Assembly (NCBI GenBank): GCA_024641705.1
Contig: JAHECO010000004.1
Location: 62,001 to 126,000, forward strand
DNA length: 64,000 bases
Origin: Candidatus Kryptoniota bacterium
Lineage (GTDB): Bacteria > Bacteroidota > Ignavibacteria > Kryptoniales > JAKASW01
Reading direction: 5' to 3'
Shown here: positions 1 through 64,000 of the stretch, in pieces
How positions within the stretch are numbered: position 1 is the first letter of the stretch
How the letters are laid out: the number at the start of each line of letters is the position of its first letter
Program-made: the position numbers and the translations under genes
The notes under the pieces: model-generated
The model's database searches: none
What the model was told of the DNA's origin: nothing
Seen by the model: the letters and a program-made list of their open reading frames with translations, nothing else

Positions 1-1147
1 TGAATTCAAACATACGGCCCCGGCTCCCGCGGTCAGGGTCTTCTTCGAAGAGGCCGTCAACAGTCGTGTTCCAGAGGGCCTCGCCATCCGAGAGACACTC
101 GAAAATATGCGATAACGAGCCGCTTTCAAATCTTTTCGTCTCGGTGATCACACGGTTCCCCGACAGAGTGAGGGCTGTGAGGAGGACACCGGCATCCAGC
201 GGTGCGAACTCCGCAAAAATGGCGGCCTGCGTACCGGCGAGAGAATGCGCCCTTCTCAACGTCAGAGTGACGATCTTCTTTGTGTCGAGAACGCCGGTAA
301 GCTCGGCAATGCTGTCGAAAAAGACCCTCAGTATCCTGTTTTGAACCTCGAACTGGGCGGTCTTCCGCGTGACCCGCGACCGGAGGACATAAACGAAAGA
401 TGCGAGTACAACCATAAGTACGAAGACAATACCAAGCACGAACTCGATCGATCCGGAATAGCGGCTGAGCAGGCTCTCATGTATCGCCCGCAGGTCGGCC
501 GAAGACCGGAGAAAAATGTCGTCGCCGTTGGTATACGGCCTCTTGAACGAAAACCTTGTGGAGATGCCCGTCAGGGAGTAGATCTCACCGATCCGGATAT
601 CGCCCGGTTCGAACTGGGGATCCTGACGGAAATCAAGAAAGGCCGACGCGGTGTCGTCATTCTGCCCAACGAACGATATCGTGATCCCGTTGCCTCTGAA
701 AGCTGTCCCTATCACTGTGCCCTTACAAGTGACGAGGAGGCCGTGAAAGCTTCCGTCTTTCACCTGCCCGGCCGTCACGCGTACCGGGCCTACTTTCAGC
801 CTGCGCCGCAGGATTCGGATTTTTGGCGAAACGACTTCTTCCTGGCCGTAGTAAATCCCCAGCCTTCCCGTCGCCACTAAGCTGTCGCCCACGAAAAGGG
901 AAGGCCCTCTATAGTTGAATTCGAACAGCCTGATGCCGGAAGTCCGATCCTGAATGAAAACCTCGAGAGAGGAATCAGTTCTGGCGGAGGGAACGGTTAC
1001 GACTCCGGTGACGGTCACGAGCCGGTTTGATTCCTCCACGGCATCGCGTCGCGCCGTAAGTCTTATCGCCTCTTTTATGGATGTGACCTGCTGGGAGCGC
1101 GCCGGGATTAAAATGAACGCTGACAGGATCAGGACGGCGAGGTTCAA
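1..1147 (-). CDS. Membrane sensor protein, N-terminal part (cut by window edge)
   Basis: The minus strand stays open from a TTG at 1147 to the edge, giving 382 residues. A signal peptide (residues 1-18, ending PARSQ) is followed by an OB-fold-like stretch (about 25-90, TVTGVVTVPS then a short beta-rich repeat), a second beta-rich region to about 240, one membrane helix (about 243-265, EFVLGIVFVLMVV) and a cytoplasmic region that looks like the start of a GAF domain. The output domain lies outside the window; a histidine kinase or diguanylate cyclase would fit the neighbouring response regulator. The TTG start overlaps the regulator's stop codon as TTGA and has a GGAGAGGAA ribosome site 5 bases upstream, so the two genes are translationally coupled. 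The reading frame is clear; the function is inferred from layout and context. Confidence 0.7.
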   Translation of the reverse strand, partial: MNLAVLILSAFILIPARSQQVTSIKEAIRLTARRDAVEESNRLVTVTGVVTVPSARTDSSLEVFIQDRTSGIRLFEFNYRGPSLFVGDSLVATGRLGIYYGQEEVVSPKIRILRRRLKVGPVRVTAGQVKDGSFHGLLVTCKGTVIGTAFRGNGITISFVGQNDDTASAFLDFRQDPQFEPGDIRIGEIYSLTGISTRFSFKRPYTNGDDIFLRSSADLRAIHESLLSRYSGSIEFVLGIVFVLMVVLASFVYVLRSRVTRKTAQFEVQNRILRVFFDSIAELTGVLDTKKIVTLTLRRAHSLAGTQAAIFAEFAPLDAGVLLTALTLSGNRVITETKRFESGSLSHIFECLSDGEALWNTTVDGLFEEDPDRGSRGRMFEF

Positions 1148-1761
1148 GAAATTCCTCTCCCGCCGAGGTCCCCCGCCGACAGGAGGTTCAGCACTGAATG
1201 GACGAGCTCGGCCGTCGAGACCGGCTTTGCCAGCCACTGGTCTGCCCGGGATCTTCTCAGCCTTTCGATTGCAGCCGCTGAAAGGTTGCCTGATAGCACG
1301 AGCACCTTCAGGTGGTAATTGACCTTCCGGTCCGCGATTAGTTCCAGTACCTTGAAGCCGTCGATACCGGGCATCATAAGATCCAGCACGATCAGCTCGG
1401 GCTTGAACTCGCCGATGAGGACCAACGCCTCGTAACCGTCTCCGCTTATCTTGACATCGCAATTCTCAAGCTTATCCTGCAATACCTCGCGAATCATCCC
1501 GGCGTAGGCTTCATCGTCGTCGATTATTAAGATTCTTTTCGGATGCTCTCCCCCAAAGTCAAAATTGATATCCATGCTGTGAGCTTTCAGGAATTGTCTG
1601 AGATCAGAAGGCCAGATTCTGAAGTGCCCACCGGGGGTACAATAGGCCTTCAACTTGCCTGCTCTGATCCAATTGTTGATGGTTCTTGTTGTGACGCGGC
1701 AAATCTGGGCTGCCTGGCCAACGCCCAATGGCCACGACGTAGAGGTGTTTTCTGCCAGCAT
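1144..1761 (-). CDS. Response regulator with N-terminal MerR/excisionase-type HTH
   Basis: A 205-residue protein with a winged helix-turn-helix of the MerR/excisionase kind at about 12-60 (VTTRTINNWIRAGKLKAY, then GGHFRIW) and a complete CheY-like receiver at 75-195. The receiver keeps the acidic pocket D81-D83, the phospho-acceptor D127 in LIVLDLMMPG, S157 and K179 in WLAKP. It should change DNA binding on phosphorylation, presumably by a kinase linked to the coupled membrane sensor downstream. The order HTH then receiver is the reverse of OmpR or NarL regulators. It is transcribed away from the Rrf2 gene at 1996 across a 234-bp divergent gap. Confidence 0.85.
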   Translation of the reverse strand: MLAENTSTSWPLGVGQAAQICRVTTRTINNWIRAGKLKAYCTPGGHFRIWPSDLRQFLKAHSMDINFDFGGEHPKRILIIDDDEAYAGMIREVLQDKLENCDVKISGDGYEALVLIGEFKPELIVLDLMMPGIDGFKVLELIADRKVNYHLKVLVLSGNLSAAAIERLRRSRADQWLAKPVSTAELVHSVLNLLSAGDLGGRGIS

Positions 1762-1945
1762 TTCCCGTTTTTCTTATTTTTCCTGTTGCACCAACTTTAA
1801 CACTTTTTGGCCTGACTTACAACCAAAACATGCGAAACCTTTTGGAAAAAGGGGAAATTGCTCCTTAGTCCAAGTAAAAATGACTCCGGCAAAGGCTGCA
1901 ATCCGGAAAGAGACGGGGGCTTTCAGTCAAACCGCGAGAGACCCC

Positions 1946-1974
1946 TTGACAACCTCCGGCCCCGGCGTTAAATT
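1946..1974 (+). promoter_or_regulatory. Sigma-70-like promoter for the Rrf2 operon
   Basis: TTGACA at 1946-1951, a 17-bp spacer, and TAAATT at 1969-1974, ending 21 bases before the Rrf2 start. A weak ribosome site (AAAGG) sits between. Rrf2 regulators commonly bind over their own promoters, but I cannot identify a clear operator palindrome here. Confidence 0.55.
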
Positions 1975-1995
1975 TCAGATAGAAAGGTCCGATAT

Positions 1996-2445
1996 ATGTC
2001 GCTAATATTCAGCAGGCAATGCGAATACGCCCTACAGGCGGTGCTCTACATGTCAGCCCAGCCCGGGAGCAAATTCACAAACATCATCGAGATAAGCGAT
2101 CGGCTTGGCATCCCGATGCCTTTCCTGGGAAAGACCCTCCAGCTTCTCGTCCAGAAGAAGGTGCTTGAATCGCAAAAAGGTCCCAAAGGAGGATTCAGAC
2201 TTGCCAGAACCCCGGATGAGATCGCGCTCTTTCATGTCGTTGATGCAATCGACGGGACCGACTTCCTTACTTCGTGTGTGCTGGGATTTCCCGAATGTTC
2301 CGGCAAGAACCCTTGCCCGGTGCACTCGGAGTGGGGGACACTCAGGGATCGCGTTTACCAGATGCTTGCCGACAGGACGATCGCGGACATTTCGAAGGAG
2401 ATAACAGGCAGCAAGCAGCTTCGCACAAAACTCAGACTGATCTGA
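1996..2445 (+). CDS. Rrf2 family iron-sulfur transcriptional regulator
   Basis: The 149-residue product has the usual Rrf2 length, a winged HTH (about 8-65, with the wing GPKGGFRLAR) and the three-cysteine cluster-binding loop C94, C101 and C107 (spacing 6 and 5 residues). That pattern matches the IscR/NsrR class, which ligates a [2Fe-2S] or [4Fe-4S] cluster and senses iron-sulfur status, nitric oxide or redox state. Only 6 bases separate it from the polyferredoxin gene, so it probably controls that operon and itself. The signal sensed cannot be decided from sequence; NO or a redox cue is the leading guess given the NapH/NosR-like neighbour. Confidence 0.88.
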   Translation: MSLIFSRQCEYALQAVLYMSAQPGSKFTNIIEISDRLGIPMPFLGKTLQLLVQKKVLESQKGPKGGFRLARTPDEIALFHVVDAIDGTDFLTSCVLGFPECSGKNPCPVHSEWGTLRDRVYQMLADRTIADISKEITGSKQLRTKLRLI

Positions 2446-2451
2446 TTTTTT

Positions 2452-3549
2452 ATGGATGCATATAGGACGAAATCATCCGAAACCATCCGCGAAGCTGTAG
2501 GGACGGCGCGGCTCAAGGACGGAAGAACAGTTAGAAGGTTGGTTGACAAGAGCCTTCTAAGAGGGCGCGGCCCGGACATCCGGGGCTACGTCCAGATGCT
2601 CTTTCTCTTTATCACGCTTTGGATAGGAGTGGATTTTTATCTCTTTGTCGGCGGACTCGAAAGGGGAGTCGCATCCGCGACGGCTCGCCCGCCGGGCGTG
2701 GAGAGCTTCCTGCCGATCAGTGCGCTCATGAGTTTCCGCTATTTCATCCTGACCGGGATATTGAACCACGTACACCCGTCGGGATTCTTCATCTTCGTAG
2801 CGATCCTCCTGGTGTCTACACTCATGAAGAAAGGATTCTGCAGCTGGATATGCCCGGTCGGTTACATCTCCGAATCGCTGTTCGAGCTCGGGGCGAAAAT
2901 GTTCGGCCGGAATTTCAGGCTCCCCAGGGTGATCGACGTACCGCTCCGTTCGTTGAAGTATCTCCTCCTTGCATTCTTCCTTGTTGCGGTGTCGGCTCTA
3001 TCCGTCGATGAGTTGAGATCGTTCATCTATTCGGATTACAACAAAGTTGCGGACATCAAGATGTATCTGTTCTTCGCGCACATTTCGACTGCGGCGATCC
3101 TCGTGATAGGCGCCCTCGTTGTGCTCTCGCTGTTATACAAGAATTTCTGGTGCAGGTACGCGTGTCCTTACGGTACCCTTCTTGGAATCACGAGTCTCAT
3201 CGGCCCGATGAAGATCCGCAGGGTTGAACAGACATGCATAGACTGCGGCAAGTGCGCCGATGCCTGTCCATCGCTACTTCCGGTCGATAAGCTTGACGCG
3301 GTGAATTCACCCGAATGCATCGCGTGCTACTCCTGCGTTGAAGCATGCCCCGTCAAGCATACCCTGAACATGTCGATGGCTTCAGGAAGGAAGGGACTTT
3401 CCCAGAAGCAGTACGCACTTCTCTTGCTGGGGGTCTATTTCGGGATCGTGGGGGTCGCGATGATCGCCGGGCTCTGGCAGAATTCGCTTTCCCCCCACGA
3501 ATACCTCGAGCTATTCAGAAACATCGGTTCGATAAGCCATGGCTTCTGA
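2452..3549 (+). CDS. NapH/CcoG-like membrane polyferredoxin
   Basis: A 365-residue integral membrane electron carrier. About five membrane segments (near 47-67, 92-122, 168-185, 207-228 and 321-343) surround the paired CxxxC motifs C130/C134 (CSWICP) and C234/C238 (CRYACP) typical of the NapH/NosR/CcoG family. They are followed by two complete [4Fe-4S] ferredoxin motifs, C262-C265-C268-C272 and C289-C292-C295-C299. Relatives pass electrons from quinol to periplasmic reductases or serve in copper or Fe-S enzyme assembly. No reductase lies nearby, so the partner is unknown. It follows the Rrf2 regulator by 6 bases, which suggests redox or NO-responsive control. There is no clear ribosome site, so translation may depend on coupling. 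Confidence 0.85.
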   Translation: MDAYRTKSSETIREAVGTARLKDGRTVRRLVDKSLLRGRGPDIRGYVQMLFLFITLWIGVDFYLFVGGLERGVASATARPPGVESFLPISALMSFRYFILTGILNHVHPSGFFIFVAILLVSTLMKKGFCSWICPVGYISESLFELGAKMFGRNFRLPRVIDVPLRSLKYLLLAFFLVAVSALSVDELRSFIYSDYNKVADIKMYLFFAHISTAAILVIGALVVLSLLYKNFWCRYACPYGTLLGITSLIGPMKIRRVEQTCIDCGKCADACPSLLPVDKLDAVNSPECIACYSCVEACPVKHTLNMSMASGRKGLSQKQYALLLLGVYFGIVGVAMIAGLWQNSLSPHEYLELFRNIGSISHGF

Positions 3550-3741
3550 CGCGGCTTTCACACGCACCGCCGAGTTCCCATGCCGGCCGCTGGACGGGAC
3601 AAGATGGGAACACATTGGATCGTCGGACGAGGCCGACAAACTGAAGATCCAGGCGGGAGATGGAAATGCGGATACACTCCCATCGTCTGCTCAAATGGAC
3701 ATACTCCGGATCAAGTTTGCCTTCAGGGAGGCCTTCGCGAT

Positions 3742-4524
3742 ATGACCTTGAAGGAGTTCATACCCAGGGAACACGGGGCATGGGCGATGTGGATCGTGCC
3801 GATGCTTTCGTCGGCTGTCATCACCGGGTTTCCTCTGAGTTTCTTCGCGCTGGTAGTTTGCTTCACGCTGCTGTACACAGTGCACCACCCGGTTGTGCTG
3901 ATGATCAGGAGACAGGTTCACATGGAAAGCCGGGATGCAAGACTCATAACAGTGATTGCCGCTCCTGCTGTTCTAATCGGAATCGTACTGGTCGTGTTTT
4001 ACGGTAGAGTGTGGCTCCTTGTGTTCGGCGCGATCGAAGCGGCGGTATTCGCGTCCAGCATAAGGGCGTTCCTTGACCGGGAGCAGCGGTCGTTCATCAA
4101 CGAACTCACGATAGTAGCCGCGCTGACGCTCTCGGCCCCCGCCGCCTACTACACCGTGACCGGATCGATAGACGGGAAGGCATTCCTGTTGTATGTTCTG
4201 AATTTCCTTTTCTTTGGGAGCAGCGTCTTCTACGTCAAGATGAAAATAGAGTTCCTGCGCTGCAAAGGCGTGTGGAGGGACGAGGCGAGAAGGAGCCGCA
4301 CGTTCATGATCGTCTATCACTTGTTTCTCGCCGCGGCGGTGCTGGCGGCAAGTACCTTGCGGATGATGAGCCCGTGGGTCCTGCTCGGCTTCGTGCCGCT
4401 GCTGATCCAGGTAGGGATGGGAACACTCTCGAAAGAAACAAGGATGAATTTCACGCGCCTGGGTGTCGCCTTGATCGTTCAGTCCGTGTTCTTCCTGGCG
4501 GCGCTCGGTTTGTTTATGAGATGA
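3742..4524 (+). CDS. YwiC-like membrane protein
   Basis: The start at 3742 is chosen because AGGGAGG lies about 11 bases upstream and the protein then opens with the family's characteristic REHGAWAMW motif (residues 9-17). The 260-residue product has about seven hydrophobic segments. YwiC-like proteins are poorly understood; in Bacillus subtilis ywiC lies in the narK-fnr region, linking it to anaerobic respiration. Placement behind a NapH-like polyferredoxin and an Rrf2 regulator gives the same hint here. A longer in-frame opening back to 3580 exists but has no ribosome site and no family similarity. Function unknown. Confidence 0.75.
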   Translation: MTLKEFIPREHGAWAMWIVPMLSSAVITGFPLSFFALVVCFTLLYTVHHPVVLMIRRQVHMESRDARLITVIAAPAVLIGIVLVVFYGRVWLLVFGAIEAAVFASSIRAFLDREQRSFINELTIVAALTLSAPAAYYTVTGSIDGKAFLLYVLNFLFFGSSVFYVKMKIEFLRCKGVWRDEARRSRTFMIVYHLFLAAAVLAASTLRMMSPWVLLGFVPLLIQVGMGTLSKETRMNFTRLGVALIVQSVFFLAALGLFMR

Positions 4525-4532
4525 AACGTGAT

Positions 4533-4569
4533 CCGGATTCCGGCGGAGCAGCTGGCCCCGCCGGTCCGG
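4533..4569. terminator. GC-rich hairpin between convergent genes
   Basis: CCGGA plus CCGGCGG pairs with CCGCCGG plus TCCGG across an 11-base loop, exactly in the 52-bp gap between the YwiC-like gene (plus) and the GH35 gene (minus). There is no T-run on either side, so it may work with Rho or only as a transcript end-stabiliser. Confidence 0.4.
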
Positions 4570-4576
4570 GACAGTG

Positions 4577-7500
4577 TCACTTCAGGGTTATCTTCAGCGA
4601 GTGTTTCTGAACGACGTATTCCTCGTATGGTGCGATGTAAGCGTCGGTGATCGACGCAGGCTTTGCATCCTTTCCGCCGGGTCTGAGAACGAAGGTGACG
4701 CTGTTCTTGCCTTTCGGGTTAAGCCAGCCGCCAGGCAAATAGAAATCCTGTTGAGGGCCTTCGGAGAAGAACCGTCCGAGCAGTCTGCCGTTGATCCAGA
4801 TCTGCCCGCTTCCGGTCGACTCCAGGTGCAGACGCCAGGGGATGACCCATCCGGACCTGGCCGGGAGTGTGAATTCTCCCCTGTACCACACGATACCGTC
4901 GGATGACGGGACGTCGCTCCAGCGCTTTGCGGCCTTCCATCGCGAGTCGTCGAACGTTCTGCTCTGCCAGTTTGCGATTGCGCCTGCGAGCGAATGGTGG
5001 AACTTCAGTCCTGCGGCCACCGGGACGCTGTTCCCCCACTTGAATACAACGGGCATCCATATGCCTCCGCCGCCTCCCTGGTTCTGGACGTAAACCGCTA
5101 CGACGTTGTCGCCTGCCTTCCCGAACTGCGACAGGGGTATGGTAATCGGCGTGTCGTAGCCCCGGTGGTCGGCGGCGAGTTTGCCGTTCACGTAGACCAG
5201 TGCGTTGTCGTCAATTGCCTTGAACGTAAGGGTGGCTTTCTCGCGGATCGCCGCATCGCTCAGGTCGAGATGGGTCCTGAACCACCAGCCTTCATTTTGC
5301 CGGATGAATGCCTGGTTGCCGTGGCCGACGGTCGTCTTCGCCCAATGCGCGTCGTCGAAGGAGGTCGAAGCCTCCGGCGGTTCTGCCGTGGGATAGGAAA
5401 CCGCGGCCGGTGAATGTTTCCAGCTATCGATGGGTTCGATCTGTCCTTCCGTGGCGAAGGAAATCGATTTGAGTCCCTTATGCTGTTCCATGAAACCGCC
5501 GTTAGGCCATCCTTCGTTTTCATAGACGATTTCTATGATGTGTTTTCCCGCCTGTACCTGCGATCCCGAAATATCTTCCTCGCCGTTACCCGTCAGACCG
5601 GGTACATGCTTTCCGTCGACAACTATTTCGTGCCAGTCGTTGTCGTAATAGTCGATCTTCAGGAGGCCGTTCTTCTCCGTAGTGAATTCTCCGGAGTACA
5701 CGGTGTAGCCGCCGGTATAGTCGCCAAGTACCTCGAGGGGGACAAGACTGTCGCCTTCCGCCGGGACATCCTTCCAAGCAGCTGGCACCGGAGCTTCACC
5801 ATCTCCTTTCACGCGCAAGTCCTTTATGCTGATATCCTTAAGTTTCATCGAAGGTGTACTCATCGAGAACGTCATGAGACCTGTTCGGCGCTCGACGCTT
5901 GTTTTCACCGGCTTTCCGTCTATCGAAATGGAAGCGACTTTGTCGGCGTCAAGGAGCGAGAGCGAGTTCTTCCCCGGATGTGTCTGGAGATCTATGTTGA
6001 TGTTCTTTCCGGCAACGCCGCGGTTCATCGTCAGATATGAATCCGAGACCAGCGAGATCCGTCCCGACGGCGTGTCGAATACGGCGGCTCTCGCGGCCCG
6101 CTCTTCCGTCGTCAGGAGGACGTAAACGCCGTCCCAGTTGTAAAGCTGATCCGTGTTCTTTACCTCCTCGGTGCAGAGGCTCGAACCCGCATAAATCTTG
6201 GCCTCGTCGCCGGGGTTGCCGTAGGCTATGATGAGCGGTTTCCCGTTGTGCTCGGCGATGGCGGAGACGGGGACGTTGGAATAGTATAGGGTTCCGCCGC
6301 CGGGAAGAGGGACGAAGACGGGGAGGAGGTAAGTATCTCTGGGTTGCATCTTGACCTTCAGTGTGACGGGCGAGCCATAAGGAGGCCTGAAGTGCACTTG
6401 TGCCTTGACGGGTCTGTCGTTCCTGTTCCGGACGAACAGGAACCCCGCGCTGCCGTCGGTCCGGAGAAGGGTTTCGATACCAGGGGTCTCGCTTCCGGCA
6501 CCATCCACCACTTCACGCGAGTGGATGAGGTGAGGTCCTTCCATTTTCATGAAATCGCCTATCAGTTTGACGGCACGGTACTTTTCCCAAAGTCCGCCCG
6601 GCTCCGAAATAGGCGCGGTGTAGTCGTAGCTTGTCGTCTTGTCCTTGGAACCCCAGTAGCCGAAATTCGTCCCGCTGTACAGCATATAGTAGTTCAGTGC
6701 CTTGATGCCGTGCGCGATCACGAAGTCGGTAAGGGCCGTGATCTGGTCGGGACCGAAGTCGTCGGTCCGTCTTACGCTCTTGTCGCCGACACTGGAAAAC
6801 CAGCCTCCCTGAAGCTCGGTGATCATCGGCGGAGCATCGGGTTCTTCTTTTTCCAGACTTTCGATCCCGTTAAGAGTGTTCTCGATTCCCCATCCCGGGT
6901 AAAAATTGGAGGCGTCCATTATTTGAGAGAAGACGGAATCGGAGTTGTCGCGCGACTGATGAGTCCAGCATGTTATGATCGGGACATCGATGCCGTTCTG
7001 GATTGCGGCCTCGTACAACGCTTTCAGGTAAATCGCTTTTGCGCTGTCCGGGAGGCTGAAGTAATCGTATTCGTTTTCAATCTGCATCAGGATTATGCTG
7101 CCGCCGTTCGTGATGAGGTGCCTGCGTATTACCGGGAGGACTTCGTCGTACCAGTACTTAGACCACCGGATATCGGCAGGAGATGCTGTCCTGAAATCGA
7201 CATGCTTTCCTTCCAGCCAGTCCGGAAACCCGCCGATATTCCATTCGGCACATATATACGGGCCGGGCCTGATGATTACGTAGAGACCGGCGTCCTGGCA
7301 TTCCTTGAGAAATCTGTCGAGCGAAGCAAAGTCCGGCTTTCCCTCCTTCTGCTCGTGCCAGTTCCATGGCACATAAGTCTCGATCGAGTTGAAACCGGCA
7401 GCTTTTATCTTCTCGAGCCGGTCCATCCACTCCGAGGGATCGCATCTGAAATAGTGAAAACTGCCGCTGTAAATGAAGACACTCTTCCCGTGAATAATGA

Positions 7501-7633
7501 AGCCGTCGTGGTCGTAGCTGATGATGCCGCTATGCGGGAATTTCACCGGCGGGTTCTTGTCCTGCTGCTGAATGCCGCCCATCGATAGCGCGGCGAGGAT
7601 GGGGAAAAAGATCAGATAGAGATATCTGCGCAT
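4577..7633 (-). CDS. Secreted GH35 beta-galactosidase
   Basis: A 1018-residue enzyme with an N-terminal signal segment (residues 1-20, LYLIFFPILAAL). The GH35 TIM barrel covers about 35-375: FIYSGSFHYFR, the RPGPYICAEW strand, the acid/base E188 in QIENEY and the nucleophile E273 in ITELQGGW. Beyond it are beta-sandwich domains, including jelly-roll stretches with WFRTHLDL and WYRGEFTLP motifs normal for long GH35 enzymes. It should release terminal beta-linked galactose from pectic or other plant galactans outside the cytoplasm. It stands alone on the minus strand with an ACGGAGG ribosome site. Exact specificity cannot be read from sequence. Confidence 0.92.
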   Translation of the reverse strand: MRRYLYLIFFPILAALSMGGIQQQDKNPPVKFPHSGIISYDHDGFIIHGKSVFIYSGSFHYFRCDPSEWMDRLEKIKAAGFNSIETYVPWNWHEQKEGKPDFASLDRFLKECQDAGLYVIIRPGPYICAEWNIGGFPDWLEGKHVDFRTASPADIRWSKYWYDEVLPVIRRHLITNGGSIILMQIENEYDYFSLPDSAKAIYLKALYEAAIQNGIDVPIITCWTHQSRDNSDSVFSQIMDASNFYPGWGIENTLNGIESLEKEEPDAPPMITELQGGWFSSVGDKSVRRTDDFGPDQITALTDFVIAHGIKALNYYMLYSGTNFGYWGSKDKTTSYDYTAPISEPGGLWEKYRAVKLIGDFMKMEGPHLIHSREVVDGAGSETPGIETLLRTDGSAGFLFVRNRNDRPVKAQVHFRPPYGSPVTLKVKMQPRDTYLLPVFVPLPGGGTLYYSNVPVSAIAEHNGKPLIIAYGNPGDEAKIYAGSSLCTEEVKNTDQLYNWDGVYVLLTTEERAARAAVFDTPSGRISLVSDSYLTMNRGVAGKNINIDLQTHPGKNSLSLLDADKVASISIDGKPVKTSVERRTGLMTFSMSTPSMKLKDISIKDLRVKGDGEAPVPAAWKDVPAEGDSLVPLEVLGDYTGGYTVYSGEFTTEKNGLLKIDYYDNDWHEIVVDGKHVPGLTGNGEEDISGSQVQAGKHIIEIVYENEGWPNGGFMEQHKGLKSISFATEGQIEPIDSWKHSPAAVSYPTAEPPEASTSFDDAHWAKTTVGHGNQAFIRQNEGWWFRTHLDLSDAAIREKATLTFKAIDDNALVYVNGKLAADHRGYDTPITIPLSQFGKAGDNVVAVYVQNQGGGGGIWMPVVFKWGNSVPVAAGLKFHHSLAGAIANWQSRTFDDSRWKAAKRWSDVPSSDGIVWYRGEFTLPARSGWVIPWRLHLESTGSGQIWINGRLLGRFFSEGPQQDFYLPGGWLNPKGKNSVTFVLRPGGKDAKPASITDAYIAPYEEYVVQKHSLKITLK

Positions 7634-7755
7634 TGTGGCCTCCGTTTTCTGACTTATGATACGTTACCCAACGAGCGATTCCGGTTCAAGTGGCAGGGGA
7701 AAAAGTCGTGTAGAAGTGGGAGGATCGTGCAAGTTCCCTTCCGGATCCCGAGACT

Positions 7756-7799
7756 GGATTCTTCAGTCGTGCTCCTCCGTCGCACTCCCTCAGAATGAC
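7756..7799 (+). repeat. GGATTCTTC...TCAGAATGAC repeat module
   Basis: Starts GGATTCTTCAG and ends TCAGAATGAC with a variable centre. The same ends occur inverted at 7831-7867, at 24565-24597, and inside the three 129-bp elements. Confidence 0.65.
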
Positions 7800-7830
7800 G
7801 ACTGACACTCCTGACTCCATACCTCCATTT

Positions 7831-7867
7831 GTCATTCTGAGTCCCGCCGAAGCGGGACGAAGAATCC
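7831..7867 (-). repeat. Inverted copy of the GGATTCTTC...TCAGAATGAC module
   Basis: GTCATTCTGAG at the left and GAAGAATCC at the right, around a perfect CCCGC/GCGGG small hairpin. Opposite orientation to the copy at 7756-7799, with 31 bases between. Confidence 0.65.
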
Positions 7868-8034
7868 AGCCCAAGGGCATTCCCGGTGTTTCACCGCCTG
7901 TAATTCCCGCCCGCCGTTATCGGCAATGAATATGCGGGATGCGCGCGGCGCGGTATATGCGACGGGACCGGACTGGGGATGAAAAGGAAGGGCGTGAATT
8001 CAGGATGACAGGTAGAATAGGACATTACCGATGG

Positions 8035-8063
8035 TTGAAGTTCCGCGCGGGTCGTGTTAAATT
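8035..8063 (+). promoter_or_regulatory. Sigma-70-like promoter for the PfkB-mtnA pair
   Basis: TTGAAG at 8035-8040, 17-bp spacer, TAAATT at 8058-8063, ending 34 bases before the start codon. The -10 is identical to those proposed upstream of the Rrf2 gene and pfkA. Confidence 0.5.
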
Positions 8064-8097
8064 AGCCTTCGCAAATCACCTTCTTTGGAGTTGAATC

Positions 8098-9012
8098 ATG
8101 AGTCTACTTGTTGTCGGGTCGATCGCTCTCGACACTATCGAGACGCCGTTCGGACGCGCGGACATGGTGGCCGGCGGAAGTGCGGTTTATATTTCTGTTG
8201 CCGCGTCCTATTTCACCGCACCGATCCGCCTCGTCGGCGTGGTCGGCGGCGATTTCCCGAAATCTGAGATCGAGTTCCTGGAGTCGCGCGGAGTGGATAT
8301 GGCCGGGCTCCAGACTATCAAAGGGGGAAAGACTTTCCACTGGAGCGGGCGCTACCATTACGACCTCAACGAGCGGGACACGCTCGATACGCAGCTGAAC
8401 GTCTTCGAGACCTTCAACCCGGTCATTCCCGAATCGTACACGAAGAGCCGCTACGTGCTGCTGGGAAACATCGACCCGGTGTTGCAGAGGAACGTCATAG
8501 AGTCCATGGACAAGAAGCCGGAGCTTGTCATATGCGACACGATGAATTTCTGGATCGAGGGGAAGCGAAGCGAGCTGCTCGAGACATTGAAGAAGGTTGA
8601 CGTCATCATAGTCAACGATTCCGAGGCGAGGCTCCTCTCTGCAGAACCGAACCTGGTCAAGGCGGCCAGGATGATCATGAAGATGGGTCCGCGCATCGTC
8701 ATCATAAAGAAGGGCGAACACGGGGCGCTGCTTTTCACCGGCGACACGATATTCTCTGCTCCGGCATTCCCGCTCGAGTTGATATATGATCCCACCGGCG
8801 CGGGTGACGCCTTTGCGGGAGGATTCATCGGTCACCTGGCGCGCACGGAGGACCTGTGCGACGAGAACCTGAAGCGCGCGGTGATTTACGGCAGCGTGCT
8901 TGCCTCGTTCTCGGTCGCGAAATTCGGGATAGAGGGATTGAAAGAATTATCCGACATAGAAATACTGGGGCGTTATCGTGACTTCATCGGGTTATCAAGG
9001 TTCGAAGAGTAA
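8098..9012 (+). CDS. PfkB (ribokinase) family sugar or nucleoside kinase
   Basis: The 304-residue protein has the two PfkB signatures: a glycine-rich N-terminal segment (VAGGSAVYISVAASYF, 24-39) and the ATP-site motif DPTGAGDAFAGGF with catalytic base D237. It phosphorylates a hydroxymethyl group of a sugar or nucleoside using ATP; the substrate is not predictable. The gene overlaps mtnA by 35 bases, so the substrate may belong to methylthioribose/ribose-1-phosphate or nucleoside salvage. It is not the MtnK fold normally responsible for methylthioribose phosphorylation. Ribosome site TGGAG 8 bases upstream. Confidence 0.85.
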   Translation: MSLLVVGSIALDTIETPFGRADMVAGGSAVYISVAASYFTAPIRLVGVVGGDFPKSEIEFLESRGVDMAGLQTIKGGKTFHWSGRYHYDLNERDTLDTQLNVFETFNPVIPESYTKSRYVLLGNIDPVLQRNVIESMDKKPELVICDTMNFWIEGKRSELLETLKKVDVIIVNDSEARLLSAEPNLVKAARMIMKMGPRIVIIKKGEHGALLFTGDTIFSAPAFPLELIYDPTGAGDAFAGGFIGHLARTEDLCDENLKRAVIYGSVLASFSVAKFGIEGLKELSDIEILGRYRDFIGLSRFEE

Positions 9013-10126
9013 ACCTGCTTCGGAAAGCGTTCGCAAGACTGAACTTCCTGACCCCATAAGATGGGACAGCGGAGCCGCATCCGGCGGAGGGGAAGTGACA
9101 ATTATCGATCAGACGCGGCTTCCGCTCGAAGAGAAATTCCTTTCGTCGAAGAACTACCGCGATGTATGCGAATGGATCAAGTCGCTGCGCATCAGGGGAG
9201 CTCCGGCCATCGGGATAGCAGCCGCGTATGCAGCCGCGCTCGCCGCGTTCGAGTTCGGCTCGAAAGGGAAGATCGATCCGAGGCTGGACGGGGCGCTCGG
9301 GGAAATTCACCAAACGAGACCGACCGCGGTCAATATAAGGAACATCCTCGCCCGGCTGAGGAAGCTCGATCTCTCCGGGAAAGTGGTCGGCGACGTGTTC
9401 CTCGGCGAGGCACACAAGATTCTCGCTGAAGAGGTGGATTCCTGCAGGAAGATAGGGCGGTTCGGGCTCGAGCTTGTGCCCGACGAAGCGGTGATACTGA
9501 CGCACTGTCATACGGGCGGGCTGGCCACCGGCGGTTACGGCACCGCGCTCGGAATCATCCGTGCCGCTCACGAAGCGGGGAAGAGAGTAATGGTCATCGC
9601 CGATGAGACGCGGCCGCTTCTGCAGGGGGCGAGGCTAACGGCTTACGAGCTGCAGAAGCTCGGCATAGATTTCAAACTCATCGTCGACGGCGCCTCGGGA
9701 ATAGCGATGAAGAAATTCAAAGTCGACCTGGTCGTCGTCGGTGCAGACAGGATAGCGGCAAACGGCGACACAGCGAACAAGATCGGTACATACAATCTCT
9801 CCGTTCTCTGCAAAGAACATAAGATTCCTTTCTATATTGCGGCACCATCGTCGAGTTTCGATCTCGCCGCGAAGTCCGGCGAGGACATACCGATAGAAGA
9901 GAGAAATCCGGACGAGGTGACGCACTTCAGGGTGGCGCCTTCAGCGCCATGGCGCAAATTTATAATGACACTAATGGGCGCCAATTGCCGCTCCGCGCCC
10001 GAGAACATTTCGGTTTACGCGCCCGCGTTCGACGTGACTCCCGCCGACAACATCGCGGCGTTCATCACCGAAAGAGGGATTATAAGGAAACCATACCTGG
10101 CAAGCATAGCGAAGGCCGTCGGGTGA
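8978..10126 (+). CDS. mtnA: S-methyl-5-thioribose-1-phosphate isomerase
   Basis: A 382-residue aldose-ketose isomerase of the methionine salvage pathway, converting methylthioribose-1-phosphate to methylthioribulose-1-phosphate in the cytoplasm. Family motifs are intact: IRGAPAIGIAAAY (about 72-84), catalytic C177 in LTHCHTGGLATGGYGTALG and catalytic D257 in VVVGADRIAANGD, then NKIGTY. The N terminus has about 25 extra residues if the start is at 8978; a later start cannot be excluded because this stretch overlaps the upstream kinase. No other mtn genes lie in the window. Relatives can act on ribose-1,5-bisphosphate or other pentose-1-phosphates, so the exact substrate is less certain than the family. 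Confidence 0.9.
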   Translation: MTSSGYQGSKSKPASESVRKTELPDPIRWDSGAASGGGEVTIIDQTRLPLEEKFLSSKNYRDVCEWIKSLRIRGAPAIGIAAAYAAALAAFEFGSKGKIDPRLDGALGEIHQTRPTAVNIRNILARLRKLDLSGKVVGDVFLGEAHKILAEEVDSCRKIGRFGLELVPDEAVILTHCHTGGLATGGYGTALGIIRAAHEAGKRVMVIADETRPLLQGARLTAYELQKLGIDFKLIVDGASGIAMKKFKVDLVVVGADRIAANGDTANKIGTYNLSVLCKEHKIPFYIAAPSSSFDLAAKSGEDIPIEERNPDEVTHFRVAPSAPWRKFIMTLMGANCRSAPENISVYAPAFDVTPADNIAAFITERGIIRKPYLASIAKAVG

Positions 10127-10371
10127 AGTGAAGTCAAAGGTCAAAATTCAAAAGTCAAAACTACAGCTCAAAACTGAAAACCCGTGGACGCGCAAAAACC
10201 TTCGGCCTAAACTGCCAACTTTTTCCAGTTGACATTTAGCCCCATTCTATTTAGCATTACTCCGATAGATCCCCGCGGACCAGAATTTGCAAATTCTCCA
10301 AGCACGTGACTAAACCTTACTAGTGTTGAGACTGTTTAACGGAACAGGACGGCTTAGAAGAGGGTCGTGCG
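10127..10371. other. Gap with short repeat and a promoter candidate
   Basis: Contains a run of imperfect TCAAAANTCAAAA units (10136-10185) leading into AAAACCCGTGGACG, also found at 16405-16466 and partly at 21490-21535. TTGACA at 10229-10234 and TAGCAT at 10252-10257, 17 bp apart, could be the promoter of the following secreted-protein locus; the leader would be about 110 bases long. Confidence 0.4.
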
Positions 10372-12855
10372 ATGAAACGGATTGTTTGTGCGGTAATCAT
10401 CCTGGCTGCAGGCTGCGCTTCTGCGCAGGTGCACATAAGGGAGAGCGCGGCGATCTCTCCCGTCGAAAATAGAAAGATGATAGCGAGTTATGTCCATGGA
10501 CTTTCTTTTGAGCTTCATCTGAGCGTTCCGGCTTATGTCATGGTGACTCTCGGGGAGCAGCGATGCCGGGGGAATGTCCTTCAATTCGTCGACACGACGG
10601 TGTACTCGGACGAGAAGGTCACCTCCTTTTCTTTCGGGTTTTCCACGGTGGGCCAATACTACATAGGTGCATACCTGAACGTGACAGACGGACTTCCGGC
10701 AGGATCATTCAAATGGTCGGTACTTGGGGACGGGCTTCCGGTGAAAAGCGACTCGGGGTATTTCCCCGAACAGCCGCGGCACACGACAGGAATGTTTTAT
10801 CTTCCCCTGATATCGAGCGGACTCTTTGCGGCGTCCTATTACTCGACTTTCAAAATTTCCATCGGGACCTCCGGCGGAGGGGCGGGCTGGCCGCTCCTGC
10901 AGGGTGGCAGTGCGTGGATTCAGTCGACAGGAGTCGTCGATTGCAGCGAGAACATCTGGTCTCCCGAAAGCGACTCGTTGACGCTGAGGATTGTATCCGG
11001 AAGCCGTTACGCGTCATTCCACAGGGTGGATGCTCTGACGGGAGCCGATGACAGTCTGGGAAAGATTGTGACGACGGTCGGAGACAGTGTCAGCCTCATC
11101 ACGCTGGATGCAGACGGAGAGGAGCCCGATTCAGCCGGTGATTGGGTGGTGATCGAAGCGGAGAGCAATGGTTTTGCCGGGAGGGATTCGATCTTTCTCG
11201 AACCGTTCTATCTTGTCCATTTCAAGGCATACTACCCTTCCACTATTCAGAGTGCCGGCGGGTTTAACGTGTGGCTGGAGGCACTGGATAGGGAGGGTCG
11301 TAACGTCATGATTCCCGATTCAGTCCGGATCAGCATTTCACCCGACAGTGTTTCAAGGAGATACGGTAGCCTCATTGCAGGCGACCTCACGGGAAAAGTG
11401 CTCACGGGTATTCCGTGGAGCGCGCTCTCCTACGGGTCCTTCACCTATCTGGCGGACGGCGAAGATCCGCAGGGACCGGTCGACATCCATATTGAAATTT
11501 CATTTCCGGGGCAGAATGTCAGACCGACCGACATCGTATTTCACCTATTGCCGCAGCCTGCCATCGTCACCGTCACTCCGTCGTCGATCATGCCGGGCGA
11601 TACGGCGTCAATTACGGTGCGGCAGAGAGACGAAGATGGAACCCCGACTGACTTTGCCGCAGACAAGCAGTTTGAGATCGGGATTTCCAGCGGGGAAGAC
11701 TACGGAGTAATCCTGCTGTCGGATGGAACGAAAAGTGGGTACTTTTCAAATGTCACACAGCCGTTCAGATTCATAGCTGCCGGCGAAATAGCCGGAGACT
11801 CCGTTAGGGTTGGGATAAGAGTAGGAACTGAGGAGCCGGAACTTGGGTCTGCCTCGCCCGGCGGAAACGGAGCCTCGGGGGCGCAGATCCCGCGGGCGGC
11901 AAAAGGAGCGGTTGCGCCGCGTCTCAAGCCGGTTTCTGAAGCGAACAGTTTCTATTGGAGAGCGTTTGGAATTGGCTACGCGGTGATAAGAGGGGGAATG
12001 AAGATAAGAGTCACCGCTGCCGATTCAACTTTGACGCCGCTTGGAGATAAAGACAATAAAAAGGCGGATCCGTACTGCTCCGTCCCAAAAGGCCAACCAG
12101 ATACGTGCCATCGTATAATAGACTTTTCTAAAAGGGACACAACGAAAGTCACCATCGCCGTGACGGATAATGATAATAAACCTGTCCCAGGTTACCCATT
12201 TACGTTGAGTGCATTTGTCCGTCCGAATTCCGGAGGCCACGACCATAACGCCAATCGTCCGACGGGGAAATTCATAACCCCGGCGAAAGATACTGTGGCG
12301 TCGTTTCAAGGGACAACGAACGGCGAAGGGAAGGCAACTTACACATATATTTGCAGCGGGTTTGGGGGAGTGGATTCGATACTCGTGAAGGGGAGGACCG
12401 ACAGGGATACCGCCAGCACGATAGTTCTAGTGCAGTTCTCGGGTTTGATTGAGTTGACTTCGGCGGACCACTATGTGTTGATCGGAGCTCATAGCCAGGG
12501 TGCATCTTCACTGCATGAGAAGAACCATTATGGGACTAGCACACTTGTCGACAAATTGAAAGAACTGGCCGGTGCAGCTCATGCCGAAGACAATTTTAGA
12601 CTTCGCTTCAACGATATGAGTCTAGTAGATGGCGGCCCATTTGACTACCGGAACAATTGGGATACTCCTCATCAGAGTCATCGAGAAGGGATCAGTGCTG
12701 ATGTGAGTAGCGTCGCGCTCGGCGCGGATGGAACCGCGGTAGACATCACAGAAGATCAGCTCACCGAGTGGCTCGCCAGTCTGACTCAAGATTTCGGATA
12801 TTCAATAGAAAATGAGGTACGAACAGCCCGGCATTATCATTTGACGGTTAAGTAA
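10372..12855 (+). CDS. Large secreted protein with C-terminal LAS/M15-type zinc-peptidase-like domain
   Basis: An 827-residue protein with a type I signal peptide (cleavage near ASA-Q19). Residues 20-540 are beta-rich and unrecognised. From about 580 comes an invasin/Big_1-like Ig domain (PVPGYPFTLSA, GEGKATYTYICSGFGG) containing SGGHDHNANRP. The last 100 residues carry H770-x6-D777 (HREGISAD) and H821-Y-H823, the layout of zinc ligands in LAS peptidases such as VanX and MepA (HxxGxxxD then HxH). I infer a cell-wall or peptide hydrolase acting outside the cytoplasm; family assignment is by motif only. A shortened copy of the C-terminal half follows at 13908. Base composition becomes more AT-rich after about 12040, as if this half were a separate module. 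Confidence 0.75.
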   Translation: MKRIVCAVIILAAGCASAQVHIRESAAISPVENRKMIASYVHGLSFELHLSVPAYVMVTLGEQRCRGNVLQFVDTTVYSDEKVTSFSFGFSTVGQYYIGAYLNVTDGLPAGSFKWSVLGDGLPVKSDSGYFPEQPRHTTGMFYLPLISSGLFAASYYSTFKISIGTSGGGAGWPLLQGGSAWIQSTGVVDCSENIWSPESDSLTLRIVSGSRYASFHRVDALTGADDSLGKIVTTVGDSVSLITLDADGEEPDSAGDWVVIEAESNGFAGRDSIFLEPFYLVHFKAYYPSTIQSAGGFNVWLEALDREGRNVMIPDSVRISISPDSVSRRYGSLIAGDLTGKVLTGIPWSALSYGSFTYLADGEDPQGPVDIHIEISFPGQNVRPTDIVFHLLPQPAIVTVTPSSIMPGDTASITVRQRDEDGTPTDFAADKQFEIGISSGEDYGVILLSDGTKSGYFSNVTQPFRFIAAGEIAGDSVRVGIRVGTEEPELGSASPGGNGASGAQIPRAAKGAVAPRLKPVSEANSFYWRAFGIGYAVIRGGMKIRVTAADSTLTPLGDKDNKKADPYCSVPKGQPDTCHRIIDFSKRDTTKVTIAVTDNDNKPVPGYPFTLSAFVRPNSGGHDHNANRPTGKFITPAKDTVASFQGTTNGEGKATYTYICSGFGGVDSILVKGRTDRDTASTIVLVQFSGLIELTSADHYVLIGAHSQGASSLHEKNHYGTSTLVDKLKELAGAAHAEDNFRLRFNDMSLVDGGPFDYRNNWDTPHQSHREGISADVSSVALGADGTAVDITEDQLTEWLASLTQDFGYSIENEVRTARHYHLTVK
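12196..12419 (+). repeat. 224-bp near-identical block, copy 1
   Basis: Encodes the Ig-like domain of the 827-residue protein. It matches 13977-14200 at all but three positions by my comparison, although the sequence on both sides of the block is strongly diverged. Confidence 0.85.
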
Positions 12856-12870
12856 AACGAGGAAAAGACC

Positions 12871-13896
12871 ATGGAACTGCTCAAAGTGCTTTTAACTATG
12901 ACCTTATTCACAAGCGGGCTTTGCGCCCAGACATTCCAAACACGAGATAAGATCGACTTGAAAGTTCGCGTCAATCTGACCGTATCCAATGGGATGTTCA
13001 ACTACAGTTATTCCCTTATGAACGGCGTGGCCTCAGAACAGAGTGTATATGTATTCGATCTACATCTCCCTTATGGCGTTTCGGTGAGGGATCTAAACGC
13101 GCCTGGAAGTTGGAAGAAGGTGTTCTTTTCAAAAGTGCCTGAAATTGTTCGATGGCATGCCACGGTTGATCGCAAATCTCGCCATTTCAAGGATCTTCTA
13201 GGACCGGGTTTGGCTCAAAGCGGTTTCTCTTTTAAAAGCAATTCCCTTCCTGGAATTCTCATCTACTATTCTGAGGGATGGGCTCCACCACCTGTTTTCG
13301 AAGAGGGTGAAGCAACGGATTCAATCCCGGGTTATACTGATTTGACTCCTTACGGCCCCGGAGTTATTGGCAGAACAATCGGTCCGGTTGTAGCACCGGA
13401 TGCTTCTGGTATGAAGGTTCTCTTCGATACCCTCGTTTCCTACAAACACCAATCTGTCACACTCGGCTGGCTCAGGGACGACAAGACTCGCAAGCGGGAC
13501 TGCGACGAAATGATGAAAGGGAGAGATTGGTACAGGAAGGGAGAATTTGGGAAGTTCAGAAGCTGGGAACCTGATGAGAGTTGGGATTTCGACCATGACT
13601 GGAATAATGGAATAGTAGGAGTATTGGATAAAAGGCTGGACAAGGCAAAGCTTGCTTTGGGCCGGAGAGATTCTGTCCATGCGCGCAGGGATTTGCAGAT
13701 ATTTGTGATGGAGGTGGAGATGTTGAATAACCTGAGCAAGAAGTCAGAAGGTAGAGATCAGAAGCGAGAAGTCAGAAACCAGAAACCGATTATGACGAGC
13801 GAGGCATATGCACTACTGAAGTATAATGCGGAATATCTGATAGACAGGCTGCCGGAGGGGCATGGAAAAAGAGGCGAGAGGAGAGGAAAGAAGTAA
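12871..13896 (+). CDS. Secreted partner protein with C-terminal helical (FIMAH-like) region
   Basis: A 341-residue protein with signal peptide (cleavage near LCAQ20). Residues 25-190 look like a beta-sandwich; a conserved core follows (HQSVTLGWLRDD, WDFDHDWNNGIVGVLD) and then a two-helix region (LDKRLDKAKLAL ... SEAYALLKYNAEYLIDRLP) resembling the FIMAH bundle found at the ends of secreted proteins. It starts 15 bases after the peptidase-like gene and has a paralogue at 14604 with the same position relative to the second peptidase-like copy. A polypurine insertion encoding GRDQKREVRNQK sits in the helical loop. No known function; the pairing suggests that it works with the peptidase-like protein. 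Confidence 0.75.
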   Translation: MELLKVLLTMTLFTSGLCAQTFQTRDKIDLKVRVNLTVSNGMFNYSYSLMNGVASEQSVYVFDLHLPYGVSVRDLNAPGSWKKVFFSKVPEIVRWHATVDRKSRHFKDLLGPGLAQSGFSFKSNSLPGILIYYSEGWAPPPVFEEGEATDSIPGYTDLTPYGPGVIGRTIGPVVAPDASGMKVLFDTLVSYKHQSVTLGWLRDDKTRKRDCDEMMKGRDWYRKGEFGKFRSWEPDESWDFDHDWNNGIVGVLDKRLDKAKLALGRRDSVHARRDLQIFVMEVEMLNNLSKKSEGRDQKREVRNQKPIMTSEAYALLKYNAEYLIDRLPEGHGKRGERRGKK

Positions 13897-13907
13897 GAAG
13901 TTCCGAA

Positions 13908-14601
13908 ATGGAACGGGACGCGACTAGAGTCACCCTTACTCTAACGGGCAATGGTAGCGAGCCAGTATCACACTATCCATTTACGTTGAGTGCATTTGTC
14001 CGTCCGAATTCCGGAGGCCACGACCATAACGCCAATCGTCCGACCGGGAAATTCATAACCCCGGCGAAAGATACTGTGGCCTCATTTCAAGGGACAACGA
14101 ACGGCGAAGGGAAGGCAACTTACACATATATTTGCAGCGGGTTTGGGGGAGTGGATTCGATACTCGTGAAGGGGAGGACCGACAGGGATACCGCCAGCAC
14201 AACAATGGTTTTGCAGTTCTCCGGGCTTCAGGAGTTGACAGCGGGGGATCATTACGCCCTGTATGGAGATAGACCAATCCACCCCAAGAATCATTATGGA
14301 ACCGCAACTTTAGTGTTGAAGTTGAAGGCCCTGGCTGATTCTGTGTACGCCGACTCCTCCTTCATGCTGCGATAATGATATGAGTTTAATTAACGGGGGA
14401 CCATTTGACTTTACCGAAAATTGGGATACTCCGCATCAATTGCATCGCGGAGGGATAAGCGTTGACGTGAGTGATGCCGACCGAAGTGGACGCCTCGTTG
14501 GTGTCGACTATTTCAAAAACAGAATTAGGCATCAACCCTTCAATGGTGGGTTTTCATACGAAAGGAGAATGCGGCATTTCCATTTAACATTTAAGAGGTG
14601 A
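13908..14601 (+). pseudogene. Truncated, frameshifted copy of the peptidase-like C-terminal half
   Basis: Two abutting frames (13908-14375 and 14380-14601) together match residues about 584-827 of the protein at 10372. The first carries the Ig-like domain and HPKNHYGTATL; the second carries NGGPFDF, HQLHRGGISVD and MRHFHLTFKR, so the putative zinc ligands H-x6-D and HxH are retained. At 14368-14386 the copy is 2 bases shorter than its parent where the parent reads LRFNDMS, which causes the frame break. There is no signal peptide or ribosome site at the 5' end. It is best read as a decaying duplicate; a sequencing error at one site could explain the break but not the missing N terminus. Confidence 0.8.
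13977..14200 (+). repeat. 224-bp near-identical block, copy 2
   Basis: Partner of 12196-12419, same orientation, 1781 bases away. Three mismatches seen. Confidence 0.85.
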
Positions 14602-14603
14602 TC

Positions 14604-15617
14604 ATGAAACCTTGTCTTGTATTGTTTCTTTCTTGCCTGATTTTGACAGCTGCGGCGGAGGTGATTGCTCAGGGCCCCATTAACCCGGGGAATAAGATAC
14701 GGCTGGACTTTAGAGTATTAGTCGAGTACAGGGCAGAAACTGGTGAATTCCATTACCAATACGTGATATCGAATCGGACATCCAGTGCTCAAAGTCTTTC
14801 TCAATTTTGGGTTCTTGCGCCGAACTCGCCTCACGTTACGCAGATACAAAATGTTGCACACTGGTTTAAAGTGGATGTCAATCAGAATAAAGACACAACA
14901 TGGATTCAATGGGGAGCTGATTCAGCGGCCGCCGTTCGCCCTGGACAATCTGAAGGCGATTTCAGTTTTTGGTCCAATTCTCGACCCGGAATCGTAACAT
15001 ACTATGCCGAAGGGTGGACGCCCGAACCGGATGTTGATGAAGGGCAGCTTGATTCTCTCGGTAGAATACCAGGATATAATGATTTAACACCCTATGGCGG
15101 AGGGATAGTCGGAAAGACAGTTGGACCACTTCCCATATCGACCGGATCTCAAGTTGGCGATTTTCTTGACACTCTTATCTCTTACAAACACCAGTCCGTC
15201 GCACTAGGCTGGCTCAGGGACGACAATACTCGCAAACGGGACTGCGAGGAAGTGATGAAAGGGAGAGATTGGTACAGGAAGGGAGAGTTTGGGAAGTTCA
15301 GAAGCTGGGAGCCCGATGAGAGTTGGGATTTCGACCATGACTGGAATAATGGAATAGTCGGAGTGCTGGATAGAAGGCTGGACAAGGCTAGGCGTGAATT
15401 GACGAGAGGAGACTCAGTCGGAGCACGGCGGGATCTGGAGATATTTGCGATGGAGGTGGAGCTTGTGAAAGAGCTTGGGAAGAAAACAGAAATGAGAAAT
15501 AAGAAATCAGTCTTGACCAGCGAGGGATATGCACTTTTGAAATACAATGCGGAGTATCTGATAGACAGGCTGCCGGAGAGACACGGGAGAGGGGAAGAGA
15601 CAAGAGGAAAGAAGTAA
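14604..15617 (+). CDS. Second secreted partner protein (paralogue of 12871-13896)
   Basis: A 337-residue protein starting at the ATG at 14604 (AGAGGTG just upstream); an in-frame GTG at 14598 is the alternative. The signal peptide ends near VIAQ. The N-terminal half shares only scattered residues with its paralogue, whereas the stretch coding HQSVALGWLRDD to LDRRLDKAR (about 15178-15385) is about 93% identical to it in DNA by my count. The C-terminal helices (SEGYALLKYNAEYLIDRLP) are also kept, but the polypurine loop insertion is shorter. Its position after the broken peptidase-like copy shows that the duplicated unit was the pair, not one gene. Confidence 0.75.
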   Translation: MKPCLVLFLSCLILTAAAEVIAQGPINPGNKIRLDFRVLVEYRAETGEFHYQYVISNRTSSAQSLSQFWVLAPNSPHVTQIQNVAHWFKVDVNQNKDTTWIQWGADSAAAVRPGQSEGDFSFWSNSRPGIVTYYAEGWTPEPDVDEGQLDSLGRIPGYNDLTPYGGGIVGKTVGPLPISTGSQVGDFLDTLISYKHQSVALGWLRDDNTRKRDCEEVMKGRDWYRKGEFGKFRSWEPDESWDFDHDWNNGIVGVLDRRLDKARRELTRGDSVGARRDLEIFAMEVELVKELGKKTEMRNKKSVLTSEGYALLKYNAEYLIDRLPERHGRGEETRGKK

Positions 15618-15681
15618 GAGGCCAGAAGCAAGAAATCAGAAACCAGAAACCAGGTGCAGGAAGAATGGAGGTGTTTGTGAA

Positions 15682-16350
15682 GTGAGAACAGCCGTAATTC
15701 TCGCATTGCTGATCGTTGGCAACACAATTGCCCAAACTGGGAAGGTTACCTCAAGCAATGGCACCGGACAAACCTGGCAAATACCATTTGCATCGACGGA
15801 CAACACGATTTCACTCAGTGTCCAGAACAATTCTACGCTTGAAGCGAAGAATGTTTCGGTGGCATTTAATAATCTGCCGTCATGGCTGGAGTTCAAATCG
15901 AACACTGCCCTCCTCAAAAGCATTCCAGCCAACAGCTCAGGAGATGCCGAATTTACTTTTTCAGTTGACAGGAAAGCTCCGATCGGCAAAGACACTACAT
16001 TGACGGCAACAATAACTAATGCTGATGGCCAGAGTTGGACTAAGGGCATAAAGATTTCTATCGGAGCACCGAAGGATTATAAGCTTTACAACAATTTCCC
16101 AAATCCGTTTAACCCGTCGACAAAAATAGCCTTCGAGCTCCCGAAGGCGTCGCATGTGAAGCTCGCTGTTTATGATGTGGTAGGAAGAAAGGTTGCACAG
16201 GTGGCTGATGGTGACTATCCGGCAGGTTATACCGAGTTAACATGGAACGGCATGAACAGGAACGGCGAACAGGTTGCTTCAGGAGTCTATTTCTACCGAA
16301 TCAGTGCAGATAAGTGGAGTAAGGTCATGAAGATGTTGAGTCTCAAGTGA
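15682..16350 (+). CDS. Secreted protein with type IX secretion sorting domain
   Basis: A 222-residue protein from a GTG start with GGAGGTG about 9 bases upstream. It has a signal peptide (ending NTIAQ), an Ig-like domain of the NEW3/BACON style (about 40-130, NNSTLEAKNVSVAF) and a complete T9SS type A C-terminal sorting domain from about 133: YKLYNNFPNPFNPSTKIAF, LAVYDVVGRKVA, ASGVYFYRI, KVMKMLSLK. It should cross the outer membrane through the T9SS and be anchored or released at the surface. It lies 65 bases after the second partner protein, so it may belong to the same secreted-protein locus. Confidence 0.88.
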   Translation: MRTAVILALLIVGNTIAQTGKVTSSNGTGQTWQIPFASTDNTISLSVQNNSTLEAKNVSVAFNNLPSWLEFKSNTALLKSIPANSSGDAEFTFSVDRKAPIGKDTTLTATITNADGQSWTKGIKISIGAPKDYKLYNNFPNPFNPSTKIAFELPKASHVKLAVYDVVGRKVAQVADGDYPAGYTELTWNGMNRNGEQVASGVYFYRISADKWSKVMKMLSLK

Positions 16351-16470
16351 TCTCGTCATTTGAGACGAAATCCGCCTTCTTGGTGGCGGATTGATGATTA
16401 AGTAAAATCAAACGTCAAAATTCAAAAGTCAAAACCACAACTCAAAGCTGAAAACCCGTGGACGCCCAGG

Positions 16471-16530
16471 AACCTTGCAAAGGTAGCGCGGGAAGAGCTT
16501 AGGTACCTTCGCAAGGTGACGCGGGACCTT
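16471..16530. repeat. ACCTTGC/GCAAGGT palindromic repeat, copy 1
   Basis: Arms ACCTTGCAAAGGTA and TACCTTCGCAAGGT around the centre GGGAAGAGCTTAGG; one arm mismatch. A second copy at 20831-20888 has perfect arms and a nearly identical centre. Confidence 0.75.
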
Positions 16531-16573
16531 CAGGGTAGAGATCGAGTGCCAGAAATGGTGGTCGCGGCTGAAG

Positions 16574-16790
16574 AAATGAAGACTGAGCGGGGAAAATGGA
16601 GGCTGAAACCGTCGCGGAGCGGCCCGGAGCCGGAGAAATGACGATTGAGATTTCGGAAACGTGATTTGAATCATGAGAAATGCGGATTGAAAGCCGGGAA
16701 TTACATTCGGATTCGGAGAAATGAGGTTTGAATTCGCCGCGGATACGTTTGGGTTCGAAGAAATGAAGTTTGGAGTGCCGGGAATGACAA
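16574..16790 (+). repeat. Degenerate GAGAAATGA array
   Basis: Five loosely spaced units resembling GRAGAAATGANGNTTGRA occur between 16574 and 16770 (for example GAAGAAATGAAG, GGAGAAATGACG, GGAGAAATGAGG), 30 to 60 bases apart. Confidence 0.4.
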
Positions 16791-17025
16791 TTTTTCCGGC
16801 GCGGGGGGATTTAAAGCGGAAGCGGAGGAGTTATGGGGAAGGAGATGCCCGGCATCCTTGAAAAGATGGCGAAACCCTGCATGGCGGTGCCACCGGTCGA
16901 ATCCCGGGCTCCGCTTGTTTGTCCGCCGGGTGTTTCCTAACTTCAACAAAAATCAGGGTGGGTAGTTATTCATGGACGAGTCAGGTCGTCAGCATCGGTT
17001 GAAACCGATGCATCCTATGAGCTCG

Positions 17026-17154
17026 GAGGCTGTCCAGAAAGTCTTGTCTGTCATGCTGAACGAAGTGAAGCATCCATTTTTCAGAACGAATAAGTGGATT
17101 CTTCAGTCGCTCCGCTCCTTCAGAATGACATTTTCCTTGTTTTGGGACAACCTC
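17026..17154 (+). mobile_element. 129-bp MITE-like element, copy 1
   Basis: Ends GAGGCTGTCC and GGACAACCTC, which are terminal inverted repeats with one mismatch. The interior contains GTCATGCTGAAC and TCAGAATGAC arms, so the whole element can fold into one long imperfect hairpin. It appears base-for-base identical to 20444-20572 and to the reverse complement of 24294-24422. No obvious target-site duplication and no coding capacity. Confidence 0.75.
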
Positions 17155-17256
17155 TGTGAGACGTGAGCTGTCCGTTGCCCAAGCGCGCTTCGCGCGTTCG
17201 AACGGACGGCGATTGGACGCTTCCGATGTTAACGGCGACGCGGCGCTGAGAAGTGA

Positions 17257-18192
17257 GTGACTGAAATGCCCGACTGCATCACCACCGATCGAATATCGAA
17301 AACCTTCGGCGGGGTCCGCGCCGTCAGGGAGATTTCGCTGCACGTCGGTGAGGGAGAGATCTACGGTTTTCTGGGACTCAACGGCGCAGGGAAGACGACC
17401 ACCATCCGCATGCTTCTCGGGATGATCAGGCCGACATCCGGGGAGGCGTACCTGTACGGACAGAAGGCGAGCCCAAAGAACCACGATCTCTGGAACCGGG
17501 TCGGGTACCTTGTTGAGATACCTTATTCATATCCCGACCTGACTGTAAGAGAAAACCTGGAGATGATCCGCAGGCTCCGTTCGATTTCCGACCCGCGGTG
17601 TGTTGACTCGATTATCGAAAGGCTCCGTCTCGGCGAATACGCCGACAGGCCGGCCAGGAACCTTTCACTCGGCAACGCGCAGAGACTGGGACTCGCGAAA
17701 GCGCTCATCCACAATCCTGAAATGCTGATACTCGACGAGCCCGCAAATGGACTCGACCCCGAAGGCATCGTGGAGGTCCGCGAAATGCTAAGAGAGCTCG
17801 CGGCCGAAAAGGGAGTGACGATCTTTATATCGAGCCACATACTCGGCGAGATCTCTAAGTTCGCCAGCCGCATCGGGATCATACATGAAGGGCGTCTGCT
17901 CCGGGAGGTGGACACCGATAAGCTCGAGAGCCAGATGCGCCGCCGGCTTCTTCTCTCCACGAGGGACAACCCGAAGGCGATCCCGGTACTGAACCGGGCA
18001 GGCTTTGCCGCTTCGGCTTTGGAGGGAGATTTGGTGGCGATCGACGACGGGAAAGCCGTAATGAATCCCGAGAATATAGCGTCGCTCCTGGTCAATGCGG
18101 GATGTCCGCCGGTGATGCTTAGAGTCGACGAGGAGGACCTGGAGTCGTACTTCCTGCGCGTCATCGGCTCCAGCGGAGGGACGCGGCAATGA
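17257..18192 (+). CDS. ABC-2 type transporter, ATP-binding subunit
   Basis: A 311-residue ATPase of the CcmA/GldA-like class. Walker A is GLNGAGKTT (40-48), the signature is LSLGNAQRLGLAKAL (Gly-rich LSGGQ replaced by LSLGN, common in this class) and Walker B is MLILDEPANGLDP; the H-loop is SSHIL. It powers export through the membrane partner encoded from 18330; the cargo is unknown. The first start is GTG at 17257; ATG at 17266 is equally possible, and neither has a strong ribosome site. The 129-bp element ends about 100 bases upstream. Confidence 0.88.
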   Translation: MTEMPDCITTDRISKTFGGVRAVREISLHVGEGEIYGFLGLNGAGKTTTIRMLLGMIRPTSGEAYLYGQKASPKNHDLWNRVGYLVEIPYSYPDLTVRENLEMIRRLRSISDPRCVDSIIERLRLGEYADRPARNLSLGNAQRLGLAKALIHNPEMLILDEPANGLDPEGIVEVREMLRELAAEKGVTIFISSHILGEISKFASRIGIIHEGRLLREVDTDKLESQMRRRLLLSTRDNPKAIPVLNRAGFAASALEGDLVAIDDGKAVMNPENIASLLVNAGCPPVMLRVDEEDLESYFLRVIGSSGGTRQ

Positions 18193-18209
18193 TCCCAGTG
18201 AAGGAAATA

Positions 18210-18291
18210 GAACACGGATGACACGAATTTTACGGATTCGCACGGGTTTGTATTGTTATAATTATCCGCGTGGATCCGTGCTCTTTCCGTG
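18210..18291. repeat. ACACGGATGACAC...ATCCGTGCTC palindromic repeat, copy 1
   Basis: The imperfect inverted arms ACACGGATGACAC and GTGGATCCGTG flank an AT-rich centre. It lies between the two ABC genes. A related copy is at 60334-60420 and a partial one at about 24444-24493. Confidence 0.65.
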
Positions 18292-18329
18292 CGATCAGTG
18301 CCCCATGTTTCAACAAAGGACTTCTCAGG

Positions 18330-19118
18330 ATGAATAATTTACCGGCGGCGCTATGGTCTGAATCGCTCAAGGCGCGGAGGTCGAAGGTATTCCTCGTCTC
18401 GATATTGTTCTTCCTGTTTGTGGGCGTCATGATGGGGATGCTGACGTTCGTCGCGAAGCATCCGGAGATCGCCGGGAGGTCGGCCACGATGGGCGCGAAA
18501 GCCTCGGCACTCGGCAAGGCGGACTGGCCTAATTTCTTCGCTCTTCTTATCCAGACAATACTGGCGCTCGGGTCTCTCGGATACGGAATAGTCACGAGCT
18601 GGGTCTTCGGGCGGGAGTATTCCGACCGCGTCATAAAAGACCTCCTCGCCCTGCCGGTCCCGCGCTCCGCAATTGTGGCTGCGAAATTCATCGTCGTGGC
18701 GGCCTGGAGCGTCATTCTCTCGCTCGCGCTTTTTGCTGCGGCACTGATCACGGGGTGGTTTGTCGGGCTGAGTGGTTGGTCAATTGAACTTGCACAGCAG
18801 GCTTTCCTGACCTACTCGGTCAGCGCGCTCCTGACGATTTTGCTTTGTACGCCGGTGGCTTTCGTCGCGAGCGCGAGCCGGGGTTATCTTCTCCCGATCG
18901 GGTTCGTCATACTGCTTCTTATCATTACGCAGCTTGTCGGGATGGCGCTGCCGGGATTGATGCTGTACTTTCCGTGGGCGATACCGGCGCTTTACAGCGG
19001 CGCGGCGGGGAGCGCGCTTCCTTCGCCGGAGCCTGTCGGCGGGATCGTGCTCGGCCTGACGAGCGTGCTCGGCTATTTGGCGACGGTGGCGTGGTGGGAC
19101 CATGCGGACCAGGTGTGA
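18330..19118 (+). CDS. ABC-2 type transporter, membrane subunit
   Basis: 262 residues from the ATG at 18330, preceded by an AGGA ribosome site. About six membrane helices (near 22-42, 82-100, 122-150, 160-182, 190-212 and 235-253) and the cytosolic start SLKARRSKVFL are typical of ABC-2 permeases. It pairs with the ATPase at 17257, from which it is separated by a 137-bp gap containing a dispersed repeat. The transported substrate cannot be inferred. Confidence 0.82.
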   Translation: MNNLPAALWSESLKARRSKVFLVSILFFLFVGVMMGMLTFVAKHPEIAGRSATMGAKASALGKADWPNFFALLIQTILALGSLGYGIVTSWVFGREYSDRVIKDLLALPVPRSAIVAAKFIVVAAWSVILSLALFAAALITGWFVGLSGWSIELAQQAFLTYSVSALLTILLCTPVAFVASASRGYLLPIGFVILLLIITQLVGMALPGLMLYFPWAIPALYSGAAGSALPSPEPVGGIVLGLTSVLGYLATVAWWDHADQV

Positions 19119-19169
19119 TTGTTGTATGTTAGATATTGATCTATCACATGAGACGTATGAGAGGGCGAG

Positions 19170-20363
19170 ATGAAAGCAACCAAAAAGAAAAACGTGAAAG
19201 AAGACGTTGTCAACGAACAGCTTAAGCACTACTGGAAGGTTGTAGAGATTCTCCAGAAGGCAATGAATCAAAATCGAACGAGAAAAAAGGCCGTATCTTT
19301 ACATGAAGCAGTATCTCGCATTAACACCCAGTTTTTTCCCAAAGGATATGAGGAGATACAGCGCGCATATGAAGCAGGAGTAATAACGAAGAAAGAAAAG
19401 CGGGATAAGTATTTTGAACTGTTGAGAAAGTCGAAAAAGTGGAGGCGGATATTTGAGGAGCCTCATTTGGGGGGGTTATTAGGAATACTCGACGTAGCAT
19501 CAAAGAGAAAACTGTCGGCACAAGAGTCTTTGGAGCTATTCAAAAATTCCGACGAAGAATGGATCGCTAAACTCTACTCAATCGTTATGGTGAGAGTTGA
19601 GCCGATCCCGTGGACTGACAAGCAGAAGCTTAACTTTTTGATTGAATGTTGTTACGATATTGAGGATATCAATGAATATTTTGAATACGAGTTGCCTGGA
19701 CACTTACCCGTCATTTGCTTCAACCCTGTGGAGCATCTTCCGGAAGGAAAGATCAAAAAGACTCTAAAAGAAGTGCGCGTCTCGGATGTTGTGGATTCAA
19801 AAATCCAATTTGCTCAGGGTAGGATCGACGAGGGCTTTGTTATGCTGGCGGAATCGCTTAAAAAAAAACATCCCCCAATTCGTCAGCTAATCGCTGAAGG
19901 CGAAGGCCCCAGCACAGAGTTCAAAGAAACACTAGAATTCAGCATCAGAACAGGTCGGAAAGATAGCGCTGTGTTGACCGCCTCCCTTAAAACGATTGCG
20001 GCTTTTCTCAATTCGGAAGGCGGAACACTTTTGATCGGAGTTAGCGATACAGGCGAGGTCAAAGGTCTGAAGAGAGATTTCCAACTCTGTGGAAAACGTG
20101 GTGACAACGACGGTTTTGAACAGAAAGTCCGAAATCTTATCTCCACTCATCTCGACCCTGTGCCGATAGGCAACGTGAAGATTAGCTTTGAGCGATTCTC
20201 AGAGGGTGAAATCTGCGTAATCGAGGTGAAGGGAATCAAAAAGTCAGACGTTGTCCACCTGGACAAGGAAGTCTATGTGCGTGATGGGAACGTGACACGA
20301 AGACTGAATGGGCCTGCCTTGACAAGGTGGATTATGGAACGGGGAACGAGTCAAGGCTCCTAG
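19170..20363 (+). CDS. Schlafen-type AlbA_2 domain protein
   Basis: A 397-residue soluble protein. Residues about 235-390 form an AlbA_2 (Schlafen AAA_4) domain: STEFKETLEF, IAAFLNSEGGTLLIGVSDTGEVKGL and a closing VYVRDGNVTRRL. Such domains bind ATP or nucleic acid and occur in transcription regulators and some defence proteins. The first 230 residues are charged, mostly helical and unrecognised. The gene stands alone, is more AT-rich than its neighbours, and a 129-bp element begins 81 bases after its stop, all consistent with an acquired gene. No partner nuclease or helicase is adjacent, so a defence role is only a possibility. Confidence 0.8.
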   Translation: MKATKKKNVKEDVVNEQLKHYWKVVEILQKAMNQNRTRKKAVSLHEAVSRINTQFFPKGYEEIQRAYEAGVITKKEKRDKYFELLRKSKKWRRIFEEPHLGGLLGILDVASKRKLSAQESLELFKNSDEEWIAKLYSIVMVRVEPIPWTDKQKLNFLIECCYDIEDINEYFEYELPGHLPVICFNPVEHLPEGKIKKTLKEVRVSDVVDSKIQFAQGRIDEGFVMLAESLKKKHPPIRQLIAEGEGPSTEFKETLEFSIRTGRKDSAVLTASLKTIAAFLNSEGGTLLIGVSDTGEVKGLKRDFQLCGKRGDNDGFEQKVRNLISTHLDPVPIGNVKISFERFSEGEICVIEVKGIKKSDVVHLDKEVYVRDGNVTRRLNGPALTRWIMERGTSQGS

Positions 20364-20443
20364 GTTGACGGCTCTCCATAGGTGTTTAGGAGTTCTACTC
20401 CTGAGCGCGAGGTCAGCCGAGAGTTCAACTCCCTCTCACAGCT

Positions 20444-20572
20444 GAGGCTGTCCAGAAAGTCTTGTCTGTCATGCTGAACGAAGTGAAGCATCCATTTTTC
20501 AGAACGAATAAGTGGATTCTTCAGTCGCTCCGCTCCTTCAGAATGACATTTTCCTTGTTTTGGGACAACCTC
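20444..20572 (+). mobile_element. 129-bp MITE-like element, copy 2
   Basis: Same length, orientation and sequence as 17026-17154. It follows the Schlafen-type gene by 80 bases. Flanks differ from those of the other copies. Confidence 0.75.
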
Positions 20573-20830
20573 TGAATGACCCGCAACAGTTGAACTGTCG
20601 CAGAACGCCTATTTAAAATCGTTTATCCCCAATCGCCCCCCGGCGTTGAAAACTTCACCACCCACATCGCGTTCCACCACCATCTTTGCTCCCCGACCGC
20701 CAATTTCGGGAATGCAGGCTCAATGCGGAGATAGAGCCGACTATGAGCCGAGCAAGCCGAGAGGAAGACGGGTGTAGAGATTTTCTATTTCCGCAACGTG
20801 GATCGGCTTGCGGAAAGGAAACCCCAGGGA

Positions 20831-20888
20831 AACCTTGCGAAGGTAGCTCGGGAAGAGCTTAGGTACCTTCGCAAGGTAACGCAGGGCC
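20831..20888. repeat. ACCTTGC/GCAAGGT palindromic repeat, copy 2
   Basis: Perfect 14-bp arms ACCTTGCGAAGGTA and TACCTTCGCAAGGT around the centre GCTCGGGAAGAGCTTAGG. Likely forms a stable stem-loop in RNA or single-stranded DNA. Confidence 0.75.
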
Positions 20889-20981
20889 TTCGCAGGGTTT
20901 CTCCGTTTCCCCTTCGTGTCCCATTCCAATTTCAAGGCTTTGGTATTAAATTACATTATCACATCAAACAGGTTTTGAGTC

Positions 20982-21191
20982 TTGAAAACCGTCAAATATC
21001 AAATATCGATCAAGGGATTATCCACGCCGAGCGGCCCGAAGTTTATGAATTGGCTTGTAGGCCGGAAGCATTCCACGGCGAAAAAAGATATAGTCTCTTC
21101 GATCTGGGGGAAGTGGCCCGGAGAAGAAACCATTGGGGAACTGTTAAGTGCATTGAGAGCTGATCCTCAAGGGAAAGATTGGGAAGAATGA
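20982..21191 (+). pseudogene. Antitoxin remnant of a PIN-type toxin-antitoxin pair
   Basis: A 69-residue frame from a TTG. The second half (KKDIVSSIWGKWPGEETIGELLSALR) resembles the C-terminal tail of small antitoxins encoded just before VapC/PIN toxins (GKWPGxET pattern). The last ten residues (ADPQGKDWEE) run across a deletion into toxin DNA in the wrong frame, so the original stop is lost. The N-terminal part is not recognised. It may be an orphan antitoxin or plain debris. Confidence 0.5.
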
Positions 21192-21315
21192 TCTCTGGAT
21201 AGCAGCGATGGCTTCCGTGCTTCATGCCACGCTCTTAACGATTGATCATGACTTCGACCACCTTGATGGCGTCTTCATCTCCATAAAATACGTGGAACAG
21301 TCGGCAACCCCGTGA
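21157..21315 (+). pseudogene. C-terminal remnant of a PIN-domain (VapC-like) toxin
   Basis: In the frame from 21157 the sequence reads KGKIGKNDLWIAAMASVL, then ATLLTIDHDFDHLDGVF and a stop. This is the last third of a PIN ribonuclease, with the usual acidic residues in NDLWIA and DHDFDHL. The first about 85 residues, including the N-terminal catalytic aspartate, are missing, and there is an in-frame stop just upstream. It cannot make an active toxin. Confidence 0.7.
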
Positions 21316-21619
21316 GAGCTCCTGAAGGAACACCACTTGTCCAGGAGGACTCCCTGTGGAGCCAGAACGTCTGGGATATAACCTGGCGTGAATAGAACCA
21401 CTAAGTAACGGATCGCCACGTCGCCCTACCGCGTCACTCGTTGACCCAGCTTATCGCGTGTGAAATGATACCATTGAAGTAAATTGAAACTCCAAATCTC
21501 AAAAGTCAAAACCACAAGTCAAAAGTGAAACCCCGTCACCAAAGATTTGAGTTTTGAACTGTGTTTTTGACCTTTGACTTTTGAATTTTGACTTCGCTTC
21601 CTCCGTGTTAAATTGAACC
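21316..21619. other. Gap before recO
   Basis: Nothing recognisable up to 21480, then imperfect CAAAAGTCAAAA units (21490-21530) facing their inverted form TTTTGACCTTTGACTTTTG (21560-21592). The recO -10 candidate TAAATT at 21609-21614 would place the transcript start very close to its GTG codon. Confidence 0.45.
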
Positions 21620-22387
21620 GTGTCAATCGAGAAGACCGAAGCTGTCGTGCTAAGAGCGGTGAACTACCGCGATTCCAGCAAGATCGTGACGTTTTACACG
21701 AAACGTTACGGTAAGATGAGCGCCATGGCAAAAGGGGCGCGCAACCCGAAAAGCAAGTTCGGCTCGCTCTTCCAGCCGCTGAATTACCTCCAGATCGTCT
21801 TCTACCGCCGCGAGAACCGCGAGCTGCAGTACGTGTCGTCGAGCGATTTCGTGAAGTATTTCAAGTCGCTCACGAGCGACGTCGACAGGCTGTCGATAGC
21901 GATGTCGCTCATCGAGATAACGGACCGTGTGATGCACGACGAGGAGGAGAACGAGAAGGTGTTCAATTTGCTGGTTGATTCGCTCGCCGCGCTGGACAGC
22001 CCGCAGACGTTTCCGAGGAACACGTTTGCCCATTTCGGTCTCAATCTCGCGATCGGGCTCGGTTTCACGCCGAATTTCGGGAATTGCCTGGTCTGCGGAA
22101 AGCCGATCGACCTTGAGACGCAGCGGAAAGTTTACTATGTTGTCGAAAAGGGCGGCCCTCTATGCGAGACGTGTTCGGCAAATCTGAACGAGGGTTTTCT
22201 ACTCTCCGGTTCGGCCCTTTTGACGCTGCGGAGTTTCGTCGGGCTGAGCCCGGCGGCGGCGGCAGGAGCCGGGATGGATCCGGCTCTCCGGAATGAACTC
22301 GCAAACTTCGCTTTTGTTTACCTTAAGAGACATGCCGGCATGCTGAAGGAAATAAAATCGTTGAAGTTCATGGCGGCGTCAATCTGA
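21620..22387 (+). CDS. recO: DNA repair protein RecO
   Basis: The 255-residue product has the RecO N-terminal OB fold (EKTEAVVLRAVNYRDSSKIVTFYTKRYGK) and the C-terminal helical domain with a zinc-binding pair CLVCGK and CETC. RecO loads RecA on SSB-coated single strands together with RecR in RecF-pathway repair. The start is GTG at 21620, supported by the usual RecO N-terminal length; no strong ribosome site is seen, and a promoter very close to the start may give a near-leaderless transcript. It stands alone between repeat-rich gaps. Confidence 0.93.
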   Translation: MSIEKTEAVVLRAVNYRDSSKIVTFYTKRYGKMSAMAKGARNPKSKFGSLFQPLNYLQIVFYRRENRELQYVSSSDFVKYFKSLTSDVDRLSIAMSLIEITDRVMHDEEENEKVFNLLVDSLAALDSPQTFPRNTFAHFGLNLAIGLGFTPNFGNCLVCGKPIDLETQRKVYYVVEKGGPLCETCSANLNEGFLLSGSALLTLRSFVGLSPAAAAGAGMDPALRNELANFAFVYLKRHAGMLKEIKSLKFMAASI

Positions 22388-22742
22388 GAAGGTCAGAGGG
22401 CCAAGTGCAAAGATGCCGAAAAGGAAATTCTAAATACTAAACTCTAAATGCCGCCTTCGCCGTTCCGGCATCGTGATTTTTGATGATACGGCATGTCGCA
22501 AGGCGGCAGCGGCATCCCGACATATAAATAATTCGGACGGGAAAATGTTCAAAGCAATAAAGATAAAATACAAAATGCCTGGAGTCAGTGAGTGTGGCGT
22601 TTAGCCGTGTGAGCGGGTTTAGCATTTTGTGTTTTCTTCTTTTGAATTTGTTTAGGATTTAGAGTTTGGTGCTTGGGATTTGATCTTCGTAAGATCATGC
22701 TGATCGATGAGTAATAACAAAAATGAGTTGGAGGAAATAAAT
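22388..22742. other. Gap with nested inverted repeats
   Basis: An outer pair AAACTCTAAAT (22439-22449) and ATTTAGAGTTT (22657-22667) and an inner pair GCCGCCTT (22450-22457) and AAGGCGGC (22500-22507). The inner stem could terminate recO transcription, although no T-run follows. No gene. Confidence 0.5.
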
Positions 22743-24263
22743 ATGCGCAAGAGAACGTTGGTCGGGGCGGCGCTTCTGGTCGTTGTCGGAGTCGTGTTCG
22801 GCGCGCTGCTTGTCATGAGTTTCAACGGAGTGGGAGATACATTCGGATTTTCGGGCGAAACCGTGAAGCTCGGCGGACTGGCGCCTATACCGGCAACCGA
22901 CATCAACCTGCTTCAGACGCAGAACGCGTTTATCGCGATATCGAAGGCGGTCACCCCCGCCGTTGTCAGCGTGACAGTCACGTCGACGCCGAAGTCGAAG
23001 ATGCCGGACATTCCCTTCTTTCATAATTTCCAGTTCAACATCCCTAATCCCCAGCCCGAGAAGGGAATGGGGTCGGGCGTGACAGTGACGCGTGACGGGT
23101 ACATAATAACGAACAACCATGTCGTCGAGGATGCAGACAAGAACGGGATCAGGGTGAAGCTCTACGATAAGAGGGAGTTCCCGGCCAGGCTGATCGGTAC
23201 CGACCCGACGACCGACGTTGCGGTCATCAAGATCGACGCGAGCAACCTTCCTATAGCGTCGATCGGAAACTCCGACAGCGTAGAAGTCGGGCAGTGGGTC
23301 CTGGCGATCGGCAACCCGCTCGGATTGACTTCCACGGTGACCGCTGGTATAGTCAGTGCGCTGGGGAGAGATATAGACATCTCGGCGGATCGGTGGGGCA
23401 TCCGGAATTACATTCAGACCGACGCGGCGATCAATCCGGGTAACAGCGGCGGCGCGCTCGTCAACATCCGCGGCCAGGTCGTCGGGATCAACGCCGCCAT
23501 CGCGACTCGGACCGGCTACAACGAGGGTTATGGATTCGCGATCCCGATAAATCTCGTCAAGAAGACGGCGGAGGACATCATCGCTTACGGAAGAGTTCGC
23601 CGGCCCATGCTCGGCGTCGAGTTGAAGCCCGGCATGGACGAGACCGATGCGCGCGCTCTCGGACTGCCGAAGCCCCAGGGCGTCCTCGTACAGAATGTGC
23701 GTCCGAACAGTCCGGCTCTGGCGGCGGGGGTCAAGGCGGGCGACGTGATACTCGCGGTGAACGGGAAGGAAGTCGACGCCGCGAACGAAATACAAACGCT
23801 GATAGCGGAGCTGAAGCCGGGCGACGTCGTCACGCTGAATATCTTCAGGGGCGGGAAGACGATTTCGAAGAACGTTACCTTGAGCGAGATCTCGCAGAAG
23901 GAACTGGCGAGCGACGACCAGGGAACGCAGACCGAGAAGCCCCAGCCTGACCAGTCAGGGAAAACCGATGTTGCGAAGCTCGGGATCTCCATCCAGAAGC
24001 TCGACTCGAAGACGATGAAGGACGCGGGAGTCGATCACGGCGTGCTGGTTGCCAGCGTCACCCCGGGCGGTCCGGCGGCAGAGCGGACGCTCCTGAAGAA
24101 CGATATCATTACGGAAGTGGATCACCAGAAGATCAGTTCGCCGGAAGACTTCATGAACATCCTGAAAGGGAAGAACGAAGGCGACGCGATAATGCTGAGA
24201 GTACTGTCGAAGCAGGGGAACACGTACATATCGAGATTTGTCGCCGTAGAGGTCGGCGGTTGA
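22743..24263 (+). CDS. htrA: HtrA/Deg family periplasmic serine protease
   Basis: The start at 22743 is preferred because GGAGG lies 8 bases upstream; an in-frame ATG at 22707 would add 12 residues. The 506-residue product has an N-terminal membrane anchor (about 5-28), a trypsin-like domain with the triad H126 (TNNHVV), D158 (TTDVAVIK) and S235 (NPGNSGGAL), and two PDZ domains (about 285-375 and 405-500). It degrades or refolds damaged envelope proteins; with many secreted enzymes in this genome such a quality-control protease is expected. It stands alone, with a 129-bp element 30 bases after its stop. Confidence 0.93.
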   Translation: MRKRTLVGAALLVVVGVVFGALLVMSFNGVGDTFGFSGETVKLGGLAPIPATDINLLQTQNAFIAISKAVTPAVVSVTVTSTPKSKMPDIPFFHNFQFNIPNPQPEKGMGSGVTVTRDGYIITNNHVVEDADKNGIRVKLYDKREFPARLIGTDPTTDVAVIKIDASNLPIASIGNSDSVEVGQWVLAIGNPLGLTSTVTAGIVSALGRDIDISADRWGIRNYIQTDAAINPGNSGGALVNIRGQVVGINAAIATRTGYNEGYGFAIPINLVKKTAEDIIAYGRVRRPMLGVELKPGMDETDARALGLPKPQGVLVQNVRPNSPALAAGVKAGDVILAVNGKEVDAANEIQTLIAELKPGDVVTLNIFRGGKTISKNVTLSEISQKELASDDQGTQTEKPQPDQSGKTDVAKLGISIQKLDSKTMKDAGVDHGVLVASVTPGGPAAERTLLKNDIITEVDHQKISSPEDFMNILKGKNEGDAIMLRVLSKQGNTYISRFVAVEVGG

Positions 24264-24293
24264 GCCGAACGGCATGATCGGTATTTCAGAGAG

Positions 24294-24422
24294 GAGGTTG
24301 TCCCAAAACAAGGAAAATGTCATTCTGAAGGAGCGGAGCGACTGAAGAATCCACTTATTCGTTCTGAAAAATGGATGCTTCACTTCGTTCAGCATGACAG
24401 ACAAGACTTTCTGGACAGCCTC
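24294..24422 (-). mobile_element. 129-bp MITE-like element, copy 3 (inverted)
   Basis: Begins GAGGTTGTCC and ends GGACAGCCTC; the reverse complement matches 17026-17154 and 20444-20572 at every base I compared. It lies 30 bases downstream of the HtrA stop. Confidence 0.75.
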
Positions 24423-24564
24423 TTTTTCTTTATGGCCCGGGGATGGAACGCGGATTGGACGGGTATAACGGATTTTCACGGACTGTTATTATGGATAGGG
24501 GATGAAATCAATGGTAAGGGATGCGGGCTGGAGTGTGGGGGATGCTGCCATGGCTCTTGGGTCT

Positions 24565-24597
24565 GGATTCTTCGTCGCCCGGTCTCCTCAGAATGAC
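24565..24597 (+). repeat. GGATTCTTC...TCAGAATGAC repeat module
   Basis: A short version of the module also present at 7756, 7831 (inverted) and within the 129-bp elements. Confidence 0.6.
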
Positions 24598-24687
24598 AAT
24601 TGTGGATTGTGGCTCGGGATGCGAATTGGGCACTGGCGCCGCCCGAAATTGGAATTTAGTCCATTCTTTATCACATTAATTGAGATC

Positions 24688-25065
24688 ATGGAAAACAAGA
24701 CTCAGGATAAGCCTTACACCGTCGAATACTATTACAAAACGCAGTGGGGGCATGCGGACGAATTCATCCGGCTGTACAAGAAGAACCACCATCCGCTGTT
24801 GAAGAAACAGATGGAGCTGGGAAGGATCCTGAAACTAACGCTGACGCGTCCGCGCCTGCACGGGACGGAGGACGGGAGGTGGGATTTCAGGGTGACTATC
24901 GTGTGGAGGAACATCCAGACGACCGACGACGGCTTCAGCGAGGAAAAACTCGCGCGCGAACTCTTTCCCGACCAGGAGACATATAAGAAAGAGGAACAGC
25001 GCCGGTTCGAGATACTGGCCGGGCACTGGGATGTGCCGGTGCTCGACATGGAACTGGAGAAATAG
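24688..25065 (+). CDS. Small protein, possible dimeric alpha/beta-barrel fold
   Basis: A 125-residue soluble protein from the ATG at 24688. It opens with a beta strand (YTVEYYYKTQWG), a helix (HADEFIRLYKKNHHPLLKKQ) and further alternating elements, the pattern of a ferredoxin-like dimeric barrel such as the NIPSNAP or ABM families, but no diagnostic motif is present. It precedes the cupin gene by 55 bases on the same strand, so it may belong to the pectin-related group. Function not recognised. Confidence 0.6.
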   Translation: MENKTQDKPYTVEYYYKTQWGHADEFIRLYKKNHHPLLKKQMELGRILKLTLTRPRLHGTEDGRWDFRVTIVWRNIQTTDDGFSEEKLARELFPDQETYKKEEQRRFEILAGHWDVPVLDMELEK

Positions 25066-25120
25066 AAAACTCCGTATCACAGGAGCCGAGTTTATCCGAT
25101 ATAAATCCGAAGGGCATGCG

Positions 25121-25573
25121 ATGAGAACAATCTTTCTTTTATCCGCAGCCGCAGCGATGTGGCTTTTTTTATTTTCGGGGACTTTACCGGTTAAGACAAG
25201 CGGCACCGCCGCTCCGCCTGACAGCGGTAAGTACTCGATTGAGAATTGTATAAATGAATTCAACCCGGCAAGGGTCGAATCGACAAAGGCGGGATACCAG
25301 TACTGGTTCGCAGACAAGAAGTTCGCCGACGGGAAGACGGTCAAGCTGAGCGTTGTCCGTCCGCATGAGGCCACGCATGCGCCCCACCACCATGCCGAGG
25401 ATGAATTCTTCTTTGTGCTTGAGGGGAAGGCCGAGTTCTATCTCGACGGGCGGACGAAAGTCGTCGGTCCTTATACGAGCCTCTACTGTCCGTCGAACGT
25501 TGAGCACGGCATCAGGAATGTCGGAGATACCGAGCTCAGATACCTGGTAATAAAGAAATACGGGACGCCATGA
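25121..25573 (+). CDS. Exported cupin-domain protein
   Basis: 150 residues with an N-terminal signal or anchor (about 1-22) and a single cupin barrel. Motif 1 is HAPHHHAEDEFFFVLEG with the metal-binding H-x-H and E, and motif 2 ends in NVEHGIRN with the last histidine. Its stop overlaps the start of the PL10 lyase gene as ATGA, so the two are co-translated. KdgF-type cupins linearise the unsaturated uronates released by pectate lyases, which makes a similar role attractive, but KdgF is normally cytoplasmic and this protein carries an export signal. Substrate unproven. Confidence 0.78.
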   Translation: MRTIFLLSAAAAMWLFLFSGTLPVKTSGTAAPPDSGKYSIENCINEFNPARVESTKAGYQYWFADKKFADGKTVKLSVVRPHEATHAPHHHAEDEFFFVLEGKAEFYLDGRTKVVGPYTSLYCPSNVEHGIRNVGDTELRYLVIKKYGTP

Positions 25574-26748
25574 AAAAAGTACCTCTCATATCCAGCCTCT
25601 TCTTCTTTCTCATGACATTGTCGGTCCCGGCAACCCGCGCGCAGGACCTCACTCGGAACGACACCGGCAGCGTCATAGACATTTCGGGCTTCTGCGACAG
25701 CGCGCATCACTGGTACGACATCCGCGATGAAGACCATGTCATCAACCCGCTGCCGGAGAGGAAGCGCTATTCACCTGAAGACGTGAGAGACATCGCCGAC
25801 AACATCCTTCTCTTCCAGAAGAAGAACGGCGGTTGGCCCAAGAACTACGACATGCTCGCGATCCTTACGCCCGCGCAGAAGAAGACTGTCCTGGCTTCGA
25901 AGAACGCGGTCAACACGACGTTCGACAACGGAGCCACGCACACGCAAGTCGAGTACCTCGCGAAGGCTTACACCCTCAATGGAGACGAGAGGTACAAGAA
26001 GGCCTGCCTGAAGGGGATCGATTTCATCCTTCGCGCGCAGTATCCCAACGGCGGCTGGCCGCAGTTCTACCCACTGAGGAAGGATTACAGCCGCTATATC
26101 ACATTCAACGACGACGCGATGATCGGCGTGATGCAGGTGCTCCACCACATCGTCGAGGGGAGACCGTACTACTCTTTTGTCGACAGATCGCTCAGGCAGC
26201 GGGTGAAGACCGCGTTCGAAAAAGGGATTGACTGCATACTGAATTGCCAGATCAACGAGAACGGGAAGATTACCGTGTGGTGCCAGCAGCACGACGACAT
26301 CACGCTCAAGCCGAGGTGGGCGCGGACTTTCGAGCCGCCATCGGCATGCAGTTTCGAGAGCTCCGACATCGTCATGCTCCTCATGAGCATCGATCACCCG
26401 GGGAAGCGGGTGATAAAGGCGGTACAGAGCGCTGTCAAATGGTTTTACGACTCGAGGATTTTTGGCATCCGGGCGGATTCGATACCGGCGCCGAAGGTCT
26501 CATACCGCTATCATAATACCGACTTCGACGTGGTTGTGGTGAAGGACCCGAAAGCACCACCGGTTTGGTCGCGCTACTACGAGCTCAAAACCAACCGGCC
26601 GCTCTTCTGCAACAGGCGCGACAGGATAGTCTATTCCCTCGCGCAGGTCGACAGGGAGAGGAGGACCGGGTACAGGTGGTATGGATACGGCCCGCAGCAG
26701 GTTCTCGATGCTTACCCGGCATGGAAGAAGAGATGGGTGGGGGAGTAG
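25570..26748 (+). CDS. PL10 family pectate lyase
   Basis: A 392-residue secreted enzyme (signal peptide ending TRAQD). PL10 features in order: NGGWPKNYDM, TTFDNGATHTQVEYLAKAY, RAQYPNGGWPQFYP, the calcium/substrate loop with FNDDAM, WCQQHDDITLKPRWAR, FESSDIV, then WSRYYEL, NRRDRIVYSL and RRTGYRWYG. It cleaves polygalacturonate by beta-elimination outside the cytoplasm. The gene overlaps the cupin gene and is followed by a broken esterase gene, forming a small pectin-degradation group, with a GH35 galactosidase elsewhere in the window. Confidence 0.92.
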   Translation: MKKVPLISSLFFFLMTLSVPATRAQDLTRNDTGSVIDISGFCDSAHHWYDIRDEDHVINPLPERKRYSPEDVRDIADNILLFQKKNGGWPKNYDMLAILTPAQKKTVLASKNAVNTTFDNGATHTQVEYLAKAYTLNGDERYKKACLKGIDFILRAQYPNGGWPQFYPLRKDYSRYITFNDDAMIGVMQVLHHIVEGRPYYSFVDRSLRQRVKTAFEKGIDCILNCQINENGKITVWCQQHDDITLKPRWARTFEPPSACSFESSDIVMLLMSIDHPGKRVIKAVQSAVKWFYDSRIFGIRADSIPAPKVSYRYHNTDFDVVVVKDPKAPPVWSRYYELKTNRPLFCNRRDRIVYSLAQVDRERRTGYRWYGYGPQQVLDAYPAWKKRWVGE

Positions 26749-26828
26749 GCGACCGGGAGACTAGGTGATTGGGAGACGGTGGGACTGGGTGACGTGGAGA
26801 TGTGGTATCTGGAGAGAGGAGCAGAATC
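26749..26828 (+). repeat. Short GGGAGAC/GGTGAC simple repeat
   Basis: Between the lyase and the broken esterase the DNA repeats GGGAGAC, GGTGA and GGAGA units. No gene; it also contains the ribosome site of the next frame. Confidence 0.4.
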
Positions 26829-27471
26829 ATGAGACAAATTAGAGAGCTGATGGCAGCGTTGGCTTTTTTCGTGTCAATTCCGGCCTGCGGGCAGCAGACG
26901 GTGAACATCTGGCCGGGCCTCGCGCCGGGGACAGGGAGCGAGAAGAACGAGGAGAAAGTAATCAACAACCGGGTATATAATGTCTACCAGCCCGACCTGG
27001 CCGTCTACCTGCCGGTGAAGCCGGATCCGAACCATGCCGCGGTCGTGATTTGTCCCGGCGGGACTGGCCACTCATTACGAGCGGACGGTGATAAGAGACC
27101 GAATCGACTCGGTAAGCTGTAGACCCGATTTCATGATACTCGTGTATCCGGCACTCGACTGGCTTCATCCGGATGCGGATAAAGAGCCGGTGAATTCCGG
27201 AGATAAAAACTCCTTCGTTCCATTCTACCGTCTGGTCGATAAAAACACGCCCCCAACATTTATCGTCCACGCCGCGGATGACAGAACGGTGCCCGTCAAG
27301 CAGAGCATAAAATTCTTCACAGCGCTTCATGATACAGGTGTGCCGTGTGAGCTTCATATCTTCGAGAAGGGCGGACACGGTTTCGGGCTCGGAACCGGTC
27401 GCGGTGCCGTAGATGCGTGGCCGGTGCTTTGCGTTCGTTGGATGAATACTGAACGGATACTGGCCAGGTGA
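26829..27471 (+). pseudogene. Alpha/beta-hydrolase esterase with internal deletion
   Basis: The 5' frame (26829-27122) gives a signal peptide (ending CGQQT), VNIWPGLAPG and the oxyanion-region HAAVVICPGG, then runs out of frame. Another frame resumes at about 27066 with LATHYERTVIRDRIDSV, SCRPDFMILVYP, the acidic HAADDRTVPV and the catalytic histidine in KGGHGFGLG. About 100 residues containing the GxSxG nucleophile are missing and the junction near 27062 is out of frame. Intact relatives are carbohydrate or pectin acetyl-esterases, which fits the PL10 neighbour. The product should be inactive. Confidence 0.82.
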
Positions 27472-27606
27472 CGGTGAGTCGTACTGGATCGATGTCGAAG
27501 GAATGACATCATTGTTCTTGCACCCCAACCAGCTGACATGTCATCCTGAGTCTCCCCCGCGTTTTTCTTCTTTGCCGCCTCCTGTTATCTTGATTAATAG
27601 CCTTCG

Positions 27607-28848
27607 ATGGAACCTCCTTTAGACACCGCCGATCCTTACGCATCTCTCCGAATCAGGGATTTCAGATGGTTCGTCATTGCCCGCTTCACGCTGACGTTCG
27701 GTATCCAGATGCAGTCGGTAATTGTCGGGTGGCAGGTCTACCAGATCACCCACGACGCGCTTTCACTCGGTCTGATAGGGCTCTCCGAAGCGCTGCCGTT
27801 CTTTGCCGTATCGCTCTTCGCCGGCCACGTGGCCGATAACGTAGGCAGAAAGGGCGTCATCCTTTCGTCGAGCACCTTGTACTTCGTCTGTGCCTCGGCA
27901 CTTCTTCTGATCTCGACGAAATCGGAGTGGATACTTCACACGCACGGAGTCTTCCCGATCTATGTGATCATCTTCATCACCGGACTTGCCCGCGGCTTCC
28001 TGACCCCATCGCAAAGCGCCTTCTTGGCGCAGCTTGTCCCGAGGGAGCTGTACGGCAACGCATCGACCTGGAACAGTGTCTCCTGGCAGCTGGCGGATGT
28101 CACCGGGCCGGCCGTGGGCGGTTTGATCTACGGTTTTTCCGGAGTAGGCTCTGCATACACCGGGGTAGTAATCATGACAATGATCGGATTGGCAGCCTTC
28201 ACGATCGTTTCCAGAAAGCCGGTACCGGAACACAAGGCAGGTGAGTCCATAATGCAGAGTCTTGCCGGCGGGCTTAAGTTTGTCTTCCGCGACCAGATCA
28301 TTCTCAGCGCCATAACGCTGGACATGTTTGCGGTCTTCTTCGGCGGGGCGATCGCGGTGCTTCCTATCTTTGCCGACCAGGTCTTGCACACCGGGGCCAA
28401 GGGGTTAGGCTTCCTGCGAGCGGCCCCGGCCGTGGGGGCTGCGATCATGTCCATATTCCAGACGCATTATCCGTTCTTCAAGCGCGCGGGACGGAACCTT
28501 CTCATATGCGTGTTCGGATTCGGCGTCGCAATCATCGCATTTGCACTCTCGAAGAATTTCTACCTTTCGCTCTTCATACTTCTATTAAGCGGGATGTTCG
28601 ACAACGTGAGCGTGGTAATCCGGCACACGATCATTCAGCTGCATACGCCGGACGAGATGCGCGGCCGCGTCGCGGCTGTCAACGGGATATTCGTCGGGTC
28701 GTCCAACGAGCTGGGGGCATTCGAGTCGGGCGTCGCCGCGAAGCTGATAGGACTCGTCCCGTCGGTGGTATTCGGAGGGACTATGGCTCTGCTGGTCGTG
28801 GGAGCGGTGAGGACATTCGCGCCGAGGTTGAAACAGCTGCAATTGTAA
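27607..28848 (+). CDS. MFS transporter, EntS/MFS_3-like
   Basis: A 413-residue major facilitator with about 12 membrane helices, the loop 2-3 motif GHVADNVGRKG (MFS motif A) and the TWNSVSWQLADVTGPAVGG segment characteristic of the MFS_3 (EntS-like) exporters. Relatives export siderophores or drugs; the substrate here is unknown. It lies 135 bases after the broken esterase and converges on asd. The ribosome site is weak. Confidence 0.85.
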   Translation: MEPPLDTADPYASLRIRDFRWFVIARFTLTFGIQMQSVIVGWQVYQITHDALSLGLIGLSEALPFFAVSLFAGHVADNVGRKGVILSSSTLYFVCASALLLISTKSEWILHTHGVFPIYVIIFITGLARGFLTPSQSAFLAQLVPRELYGNASTWNSVSWQLADVTGPAVGGLIYGFSGVGSAYTGVVIMTMIGLAAFTIVSRKPVPEHKAGESIMQSLAGGLKFVFRDQIILSAITLDMFAVFFGGAIAVLPIFADQVLHTGAKGLGFLRAAPAVGAAIMSIFQTHYPFFKRAGRNLLICVFGFGVAIIAFALSKNFYLSLFILLLSGMFDNVSVVIRHTIIQLHTPDEMRGRVAAVNGIFVGSSNELGAFESGVAAKLIGLVPSVVFGGTMALLVVGAVRTFAPRLKQLQL

Positions 28849-28935
28849 GACAGGATGTCGTGATGGCGGGCTGACAGGCTTCCGCTTCGAACGCAGGAGC
28901 CGGGATGACCATACCCCTTCGTTTGTAATGTTTTC

Positions 28936-29934
28936 TCAGTCTCTGCCTTTAACCAGTTCCTCGGCGATTTGAACCGCGTTTGTCGCGGCCCCCTTCCTTA
29001 TGTTGTCGGAGACTATCCACATGTTTATCGCATTCGGGGCGGTGTCGTCCCGCCTGATGCGCCCGACGAAAACCTCGTCCTTGTCGTAAGCGTTCAGCGG
29101 CATCGGGTAGAGGTTCTTCGAGGGGTCGTCTTCGACGATGATCCCCGGCGATTTCTTCAGCAGCTCGAGCACATCCTCGAGTTCATACGGCTTCTCGAAT
29201 TCGATGTTGACGCTCTCGCTGTGGCCGCCAAAGACCGGCACGCGCACGCATGTCGGGCTCACCTTTATCGAGGGGTCGCCCATAATCTTGGTGGTCTCGA
29301 AGACCATCTTGAACTCCTCCTTCGTATAACCGTCTTCACGGAATACATCTATATGCGGGAGGCAGTTGAACGCGATCCTGTGAGGGAACTTATGCGTGTC
29401 GCCGTGCTTCTTCCCGAGTTCTTCGTCCAGCTGGTCGACGCCTTTCTGCCCGGCACCGGTGACCGACTGGTACGTCGAGACCACGACACGCTTGATGCGG
29501 TACCTGTCGTGGAGCGGCTTAAGTACGACGACCATCTGGATTGTCGAGCAATTCGGGTTTGCGATTATCCCGTGATGCCTGAATATGTCGCCGCGGTTCA
29601 CTTCCGGGACCACGAGAGGTATCTCCGGGTCCATCCGCCACGCGCTGCTGTTGTCGATGACGACGGTCCCGGCTTTTGCCGCGATCGGAGCGAACTCCTT
29701 GCTGACTGTCGCCCCCGCCGAGAAGAGTGCTATCTCTATTCCCTTGAAACTATCCGGCGTCAGTTCCTTCACCTTTATCTTCTCGCCTTTGAACAGAATC
29801 TCTTTGCCTACCGATCGCTTTGAGGCCAGCGGGGTAAGTGCCTTGACTGGAAATTTGTGTTCTTCGAGGACCTGCGTCATCTTCCGTCCGACCAATCCTG
29901 TTGCACCTACAACTGCCACATCGTACGATTTCAT
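28936..29934 (-). CDS. asd: Aspartate-semialdehyde dehydrogenase
   Basis: A 332-residue enzyme that reduces aspartyl phosphate to aspartate semialdehyde with NADPH, the branch point to lysine, threonine and methionine. NADP-binding GATGLVG at 10-16, catalytic C129 in NPNCSTIQ, substrate loop QSVTGAGQKG (156-165), and H238 in FGGHSES are all present. It is the last gene of the run lysC-lysA-asd, 112 bases after lysA; a hairpin lies in that gap. Confidence 0.95.
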   Translation of the reverse strand: MKSYDVAVVGATGLVGRKMTQVLEEHKFPVKALTPLASKRSVGKEILFKGEKIKVKELTPDSFKGIEIALFSAGATVSKEFAPIAAKAGTVVIDNSSAWRMDPEIPLVVPEVNRGDIFRHHGIIANPNCSTIQMVVVLKPLHDRYRIKRVVVSTYQSVTGAGQKGVDQLDEELGKKHGDTHKFPHRIAFNCLPHIDVFREDGYTKEEFKMVFETTKIMGDPSIKVSPTCVRVPVFGGHSESVNIEFEKPYELEDVLELLKKSPGIIVEDDPSKNLYPMPLNAYDKDEVFVGRIRRDDTAPNAINMWIVSDNIRKGAATNAVQIAEELVKGRD

Positions 29935-29991
29935 CTTTCTGATCTTCCTTCTGAATTATCTTTTCTCGTTGTGTTCACCTGACAAGGCCGA

Positions 29992-30020
29992 TCCGGGAGC
30001 GTGTCTCGGATGCTCCCGGA
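29992..30020. other. Hairpin between lysA and asd
   Basis: TCCGGGAGC pairs with GCTCCCGGA across an 11-base loop. No T-run follows, so it is more likely an attenuating or RNA-processing structure than a full terminator. Confidence 0.4.
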
Positions 30021-30046
30021 TAATTCAAATAACTAGAAACCGGGTT

Positions 30047-31318
30047 CTAAATCAAATCGTCGAGGGTTTCGCGGTCCCTGACGACGCGCGCGGAATCCTT
30101 CTCGACGAATACTTCGGCGGGTTTCGGGCGGGAGTTGTAGTTCGAAGCGATCGAATAGCCGTAAGCACCGACAGTCAGTATCGCGACGAGGTCGCCTCTG
30201 TTCAGCGCAGGAAGTTCTCTCTGGACTGCGAACGCGTCCGTGGTTTCGCAGACGGGTCCCACGACATCCGCAGGAGAGAATCCGGAATCCTTCAGCTTGA
30301 CCGGAACGATCTGGTGGTAGGCCGAATAGAGGGCGTGGCGCATCATGTCGTTCATGCCGGCATCGACGACAATGAATCTCCTCCCGGCCGATTCCTTCCT
30401 GTACAAAACCCGGGTCAACAGGACGCCCGACTCTGCGACGATATACCTGCCGGGTTCGATCGCGATCTCGCATCCGGGGAAGGAGAGGCGGTCTTTTATG
30501 ACTTTCGCCAGCGAATTGAGGTTAATGACCGGTTCTTCCTTCTTCTCGACCGGCAGGAGATCGTGCTTGATCGCGTTTCTGTACCTGACGCCGATACCTC
30601 CGCCGACATCTATTTGTTTGATTTCGATCCCCCGCTTCTTCAGGTCGAGGACGAATTTCCTGATGGAATCCGCGGCTTCTTCGAACGGGGCGTGCTCCGT
30701 CACCTGCGAGCCGATGTGCGAATGTATTCCGACGAGTTCGATGTTCTTCATTTTGACGGCGCGCGCCGCGGTCTCGCCCGCTTTGTCTATGTTGATGCCG
30801 AACTTGTTCTCCTTCAGGCCGGTAGATATGTGCGGGTGTGTGCGCGCGTCGACGTCGGGATTTATCCTCAGCGACACCGTGGCGGTGCGTCCGAGGGCGC
30901 TGGCCCGCTCGGAAACCACCTTCAGCTCTTCGTTCGATTCGACAATTATCGTCCCTATCCCGCGGCTGAGCGCGAAGTCTATGTCCAGGTCCGTCTTGCC
31001 GACTCCTGCGAGAGAGATAGACCCGGGCGCGAACCCGCTTCTCAATGCGAGGAATATCTCGCCGGCCGAAACCGTGTCGGCGCCGGCACCGAGAGAGCAG
31101 ATGTGTCTCAGTATCTCGGGGTTCGAGTTGGCCTTCAGCGCGTACAGTATCTTCGCGCCGGGTATGACGCTGAATGCCTTCTGCAGCAGTCCGAAATTCC
31201 TGGCGATCTGGCCGCCGCTGTAGACATATAGCGGCGTTCCGAATTTCTCCGCGAGGTCTGCCGCCGGGATATCCTCGACATGAAGAAGGTTCTGTTCGTA
31301 TCTGATCTTGTCTGTCAT
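30047..31318 (-). CDS. lysA: Diaminopimelate decarboxylase
   Basis: A 423-residue PLP enzyme that makes lysine from meso-diaminopimelate. The PLP lysine is K62 in YALKANSNP, with HSHIGSQ (199-205), the glycine loop VGGGIGV (238-244), EPGRYIV (288-294) and the active-site C357 in GPVCETTD. The pair lysC-lysA has a gap of only 39 bases, so the two are probably co-transcribed and balanced with asd. Confidence 0.95.
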   Translation of the reverse strand: MTDKIRYEQNLLHVEDIPAADLAEKFGTPLYVYSGGQIARNFGLLQKAFSVIPGAKILYALKANSNPEILRHICSLGAGADTVSAGEIFLALRSGFAPGSISLAGVGKTDLDIDFALSRGIGTIIVESNEELKVVSERASALGRTATVSLRINPDVDARTHPHISTGLKENKFGINIDKAGETAARAVKMKNIELVGIHSHIGSQVTEHAPFEEAADSIRKFVLDLKKRGIEIKQIDVGGGIGVRYRNAIKHDLLPVEKKEEPVINLNSLAKVIKDRLSFPGCEIAIEPGRYIVAESGVLLTRVLYRKESAGRRFIVVDAGMNDMMRHALYSAYHQIVPVKLKDSGFSPADVVGPVCETTDAFAVQRELPALNRGDLVAILTVGAYGYSIASNYNSRPKPAEVFVEKDSARVVRDRETLDDLI

Positions 31319-31357
31319 TCTATTAGAGTAAGTTTTAGTGCCGGGCGAATTACCGCT

Positions 31358-32749
31358 TCAATCGAAAAGCTGATCGGGCGATCCCTGCGAAGACGGGTTG
31401 GCGAAAAGTTCCGCGTGCAGCAGCCGGACCGCCGCCTCGATGTCGTTCTCATCCACCACGAAACCGATGTTAATCTCAGACGCGCCCTGGGAAATCATGT
31501 TTATGCGGATGTCCTTCAGCGCGGAAAAGATCCTCCCGACGACGCCGGGATTGTACCGTATGTTTTCCCCGACGACGCAGACGATGGCCTTGCCGCCCGA
31601 CGAGGAGATCTCGGCAAACTCGGAAATGTCGCTCTTCAGGTCTTCGAGGTGCGACGTGTCGTCGATGGCTACGGTTACGCTTACCTCGCTCGTTGCCACC
31701 GCGTGAGCGATCACGTGGTACTTGCTGAATACCGCGAATACGGCCTCGAGGAAATCCGGGGCGAGGAACATTCGGCTCGATTCCAGGTTGAGCAGCGTAA
31801 TCCGTTCCTTGTACGCTATCGATTTGGCGATTCCCTCTTCGTTCCCGTCCCCTTTTGTGATCAGCGTCCCGCGGTAGGATGGGTTCCTTGAATTCCTGAC
31901 GTACACCGGTATGTTTTTGTCGACGGCAGGAAGGATCGTCTTGGGATGGAGCACCCGGGCGCCGAAATAGGCGAGCTCCGACGCTTCGTTGAAAGTCATC
32001 TTCCTGATCCGTCTCGCGGCCCCGACTATCGATGGGTCGGCCGTCAGGACTCCGTCTACGTCGGTCCAGATCTGGATTTCCTCCGCCTCGAGGAGCGATC
32101 CGATGATCGAGGCTGAATAGTCAGACCCGCCGCGCCCGATAGTCGTCGTGATACCTTTCCCGTTCGATCCTATGAAACCCTGAGTCACCACGACGTAGCC
32201 GTTGAGCGCGAGAGGGAGGAGGAGTTTCTTTGCCCTCTCCTCGACCACGGGGAAGAGCGGCACGGCTTTCGTGTAGTGGTCGTCGGTAATCATGAACTCA
32301 CGCGCGTCGACAAACATCGACTTCACCGAGTCTTCTTCCATAGCCTGCGCTATGATCATGGAGGAGAGCCGCTCGCCGTACGAGGCGATCGTGTCCAGCG
32401 ACCTGCCCGTCACCTCTCCGATGACGGAAATAGCCTGGGAAAGATTCTTGAGTTCGTGGGCGTAAACCGAAATCTTTCCCCTGAGGTAATTCTTGGGGAG
32501 ATCGGATGGGATGAGCTCTTCGACGAGCTTCTCGTGCCTCGCCTTGATATCCGTGATGAGGTCGTTTGCCTCGTCCTTCTTTCCCTCGGCGGAGAGCGAT
32601 GCAATTCTCAGGAGGCGGTTGGTCACGCCCGCACACGCCGAGACGAAGACGAGCGGCTTTCTCGGTATTTCCGATTTTACGATTTCTATGACTCTTCTGA
32701 TTGAGTCGGAATCCTCGACTGAGGTTCCGCCGAACTTCATTACGATCAT
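31358..32749 (-). CDS. lysC: Aspartate kinase (monofunctional, lysine-sensitive type)
   Basis: A 463-residue kinase starting the aspartate pathway. It has the N-terminal KFGGTSVED (5-13), the GRGGSDYSA phosphate loop and WTDVDGVLTADP, followed by two C-terminal ACT domains (about 310-455) for allosteric feedback. No fused homoserine dehydrogenase domain is present. Length and layout match AK III-type enzymes, and co-location with lysA and asd suggests lysine feedback. It lies 89 bases after the M50 protease gene. Confidence 0.94.
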   Translation of the reverse strand: MIVMKFGGTSVEDSDSIRRVIEIVKSEIPRKPLVFVSACAGVTNRLLRIASLSAEGKKDEANDLITDIKARHEKLVEELIPSDLPKNYLRGKISVYAHELKNLSQAISVIGEVTGRSLDTIASYGERLSSMIIAQAMEEDSVKSMFVDAREFMITDDHYTKAVPLFPVVEERAKKLLLPLALNGYVVVTQGFIGSNGKGITTTIGRGGSDYSASIIGSLLEAEEIQIWTDVDGVLTADPSIVGAARRIRKMTFNEASELAYFGARVLHPKTILPAVDKNIPVYVRNSRNPSYRGTLITKGDGNEEGIAKSIAYKERITLLNLESSRMFLAPDFLEAVFAVFSKYHVIAHAVATSEVSVTVAIDDTSHLEDLKSDISEFAEISSSGGKAIVCVVGENIRYNPGVVGRIFSALKDIRINMISQGASEINIGFVVDENDIEAAVRLLHAELFANPSSQGSPDQLFD

Positions 32750-32838
32750 TTTATGTCTATACTTCCGGTTCTGGTAGTCATTGATTTAATTTACGGCCCG
32801 TCGATGCGGGACCTGTGAATAATGGAATTATCAAATCT

Positions 32839-33501
32839 TCATGCGAACGATATGACAAGCTGGTAAAGCGGGGCATAGAAGAAATTGATCACGGCGTTGA
32901 AGATCGCCAGGAACGCAGGAATCTGCAGCAGCAGGATGATCAGGAAAATACCCATGAAGCCGATCCTGCTGTAAGTCGCCGCCGCGGAGTCGGGAAGGAA
33001 GGAAGCGAGTACATGCGAGCCGTCCAGCGGAGGGACCGGGACAAGGTTGAACACGCCGAGTATCACATTCAGGTAAATTCCCCCAGAGAACATTTTCAGG
33101 AGAAACACATAGAACGGGGACGAAGAACCCGCAGGCCCTATGATCGGCTGAAGCTGCAGCAGGCCGATCGTTGCGAGCGAACAAATAAGCGCCATAACGA
33201 GGTTGGAAAGCGGCCCGACGGCCGAGACTATGATCTCGTCGCGCTTGTAGTCCGAGAAGTTCATCGGGTTGACGGGGACCGGCTTGGCCCAGGCAATCAG
33301 CACCTGTCCAACCGTCAGAAGGGAGAAGAGGGGGACTATGATTGACCCGACGAGGTCGATGTGCGGGATCGGGTTCAGTGTAAGTCTTCCGGAGTCGCGC
33401 GCGGTCGGGTCGCCTAGTTTAAGCGCCGCATAGCCGTGCGAGATCTCGTGTATGATTACAGAAAATAAAAGGATCGGCAGTATGTACAACTCACGTAGCA
33501 T
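32839..33501 (-). CDS. M50 site-2 protease family membrane metallopeptidase
   Basis: A 220-residue protein of five or six membrane helices. The zinc-binding motif HEISH (H18, E19, H22) lies in the first helix and the third ligand D160 in NLVPVPPLDGS. The GDPTARDSGRLTLNP segment is the usual loop of the short M50 group. Such enzymes cleave within membranes, but the physiological substrate of this short group is unknown. Its start overlaps the end of xerD by 11 bases. Confidence 0.88.
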   Translation of the reverse strand: MLRELYILPILLFSVIIHEISHGYAALKLGDPTARDSGRLTLNPIPHIDLVGSIIVPLFSLLTVGQVLIAWAKPVPVNPMNFSDYKRDEIIVSAVGPLSNLVMALICSLATIGLLQLQPIIGPAGSSSPFYVFLLKMFSGGIYLNVILGVFNLVPVPPLDGSHVLASFLPDSAAATYSRIGFMGIFLIILLLQIPAFLAIFNAVINFFYAPLYQLVISFA

Positions 33502-34438
33502 TTTTTCCTCTTGGATGAAACTTGTCGAGCACCTCTTTCAGATAGCTCCTGTCGAGGTGCAGGTATATCTGTGTGGTGCCTATGTCGCTGTGTCCGAGCA
33601 TCTCCTGCACGGCGCGGATATCGGCGCCTCCTTCGAGGAGATGAGTGGCAAAGGTGTGCCTCAGCGTATGCGGGTGAATCTCTTTCCTGATGTTCGCTGC
33701 TCTCGAATATTTCCTGAGCATTCTCCAGATGGAGATCCTCGATATCTTTCCGCCGCGGGAATTCATGAAGATCAGGTCGCTTGCCGGCAATCGTGCCCCG
33801 GCTGCCTGTCTGCGAGCGCTTCCCGACCGGACGGCCTTGTCGTAACGGTCAATCCAGTCAAGCGCGATGTCGCCGATGGGGATAATCCTCTCCTTCGATC
33901 CCTTGCCGAAAACTCTAATGACGTTCTCACTTTTAATTAAATCTCTTTTCTTGAGATTAACAAGCTCGCTGACCCTGACACCCGTAGCATAGAGCGTCTC
34001 GATGATTGCCCGATCTCTAATCCCGAGCTCGGATGTCGTATCGGGGGCTTTGATCAACCGCTCCATTTCGTCCCTATTCAGGACAACGGGGAGCTTCTTA
34101 GAAGGTTTCGGGCGATCTAAATTTGCCGTGGGATCGATCTCCGAAACCTTTCTGAATACCAGAAAGTGATGAAGATTTCTTACAGCTGAAAATTTTCTGG
34201 CGATACTGCTTTGCTTCAAGTTGCCGTCAAAAAGTCCCTTCAAATATTTTCTAACAACATCGCGTGAGACCTCATTGAATCCTGTGAGCTCGCAATCTTC
34301 GACAAACTTGGCATATTGGTTTAGATCGTTGTGGTATGATGACAGGCTGTTGTCCGAGAGTCCTTTTTCGAATTTCATGAACTCGAAGAACAGTTCAAGC
34401 TGGTTGGAGATTTTCCTGTTTAGTTCCGGTGCAGCCAT
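33491..34438 (-). CDS. xerD: Tyrosine recombinase XerD/XerC
   Basis: A 315-residue recombinase with the full catalytic set: R155 (ATGVRVSEL), K182 (GKGSKERIIP), H257 and R260 (HPHTLRHTFATHLL), H283 (LGHSDIGTTQ) and the nucleophile Y292. The SAM-like N-terminal core-binding domain covers about 10-105. Chromosome dimer resolution at dif is the expected job. XerD is favoured over XerC by the HLDRSYLKEV...HPRG ending, but the distinction is not firm. It is embedded in a housekeeping operon, not a mobile element. Confidence 0.85.
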   Translation of the reverse strand: MAAPELNRKISNQLELFFEFMKFEKGLSDNSLSSYHNDLNQYAKFVEDCELTGFNEVSRDVVRKYLKGLFDGNLKQSSIARKFSAVRNLHHFLVFRKVSEIDPTANLDRPKPSKKLPVVLNRDEMERLIKAPDTTSELGIRDRAIIETLYATGVRVSELVNLKKRDLIKSENVIRVFGKGSKERIIPIGDIALDWIDRYDKAVRSGSARRQAAGARLPASDLIFMNSRGGKISRISIWRMLRKYSRAANIRKEIHPHTLRHTFATHLLEGGADIRAVQEMLGHSDIGTTQIYLHLDRSYLKEVLDKFHPRGKNAT

Positions 34439-34461
34439 CTTTGCTTATGCAGGAGGGATGC

Positions 34462-36911
34462 TTATTTCCTTCGGGGCCGTTTCGCCGGGCGTGCTTTTCC
34501 GGTCCGGCGGGCTTTCTTCTTCGGAGCTGCGAGAGACGGGGGGGCGAGCTCGTCAAGCTCCTGCTGGCTAAGTTCCTTCACGGGTTCCGGAATCTCTTCA
34601 TCCCTGACAGGGGCCTCCTCGGCAGGACCGCTCTGCTGTCCGGGGTACTCGATGCGCTTGTGGTAAATCCCCGATAGGACCGCCAGGAAGCTCTCTTTTA
34701 TTTTTGTAAGGTCGCCGAAAGTCAAATTCGTCTCGTCAAGCTGTCCCTCCTCGTACCTGCTCTTGACTATCGCGTCGATCATGGAAACTATGCTCCCCAT
34801 TGATTTTTCCTTCAACGAGCGGGTCGCAGCCTCGACGGAATCGGCAAGCATGACTATCGCGGTCTCCTTCGACCTGGGCCTCGGTCCGTCGTACCTGTAA
34901 TCGTCCGCACTGATGTCTCCTGTTGCAAAGGGTCTCTTCAGGGCCTTGCCGTAGAAATACGCGACGAGCGTGGTGCCGTGGTGCATCGGGATGAAATCCA
35001 GTATGCGCTGCGGAAGGTGATACTTCCTGCCGAGCTCCACGCCCTCTGTAACATGGGACATGACCATCTGCACGCTGATGTCGGGAGGGAGCCAGTCGAC
35101 ATCTGCACGCTGATGTCGGGAGGGAGCCAGTCGTGCTTCGATTTGTTTGAGTCCATCGTGTTCTCGATGAAATACTCCGGCTTCAGCGTTTTGCCGATGT
35201 CGTGGTAGTACGCCCCGACGCGGGCGAGTATCGGATTGGCGCCGACAGCCTCGGCGGCCTTTTCGGCCAGCGTTCCCACGATGATGGAGTGGTGGAACGT
35301 TCCCGGTGCCTTCTGTGAAAGCTCGCGCAGCAGAGGCTGGTTGAAGTCGGAAAGCTCGAGCAACGTGAGGTCGGTGGCGATGTTGAATACCTTCTCGAAG
35401 AATATCAGCAGCCCGAAAGTGATGATCGGCGAGAGGACGGAGTTAACCGCGATGAGCGAGAAATCGGCGAGTATTGTCGAAGCGTCCTCGGCCCTCTGGA
35501 AAGAGACGGCGAGAGTCGCCACCGCATATCCGAGGAATATGAAGACGAGGCTTCTGAAGATCTGCGTTCTGTTCTTGATGTCGCGGACGGTGTATACTGC
35601 AAGTGCTCCCGCGCTGAGCGCAGTGAATGCCGCGCTGAAATCGTTTCCTTTCATCGCTCCGACAAGAAGGGCGATGGCGACAGTTGCCTGGAACGCGACG
35701 CGCGAATCGAAAACGATCGTCAGTATCATCGATGCGACGGGTACCAGGACGAGGTACTGCACAGGGAGAGCCGTCTGGGCGGTGAACGCGAAATACATGA
35801 GCAGCCCCTCGAAAAGGATGAGCACGGCTATCAGCAGGAGCATTTTGTTGTTGTAGAAAACTTTCTTCCTGAAGAGGAACAGGTAGATGCTCAGCAGGCC
35901 GATGATGACGAGCATCATGAGGAACTTGCCGCCGTACTGGAGCATGATGTCCGCGGCGCCGGTCCTTTCCTGGAGTGCCTTCTCCAGCGAGTCCAGCTTG
36001 AGCTTGATGTCGTTTGTTATCCGGTCGTGTTTGCCGATGATGCGCTCGTTCTCCTTGACGAATCCGACCGTCTTCGGGACAAGGTCGACCGCCGCGTTTA
36101 TCTCGCGCTGGGTCTGGGTCCTGTTGTATGAAAGGTTAGGAAGAACCTGCGAAGCGATCGCGGAAGCGAGTATCTGCGAGGTCGTCGTGTCCCCCTTGAG
36201 CATGCTGAGCGCCGCGAGGTCGAGCTGGTTGGCCACGTCCTGGAGTGTTAGAACCTGCTCGAGCGGCAGAGGGGTCTCTGAATTCCTGTGACGAACCACG
36301 ATCACCGAGGAGCCTACCTGGTCTCTCGGCCTGTCTATGATGCCTGTCTGATAATCGCTGGCCAGTATAGATGTGACGGTCGGAGCGAGCGAGCCGATAC
36401 GCTGCAGCATGGCCGGGTTGCGGTAGAGATTGACCAGGAGCTGGTGCCAGTCCGTGCTGGAAAATCTGTACGAAAAGTTCTGGAGTATGTTATACAATAC
36501 GACCGAATCCCTGGCGAACGTTGCTCTGTTCCTCTCCCGTTCTGTCTTCAGCTGGAGCTGGAGGGCGCTCTGGACCTGCGAGATGAATGCCGAAACGGAG
36601 TCGAGACGATATCTCTCTATCTCAACGCGGTCGAATACAGGCTTCACGTTCTCGACGGCCTCTTTCACTTCCTTCTGGTACTCGGCGGCATCCTTGTATA
36701 TCGGGAACGAAAACGGGGCGATCACGTCCTCATGTGTCCAGATGGTCCCGACGTCGTAGTGGATCGTCAGCTGGCTCTGGGAGGGAGCCAGTATGGTAAC
36801 GGCGAGGACGAGCCCGATAAAGAGCAGAACCTTGATCGTTATGCTTCTTTCGAAGTCTATTCCTTTGAGTTTCCGAAGACCCTGTCTTAATTTCGCGAAG
36901 AAATCAGCCAT
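34462..36911 (-). pseudogene. PgpH-like 7TM-HD phosphohydrolase with frameshift
   Basis: Read across one break, the minus strand encodes about 804 residues: a cytosolic start and first helix (about 27-45), an extracytoplasmic 7TMR-HDED region (to about 310), about seven helices and a cytosolic HD domain with HHSIIVG (about 540) and YYHDIGKT (H570, D571). PgpH enzymes hydrolyse cyclic di-AMP. After DISVQM the frame is lost because a 33-bp segment is repeated (35066-35098 and 35101-35133), adding 35 bases; the second frame continues at VMSHVTEGVELGRKYHLPQRI to the end. As written, the protein loses the distal HD residues (MHHGT). The start at 36911 follows GAGG. Confidence 0.85.
35066..35133 (+). 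repeat. 33-bp tandem duplication causing the frameshift
   Basis: Two perfect 33-bp copies, 35066-35098 and 35101-35133, separated by the 2-base filler AC. Removing one copy plus the filler (35 bases) restores one continuous reading frame. Confidence 0.9.
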
Positions 36912-36916
36912 CTGCC

Positions 36917-37786
36917 TCAGTGCCGGTTGTTGCTTCTTATTTTGAAAATGAGGTTGAAAAACTCGGCAGCCCCGTTGTCGTCGTTCGTCGAATCTGTGAC
37001 AAGGTCCGCCCTTTCTTTCAGTTCCCATACCGCGTTCTTCATCGCAACGCCTATCCCGGCACGCTTGAAGGCTTCCAGGTCGTTCTTGAAATCGCCCAGT
37101 ACCGCCACCTCATCCTTGCTGACGCGGAAGTACTTCTCCAGGTGGGCCAGGCCGGTCGCCTTGGAGTAGTTCTTGTTCTTGATTTCGAGATACCACCTGT
37201 CCCCATGCTGGGAACTGCGGTAGACGTTCACGGCTACCCGGGAGAAGAATCCGATGGCCTTGCGGGCAATTGCCTTGATTATGCCCCTCGACTCCGCCCC
37301 GATTATGATCTGTATCGTCCTGTCGGCGTAGGGGAGGAGATTCTCCACCTCTATGGTATCCAGCTCGAGACTGTCGATGTAGCTGGGAAGCAACGTGTCC
37401 GATTCGAGGCGCAGCATCTTGTCGTCGACAAAGAGAGCTACGCTGGAAAACCTTTTTTCTGCCTCCATTATGACCGTTCTTACGACGTCCGCTTTCATAT
37501 AACTTGCGAATACGTTCTCGTCGGTGTGGGGGAGCCGAATCAGGCCGCCGTCCAGTGAAATAATCGGAGATTTCATGTCGAGTTCGTCGGCAATTCGTTC
37601 CGCCGACGAATGGGCCCGCGCAGTCATGATTGCAAGGCGCATTCCGAGTCCTTTCAGCGTCCTCACACTATCCTTGGTTACGTCAGAAATCTGACCGTGG
37701 TTGTTAAGTAAGGTGCCGTCAAGGTCCGTCGCGACTAATCTGATCTGTCTGAGTCTTTTGATTAGTTTTGGAGAAAGATTATCCAT
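36917..37786 (-). CDS. Cof-type HAD superfamily phosphatase
   Basis: A 289-residue hydrolase with the HAD nucleophile motif D21-L-D23 in ATDLDGTLL, motif II IMTAR, the Cof C2B cap and motif IV VLGDFKNDLEAF. It dephosphorylates sugar phosphates or cofactor precursors; the substrate is not predictable. It is the first gene of the long minus-strand run and ends 5 bases before the PgpH-like gene starts. Confidence 0.88.
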   Translation of the reverse strand: MDNLSPKLIKRLRQIRLVATDLDGTLLNNHGQISDVTKDSVRTLKGLGMRLAIMTARAHSSAERIADELDMKSPIISLDGGLIRLPHTDENVFASYMKADVVRTVIMEAEKRFSSVALFVDDKMLRLESDTLLPSYIDSLELDTIEVENLLPYADRTIQIIIGAESRGIIKAIARKAIGFFSRVAVNVYRSSQHGDRWYLEIKNKNYSKATGLAHLEKYFRVSKDEVAVLGDFKNDLEAFKRAGIGVAMKNAVWELKERADLVTDSTNDDNGAAEFFNLIFKIRSNNRH

Positions 37787-38020
37787 TACCGTCGACTATC
37801 TGCTGTGTTTTAATGATTACGCAAATCCTACTAAAAATACAAGGTTAGCGCGTTATCTTCTAACGTTTCCGGCGCGCTGTGGAAAAAATGTTGGAATGTG
37901 CGGCTGGAACGCTTCTCTGAGCCGATCTTTTCAACCGGGTGCTCATCCGAGATACGATGAATATTCTGTCGGAGAACGACGTGGTACAGATGGTAGAGTC
38001 TGCGGTCCAGAGGCGGTTCT

Positions 38021-38049
38021 TTGCATTTTCTTGCCCCGAATGGTAAATT
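38021..38049 (+). promoter_or_regulatory. Sigma-70-like promoter for pfkA
   Basis: TTGCAT at 38021-38026, 17-bp spacer, TAAATT at 38044-38049, ending 23 bases before the pfkA start codon; GAAGGAG lies between. It sits in the 286-bp divergent gap between the HAD gene and pfkA, which otherwise shows nothing recognisable. Confidence 0.5.
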
Positions 38050-38072
38050 TAAAGCGTTTTTTGAAGGAGAAT

Positions 38073-39044
38073 ATGAGCAAGATTAAGAAAATTGGAGTTT
38101 TCACAAGCGGCGGCGACGCGCCGGGAATGAATGCGGTACTAAGAGCGATAGTAAGAACTGCGGTCTATCATAATATCGAGGTTGTTGGAATTCAACACGG
38201 CTACAACGGGATGATAAAAGACGACTTCGTCCCGCTGGGGCCCCGTTCAGTCTCTAATATCATTCAAAGGGGCGGCACGCTTCTCAAGACGGCCCGTTCC
38301 GCGGAATTCATGACCAAAGAGGGGCGCGCGAAGGCGGCGGCCAATCTGAGCGCACAGGGCATAGACGGCCTTGTGGCGATCGGAGGAAACGGCACCTTTC
38401 AGGGCGCGACCCTTCTCTACGACGAACACATGATCCCGACTGTTGGAGTCCCGGGGACCATAGACAACGACCTGTACGGCACGGACTTCACGGTGGGTTA
38501 CGATACCGCCATAAACACGGCTGTTGAAGCTATCGATAAGATACGCGATACTGCGGATGCCCACGACAGGGTGTTCTACGTCGAGGTCATGGGACGCGAT
38601 GCAGGCTTCATCGCCCTGGACGTCGGCATAGCCGGCGGTGCGGAGTACATCGCGATCCCTGAGATCGAGGAGAACTTCGAGGCGATCCGCCAGAAGCTCA
38701 CGACAGGCGGCAGGAAGAGAAGCAGCATAGTCGTAATTGCGGAAGGATGTTTCAACGGAGGCGCGGTCGACCTCGCGCGCAGGATGAGTGAGTTTGTGCA
38801 CCTGCATTACCGGGTGACGGTCCTCGGCCATATCCAGCGCGGGGGAAGCCCGACGGCACGCGACAGAGTCCTCGCTGCCAGGCTCGGCTCCGCAGCTGTG
38901 GATGGACTCCTGCACGGCGAGATGAATGTGATGGCCGGCGAGATCAACAGCAAGGTTGTTTTTACTCCCATGCGCGATACCTGGGAGAAGAAGAAGGCCA
39001 TAGACAACAACCTCGTTGAGTTGTGCCAGATACTTTCAATCTGA
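38073..39044 (+). CDS. pfkA: 6-phosphofructokinase
   Basis: 323 residues from the ATG at 38073, with AAGGAG 5 bases upstream. Family motifs: FTSGGDAPGMNAV (10-22), PGTIDNDL with the catalytic aspartate, MGRDAGFIA, AEGCFNGG and GHIQRGGSPTARDR. It phosphorylates fructose-6-phosphate in glycolysis. The phosphate-donor loop is GGNGTF instead of the usual ATP-type GGDGS; it is not the PPi-type GGDDT either. ATP use is still most likely from overall length and the compact bacterial form. Confidence 0.92.
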   Translation: MSKIKKIGVFTSGGDAPGMNAVLRAIVRTAVYHNIEVVGIQHGYNGMIKDDFVPLGPRSVSNIIQRGGTLLKTARSAEFMTKEGRAKAAANLSAQGIDGLVAIGGNGTFQGATLLYDEHMIPTVGVPGTIDNDLYGTDFTVGYDTAINTAVEAIDKIRDTADAHDRVFYVEVMGRDAGFIALDVGIAGGAEYIAIPEIEENFEAIRQKLTTGGRKRSSIVVIAEGCFNGGAVDLARRMSEFVHLHYRVTVLGHIQRGGSPTARDRVLAARLGSAAVDGLLHGEMNVMAGEINSKVVFTPMRDTWEKKKAIDNNLVELCQILSI

Positions 39045-39102
39045 AGGGAAACCGTCGGCTGTTCCTGCTTCGCCGAGGGTATATGACCGGAGAGGATTAT
39101 CG

Positions 39103-39984
39103 ATGACCAACGCGAAGAAATTCCTGATTTCGGCCGCACTCTCGGCGGGGTTCCTTTTGTCTGCCCAGGGGTGCAGCCTGACTCAGCTTACTATCGGCGC
39201 CACGAGCGGCATTATCGACGGCGGCTTCAAGGCCATCAACAGGGAAACCGACCTGGACATCGCAGCCCAGGCAATTCCTGCCGACCTGAAGCTTCTTGAC
39301 GGCCTGATCATCGAAGCGCCAAACAACGAGAAGCTCCTGCTCCTCGGTGCGCAGGGGTACACAAGCTATGCTCTCGGCTTCGTGGAGGACTCCTCGAAGG
39401 AACGTGCCAGCGTGTTCTATCTCCGCGCCCGCGATTACGGCCTGAGGATCCTGTTCGAGAACGAAGACTTTAAGAAGCATTTCAACGGCGACCTGCAGGA
39501 TTTCACGAACTCTCTGGATGAGTTCGGGGATGACGACGTGCCCGCGATATTCTGGACCGCCAACGCCTGGGGAAATTACGTTAATCTCAACCGCGACAAC
39601 GTCGATGCTCTGGCCCAGCTTCCGAAAGTTGAGGCGATGATGAAGTTTGTGCTCAAGCATGACCAGTCGTTCTTCTACGGCGGCGCGCACCTTTTCTTCG
39701 GCACCATACTCGGAAGCCTCCCCGCTATGTTCGGAGGCGACACGGTGGCGGCAAGGGAACACTTCGAGAAGGCCATACAGATTGCCGACGGGAAGTTCCT
39801 GATGGCTTACTTCTACTACGCGAAATCATACGCCGTCATGACGCAGAACAAGGAGCTCTTTGAATCCCTGCTGCACAAAGTGATCGACGCTCCGGCGAAC
39901 CTCCTTCCTGATCAGAATCTTGCCAACGAGATCGCGAAACAAAAAGCCGAAGCTTTGTTGAAACAAGAAAGCGATTATTTCTGA
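39103..39984 (+). CDS. tatT: TatT-like TPR lipoprotein of a TRAP transporter
   Basis: 293 residues from the ATG at 39103 (GGAG upstream). A lipoprotein signal with the lipobox-like LSAQGC is followed by a helical solenoid of TPR-like repeats (LLLGAQGYTSYALGF, FFYGGAHLFFGTILGS, REHFEKAIQIADGKFLMAYFYYAKSYAV). This matches the TatT component first described in Treponema pallidum, which trimerises and binds the substrate-binding protein TatP/DctP. It precedes the dctP gene by 10 bases. It is probably anchored in a membrane facing the periplasm. Confidence 0.85.
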   Translation: MTNAKKFLISAALSAGFLLSAQGCSLTQLTIGATSGIIDGGFKAINRETDLDIAAQAIPADLKLLDGLIIEAPNNEKLLLLGAQGYTSYALGFVEDSSKERASVFYLRARDYGLRILFENEDFKKHFNGDLQDFTNSLDEFGDDDVPAIFWTANAWGNYVNLNRDNVDALAQLPKVEAMMKFVLKHDQSFFYGGAHLFFGTILGSLPAMFGGDTVAAREHFEKAIQIADGKFLMAYFYYAKSYAVMTQNKELFESLLHKVIDAPANLLPDQNLANEIAKQKAEALLKQESDYF

Positions 39985-39994
39985 AAGGTTGAAA

Positions 39995-41014
39995 ATGTAC
40001 ATAATATTAAGAAGGATGTTTTTCGCAGTATCACTTTTGCTGGTTGCGGGATTGCCTGCCGGGGCTCAGCAATACACGATAAAATTCGCGACCGTCGCGC
40101 CGGAGGGAAGCACGTGGATGAACGTGATGAAGGAGTATGACGCGGCCATACGGAAGGAGAGCGGAGGCAGGCTCGGCTTCAAGTTCTACGCGGGCGGCAT
40201 CGCCGGGGACGAGAAAGACGTGCTGAGAAAGATCAGAATAGGTCAGTATCAGGCCGCCGGGTTTACCGGGGTCGGGATGGGAGAAATCGCGCCTGAAGAA
40301 CGCATCCTCGATACGCCGTTCCTGTTCCACGATACATCCGAGATAAATTACATCTACGATAAATTCACCCTGCAGTTCACCCAGGCCTTCGAGCAGGGAG
40401 GCTTCGTGTTCCTCGGATGGGCCGAGGTCGGATTTGTCTACGTTTTCACCCAGAAACCGATTTACTCTGTCCAGGATATGAAGGACGTGAAGGCATGGAT
40501 GTGGGAAGGCGATCCGATTGCCGAGGTATCGTTCAAGGTCCTTCATCTTGCGCCGATACCGCTTTCGGTAATGGACGTCACTTCAGCGCTCCAGACCGGG
40601 ATGATCAACTGCGTCTATTCACCGCCGCTTGCCGTGATAGCGCTTCAGTGGTTCACGAAAGTGAAGTACATGCTCGATGTCCCTCTCGCGAATTCGTCGG
40701 GGGCGGCGCTTATCTCGAAAAGATATTTCGATACTCTGCCGCCGGACCTGCAGCAGATCCTCCTGAAGAACGGCCAGATCTACATGAAGAAACTGACTGA
40801 GTTGAGCAGGAAGGACAACATCAAGGCCATCAAGACGATGGAGAAGGAAGGAATAACCGTCACTCATCCGCGTTCGAAGAGTGAGCTCGCTTACTATTAC
40901 CAGACAGGCGAGGACGCGCGGCAAATGCTGGTCGGCAGACTGTACTCGGCGGACCTGCTCCATCAAATCGAGGCGGCACTCGATGAATTTCGCAAGGAGC
41001 ATCCGGGAAAGTGA
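39995..41014 (+). CDS. dctP: TRAP transporter substrate-binding protein (TatP/DctP)
   Basis: 339 residues from the ATG at 39995, with AAAGG just upstream; a TTG at 39989 is in frame but less likely. Signal peptide to about 24 (PAGAQQ), then the DctP fold: IKFATVAPEGSTWMNVMKEY, FYAGGIAGDEKDVLRKIRIGQ, ERILDTPFLF and LANSSGAALISKRYFDTLP. The ligand of TatT-type systems is thought to be hydrophobic; it is not deducible here. The WMWEGDPIAEV segment replaces the R-x-x-x sugar-acid pocket of classical DctP, so a carboxylate ligand is not assured. Confidence 0.88.
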   Translation: MYIILRRMFFAVSLLLVAGLPAGAQQYTIKFATVAPEGSTWMNVMKEYDAAIRKESGGRLGFKFYAGGIAGDEKDVLRKIRIGQYQAAGFTGVGMGEIAPEERILDTPFLFHDTSEINYIYDKFTLQFTQAFEQGGFVFLGWAEVGFVYVFTQKPIYSVQDMKDVKAWMWEGDPIAEVSFKVLHLAPIPLSVMDVTSALQTGMINCVYSPPLAVIALQWFTKVKYMLDVPLANSSGAALISKRYFDTLPPDLQQILLKNGQIYMKKLTELSRKDNIKAIKTMEKEGITVTHPRSKSELAYYYQTGEDARQMLVGRLYSADLLHQIEAALDEFRKEHPGK

Positions 41015-41523
41015 GAATCATAAGGAAGATAGAGAGCACACTCGGGTTCCTCGAGAACCTGCTTCTGGTCGTATTCCTCACCGTGACCGTTGCGATGGCC
41101 TTCCTGCAGGTCATACTGAGGGAGTTCTGGTCCACCGGGATAATATGGGCCGACGTATTTCTGAGGCATCTCGTGCTGTGGATAGGGTTTTTCGGTGCGG
41201 CGCTGGCGGCAAAGGAATCGCGCCACTTCTCGATAAACATAATCACGAAGCGAATGCCGCCGATGCTTCAGCGGATCGTGCAGGTGTTCCTCCATACGAC
41301 CGCGGCGGTAGTCTGTTACTTCCTTTACGACGCCGGCACGTCGTTCGTCCGGGGCGAGATCAGATATAACAACCAGCCGCTATTCACTTTTCTGGGGAAG
41401 AGCGTGATGCCGTATTACATGGAGGCCATCATACCGATAGGTTTTGCCCTCATCGGTCTCCACTTCCTTTTCAGGGCCATCGAGGTTGCAGTCGAGGGAC
41501 CGAAGTCGGCAGAGGTGGTTTGA
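41011..41523 (+). CDS. dctQ: TRAP transporter small permease (DctQ)
   Basis: A 170-residue membrane protein with four helices (about 15-35, 50-70, 88-108 and 130-152) and the family's EFWSTGIIWADVFLRHLVLWIGFFGAALA segment. The GTG start overlaps the dctP stop as GTGA. It forms the membrane complex with DctM and helps sodium-driven uptake. Confidence 0.87.
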   Translation: MRIIRKIESTLGFLENLLLVVFLTVTVAMAFLQVILREFWSTGIIWADVFLRHLVLWIGFFGAALAAKESRHFSINIITKRMPPMLQRIVQVFLHTTAAVVCYFLYDAGTSFVRGEIRYNNQPLFTFLGKSVMPYYMEAIIPIGFALIGLHFLFRAIEVAVEGPKSAEVV

Positions 41524-41590
41524 TCCCGTCTGACATGCCCACAGTTTGCGTTTGCCGCTCCGGCTTCGCACAAAATCCAGCCAGGTTTTA

Positions 41591-42868
41591 ATGGAATATA
41601 TAATAATCGGCGTCGCCGTCCTCCTTCTCGTCCTCCTGGGCGAGCCGGTGTTTATACTCATAGGAGCCGGCGGGCTTCTCCTCTTCAAGTCGATAGGAGT
41701 GGATACGTCTGCCGTCATCGTGGAGCTCTACCGCCTCGCGAGTCTCCCGGCGCTGATAGCAATACCTCTCTTTACATTTGCCGGGTACATACTCGCCGAG
41801 AGCAACGCTCCCAAGAGGCTCGTGCGCCTGGCACAGGCGTTTTTCGGATGGATGCCGGGCGGACTCGCGATCGTGTCGATCATGTCCACGGCTATCTTCA
41901 CTGCTTTCACCGGAGCATCGGGCGTCACCATCGTGGCGTTGGGCGGGCTTCTCTATCCTGTCTTGGTCAAGGAATCGTACCCTGAGAGGTTTTCCATAGG
42001 GCTCATGACTACTTCGGGGAGCCTCGGCCTCCTCTTCCCGCCGAGCCTGCCGATCATACTGTACGGAATCGTCGCGGGGATCAGCGTCGACAAGCTCTTT
42101 GCCGCGGGCGTGATTCCGGGCATCCTCCTCATAGTGATGCTGTCGACGTACAGCATTTACACGGGAATAAAGGCCGGAGTGAAACGCCAGGCGTTCTCGT
42201 TCAGGGAAGCTGTCGGTGCCCTCAAGGAAGCGGCGTGGGAGATCCCGCTGCCTGTGATCATCATCGGCGGGATCTACGCGGGTTACTTCACCGCGACTGA
42301 GGCGAGCGCCATTATGGCTTTCTACGTTTTTGTAGTTGAGGTTTTCGTTCTCCGGGATGTGAAGTTCTTCAAGGACCTTCCCAGGATCACCAGGAAAAGC
42401 ATGATGCTGGTGGGGGCGATCTTTGTCGTGCTCGGCACCGCGCTCGGACTGACGAACTACCTCATCGACCAGCAGATACCGATGCAGATGTTTCAGCTCA
42501 TCCACCGGTTCGTATCGAGCCAGCTTGTTTTTCTCATACTCCTCAATCTCTTCCTTCTCGTGATAAACATGGTGGAGATATTCTCGGCAATTATAATCGT
42601 CGTGCCTCTCATCGTGCCCATAGCCACGCAGTACGGCATTAACCCCGTCCATCTTGGCGTGATATTCCTCCTGAATCTCGAGATCGGATATATGCTCCCG
42701 CCGCTCGGGTTGAACTTATTCATATCGAGTTTACGTTTTGAAAAAGACATAGTAAAGATCTATCGGGCAGTGCTGCCGTTCCTGGCGATAGCCTTGCTGG
42801 CACTGTTCATTGTCACATATTTGCCGGATTTGAGTTTATACTTGACGAGGATATTGAAGGTACAATAA
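41591..42868 (+). CDS. dctM: TRAP transporter large permease (DctM)
   Basis: 425 residues from the ATG at 41591 with about 12 membrane helices. DctM hallmarks include IPLFTFAGYILAES, FFGWMPGGLAIVSI, TGASGVTIVALGG, GLLFPPSLPIILYG and NLEIGYMLPPLGLNLF. It is the sodium-driven elevator of the TRAP complex. It follows dctQ by 67 bases and is 1 base before the methyltransferase gene. Confidence 0.9.
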   Translation: MEYIIIGVAVLLLVLLGEPVFILIGAGGLLLFKSIGVDTSAVIVELYRLASLPALIAIPLFTFAGYILAESNAPKRLVRLAQAFFGWMPGGLAIVSIMSTAIFTAFTGASGVTIVALGGLLYPVLVKESYPERFSIGLMTTSGSLGLLFPPSLPIILYGIVAGISVDKLFAAGVIPGILLIVMLSTYSIYTGIKAGVKRQAFSFREAVGALKEAAWEIPLPVIIIGGIYAGYFTATEASAIMAFYVFVVEVFVLRDVKFFKDLPRITRKSMMLVGAIFVVLGTALGLTNYLIDQQIPMQMFQLIHRFVSSQLVFLILLNLFLLVINMVEIFSAIIIVVPLIVPIATQYGINPVHLGVIFLLNLEIGYMLPPLGLNLFISSLRFEKDIVKIYRAVLPFLAIALLALFIVTYLPDLSLYLTRILKVQ

Positions 42869-42869
42869 G

Positions 42870-43484
42870 ATGGGTGCCCACCTGTTCGTCGCGTCGGTTT
42901 ACGATGCATTGATGGTGCCTGCCGACAAGCTCGGCTTCGAACAGGTGCGCCGGATGGTCGTCAGGAGCGCGCGGGGAAGAGTGCTCGAGATCGGCGCGGG
43001 GACGGGACTGAACTTCAAGCATTTCGAGAATGCGGATTGCGTTCTCGCAGTAGAGCCAGACCCGTACATGATCAGCCGCGCCGCGCACCGTGTCAGAGAA
43101 TGTGCGGCCCTCACGCAGGCCATGGCTGAAAACCTTCCTTTCCCGGATAATTCCTTCGACACGGTAGTCTCTACGCTGACGTTCTGTACCATCGGCGATC
43201 CGGAGAAGGCGGCCCGGGAGATCCGCAGGGTACTGAAGGACGACGGCTGTTTCTTTTTTGCCGAACATCCCGTGGCGGAAAAGCCGCTCCTCGCGAAGGC
43301 GGAGAAGCTGATGACCCCCCTCTGGAAAAAGCTTGCCGGCGGATGCCACCTCGACCGGGACATCATCTCCAGTTTCAAGTCCGCCGGTCTAAACATAGCC
43401 GAGATAATCAGGCTCGATTCGTTCTTCGTCGCCGGCAGGGCCTCCAAGGGAGGACCTTGCACCAAGCCGGGATTTGCGTCATGA
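42870..43484 (+). CDS. Class I SAM-dependent methyltransferase
   Basis: A 204-residue Methyltransf_11-type enzyme. SAM motif I is RVLEIGAGTGLNF (about 37-49), the acidic ribose-binding residue follows in VEPDPYM, and motif II/III are FDTVVSTLTFCTI and RVLKDDGCFFFAEH. It resembles the METTL7/UbiE-like small-molecule methyltransferases; the substrate is unknown. The start is 1 base after the dctM stop, so it is probably read from the TRAP operon. Confidence 0.82.
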   Translation: MGAHLFVASVYDALMVPADKLGFEQVRRMVVRSARGRVLEIGAGTGLNFKHFENADCVLAVEPDPYMISRAAHRVRECAALTQAMAENLPFPDNSFDTVVSTLTFCTIGDPEKAAREIRRVLKDDGCFFFAEHPVAEKPLLAKAEKLMTPLWKKLAGGCHLDRDIISSFKSAGLNIAEIIRLDSFFVAGRASKGGPCTKPGFAS

Positions 43485-44170
43485 AGTACGCGGTCATTTC
43501 GGACATCCACTCGAATTTCGAGGCGCTCACGAAAGTCCTGCGCGACATTCATAAGAGGCATATCAACGAGATCATCTGCCTGGGTGATGTTGTGGGTTAC
43601 GGTGCAAATCCCGACGAAGTCGCCGAGGTTGTGCGCAGCGAGGTCAGGTACGCGGTGAGGGGAAACCATGACGATGCGCTGTACGATGAGGGGACCTATT
43701 CGATGATCAATCCGTATGCAAGGGCTGCAGTCGATTACAGCCGGGAAGTGCTCTCGGCCGAGAACGGCGAGTGGTTGAAAGGATTGCCGCTCACTCACAA
43801 GCTCGACGACGTCCTCCTCGTTCACTCGTCCCCGTCCGATCCTCATGAATGGAAATACGTTGTTACCGAGGCCGACGCGCGCGTGGAGCTGTCGTCATTT
43901 GAGGAGAAGATTTGTCTCATAGGTCATACGCACGTTCCGGTAATTTTCAGGCGCAAGACCGGCAGCACGACCGTAAGGGAGCTCATCAACGTCGGGAGCG
44001 TGGGCCAGCCTCGTGACGGGGACAGCCGCGCCAGCTACGGAATAATCGACACCGCGGACTTCACCTACGAGAATTTCAGGGTTGAGTATGATTGCCGGAT
44101 GGCCGGCAACAAGATCATCGCGGCCGGGCTGCCGCCGTTTCTGGCAGAGCGACTACAAAAAGGAAGATAG
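43481..44170 (+). CDS. Calcineurin-like metallophosphoesterase
   Basis: 229 residues from the ATG at 43481, overlapping the methyltransferase stop as ATGA. The two-metal site is complete: D8 and H10 in SDIHSNFEAL, GDVVGYG, RGNHDDA, HSSPSDP and GHTHVP. This is the YfcE/MJ0936-like group that hydrolyses phosphodiesters in vitro; the cellular substrate is unknown. It is the last gene of the TRAP operon. Confidence 0.87.
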   Translation: MKYAVISDIHSNFEALTKVLRDIHKRHINEIICLGDVVGYGANPDEVAEVVRSEVRYAVRGNHDDALYDEGTYSMINPYARAAVDYSREVLSAENGEWLKGLPLTHKLDDVLLVHSSPSDPHEWKYVVTEADARVELSSFEEKICLIGHTHVPVIFRRKTGSTTVRELINVGSVGQPRDGDSRASYGIIDTADFTYENFRVEYDCRMAGNKIIAAGLPPFLAERLQKGR

Positions 44171-44303
44171 CTCACTCTTCGTTCCTTTCATCCCTCCAAA
44201 GATCCCGGAAATTCTTCTCAACCCGGATCGCCCCCTCTCGGTAGGTATTTGCAACCGGCAACGAAATTGTCTCCTGATATGGTTAATTTAGCCCCTAGGG
44301 CAT

Positions 44304-45407
44304 ATGTCAGGGAAAACAAATTCGGCGTGGTTATGTACGGCGTGTCTTCTGGTCGCCTCTGTCGCGGCGGCTCAGATCGTCAATGAGAAAGATCATCCCT
44401 ATTTCTACCACGCGCTTGATTACGGTTCTGAAGCCGACTACAACCCCCTCTCTTTCATAATCAACGGCGGATTCGATATCCTGCAGACCGAGAACCAATC
44501 AAGAAACCTCGGAAACATAAAATACATAACCGGCGTCAGGAACTTGACCTTCAACCTGGCGAGCCCGCTTAAGTCTATTCAAGCCTACGGGGTCAAACAG
44601 TTCTTCGCCGACGAAGTCCTGCCCCTGAGCGCGGACAAGAAGAACATGCAGTGGCTTCCCAACTACGAGCTTCATGTCATCGGAGGCGGGATGGAGTACA
44701 GGGCCATAGCGGAGTGGTATGCCGCGCACGGATTTCAATTTCCGAGGACTGCTTCGTTCGTCACCATGGCCGCGCAGCATTTCGTCAACGAAGTCGTCGA
44801 GAATAACGGCTACGTCGGGAGGACTGTCGACCCCATTGCAGATATCTATATATTTGACCCGCTCGGCGTTCTTCTCTTCAGCTTCGATCCGGTTTGTGAG
44901 TTCTTCGGAGAAACGCTGAACATGGCGGACTGGTCGTACCAGCCCGCGTACAACCCGACTCTCGGCAATCTTGAAAACGCAGGGCAGAATTTCATCATGA
45001 AATACAAGTTACCGTTCAACGAGCGTTACGCAGTCTTCTACCATTTCGGGATGAACGGCCTGCTGGGGGTGTCATACGAGTACGAGGATGGTGAATGGAT
45101 TACCGTTGCAGGCGGCCTCAGGAACACCGAGAATGTCCTGGTTCCAGATATCGCGGGAGCGAGGAAACAGACCGCTACGCTTCAGTGGAACGCGGGATTC
45201 TTCTATGACAGGAACAACTCTCTGATGTTTTCGCTCCTTGCGACCGGACAAAGGAGCTATGGAATCGTTGCCAACGTCTACCCCGGGCTCATCTCGATCG
45301 GCGGGTTCAGCCCCGGCTTCTTTGCCGCATTTACGGCGGGGAACAGGATGGTATTCGGACTAAACGTATCTTACGTGCCGCTCGGGCTCGCAACTAGTTC
45401 CCGTTGA
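44304..45407 (+). CDS. Exported protein, DUF3943-like, unknown role
   Basis: A 367-residue protein with a signal peptide (about 1-23, ending AAAQI) and alternating short hydrophobic and aromatic strands to the end (VTYVPLG-like repeats of glycine and aromatic residues). The stretch AAQHFVNEVVENNGYVGRTVDPIADIYIFDPLGVLLF resembles DUF3943 proteins, which are predicted to sit in the outer membrane. No catalytic motif is visible. It is separated from its neighbours by 133 and 43 bases and faces typA. Confidence 0.6.
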   Translation: MSGKTNSAWLCTACLLVASVAAAQIVNEKDHPYFYHALDYGSEADYNPLSFIINGGFDILQTENQSRNLGNIKYITGVRNLTFNLASPLKSIQAYGVKQFFADEVLPLSADKKNMQWLPNYELHVIGGGMEYRAIAEWYAAHGFQFPRTASFVTMAAQHFVNEVVENNGYVGRTVDPIADIYIFDPLGVLLFSFDPVCEFFGETLNMADWSYQPAYNPTLGNLENAGQNFIMKYKLPFNERYAVFYHFGMNGLLGVSYEYEDGEWITVAGGLRNTENVLVPDIAGARKQTATLQWNAGFFYDRNNSLMFSLLATGQRSYGIVANVYPGLISIGGFSPGFFAAFTAGNRMVFGLNVSYVPLGLATSSR

Positions 45408-45450
45408 ATTGCAGTGCGGTTGGGGGAAAGATCCTTCCGACAGGGAGGTA

Positions 45451-47271
45451 CTATGCTACCGCAGTCTTCTTCCTGGACTTGTATCTTTCGTCGTGATCGA
45501 GGATCCGCTCGCGAAGTCTTATCGACTTCGGCGTGAACTCGACGTATTCTTCATCGTTGATCCATTCGATCGCCTTCTCCACGGTCATGAGTACCGGCGG
45601 CTCGAGGCGGATCGCCTCGTCGGCGCCCGACGCGCGCATGTTCGTGAGGTGCTTCGTCTTACAGACGTTGGCGACGATCGTATCCTCGCGGGCGTTCTCT
45701 CCGACGATCATCCCGGCGTAAACCTGCGTCCCGGGCTCGATGAAGAAGGTCATGCGCTCACCAAGCTTCCACATGGCGTATGCCACCGCCGTCCCGGTCT
45801 CCATGGCGACGACAGCACCCTTGTTTCGGCCCTCGATTTCGCCCTTGAACGGCTCATATCCGTGGTAATTGTGATGCAGGATTCCCGTCCCCTTGGTCTG
45901 TGTCATGAATTCGGTTCTGAAACCTATGAGACCCCTTGCTGGGACGATAAATTCAAGCCTGGTGTTGCCGTGACTCGGCATCAGGTTCTTCATCTCGCCT
46001 TTCCGGCGGCTGAGGTTGTCGATGACCGTGCCGACGAACTCGTCCGGGACGTCGATGATGACGTGCTCGACCGGCTCGTGGAGTTCATGGTTGATGGTTT
46101 TGTAGATGACGCGCGGCTTCCCGACCTGGAACTCGTATCCTTCCCGCCGCATAGTCTCGATGAGTATAGCCAGGTGAAGCTCACCCCTTCCGCTCACCGT
46201 GAACACGTCCGGCGTGTCGCCCGGCTCTACGCGCAGACTGACGTTCGAGCGGAGTTCGCGTGCCAGCCGCTCGGCCAGGTTTCTTGTCGTGACATATTTC
46301 CCCTCCTTGCCTGCGAACGGGGAATTGTTCACGACAAAGTTCATGGATAGAGTGGGCTCTTCGATGTTCATGAACAGGAGCGGAGTGACGTCCGCGGGGT
46401 CGCATATGGTCTCTCCGATATCGACGTCCTCCATGCCCGCGAGGGCGATGATCTCTCCGGCGCTTGCTTCCACGGCTTCGTTCCGCTTCAATCCCTCGAA
46501 GGTGTAAATCTTCGTTATCTTAGCGTCCTCGACACTGCCGTCCTTGTGAACGACGTGCATCGGCGCGCCGTCCCTGATCGTCCCCCTGAATATTCTCCCG
46601 ATCCCGAGACGCCCGATGTAATCGTTGTACTCGATGTTCATGACGAGCATCTGGAAAGGAGCCTCTGCGTCTGCCGGCGGCTCGGGTATCTGTTTCAATA
46701 TCGTTTCGAAAAGGGGCGAAAGATCGTGGTTCTCTTGGTCGAGCGAGTATTGCGCGATGCCCTGTTTGGCGATCGTGTATATGACGGGGAAGTCGATCTG
46801 CTCGTCGTTCGCGCCGAGCGAAATGAAGAGGTCGTAGACTTCGTTCAGCACTTCGGCAGGCCGCGCATCCTTCCTGTCGATCTTGTTGATCACGACGATC
46901 GGCTTCAGGTTCAACTCGAGCGCCTTTCGGAGGACGAACTTGGTCTGCGGTAAAGGCCCTTCGGCCGCGTCGACGAGGAGCAGAACTCCGTCGACCATCA
47001 TCAATGTGCGCTCCACCTCACCGCCGAAGTCGGAGTGACCCGGCGTGTCGACGATGTTTATCTTCACATCTTTGTATCTTACCGACGCGTTCTTCGCGAG
47101 TATCGTGATCCCTTTTTCCCGCTCGAGGTCGTTCGAGTCGAGAATTCGTGTCCCCATGTTCTGGTTTTCCCTGAACGTGCCGGTCTGCTTGAGCATGTGG
47201 TCAACCAGCGTCGTCTTTCCATGGTCAACGTGGGCGATTATGGCTATGTTTCTCAGTCTATATTCTCTCAT
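45451..47271 (-). CDS. typA: Ribosome-associated GTPase TypA/BipA
   Basis: A 606-residue translational GTPase. G1 is AHVDHGKTT (14-22), G3 [15 protein letters not shown]4 NKIDR and the C-terminal BipA-specific domain includes [21 protein letters not shown] and [19 protein letters not shown]. It aids 50S ribosome assembly and growth under stress. It is a single gene with ends convergent to the exported protein gene. Confidence 0.95.
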
Positions 47272-47532
47272 TTCAAAAATTCTTCTCCAGAAGATCTCAA
47301 TGGCGTTCGGGTAATTTTACCTCGGTGAGCTTTCCCCGGAATTCGGGATCCCGCTCGGCTGCGCCGGCTTTCGACGGCACCCGAGCAGTTCGGTGCTCTG
47401 GAACTTTATTTCGCTTAAATAAGATAACATAAATGGGCCAGATAGAAAAACTCTGGACGTCACATGTTGTCGCAAGGCATTGAATTATAAGCTGTTATGT
47501 GAACACCGGCTTCCATGGACGGGAGGCCTCAG

Positions 47533-48069
47533 ATGAGTGGGATGATATACACTATCGGCCATTCCACAAGAGCGGCGCAGGAATTCATTTCGTTGCTCGT
47601 CGGAAACGGGGTGAGGCACCTTGTCGATATAAGGACTGTCCCCAGATCGGGGCATAATCCACAGTTTGAGGGAGTAGTACTGGGAAGATCACTGAAGGAA
47701 GCCTGGCTCGAGCATACCCATATGCCGCTCCTCGGCGGACTGCGCCGCGCCGCGAAGGACTCAGTCAATCTCGGCTGGCGGAACGAAAGCTTCCGTGGTT
47801 TTGCCGACTACATGCAAACACCTGCATTTGAGGAAGGCCTGAGGATTCTGATAGGTGCAGCCTCGAAGTCTGCTATCTGCATCATGTGTGCGGAGGCGGT
47901 GCCGTGGCGTTGCCACAGATCGCTCATCGCCGACGCGTTATTAATTCGGGGCATAGAAGTCGGTCATATAATTGGAGAAGGCAAAATCATGCGCCACGAG
48001 CTGACATCGTTTGCGAAAGTGGAGGGCACCAGTATCTGGTATCCTCCGCAGCAGGAGAATCTGTTCTGA
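47533..48069 (+). CDS. DUF488 family protein
   Basis: 178 residues from the ATG at 47533, chosen for its GGGAGG ribosome site 7 bases upstream; an ATG 18 bases earlier is in frame. DUF488 features are all present: IYTIGHSTR at the start, DIRTVPRSGHNPQF, and the signature CAEAVPWRCHRSLIA with its two cysteines. These small proteins occur widely near DNA repair and stress genes; their activity is not established. A terminator-like hairpin follows. Confidence 0.88.
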   Translation: MSGMIYTIGHSTRAAQEFISLLVGNGVRHLVDIRTVPRSGHNPQFEGVVLGRSLKEAWLEHTHMPLLGGLRRAAKDSVNLGWRNESFRGFADYMQTPAFEEGLRILIGAASKSAICIMCAEAVPWRCHRSLIADALLIRGIEVGHIIGEGKIMRHELTSFAKVEGTSIWYPPQQENLF

Positions 48070-48118
48070 ATTGCACGAAATGAACTATTTCAGGTGGGCT
48101 TGTGTTGGAGTTTTAAAC

Positions 48119-48186
48119 GCCGGACGGACGAAATAAGGTGTGTCAGAAAACGCATTGTATGGTAATTCCGTCCGGCCTTTTTTTTG
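48119..48186 (+). terminator. Rho-independent terminator after the DUF488 gene
   Basis: GCCGGACGGA (48119-48128) pairs with TCCGTCCGGC (48167-48176), followed by a run of eight or more T. The loop is 38 bases, long for a simple terminator, so some other structure inside it is possible. Confidence 0.65.
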
Positions 48187-48505
48187 TTTAATCATCTCTC
48201 GTAACGGCAATTGCGGGACCGGCGGTGCTCTCGACACGTACATAGGTTTCTCAGGTATGTGGGGTTCCTCGGGAGCAAATGCGAGACGGCCCGTTCTCGC
48301 ACCGCACATATGCCGATGACTGCTGCCTCAAGAAATTAACCCGGCCCCAATTTATTCCTCCAATAATTTTGCAGAGTTGTCCGGCTTTGTTATTCTCTAA
48401 GGTATAATACATCGTCGTGCAGCTGCATGCGGGAAAGGCGATCTTCTCTCTGCGGGGTTGCATGCTTCCCAGGTGAACAAACAAAAAGATTTGAGGTTGG
48501 AGCAA
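48187..48505. other. Leader region of amtB
   Basis: No gene. A TATAAT at 48403-48408 with TTGTCC 19 bp upstream is a promoter candidate; the leader would be about 90 bases and contains a GCATGC-rich stem. Confidence 0.4.
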
Positions 48506-49873
48506 ATGAAGAAACACCTCCTTTTCGGGGCCGTCATGCTATGCCTCTTCGTGCCTGGTATTGTCTTCGCGCAGTCGGCGAACGGTCGGGTCACGCATGG
48601 CAACATTGCGCAGGTCACACAACAGGTCGAGCAGGTAATCACTATCAACACGGGCGATACTACCTGGATGCTTATATCGACCGCATTAGTTATGCTGATG
48701 ACCCCCGGTCTCGCGCTTTTCTACGGCGGGATGGTCCGCCGCAAGAATGTGCTCGGGACGATAATGCAGAGTTTCATCGCCCTCGGGATCGTCACCGTTC
48801 AGTGGGTCCTTTTCGGATATTCGCTCGCGTTCGGCCCCGACATCGGGCACTTGATAGGAAGTCTCAGATGGATCGGGCTCAGCGGCGTCGGGATCACTCC
48901 CAACCCGGACTATGCTCCGACGATTCCTCATGAATCCTTCATGATGTTCCAGATGATGTTTGCCATAATCACTCCGGCCCTGATAACGGGAGCCTTCGCC
49001 GAGCGGTTCAAGTTCAAGACTTACATAGTGTTCATACTTATGTGGGCCACTCTTGTGTACGATCCGCTGGCCCACTGGGTGTGGGGAGTCGGCGGATGGA
49101 TGCGGAACCTGGGTGCGCTGGATTTCGCGGGCGGCCTCGTGGTACACGTCAGCTCCGGCGTTTCAGCCCTGGTCGCGGCGATGCTGATCGGAAAGAGGAG
49201 GGGGTACGGCCAGGAGCCGATGCCTCCTCATAATCTTACCATGACGCTAATCGGTGCGGCACTCCTCTGGTTCGGCTGGTTCGGTTTCAATGCGGGGAGT
49301 GCACTCGCTTCCGGCGCGCTGGCTACTTCCGCTTTTCTTGCCACGCAGATCGCGGCAGCTGCCGCGGCACTGTCGTGGATGATGGCCGAATGGGTCGCGC
49401 GCGGAAAACCGACAGTGCTCGGCGCCGCATCCGGGGCGGTCGCGGGACTTGTGGCAATTACGCCTGCCTCCGGATTTGTCGGACCGATGGCCGCGCTCGT
49501 AATAGGGCTGATCGGCGGCATCGCCTGCTTCGCGGGAATCAGGCTGAAGGAGAAGTTGGGCTACGACGATTCACTCGACACGGTCGGTGTTCACGGCGTC
49601 GGCGGCGCATGGGGCGCCATTGCCACGGGGCTCTTCGCCTCCGTGCTCATCAACCCCGCCGGCGGCAACGGCCTCTTCCACGGCAACATCACGCTCCTCG
49701 GTGCACAGTTGCTGGCACTTGTCGTTGTGATCCTCTATGCGTTCGGAATTTCCTGGGGGATACTGAAGCTTCTCGATAAGACGATGGGTCTGCGCGTTAC
49801 GCCGGAGGATGAGATCGACGGCCTCGACCTCGCGCAGCACGGCGAGAGCGGTTACGTCTTCGAGGAACTGTAA
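48506..49873 (+). CDS. amtB: Ammonium transporter
   Basis: 455 residues from the ATG at 48506 (TTGGAG upstream). A cleavable signal peptide (about 1-22, VFAQ) precedes eleven helices. Amt features: STALVMLMTPGLALFYGGMVRRKN, the twin histidines in HVSSGVSALVAAM and HGVGGAWGAIATG, and WFGWFGFNAGS. The cytosolic tail ends GLDLAQHGESGY, the usual Amt ending. It imports ammonium. No glnK lies beside it, unlike the common pair, so its PII partner must be elsewhere. Confidence 0.94.
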   Translation: MKKHLLFGAVMLCLFVPGIVFAQSANGRVTHGNIAQVTQQVEQVITINTGDTTWMLISTALVMLMTPGLALFYGGMVRRKNVLGTIMQSFIALGIVTVQWVLFGYSLAFGPDIGHLIGSLRWIGLSGVGITPNPDYAPTIPHESFMMFQMMFAIITPALITGAFAERFKFKTYIVFILMWATLVYDPLAHWVWGVGGWMRNLGALDFAGGLVVHVSSGVSALVAAMLIGKRRGYGQEPMPPHNLTMTLIGAALLWFGWFGFNAGSALASGALATSAFLATQIAAAAAALSWMMAEWVARGKPTVLGAASGAVAGLVAITPASGFVGPMAALVIGLIGGIACFAGIRLKEKLGYDDSLDTVGVHGVGGAWGAIATGLFASVLINPAGGNGLFHGNITLLGAQLLALVVVILYAFGISWGILKLLDKTMGLRVTPEDEIDGLDLAQHGESGYVFEEL

Positions 49874-49895
49874 TCGCTTCTGATCTGTGTCGGTT

Positions 49896-49922
49896 GGAAG
49901 GGACTTCACAAGGGTCCCTTCC
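49896..49922 (+). terminator. Hairpin after amtB
   Basis: GGAAGGGAC and GTCCCTTCC form a 9-bp perfect stem with a 9-base loop, 22 bases after the amtB stop. No T-run follows. Confidence 0.45.
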
Positions 49923-49987
49923 GAAGCGACGCCGCGCAGGGCCCGCCTAAATTAATTAAGAAAATCCACAAAAAACTTTAGCTCATG

Positions 49988-50016
49988 TTGACACCCCTTT
50001 TAGGCGTCAATATATT
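49988..50016 (+). promoter_or_regulatory. Near-consensus sigma-70 promoter of the zinc-ribbon gene
   Basis: TTGACA at 49988-49993, 17-bp spacer, TATATT at 50011-50016. It is among the best promoter matches in the window and lies 29 bases before the start codon. Confidence 0.7.
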
Positions 50017-50045
50017 CAATTGTGCAAAACAAAAGGAGAAACCGG

Positions 50046-50222
50046 ATGCTTCATAAAGAGACCGAGTGGGAAGTTGTCTGTGACGTATGCAACGGGACAC
50101 GTTTCGTCGGCGTTACGCAAAATGCTGAAGGCTTTGACTTCATCGAGTGCGAGAAATGTCACGGCACAGGTTACGTCTCGGTCATTCAATTCGGTTTCGC
50201 CAAAGAGGACGACGACGAATGA
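50046..50222 (+). CDS. Small zinc-ribbon protein
   Basis: 58 residues from the ATG at 50046, with AAGGAG 8 bases upstream; the earlier GTG at 50022 would lie almost on the transcript start. Two pairs of cysteines, CDVCNG and CEKCHGTG, form a DnaJ-type zinc ribbon. The C terminus is acidic (KEDDDE). The strong promoter and ribosome site suggest high expression. Function unknown. Confidence 0.75.
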   Translation: MLHKETEWEVVCDVCNGTRFVGVTQNAEGFDFIECEKCHGTGYVSVIQFGFAKEDDDE

Positions 50223-50330
50223 CGGCGTGCCGCCGCGCTGTCATTGCTGTGATGAATTCTATCCCAACTCCCGGCGGATAATCTCGACCTGAGGTTTTTA
50301 CTCTTCTCTACATAATACATATGGAGAAGC

Positions 50331-50370
50331 GGCAGCGTACTTGAGAACCTATGCGCTGCCACTTTTCTTT
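50331..50370 (+). terminator. Terminator-like hairpin before arfB
   Basis: GGCAGCG (50331-50337) and CGCTGCC (50354-50360) with a 16-base loop, followed by ACTTTTCTTT. Confidence 0.55.
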
Positions 50371-50424
50371 CCTCTCCCCGATTTGCATTTCTGAGGATAC
50401 AGGCGATACCTTCTCCTGCCAGAT

Positions 50425-50856
50425 ATGAATCGCGGTGAACTTCTAATTATTCCCGGTTTGACGGTACGCGACTCGGATCTCGAGTTCCGCACATCCAGAA
50501 GCGGCGGTCCGGGAGGGCAGAATGTCAACAAGGTGGAATCCAAGGTCGAACTTCTCTTCGACGTTGGGCGTAACCCCGCTCTTACGGATACCCAGAGGAA
50601 CAGGGTCCTCAGCCGCCTGCGCAACAGGATCGATTCCGACGGTGTGCTCCACCTGTCTTCGCAGACCTCGCGCAGTCAATGGGAGAACAAAGAGAAGGTC
50701 GTTGCGGAATTTGTGAGTCTGCTGAAGGCAGCATTGAAACCATCGAAGAAGCGGGTTAAGACGCGTCCCTCGAAGTCTTCGAAAGAAAAGCGGCTCAAGA
50801 AGAAAAAGATAATATCGGAAAAGAAGAGGCTGAGAGGAGGCTGGGGTGTCGAATGA
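50425..50856 (+). CDS. arfB: Peptidyl-tRNA hydrolase ArfB
   Basis: A 143-residue release-factor-like protein. The GGQ catalytic loop (30-32, RSGGPGGQNVNKV) is followed by a basic, lysine-rich tail (about 105-138) that in ArfB/YaeJ enters the empty mRNA channel of stalled ribosomes. It rescues non-stop ribosomes. The length is right for ArfB and too short for RF2. It converges on the dehydrogenase at 50860 with only 3 bases between. Confidence 0.92.
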   Translation: MNRGELLIIPGLTVRDSDLEFRTSRSGGPGGQNVNKVESKVELLFDVGRNPALTDTQRNRVLSRLRNRIDSDGVLHLSSQTSRSQWENKEKVVAEFVSLLKAALKPSKKRVKTRPSKSSKEKRLKKKKIISEKKRLRGGWGVE

Positions 50857-50859
50857 GCT

Positions 50860-51834
50860 CTACAGGTAGTCCTCGCGCCTCTGGACGTTCTTGAGAGGCT
50901 CGCCCCTCGCAAACCGGAGAATGTTGTCGAGAGCCTTGTCGAGCGCCCTGAAATAGATGCCTTCCGTCAGATATGAATTGTGCGGGGAACCCAGCACGTT
51001 GTCCAGTTCGAAGAAAGGGTAGTGCACTTCGAATTTCGGATGGTTGAAAGGCTCGATCCACCACGCTTCGATTCCGGCTTTGAATTGTGAATTCGCCTTG
51101 AGATGATCGTACAGACTCTTTTCGTCGATCAGGTCGCCCCGTGCGACGTTAATGAGAACCGCATCGGGCTTCATCAGGTTCAGTTCTCTCTCTCCGATCA
51201 GGTTCCGGGTCCGGTTGTTCAGCCCGATCGTGAGGAGGAGGAAGTCCGACTCCCGCAGCACTCTGTCGAGGTCCGAGAGCGTGCCGATGAAATCGACGCC
51301 GCGATCCGTCCTGCCTGTGGAGTTTATCGCGAGTATTTTCATCCCGAATGCCCGCGCAATATCAGCGGTCTTCTTGCCGATCCCCCCGAATCCTATTATA
51401 CCCAGGGTTGACCCTGCCAGCATCTTGTGCGGAGTCTTCTGATCGAAGACGCCTTCACTCAGCCCGCGGTGCAGGGGAAGGAAGTCTCTTGCGAGCGACA
51501 GCATCATCCCGATCGCGTGTTCGGCTATCGGTTCGCTGTACGCGCCTCCGTTGCTGCAGATAGTGATGTCCGGCCGCAGTCTGGCGTACGGGATAATGTC
51601 GGCGCCCGCCAGTGTGATCTGGATAAGCCTGGTCTTCTTCAGGAGGGGAATCTCTTCTTCTCTTATGTCGCGCCGCAAGTTCATCGCCAGAATAACATCT
51701 GCATTCTCGAGGAGTCGCGCCCGTTCATTGTCAGGGGCGGTTGCCAGCAGATCTATATCATAGTGTTCCCCCGCCTTCTTAATGAGAAGGTCGGTCATTT
51801 GTTCGTTCAGTCTCTGCGCCGCGACCAGCTTCAT
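50860..51834 (-). CDS. D-2-hydroxyacid dehydrogenase
   Basis: A 324-residue NAD(P)-dependent enzyme. Rossmann motif GIIGFGGIGKKTA (about 144-156), arginine in NVARGDLID, glutamate in WWIEP and histidine in GSPHNS form the active site. The AYSEPIAEHAIGMML segment is family-typical. The substrate is unknown; related enzymes act on phosphoglycerate, glyoxylate or lactate. It is transcribed downstream of the heparinase-like gene, 42 bases away. Confidence 0.85.
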   Translation of the reverse strand: MKLVAAQRLNEQMTDLLIKKAGEHYDIDLLATAPDNERARLLENADVILAMNLRRDIREEEIPLLKKTRLIQITLAGADIIPYARLRPDITICSNGGAYSEPIAEHAIGMMLSLARDFLPLHRGLSEGVFDQKTPHKMLAGSTLGIIGFGGIGKKTADIARAFGMKILAINSTGRTDRGVDFIGTLSDLDRVLRESDFLLLTIGLNNRTRNLIGERELNLMKPDAVLINVARGDLIDEKSLYDHLKANSQFKAGIEAWWIEPFNHPKFEVHYPFFELDNVLGSPHNSYLTEGIYFRALDKALDNILRFARGEPLKNVQRREDYL

Positions 51835-51876
51835 TTCAAACCTGTCTCTCTCTATGGTTCTTATCGTTTGGACATT

Positions 51877-53946
51877 TCACCCGGCGGCTCCCGTGGACTG
51901 GATCCTGTTCAACAGGTGGTTCATGTCGTCGGCACCGCTTATGATGAAAACGTAAGTCTCGATTGTCGCCGGAAGATCGGCTTCCAGCTTGACCCTCGCC
52001 GTTCGTGCCGGCTGGAGGATGCCGTAGCTCGGGGAGTGCTCCCAGTCTTCCAGTGTGAACGGATGCTGGAATTTCATGAGCACAAATTCCTCTCCTTCAA
52101 GAGCGAGGAAATTACGCCCGAGATCGACGACGCGCAGCCCTGGAGCAAAATGGAACATCAGTTCGACTGTGTGCGTCCCCTCTCCGAGAAGATGGTCTTC
52201 CACCCGGAAGGTGCGCTGGCGCTTGTTGAAAGTTATACCTCTCAGGTGAGTTACCGGCTGCGGAAGGCGTTCGTACGCATGCTGCCGCGCTTCGATGACG
52301 TCCTGCTCCTCCGAGGTTTTCCAGTTCAGCAGTTCGGGCGCCGTGGGATCGTACTTAATCGACCAGAGCCCGGAAAACTCGGCCTGTTCCGCCCCGTCGA
52401 CGATGACGGAGTTGTGGGAGTAGGTGGAGCGAAGCCTGTTCCGGGTCGCGGTATCGCACGTGTAACAGTACGTGCCCCTGTCCACTATGAAGGGGTTCTT
52501 CCCGGCGATCGTGAAACCGAGGACGTCGTTGTGGCCGTGCCCGCCCCGGCCTCGCAGGCCTATATCGCCGAAGTCGAAGGAACAGAAGTCCTTTTGCGTT
52601 CTCAGGAATGCAAAGCCGCCCTCCTTGAATATCGCGGACGGTACCGGTTTCTCCTCCGCAATCGATGAGAACCTTTCGAATCCCCCGCCTCCGAGGAGCA
52701 AGAGGGCCAGCTCGCTGAAGCTGCCCGCGGCGGCCTTCAGGTCGGCCCTGCCGAACAGCGATGCGCCGACCGCCAGGAGATCGCGGTGATCGTTGAAGTC
52801 GATTCCGGATTTCATCCTGAAGATGCGCCCGTCGTCTGCATCGCCGATGTTGGGGACTCTTCCGTCACGCATGGTAGCGGCGGCGAGAAACCCGAACATC
52901 TTTTCCAACTGTCCGGTGAACATCTCCGAAAGGGAGAACCCGTTGAGTTTCAGGAGCACGTACGCGGCCGTGAAAATCTCCGTAACGAGGCGCTGGTAGC
53001 TGGTCGATTTCTCGTAGTCGGTCCCGTCTTCGTAGACCTGGTTCACAATCTCCTTCTCAAGCTCTCTTCTGCCGAATTCGACCCATCTCTTTCCGGCTTT
53101 CGTATCATGGAAGAGGATACCGAGGTAAACGAGTCCGACCAGGTTTGAAAGGAGGTGGTTGTGGTTTCTCAGGCTCCGCTCGAGGTTGAAACGGATGAAT
53201 ACCCCGTGTTCGTACAGCGAACAGAGGAGCTTCAGGATGAATTCGTCGTCCAATCGCGGCGAACCCGTGAAGTAGAGCATACCGACGATCAAATTAATGG
53301 CCCTGATGGACGCTTCCATCGGCGTGTTCCAGTTCACGCCGTAGCCGACCGGATTCTTGTCGATCCAGTCGTTGACAAGCTCTTTGAACTTTTCGGCATG
53401 GGATTCACTGTGGCTGATCCAGTATGCCTTGCCGAGCCATATCGCCTGGTGAAAACGGCTTACTTCCCATGGGACTTTTATGTCCGAAGGCTCGTTCGCC
53501 CCGAGAGCGTCGATTTTAGAATAGAACACCGGCTCCCACCTCTTTCCCGATTTGAAATCCAGGTGCCAATCGATCTTCTCCCCGAAAGAATAAGTTTCCG
53601 AGCCGAGCGTTTGAAACTTGTTTTCGTGCACCAGGTCGGCGTCGTCCAGTATGGGATCGAAACCTCCGAGTGAAGTCATCAGATTGATATAGAATTCTTT
53701 CTTGTTGAGATCGCTGAGGAAGAAGCGCTCGCGGAGTCTCGGTTTGATGAAAGCGAGGAGGTCGCCCGAGTTGTGGAACTCTCCCGGGAATTTGCGGAGA
53801 AGGCTTTGCGATGTCATTGACCTGCCGAAGTGTTTGGTTCTCCACCGGTAGATCCCAGTCGATATTATTCTCGAATTGATGAGCTTGATGAAATCGGTCG
53901 CTGAAGTCCTCGGCAAAAATATCCTCGTCAGGTAGATGGCGTTCAA
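51877..53946 (-). CDS. Heparinase II/III-like protein
   Basis: A 689-residue protein with the alpha/alpha-toroid N-terminal domain (about 100-370, NWNTPMEASIRAINL, NHNHLLSNLVGLVYLG) and a C-terminal beta-sandwich with GHGHNDVLGFTI, TYCYT and YSHNSVIVDGAEQAEFSG, all typical of the Hepar_II_III family. Such proteins cleave uronic-acid-containing polysaccharides; in exopolysaccharide clusters they trim or process the polymer. No clear signal peptide is seen at the N terminus. It begins the polysaccharide region. Confidence 0.85.
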   Translation of the reverse strand: MNAIYLTRIFLPRTSATDFIKLINSRIISTGIYRWRTKHFGRSMTSQSLLRKFPGEFHNSGDLLAFIKPRLRERFFLSDLNKKEFYINLMTSLGGFDPILDDADLVHENKFQTLGSETYSFGEKIDWHLDFKSGKRWEPVFYSKIDALGANEPSDIKVPWEVSRFHQAIWLGKAYWISHSESHAEKFKELVNDWIDKNPVGYGVNWNTPMEASIRAINLIVGMLYFTGSPRLDDEFILKLLCSLYEHGVFIRFNLERSLRNHNHLLSNLVGLVYLGILFHDTKAGKRWVEFGRRELEKEIVNQVYEDGTDYEKSTSYQRLVTEIFTAAYVLLKLNGFSLSEMFTGQLEKMFGFLAAATMRDGRVPNIGDADDGRIFRMKSGIDFNDHRDLLAVGASLFGRADLKAAAGSFSELALLLLGGGGFERFSSIAEEKPVPSAIFKEGGFAFLRTQKDFCSFDFGDIGLRGRGGHGHNDVLGFTIAGKNPFIVDRGTYCYTCDTATRNRLRSTYSHNSVIVDGAEQAEFSGLWSIKYDPTAPELLNWKTSEEQDVIEARQHAYERLPQPVTHLRGITFNKRQRTFRVEDHLLGEGTHTVELMFHFAPGLRVVDLGRNFLALEGEEFVLMKFQHPFTLEDWEHSPSYGILQPARTARVKLEADLPATIETYVFIISGADDMNHLLNRIQSTGAAG

Positions 53947-54158
53947 ATAAAAAGTTAAGCGGCGACCCTGTCAGTTCCAATTACGGTGTCGCTACGGGTG
54001 GCGCTGAACCATTTCTTCTAATCAAAGAGTCATGCCAAGCCGGTTGGTATCCCCCTGGCTTCAGTGTTGTTACAGTAATGGACTGTTTGCTATATTCTTT
54101 GGTTGATCCGGTAAGATTTCCCGTAGGTTTGCCAGGCATATTAAAGGGTAACTCTGTC

Positions 54159-55031
54159 ATGGACATAGCTGAAGAATTCTGGTACGTTTCCGCATTCATC
54201 TACTCAAGGATGAATCCGTTCATCTTACGTCATTTTGGTGTGGACAAGGTCGGCTTCTTTCTCAGAAAGATAAAGCGGCCAAGAAAGGTCAGAGTCGAAG
54301 GCTTGTTCTTCCAGGTCGAGCCCGAGGTGTCCACATGCTTCGGAAGGATAATCGGGGGACGATTCAACGAGGAGGAAACCCATAAGCTTCTGAGGAGAAT
54401 TCTCGGGAGTTTTGACAAGATAGATCTTTTCGTAGACGTCGGTGCCAATATCGGTGAGTTTGTAGTGGATATGGCCGCATCGGACAAGATTAAACGAGTG
54501 ATTGGATTTGAGCCAAATCCTTATTGCGTGAAATCGTGCGTCAAGAGCGTAGAACATAACGGACTGGCAAACGTGGAGGTGCGCCAGACGGTACTCAAGG
54601 ATTGCAGGGAAGAGGTGCGGTTCGATACGAGTGGTGACAATGCACACTTACACTCTTTCCTCACAGCCCCGCCGGAGGCGAAGGTGATGTATACCTCCAC
54701 GATCGACGACGAAATTCAAGAATCAAACGTGAAAGCTGTTGTGCTGATGGACGTTGAGGGTGCGGAGCCCCTTGTAATGGCTGGAGGCCGGAATTTCATA
54801 AAAGCAAACCTGCCGTTCATAATCTTTGAGTACAACGAAGTGTCCCGTGTTCATTTCTCGTTGGATGATGTTAGAAGCGTTCTTCCCCCCGGCTATGAGA
54901 TCTATCGCCTGAGGATGGGAGAAGGAAGCCTGGACGGTTTTCTGGATCGCAGTCTGGCTCAGACTTACAACTGTGTGGCGGTTCACAAGGACTCGCCATT
55001 TTACAAAGTGGCGCAATCTCTGGTTAGGTGA
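54159..55031 (+). CDS. FkbM family methyltransferase
   Basis: 290 residues from the ATG at 54159 (AAAGGG about 10 bases upstream). SAM binding is LFVDVGANIGEFV, the acidic residue in GFEPNPYC, and the FkbM-typical VLMDVEGAEPLVMAGG and PFIIFEYNE segments follow. It probably O-methylates a sugar of a surface polysaccharide or lipid. It overlaps the glycosyltransferase gene region only slightly and shares its strand. Confidence 0.85.
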   Translation: MDIAEEFWYVSAFIYSRMNPFILRHFGVDKVGFFLRKIKRPRKVRVEGLFFQVEPEVSTCFGRIIGGRFNEEETHKLLRRILGSFDKIDLFVDVGANIGEFVVDMAASDKIKRVIGFEPNPYCVKSCVKSVEHNGLANVEVRQTVLKDCREEVRFDTSGDNAHLHSFLTAPPEAKVMYTSTIDDEIQESNVKAVVLMDVEGAEPLVMAGGRNFIKANLPFIIFEYNEVSRVHFSLDDVRSVLPPGYEIYRLRMGEGSLDGFLDRSLAQTYNCVAVHKDSPFYKVAQSLVR

Positions 55032-55093
55032 ATGCGGCTCGTCTACTGCGAAGTTGCAGTGAAGTTGGCCGGTCCACGAGAGGTGTGTCTTCG

Positions 55094-56230
55094 ATGGTAG
55101 AGCTGATATTTTGGATGAACATGCCTTCGTTCTACCAGTCAGACCTCTTCAGGGCTCTGACGCGAAGGGACGAAATCAGTGTGAAAGTGTTTTTCGCGAA
55201 CAGGATCCCTGAGGAGCGGGTGAGGCTCGGATGGCAGGATGACCTGGTGGGATTTGACTATGAGTTCCTGGACAAACGTCGTCCGGTTGCGGATGCTGTC
55301 AAAAAGGCGTGGAGGTATCGCGGATGCATGCATGTGGTCGGTGGGTTATGGGCCGGGAGGGTTCCCGAAGCGGTTCTCGCAACGCTCTTTGTCTCCGGCT
55401 CAAAATACTTCGTTTATTCCGAAGCGCCGGACCGCAGGGTCGGCACTCCGATGCTGAAGCGAACACTCTCGATGCTGCTGGGAAGGGCGATTACAATGAG
55501 GGCCAAAGGGGTGCTTCCCATTTCACGTTTCGCGATTGAGTATTTCAAGTCCTACGGTGTCCATGATCGAAAGATTTACCCCTTTGGATATTTCCGGTCG
55601 ATGCCGCCGGGCTCAGGAGAAACGAAGCCCGCAGGATGGAGAGACGGAATAGACATCGTTTTTGTCGGACAGCTGGTCCACCGTAAAGGTATCGACATAT
55701 TGCTTTCCGCCATTGAACCGATGTTCGACGCCGACACCGGTTTGCGCCTTCACCTGATCGGGAGCGGTGAATTGGAGACAGAGCTGAGGGAATGGGTGAT
55801 GAAGAGGAATTTGTCTTCGCGTGTGCTGTTTGAAGGCGCGGTGGATTCGAAATCCATTATCGCAAGGCTCTCGGAAGCCGACCTGCTCGTTCTTCCGTCG
55901 CGCTGGGACGGGTGGGGGATAGTCGTCAACGAGGCGCTCATGGCGGGAGTCCCGGCGATCGTCTCAGATATGTGCGGCGCGGCGGATGTAATTCGGGATG
56001 GGGTCAACGGATATGTGTTTCATTCGGAGGACGCGGAAGACCTGAGAAAGAAGCTGGGGATTTTTCTGGAGCACGTGCGTGCGGGCGAATCGCTACGGGT
56101 CGGCGCGAAACAAACCGGCGCAGGCCTCGATGCCGAGAATGCTGCAAAGTATCTCATTAATGTGATCGCGCACCGCGAGTCGAAAAGAGAAGACTCGTCC
56201 GTTTATCCCTGGGTAACCGGTACCTGCTGA
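55094..56230 (+). CDS. Glycosyltransferase family 4
   Basis: 378 residues from the ATG at 55094, with GAGAGGTG 8 bases upstream. The GT-B fold shows FVGQLVHRKGIDILLSA at the start of the nucleotide-sugar domain and the SRWDGWGIVVNEALMAGVPAIVSD donor-binding loop. It transfers a sugar onto a growing polysaccharide or lipid-linked glycan; donor and acceptor are unknown. Confidence 0.85.
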   Translation: MVELIFWMNMPSFYQSDLFRALTRRDEISVKVFFANRIPEERVRLGWQDDLVGFDYEFLDKRRPVADAVKKAWRYRGCMHVVGGLWAGRVPEAVLATLFVSGSKYFVYSEAPDRRVGTPMLKRTLSMLLGRAITMRAKGVLPISRFAIEYFKSYGVHDRKIYPFGYFRSMPPGSGETKPAGWRDGIDIVFVGQLVHRKGIDILLSAIEPMFDADTGLRLHLIGSGELETELREWVMKRNLSSRVLFEGAVDSKSIIARLSEADLLVLPSRWDGWGIVVNEALMAGVPAIVSDMCGAADVIRDGVNGYVFHSEDAEDLRKKLGIFLEHVRAGESLRVGAKQTGAGLDAENAAKYLINVIAHRESKREDSSVYPWVTGTC

Positions 56231-56527
56231 GAGTGACAACGTGTAGTAAACGGGGGAGCATCCTTCACGGAGGGTGCGTAGCCCGCTTCGGTCACTCCCG
56301 GGCTGAGGCTGAAGGCCCGGGCGGCTTTGGCGGATCGAGCTCTCACAGCGTGAAAAGAGTCGTGAACTAGTGACTTACCCAATGTTTCCGTTGAGAATGA
56401 CGGTCGCTTCCGCTAAATTAATGAATCGGCGTCTGTGTGTTGCCCACCGGCGCTTTCCAGGCGCGCTGACCGCTTATAAATGTCTTGGTCGCGCTCAATT
56501 CACGATTAGCATAAGGAATCTCGTCGC
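56231..56527. other. Gap before the SDR genes
   Basis: Contains CCCGGGCTGAGG and a later GGCCCGGG that could pair, but no T-run and no gene. The SDR cluster has no strong promoter match here. Confidence 0.4.
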
Positions 56528-57580
56528 ATGAAAATATTGATTACAGGCGGAGCCGGGTATCTCGGGTGTGTATTGGTGGAGCGGCTGCTCCTGAACAATC
56601 TCCTTTCGACTAACGGAACTCGTGAGCTGAAGGTGAACGGTTTCGGAATGCTCGATGATCCTCAGTTCCATCTGAAGGAGAGAGTAGAAGTCACCGTGTT
56701 GGACAATCTGATGTACCGTCAGACAAATCTGACCGAATTCGCATGGCGGGACGATTTCAAGTTCGTGTATGGCGACGCTAGAGATTCGGATTTGATGAAA
56801 CGCCTCGTAAAGGAAAGCGACGTGATTATTCCCCTTGCCTCCATCGTGGGAATGCCGGCGTGCAAGAAGTATCCGAAGGAAACCGTGGATATCAATCAGA
56901 AGGCGGTTGAATTCATATCCGACATCTCGTCGAAGGATCAGAGAATACTCTACCCGACGACCAACTCCGGTTACGGAATAGGACAGGTGAAAGACGGGGA
57001 TCTTGTCGAGTGTACTGAATCGACGCCCCTGAATCCGATAAGTCTCTACGGGACCACGAAAGTGAACGCAGAGAACTATCTGCTGAATAACAACAAGGAT
57101 AATGCGGTCACGTTGCGGCTCGCCACGGTCTTCGGCGTCTCTCCGAGAATGCGGCTGGACCTACTTGTCAACGATTTCACGTACCGCGCTTACAACGACA
57201 GGTACATCGTCCTGTTCGAATCGCACTTCAAAAGAAATTATATACATGTAAGGGACGTGGCCAGGACTTTTATTTACGCTCTCAACAAATGGGATAAGAT
57301 GAAGGGGGAACCTTTCAACGCCGGTTTGAGCAGCGCTAACCTCAGCAAGATGGAGCTTTGCGAGAAAATCAAGGAGCAGATCCCTGACTTCTATATCACG
57401 AACTCCGAGTTCAATGCCGATCCGGACAAGAGAAACTACATCGTCTCGAACCACAAGCTCGAGACCGTGGACACCAAGGAACCCTGGTCGGCTGCACATT
57501 CAATCGAAAGCGGGATCAAGGAGCTCATAAGCGCTTACTCCATCATCTCAAACAATAACAAGAAGTTTACCAACCTGTAA
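56528..57580 (+). CDS. NAD-dependent epimerase/dehydratase (SDR)
   Basis: A 350-residue extended SDR: NAD-binding GGAGYLG (7-13), ASIVGMPAC substrate loop, PTTNSGYG and the YGTTK catalytic tyrosine-lysine pair. It modifies a nucleotide-activated sugar (epimerase or 4,6-dehydratase type); the substrate is not decidable. It is the first of three consecutive SDR genes. Confidence 0.85.
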   Translation: MKILITGGAGYLGCVLVERLLLNNLLSTNGTRELKVNGFGMLDDPQFHLKERVEVTVLDNLMYRQTNLTEFAWRDDFKFVYGDARDSDLMKRLVKESDVIIPLASIVGMPACKKYPKETVDINQKAVEFISDISSKDQRILYPTTNSGYGIGQVKDGDLVECTESTPLNPISLYGTTKVNAENYLLNNNKDNAVTLRLATVFGVSPRMRLDLLVNDFTYRAYNDRYIVLFESHFKRNYIHVRDVARTFIYALNKWDKMKGEPFNAGLSSANLSKMELCEKIKEQIPDFYITNSEFNADPDKRNYIVSNHKLETVDTKEPWSAAHSIESGIKELISAYSIISNNNKKFTNL

Positions 57581-57672
57581 GTGTCGCCGGCGGAAAAACG
57601 GGTATTGGAGACTTCAACGGCATCTCATTTCGACATGAGATGCTTTGTTGTTAATACAGAGAAAGGGAACGG

Positions 57673-58620
57673 ATGGCCGCACGTGAGACTATACTAATAA
57701 CCGGATCCCGGGGTTTTGTCGGGACACACGCCATGGAGGTGTTCTCCAAACTGAACGATTACAACATCGTCGGCGTGTCGTCGAAGGATTATGACCTGAT
57801 GAACGAAAGCTCCGTGAAGAAAATGTTCCAGGATATAAAGCCGGACTATGTTGCACACCTGGCTGCGAGGTCGGGCGGTATCTATTCAAACAGGATGGAG
57901 CCGGCAGACTACTATTACAAGAACATCATGCTCATCACGCAAACGTTTCACTATGCGTACCTGAACAGAGTGAAGAAGATCCTCGTCCCTATGGGAGGGT
58001 GCAGCTATCCCTCGACGGCGAAATCCCCGATAAAGGAAGAAGTGATGTGGGACGGTTTCTCTCAGATTCAAAGCGCCGGCTACTCGATGGCGAAGAAGAT
58101 GGTCCTCGTTCAGTCTTGGGCGTACAAGAAGCAATATGACTTCAACAGCGTTGTCCTGATACCGGGAAACTTGTACGGCGAATACGATAATTTTTCACTT
58201 ACCGAATCCCATGTAATACCTGCCATGATAAGGAAGTTCTACGAGGCAAAGAAGAACGGGACCGCAAAGCTTTCCTTCTGGGGCACGGGCAAACCGCAGC
58301 GTGACTTTGTGTATGCGCATGACGTCGCTGCGCTGCTTCCCTATTTCCTGCTTGAGCATCAAGGCGAATCGCCGGTTAATATTTCATCGGGAACTTCGAT
58401 CACTATGAAGGAGCTCGCCGCGCTGATCGCAAAGAAGGTGGGATACCAGGGAGAGATCGAATGGGACACGACGCAGCCCGACGGGCAGATGGTGAAGATA
58501 TTCTCCGTCGATCGGCTGAAGTCTCTCGGGAAATCGTGCGACACTCCTCTGGATGTGGGCCTGGAGAAGACCATAGCGTGGTTTGACTCCAACTACGGGA
58601 AGGGGACCATCCGGTTATGA
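57673..58620 (+). CDS. GDP-fucose-synthase-like SDR
   Basis: A 315-residue extended SDR with GSRGFVG near the start, AARSGGIYSN, PMGGCSYPS and the catalytic YSMAKK, a pattern closest to GDP-L-fucose synthase/WcaG (epimerase-reductase). FWGTGKPQRDFVYAHD is the family's usual reductase segment. It should make a deoxysugar nucleotide for the surface glycan. Its stop overlaps the next start as ATGA. Confidence 0.82.
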   Translation: MAARETILITGSRGFVGTHAMEVFSKLNDYNIVGVSSKDYDLMNESSVKKMFQDIKPDYVAHLAARSGGIYSNRMEPADYYYKNIMLITQTFHYAYLNRVKKILVPMGGCSYPSTAKSPIKEEVMWDGFSQIQSAGYSMAKKMVLVQSWAYKKQYDFNSVVLIPGNLYGEYDNFSLTESHVIPAMIRKFYEAKKNGTAKLSFWGTGKPQRDFVYAHDVAALLPYFLLEHQGESPVNISSGTSITMKELAALIAKKVGYQGEIEWDTTQPDGQMVKIFSVDRLKSLGKSCDTPLDVGLEKTIAWFDSNYGKGTIRL

Positions 58621-59393
58621 AAGTAGGCGTGATAGGCGGGAACGGTTTCGTCGGTTCCGCCTTTTCACGATTTCTTGAAAGGGAGTCGGTCGATTATTCC
58701 GTGATCGGCAGGGATAACTACCGCGACTTTGTGGGCAAGAAGTTCGACGTGCTCGTCAACGCAAACGGCAACTCCAAGAAATTTCTCGCGAAAGAGAACC
58801 CGCTTCAGGAATTTTCCGATACCGTGGTCAGCGTACAAAGGTCCCTTCTGGATTTCGAGTACTCTACTTATGTTCTTTGTTCAACGGTGGATGTTTACAA
58901 CAACCTTCGCGATCCACGATTCAACCGCGAGGACGCAGACATAGATCCCGCTGCTATCTCCAAGTATGGTCTGCATAAGCTGCTGGCAGAGAAGCTGGTG
59001 ATGAACTACGCGAAATCGTGGTTGATCTTTCGCTTCGGCGGGTTCGTGGGGCCCGGCTTGAAGAAGAATTCGATCTACGACCTTTTGAACAGGGTTCCTT
59101 TGAGAGTGAATGTAGACTCAGCTTATCAATACCTACCGACCGATTTCGCCGCGGAGGCTGTTTTCAAAATCTTGTCAGGAAAATTTGAGAATCAGATCTT
59201 TAATCTGTGCGGAAACGGGGTCGTTTCGCTCCGCGAGGTGATCGAGTCTGTGTTCCCGAACTATACGGCGGAGTATTTCGGAGAGAATCCGCCGGTAGAA
59301 CGATATGAAATCAATATCGAGAAGATTAGCCGGCACATTTCTGTCCCGAACACGAAAGACTCCGTTTTCGGTTTTGTGAAATCTGCCCGGTAG
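58617..59393 (+). CDS. Short NAD-dependent sugar epimerase/dehydratase
   Basis: A 258-residue SDR with GGNGFVG (8-14), CSTVDVYNN and the catalytic YGLHK. It is shorter than usual extended SDRs and has a simplified substrate domain (FRFGGFVGPG). It overlaps the preceding gene by 4 bases, so the two are translated together and may act in sequence on one nucleotide sugar. Confidence 0.78.
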   Translation: MKVGVIGGNGFVGSAFSRFLERESVDYSVIGRDNYRDFVGKKFDVLVNANGNSKKFLAKENPLQEFSDTVVSVQRSLLDFEYSTYVLCSTVDVYNNLRDPRFNREDADIDPAAISKYGLHKLLAEKLVMNYAKSWLIFRFGGFVGPGLKKNSIYDLLNRVPLRVNVDSAYQYLPTDFAAEAVFKILSGKFENQIFNLCGNGVVSLREVIESVFPNYTAEYFGENPPVERYEINIEKISRHISVPNTKDSVFGFVKSAR

Positions 59394-59476
59394 TCACCGC
59401 GGGCTGTGATCCGGTTTTCGGATCCACGGGGCTGGGAAAAAACACTTCACACTGGAGTCGGAATTTCTTCGGGGAA

Positions 59477-60169
59477 TTACGTCCGTCGGCGCGCCGTGTA
59501 CTGCGGCACCACGTTCCTATATTTCTCCCGTACTGCGATGAATTGTTCCGTCTTCAGTTCCGGGAATTTCTTCGAACCCATGTCCTCGTGGACGAAATAG
59601 TAGGCAAAAATCTTCCTGAAGAATTTCGGTTCGAAGGCTGCCCCCAGTCTCATCCAGTACTCATGGTCCGTTACATGGTCGATGGATTCATCGAAGAAAC
59701 CGACGGTATCGAACGCTTTCCTTGTCCAGAACACGGCGGGCTGGGGAATAGTGCTGTGTCCTTTTTCAACCTCGTAATCCAGGGGCCTGCCCATCTTGCC
59801 GATCGGAATCCGCAGCCTGTTCATGATGATTATTATCCCGTAACACCATTCGGCGCTGCCTATGTTCTTCGCGACAAACTCCAGCGTGCGTTTCGCTATG
59901 AAGTCGTCATCGTTATGCCAGTTGAATATGTCGCCGGTGGCCGCTCTCAAAGCGTCGTTCATCGCGGAGCCGATCCCGTTGCCGTGACGGTATATGTATT
60001 TTACCCGCGCGTCTTTGGACGAAAGCGAGATCATCTCTTCGTTCCTGTCCTGGCTATCGTCCACAATTACGGCCTCGAAATTCTCGTAGCTCTGATTCAT
60101 TATGTGCTTCATGGCCGTGCTGAGCATGTGCGGCCTGTTCTTGGTGGGGATCAAAAGAGAGAATTTCAT
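59477..60169 (-). CDS. Glycosyltransferase family 2
   Basis: A 230-residue GT-A enzyme: SLLIPTKNRP at the start, VDDSQDR (nucleotide-binding), the metal motif in NWHNDDDF, and VTDHEYWMRLG. It has no membrane helix and adds single sugars. It lies on the minus strand, converging on the SDR run. Confidence 0.85.
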   Translation of the reverse strand: MKFSLLIPTKNRPHMLSTAMKHIMNQSYENFEAVIVDDSQDRNEEMISLSSKDARVKYIYRHGNGIGSAMNDALRAATGDIFNWHNDDDFIAKRTLEFVAKNIGSAEWCYGIIIIMNRLRIPIGKMGRPLDYEVEKGHSTIPQPAVFWTRKAFDTVGFFDESIDHVTDHEYWMRLGAAFEPKFFRKIFAYYFVHEDMGSKKFPELKTEQFIAVREKYRNVVPQYTARRRT

Positions 60170-60540
60170 TTACCCTTCACTCCTGGCTAATTGTGTCTTG
60201 AATCGTTTTTCCTGGACCGGCGAGTGTAGCATGCTTTTTTTTCGGCGTGATTACCCGCCAAGTTAAGCCGTCCGGCAAGCCGAATCAAGTCCTGCTGCAC
60301 CCAGGTAGTGGGCTATTTTGAACTGGAAAAACAGGACACGGATGACACAGAACGAAACAGATTACCACGGATCGGATTATTACAAATAAACAATCCGCGA
60401 GAATCCGTGCTCTTTTCCGTCTACTCCGCGTGCAAGTGTCGGAAACTGGATTCAACCGCATAGCTTGCAAGCCCAACTGTTTCTATCCAAAGTCGCCCAC
60501 CACTGGCACCCGGAAGTACTGCAAAATCGTTGCAGAATTG
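60170..60540. other. Gap with palindromic repeat
   Basis: No gene; contains the second ACACGGAT-family repeat (60334-60420) and little else. Confidence 0.5.
60334..60420. repeat. ACACGGATGACAC...ATCCGTGCTC palindromic repeat, copy 2
   Basis: Shares GACACGGATGACAC at the left and AATCCGTGCTCTTTTCCG at the right with 18210-18291; the centres differ. Confidence 0.65.
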
Positions 60541-61623
60541 TCAGTAAGAATCTACCGGAACTATCTTCACCCCGCCGATCAGGGCTCCGTTGTTCACGTT
60601 CCCTGTGCGGTCGATGGCCATGCGGTCGGAACGGTTCTGGTCAAAATTCCAGTAGCCCACGAGTCCGGGTTCATTTCCCGTCAGCAAGTTGTTTAAGTCG
60701 GAGCCGATCTCTTCCGGCGACCTGGCGTAATCCCAGATTCTTAATTCATCCATTTCGCCTCTGAAGTAATGCCACCCGCCGAAGTACGAGTGATAAGCGG
60801 CGCCCAGGGCGATTTCATGGTTGCCGTAATACACCGGCATCGAGTGATCCTTCTCGGAAATAAGATTACCGTCCACGTAGACGCATAGCCGGTTCCCGTC
60901 GTATGTGCCTGCGATTTGAATCCACTTGTGCAGCTGGATGTTGAATATTCCACGGGTTGCCGAGCCGAGAATCGGAGACTGGGCAACGCCTAAACCGATG
61001 CCGCCCCGCTCGTATGCCAGACCGTACCCGTCCGCATGGTTCCACAGGTCGTCGCTGAACTCTTCGAGTATCGGAATAAAATCCTGCAGCGTGTCGAATT
61101 TCACCGCGACTTCGATGGTAAACTTTTTCGGATGGAGATCGCTTGTTGAATGGAACAGGACGTAACCGGAATACCCGTCGAATTGGAGCGCCATATTGCG
61201 GGCATGAGGATGGCCCCAGCTCGCCGTAATCTTTGCTGAACCGGTTGTCGGCAGAAGGAGGATGTTGACCGGCGTCGTCGAACCACGAAAGACTCTGAAG
61301 TTCGACTCACCGGTGTAAATGATCTTCCCTCCGGCGTTGTGAGCATTTACTTTGATGTGCCAGGTTCCCGGCGGCAGGTTTCCGAAAGCGCACGTTGCAG
61401 TGTCGTGCGATATTCTGAACCGCCTGAACTGTGTCCGGTACCCCTTTCTCGAGAGGACGCCGACGATCCTTGCCACATTCTGAGCGCCTTTTGTAGACAA
61501 TGTCACTTCCACGCCGGCCCGAACGGAGTTGCGGCTCTGCAATGGCAATACGCTGCCGGCCGTCTTCGGGAAGAAAGAACCGATCAAAAGAAGGATTGCG
61601 AGCTGGGAAAAGCGATCTTTCAT
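60541..61623 (-). CDS. Secreted LamG/concanavalin-A-like lectin domain protein
   Basis: 360 residues from the ATG at 61623. Signal peptide (about 1-23), a small beta domain (about 30-125, LPPGTWHIKVNAHNAGGK) resembling carboxypeptidase-regulatory folds, and a LamG jelly roll (about 140-345) with NMALQFDGYSGYV, FTIEVAVKFD, GTYDGNRLCVYVDGNLI and FRGEMDELRIWDYARSPEEI. It probably binds carbohydrate at the surface; no catalytic residues are evident. Confidence 0.85.
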   Translation of the reverse strand: MKDRFSQLAILLLIGSFFPKTAGSVLPLQSRNSVRAGVEVTLSTKGAQNVARIVGVLSRKGYRTQFRRFRISHDTATCAFGNLPPGTWHIKVNAHNAGGKIIYTGESNFRVFRGSTTPVNILLLPTTGSAKITASWGHPHARNMALQFDGYSGYVLFHSTSDLHPKKFTIEVAVKFDTLQDFIPILEEFSDDLWNHADGYGLAYERGGIGLGVAQSPILGSATRGIFNIQLHKWIQIAGTYDGNRLCVYVDGNLISEKDHSMPVYYGNHEIALGAAYHSYFGGWHYFRGEMDELRIWDYARSPEEIGSDLNNLLTGNEPGLVGYWNFDQNRSDRMAIDRTGNVNNGALIGGVKIVPVDSY

Positions 61624-61742
61624 ACCTATCACCCTACTGTAAGTTTTTAGATGCTCTACGCCTTCAGAAGAAAAAGGCCAATTATTGCAGCCGAATCTTG
61701 CAAGGTGCCCGTGTCACCTTGTCCATAGTTTCCAACACACTA

Positions 61743-62984
61743 TCATTTCTTCGATGTCTCGGTCGCGCCGATGACGTCGTAGAGTTTCAGAATTTCGGAG
61801 ACGTTTCTTCTCACGTCGAACATCTCAAGCGCCCGCGTCCGGCCGGCGTTTCCCATTCGTGCGCTGAGCCCGGGGTCGTTGAAGAGTCCGATAATTCGAT
61901 CCGCGAGCTCGTCCGGATTCCCCGGCGTCACGAGGAAACCGGTGACCCCGTCGACCACGATCTCGTCAGGTCCGCCGATTCGCGAGGCGATGACCGGTTT
62001 GTTCATCAGTCCTGCTTCGATGAGCGGGCGTGCATAATGCGGTGTCGTGGACGGGAACACCAGTACATCCAGCATCTTCACGACGGAAGGTACGTTCAAC
62101 ATCGGCCCCATCATGTGAACTCGGCCCTTCAGGGACTCCTCATCGGTCGCTCTGGCGACATTCATCCGGTACTTCCTTTCACCGCTGAGCCAGCCTCGCA
62201 GGAACGCAACCGCTGCGGAGTATCCTGAGCGGGTTTTCTTCTGCGGCACCACTCCCAGTATGATAAAGTGTGTGTCCGGAAATTGCCGGACTACCCTGGC
62301 GGCAGCTTTCACGAACTCGAGCGTACCCTTTATGGGATGTATCCCGCCGAGCATCCCGGCGACGCGGGCGTTGCCGGGGATGACAGACGACAGCGCTGCA
62401 GATCCGGAGACTTTTCCCGGGTCGAATTCACCGGGATCAATGCCGTCGTAGACCACATGAATTTTCGGCGACGGCGGAAACACCCGTGCGTCCGCATTAC
62501 AGATAAATACTATGGCGTCCGAGAATTTAATGAGAAGTCTCGTAAGAATGAACCGTCGTAGCCCGATGTAACCCGGATGCAGATGCTCGAGTACGTGCAG
62601 AAGGACGGGTGTTTTGCGCAGCCGGGCAGCGATTGCCACGGCCAGGAGTCCGGAGCCGTTCAGGTGGACGTAATCGAAATGGTTGCTTTTGAGAAAACGG
62701 TATGCATTCAATATTGAAATGGGAAAGAGGAATAGCCGGTACAGGAACATCGGGAGATATTTGATGGGATACCACACACCGGTCGTGTGCGCGAGATGAT
62801 GAATCCCTTTCCCGATGTAAGTCTCTATTCCTTCGTTCCGAAACAAATCTGCCGCCTCGCTCTCGAAGAGACACAATACATGCAGCGAGAACCTGGCACG
62901 GTCGAGCGAGCGGATAAGCGTCAGGAGTGTCAGGGGAGCACCGCCTATACCTTTTCCACCGTGGACGAACAGGATACGTTTCAC
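61743..62984 (-). CDS. Glycosyltransferase family 4
   Basis: A 413-residue GT-B enzyme: N-terminal FVHGGKGIGGAPLTLLTLI, HVVYDGIDPGEFDPG, GMLGGIHPIKGTLEFVKAAA and the donor loop FPSTTPHYARPLIEAGLMNKPVIAS with the usual ExxL-type glutamate. It adds a sugar to a lipid-linked or capsular glycan. It is adjacent to the flippase gene on the same strand. Confidence 0.88.
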   Translation of the reverse strand: MKRILFVHGGKGIGGAPLTLLTLIRSLDRARFSLHVLCLFESEAADLFRNEGIETYIGKGIHHLAHTTGVWYPIKYLPMFLYRLFLFPISILNAYRFLKSNHFDYVHLNGSGLLAVAIAARLRKTPVLLHVLEHLHPGYIGLRRFILTRLLIKFSDAIVFICNADARVFPPSPKIHVVYDGIDPGEFDPGKVSGSAALSSVIPGNARVAGMLGGIHPIKGTLEFVKAAARVVRQFPDTHFIILGVVPQKKTRSGYSAAVAFLRGWLSGERKYRMNVARATDEESLKGRVHMMGPMLNVPSVVKMLDVLVFPSTTPHYARPLIEAGLMNKPVIASRIGGPDEIVVDGVTGFLVTPGNPDELADRIIGLFNDPGLSARMGNAGRTRALEMFDVRRNVSEILKLYDVIGATETSKK

Positions 62985-63110
62985 GTCGATCTCATTTCAA
63001 TTCGATGAGCCTTAGCATCGATAACATTGGGCCCCTATCTTCAAGCTGACACGATCCAGGTCCGGAGAAAGCCGCTTTTCGCACGTGAGAATTGGCGCGC
63101 ATAACCATCT

Positions 63111-64000
63111 TCATCGGATCTCTCCCTTCGCTGTTATGAATCTCATAGCGTCGATTGCACTTTTGCCGGTGGCAAGCAGCCAGACCACAAGCAATACCGC
63201 GCTGATGCTGATCTGAATTATGGAATTCCCTGCCGTCAGAAAGTTTGCGATAACCATCAACGTTGCTACGAAGACGGTACCGGTCTGAACTCGAAAGAAA
63301 TCGGCATCGACGATCGGCTGGTATCTGTTCAGCAGAACCACATAAACGACAAACGCTGTCACCTGTCCGGCCGCCAGGCCGATCGGTAGCGCGTAATAAG
63401 ACACCAGGTGGACGAGAGGGAGCAATGATATTCCGAAGACGGCGATGAATGTGATGGAAGCATAGAAGAGGAATCGCCCTTTCTTTATCGCCATTGCAGA
63501 CATGCCGAGTTCTGTAGTAAGCAGCGAGGCGTAGTAAAAAGGGAAAAGGCTGAGGAACAACAGGAACATCGTGGCGACTCCGCCGGGCGGTACTTTTCCG
63601 GCGAACAGCACCCCGAACAAATTCTGGAACACCAGGACAGTCGCGAAAACAGTCCCGACGAACAGAATAACGCTGCTCCTCACCGTCTTGAGGAGGAGCC
63701 CTTTTATATCTCCAAATTTCCGCCGGGATGCGGACTCTGATGATTTTATGTAGAAGATCTGGGCAAGCGGGGAGTTTGTCGTTCCGAGAAGGACGGTTAT
63801 GATTTTGTCGGCATAGCTGTAAAGCGTCAGGAAACCCGACGGGAAGTAGGAGAGCACGGTCGTCGTCAGCGGACCACGGAGCATATGTATGATGTTCGCG
63901 CCGCGGACGGGTATGTTCTTCAGGAGGAGGTAAGAGAGGTCCTTCTGACCGAGTGGATTCGCAAATCTGGCCCCCACTTTTAACTTGCAGTAAGCGAACA
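63111..64000 (-). CDS. Polysaccharide flippase (Wzx/MurJ-like), C-terminal part
   Basis: The frame is open to the window edge; the visible 296 residues form about eight membrane helices (LLLKNIPVRGANIIHM, VILFVGTVFATVLVF, MFLLFLSLFPFYYASLL, ISLLPLVHLVSYYALPIGLAAG). The layout matches the MOP flippase superfamily, which moves lipid-linked oligosaccharides across the inner membrane. The N-terminal part is beyond 64000. Wzx-type is favoured over MurJ by the surrounding glycosyltransferases. Confidence 0.78.
   Translation of the reverse strand, partial: FAYCKLKVGARFANPLGQKDLSYLLLKNIPVRGANIIHMLRGPLTTTVLSYFPSGFLTLYSYADKIITVLLGTTNSPLAQIFYIKSSESASRRKFGDIKGLLLKTVRSSVILFVGTVFATVLVFQNLFGVLFAGKVPPGGVATMFLLFLSLFPFYYASLLTTELGMSAMAIKKGRFLFYASITFIAVFGISLLPLVHLVSYYALPIGLAAGQVTAFVVYVVLLNRYQPIVDADFFRVQTGTVFVATLMVIANFLTAGNSIIQISISAVLLVVWLLATGKSAIDAMRFITAKGEIR

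Follow-up and report, generated by a model that had tools for sequence, protein, structure and literature searches.

Organization of the pgpH locus

The analyzed window, a 64,000-nt stretch of a single contig, contains on its minus strand a pgpH gene divided between two reading frames. The 5' part (604 codons; 35100..36911, minus strand) encodes the extracellular 7TMR-HDED domain, the 7TM region, and the start of the HD domain with the HDIG motif. The 3' part (34462..35097, minus strand) lies in a displaced frame and consists of 11 repeated codons followed by the 200 remaining codons, which carry the SHV, MHHGT, and LADS motifs and end at the stop codon. As assembled, the pgpH frame runs from the ATG at 36911 to a stop at 34938 and specifies 657 aa, the last 53 of which form a foreign tail read after the frameshift and closed by a premature stop (34938..35099, minus strand). 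The single-copy frame comprises 804 codons, with 604 before and 200 after the extra 35 bases, which agrees with the proposal of an earlier note on this DNA that deleting 35 bases would restore an 804-residue protein.

The same note had assigned the gene to PgpH, and both halves uphold the assignment. Pfam matches in the 5' part are 7TMR-HDED, 7TM-7TMR_HD, and the first 48 positions of the HD domain, and the displaced 3' part covers HD positions 55-115; the domain order is thus that of PgpH, with HD complete only across both frames. The two parts also match residues 4-80 and 73-221, respectively, of the Listeria PgpH HD domain (4s1b). Seven manganese ligands are known in Listeria PgpH, namely H514, H543, D544, H580, H604, H605, and D648 (PMC8177086). 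The break splits the HD domain between D544 and H580 (Listeria numbering), leaving three ligands before it (in GTFHHS and YHDIGK) and four after it (H580, H604, H605, and D648, in SHV, MHHGT, and LADS). The seven ligands are not united in one protein in the window gene; the relatives have the motifs in one frame. Since the 657-aa frame ends with the foreign tail, no single frame encodes a protein with a complete active site. The frameshift removes four of the seven HD metal ligands, so the allele is almost certainly null, with a predicted loss of activity.

The frameshift is caused by a tandem array at 35065-35133 (Tandem Repeats Finder; period 35, 100% match). Direct comparison resolves it into two identical 34-bp copies, the first on the plus strand at 35065..35098 (the downstream copy in the gene) and the second at 35100..35133 (the upstream copy), separated by a single filler base at 35099 (A on the plus strand, T on the gene strand), all three being features of the minus-strand gene. 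The order on the gene strand is ...CACGACTGGCTCCCTCCCGACATCAGCGTGCAGATG-T-CGACTGGCTCCCTCCCGACATCAGCGTGCAGATG-GTCATG.... The 35-base tandem event described earlier therefore stands, although its copy and filler sizes of 33 bp and 2 bases have to be corrected to 34 bp and 1 base.

Adjacent repeats were searched for in stretches sampled from the same assembly (2.53 of 4.62 Mb). Besides the pgpH array, those of at least 25 bp amount to a 7-bp microsatellite and a satellite of 42 bp found at two contig ends. A perfect adjacent 34-bp repeat is far beyond chance expectation: barring the satellite and the microsatellite, it is the only one in the scanned 2.53 Mb. The 42-bp satellite, GTCTCCGAGACACTCCGGACCGTCAGTTTACCGCTCCCGACC, occupies L078:1-163 and L162:1-77 (ends of contigs C18 and C83), and the assembly probably breaks at these ends due to this array. 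An array resembling CRISPR, with GTTTCAATCCACGCGCCCGCGTGGGGCGCGAC as its 32-bp repeat, is located on contig C2 of the same genome (L148:6547-8250, about 126.5-128.3 kb of the contig); part of it uses a second repeat variant, and it contains a 98-bp repeat-spacer-repeat duplication at a distance of 268.

Ancestral state and age of the duplication

The first 600 residues of PgpH have a hit in 75 of the 80 relatives, and none of these hits contains an internal stop. The same-genus matches (n = 11) have open frames of 807-843 aa, with one exception of 720 aa at a contig edge, compared with 723 aa from stop to stop for the window frame. Seven named close relatives, all metagenome-assembled genomes designated "Bacteroidetes bacterium", have a single copy of the unit, with the 3' part continuing in frame without interruption across the site, and preserve the order of the neighboring genes (HAD hydrolase, xerD, M50 protease, lysC, and lysA). 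One copy, an unbroken frame, and the same gene order in all seven indicate that the single copy is ancestral. The frameshift claimed earlier is supported by both sides of this comparison, the 657-aa product with its foreign tail in the window and the single-copy, read-through genes of the relatives. No other species in the genome collection had an exact 30-base match to the unit, and neither a second intact pgpH nor a second single-copy locus was found in the genome's own assembly.

Signs of relaxed selection on the broken gene were looked for and not seen. In comparisons with relatives, both the 5' and the 3' parts have dN/dS values of 0.05-0.08 where these are computable (synonymous sites are near saturation), similar to those of the intact neighbors lysC, M50, and xerD. 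Counted at sites with agreement among four outgroups, 8 amino-acid changes fall on the window lineage and 18 on the nearest sister in the 5' part, and 2 and 7, respectively, in the 3' part. Synonymous divergence between the window and the nearest sister is above 1. A signature of purifying selection in both halves, together with a synonymous divergence of this size, implies an insertion that is young relative to the species split; as judged from these substitution patterns, the duplication arose long after the window lineage and its nearest sister had separated. The recency suggested in the earlier note is thereby supported by neighbor-like constraint on both halves and by the single-copy state of the relatives. 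An artefactual duplication would go with the same constraint just as well, so the constraint informs on the age of the insertion and not on its reality.

Mutation or artefact

We regard a real, single, and very recent mutation, in which the tandem duplication of 34 bp, plus one further base, frameshifted pgpH, as the probable explanation of the locus. The chief competing possibility, considerably less likely though the most serious of the alternatives, is an error of sequencing, library preparation, or assembly, in which case the organism would hold one intact pgpH copy. Assembly errors commonly yield spurious pseudogenes (PMC11017572), no decay is visible elsewhere in pgpH, and the allele would eliminate the genome's only PgpH-type enzyme, all of which speak for an artefact. 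The structure of the assembly points the other way. Contig ends of this genome share 119, 120, or 121 bases with one another and never more, and of three N gaps examined as possible sources of duplicated flanks at scaffold joins, one (C92) has its scaffold edge exactly 121 bases inside a repeat, the other two having no k-mer signature. From the way in which such assemblers work, shared ends of at most 121 bases point to a de Bruijn graph whose k was about 121. At that size a single k-mer would hold the whole 69-bp array, so the words joining the two copies must come from reads, and reads with two copies probably existed. A de Bruijn artefact is expected where a repeat is at least as long as k or lies at a contig join; the repeat here is 34 bp against a k of about 121, and the array is internal to a contig of 200,608 bp, with no Ns nearby.

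Further observations count against an artefact. The junction with its extra T cannot arise by collapsing or looping of single-copy sequence. The assembly marks joins that it could not close with N runs (two of 10 and one of 100), and none of these is found at the pgpH array. The absence of a second such duplication in the 2.53 Mb scanned indicates that the assembly has no general tendency toward this error. The assembly-error option raised in the earlier note is made unlikely by the contig ends and by this uniqueness, and an artefact of library PCR or amplification, present at high coverage, retains some probability. When reads are not at hand, findings of this type can usefully be weighed against the assembler k that shared contig ends reveal.

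Reversion, switching, and residual function

Under the mutation reading, the two 34-bp copies can mechanically pair out of register, and the loss of 35 bases would recreate the ancestral arrangement. Loss of one copy via the repeat would bring back the old frame, and some cells of the population may be intact. Published measurements of how often tandem repeats of such a length lose a copy were sought, and nothing usable was found. The step from a revertible mutation to an evolved phase-variable switch, in which the copy number of the 34-bp unit would flip pgpH on and off, appears very improbable to us. Adjacent direct 34-bp repeats can drop a copy, the remainder of the pgpH frame is intact, and switching by tandem-repeat copy number does exist, e.g., in Mycobacterium tuberculosis promoters (PMC12817950). 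However, a phase-variable locus should vary in copy number among strains or relatives, and the repeat is present in no relative examined, all of which have a single copy; the genome's own assembly holds one pgpH locus only. Moreover, there are only two copies, and creation of a second copy de novo is rare, so that the on-to-off direction would not be fast. Of the "reversible switch" proposed earlier, reversibility survives as a mechanical possibility, whereas an evolved switch has left no sign. We give equally little credence to a population-level on/off switch that would raise c-di-AMP in some cells of a Bacteroidota species through repeat-mediated loss and regain of the pgpH frame. The evidence looks like one mutation caught early, ordinary and in principle revertible.

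Residual function of the broken gene, by ribosomal frameshifting or by two complementing fragments, is likewise highly doubtful, for although both halves are still conserved and a C-terminal part of 203 aa could begin at an available GTG/ATG, recency accounts for the conservation, and the split inside HD would put four ligands on a soluble fragment and the other three on a membrane fragment.

Predicted effect on c-di-AMP

The c-di-AMP set of the genome consists of one DAC-domain cyclase and one PgpH, and a stand-alone NrnA-type DHH-DHHA1 protein (331 aa) is also encoded. Mutants of Enterococcus faecalis that had lost pgpH contained more c-di-AMP (PMC11633384), and in Porphyromonas gingivalis, a member of the Bacteroidota, a PgpH-type homologue, unlike a phosphodiesterase, did not lower c-di-AMP (PMC9259658). 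An increase in c-di-AMP following pgpH loss, as put forward in the earlier note, is a plausible prediction by analogy with E. faecalis. PgpH is absent in five relatives, three of which are also without a DAC match, while G007 and G067 have DAC. Given these absences, parts of the class may be able to do without pgpH. G021, G049, and G067, which are near-complete genomes from a single family, are without PgpH; two of them also are without DAC, and one keeps it, which suggests that c-di-AMP signalling was lost in part of this family.

If the mutation is real, the genome's only PgpH-type enzyme would have been hit by a recent null allele that arose in nature and can revert, in a background where the cyclase is still encoded, and the allele could hint at selection for higher c-di-AMP under natural conditions. 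It is a single allele in a single assembly, and otherwise an ordinary frameshift.

Possible origin of the duplication

A 7-bp perfect inverted repeat, CGACATC-AGCGTGCA-GATGTCG, spans the junction (35097..35118, minus strand), and its inner 4 bp (CATC/GATG) were already present in the single-copy sequence, where CATC-AGCGTGCA-GATG at the end of the duplicated segment forms a 4-bp fold-back. If the 3' GATG is extended along its own strand, the bases gained are, in order, T, C, and G, i.e., the filler and then the two bases that open the second copy, so that TCG would be templated by the CGA of CGACATC, as in a quasipalindrome template switch. The chance of such templating is about 0.13% (0.0013 per random endpoint and strand, with random filler), rising to 0.5% with one base fewer and to 2% for the filler alone, in a test devised after the junction had been seen. 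The duplication lengthens the stem from 4 to 7 bp, as also seen in the predicted fold, the overall fold being not unusual (z = -1.36).

A possible sequence of events would start with a stalled DNA polymerase, whose new 3' end GATG would fold back on CATC; the folded end would then copy T-C-G from its own strand, and the extended end would re-anneal through CG 34 bases upstream, so that the segment was copied again. The junction is suggestive of such a polymerase template switch, with the post hoc choice of the test in mind. Ku/LigD end joining was considered as a source of the duplication and rejected: no PF02735 match to Ku was found in the genome, which makes classical bacterial end joining unlikely.

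Comparison with known systems

The closest protein counterpart is PgpH of Listeria monocytogenes (Lmo1466; HD domain 4s1b/4s1c), with which the window gene shares the domain order and the ligand motifs. Its HD halves align to the Listeria HD domain at 6e-22 and 5e-39, yet, unlike in Lmo1466, the domain is split over two frames by the 35 extra bases. As a truncating mutation of pgpH, the allele resembles the loss-of-function alleles of E. faecalis (PMC11633384); those were selected by antibiotics and had a demonstrated rise in c-di-AMP, whereas for the window allele such a rise is a prediction.

With the phase variation of M. tuberculosis Erdman (PMC12817950), the locus has in common adjacent repeats of tens of bases whose copy number can change. 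The Erdman repeats are recurrent and located in promoters, in contrast to the one unique two-copy allele in the coding region of pgpH. Template switching associated with quasipalindromes is known in Escherichia coli (PMC7202029), and as in those mutations, fold-back of the nascent strand would template bases that make an inverted repeat more perfect (from 4 to 7 bp here). The difference from the E. coli quasipalindrome mutations is that the putatively templated bases here accompany a 34-bp direct duplication.
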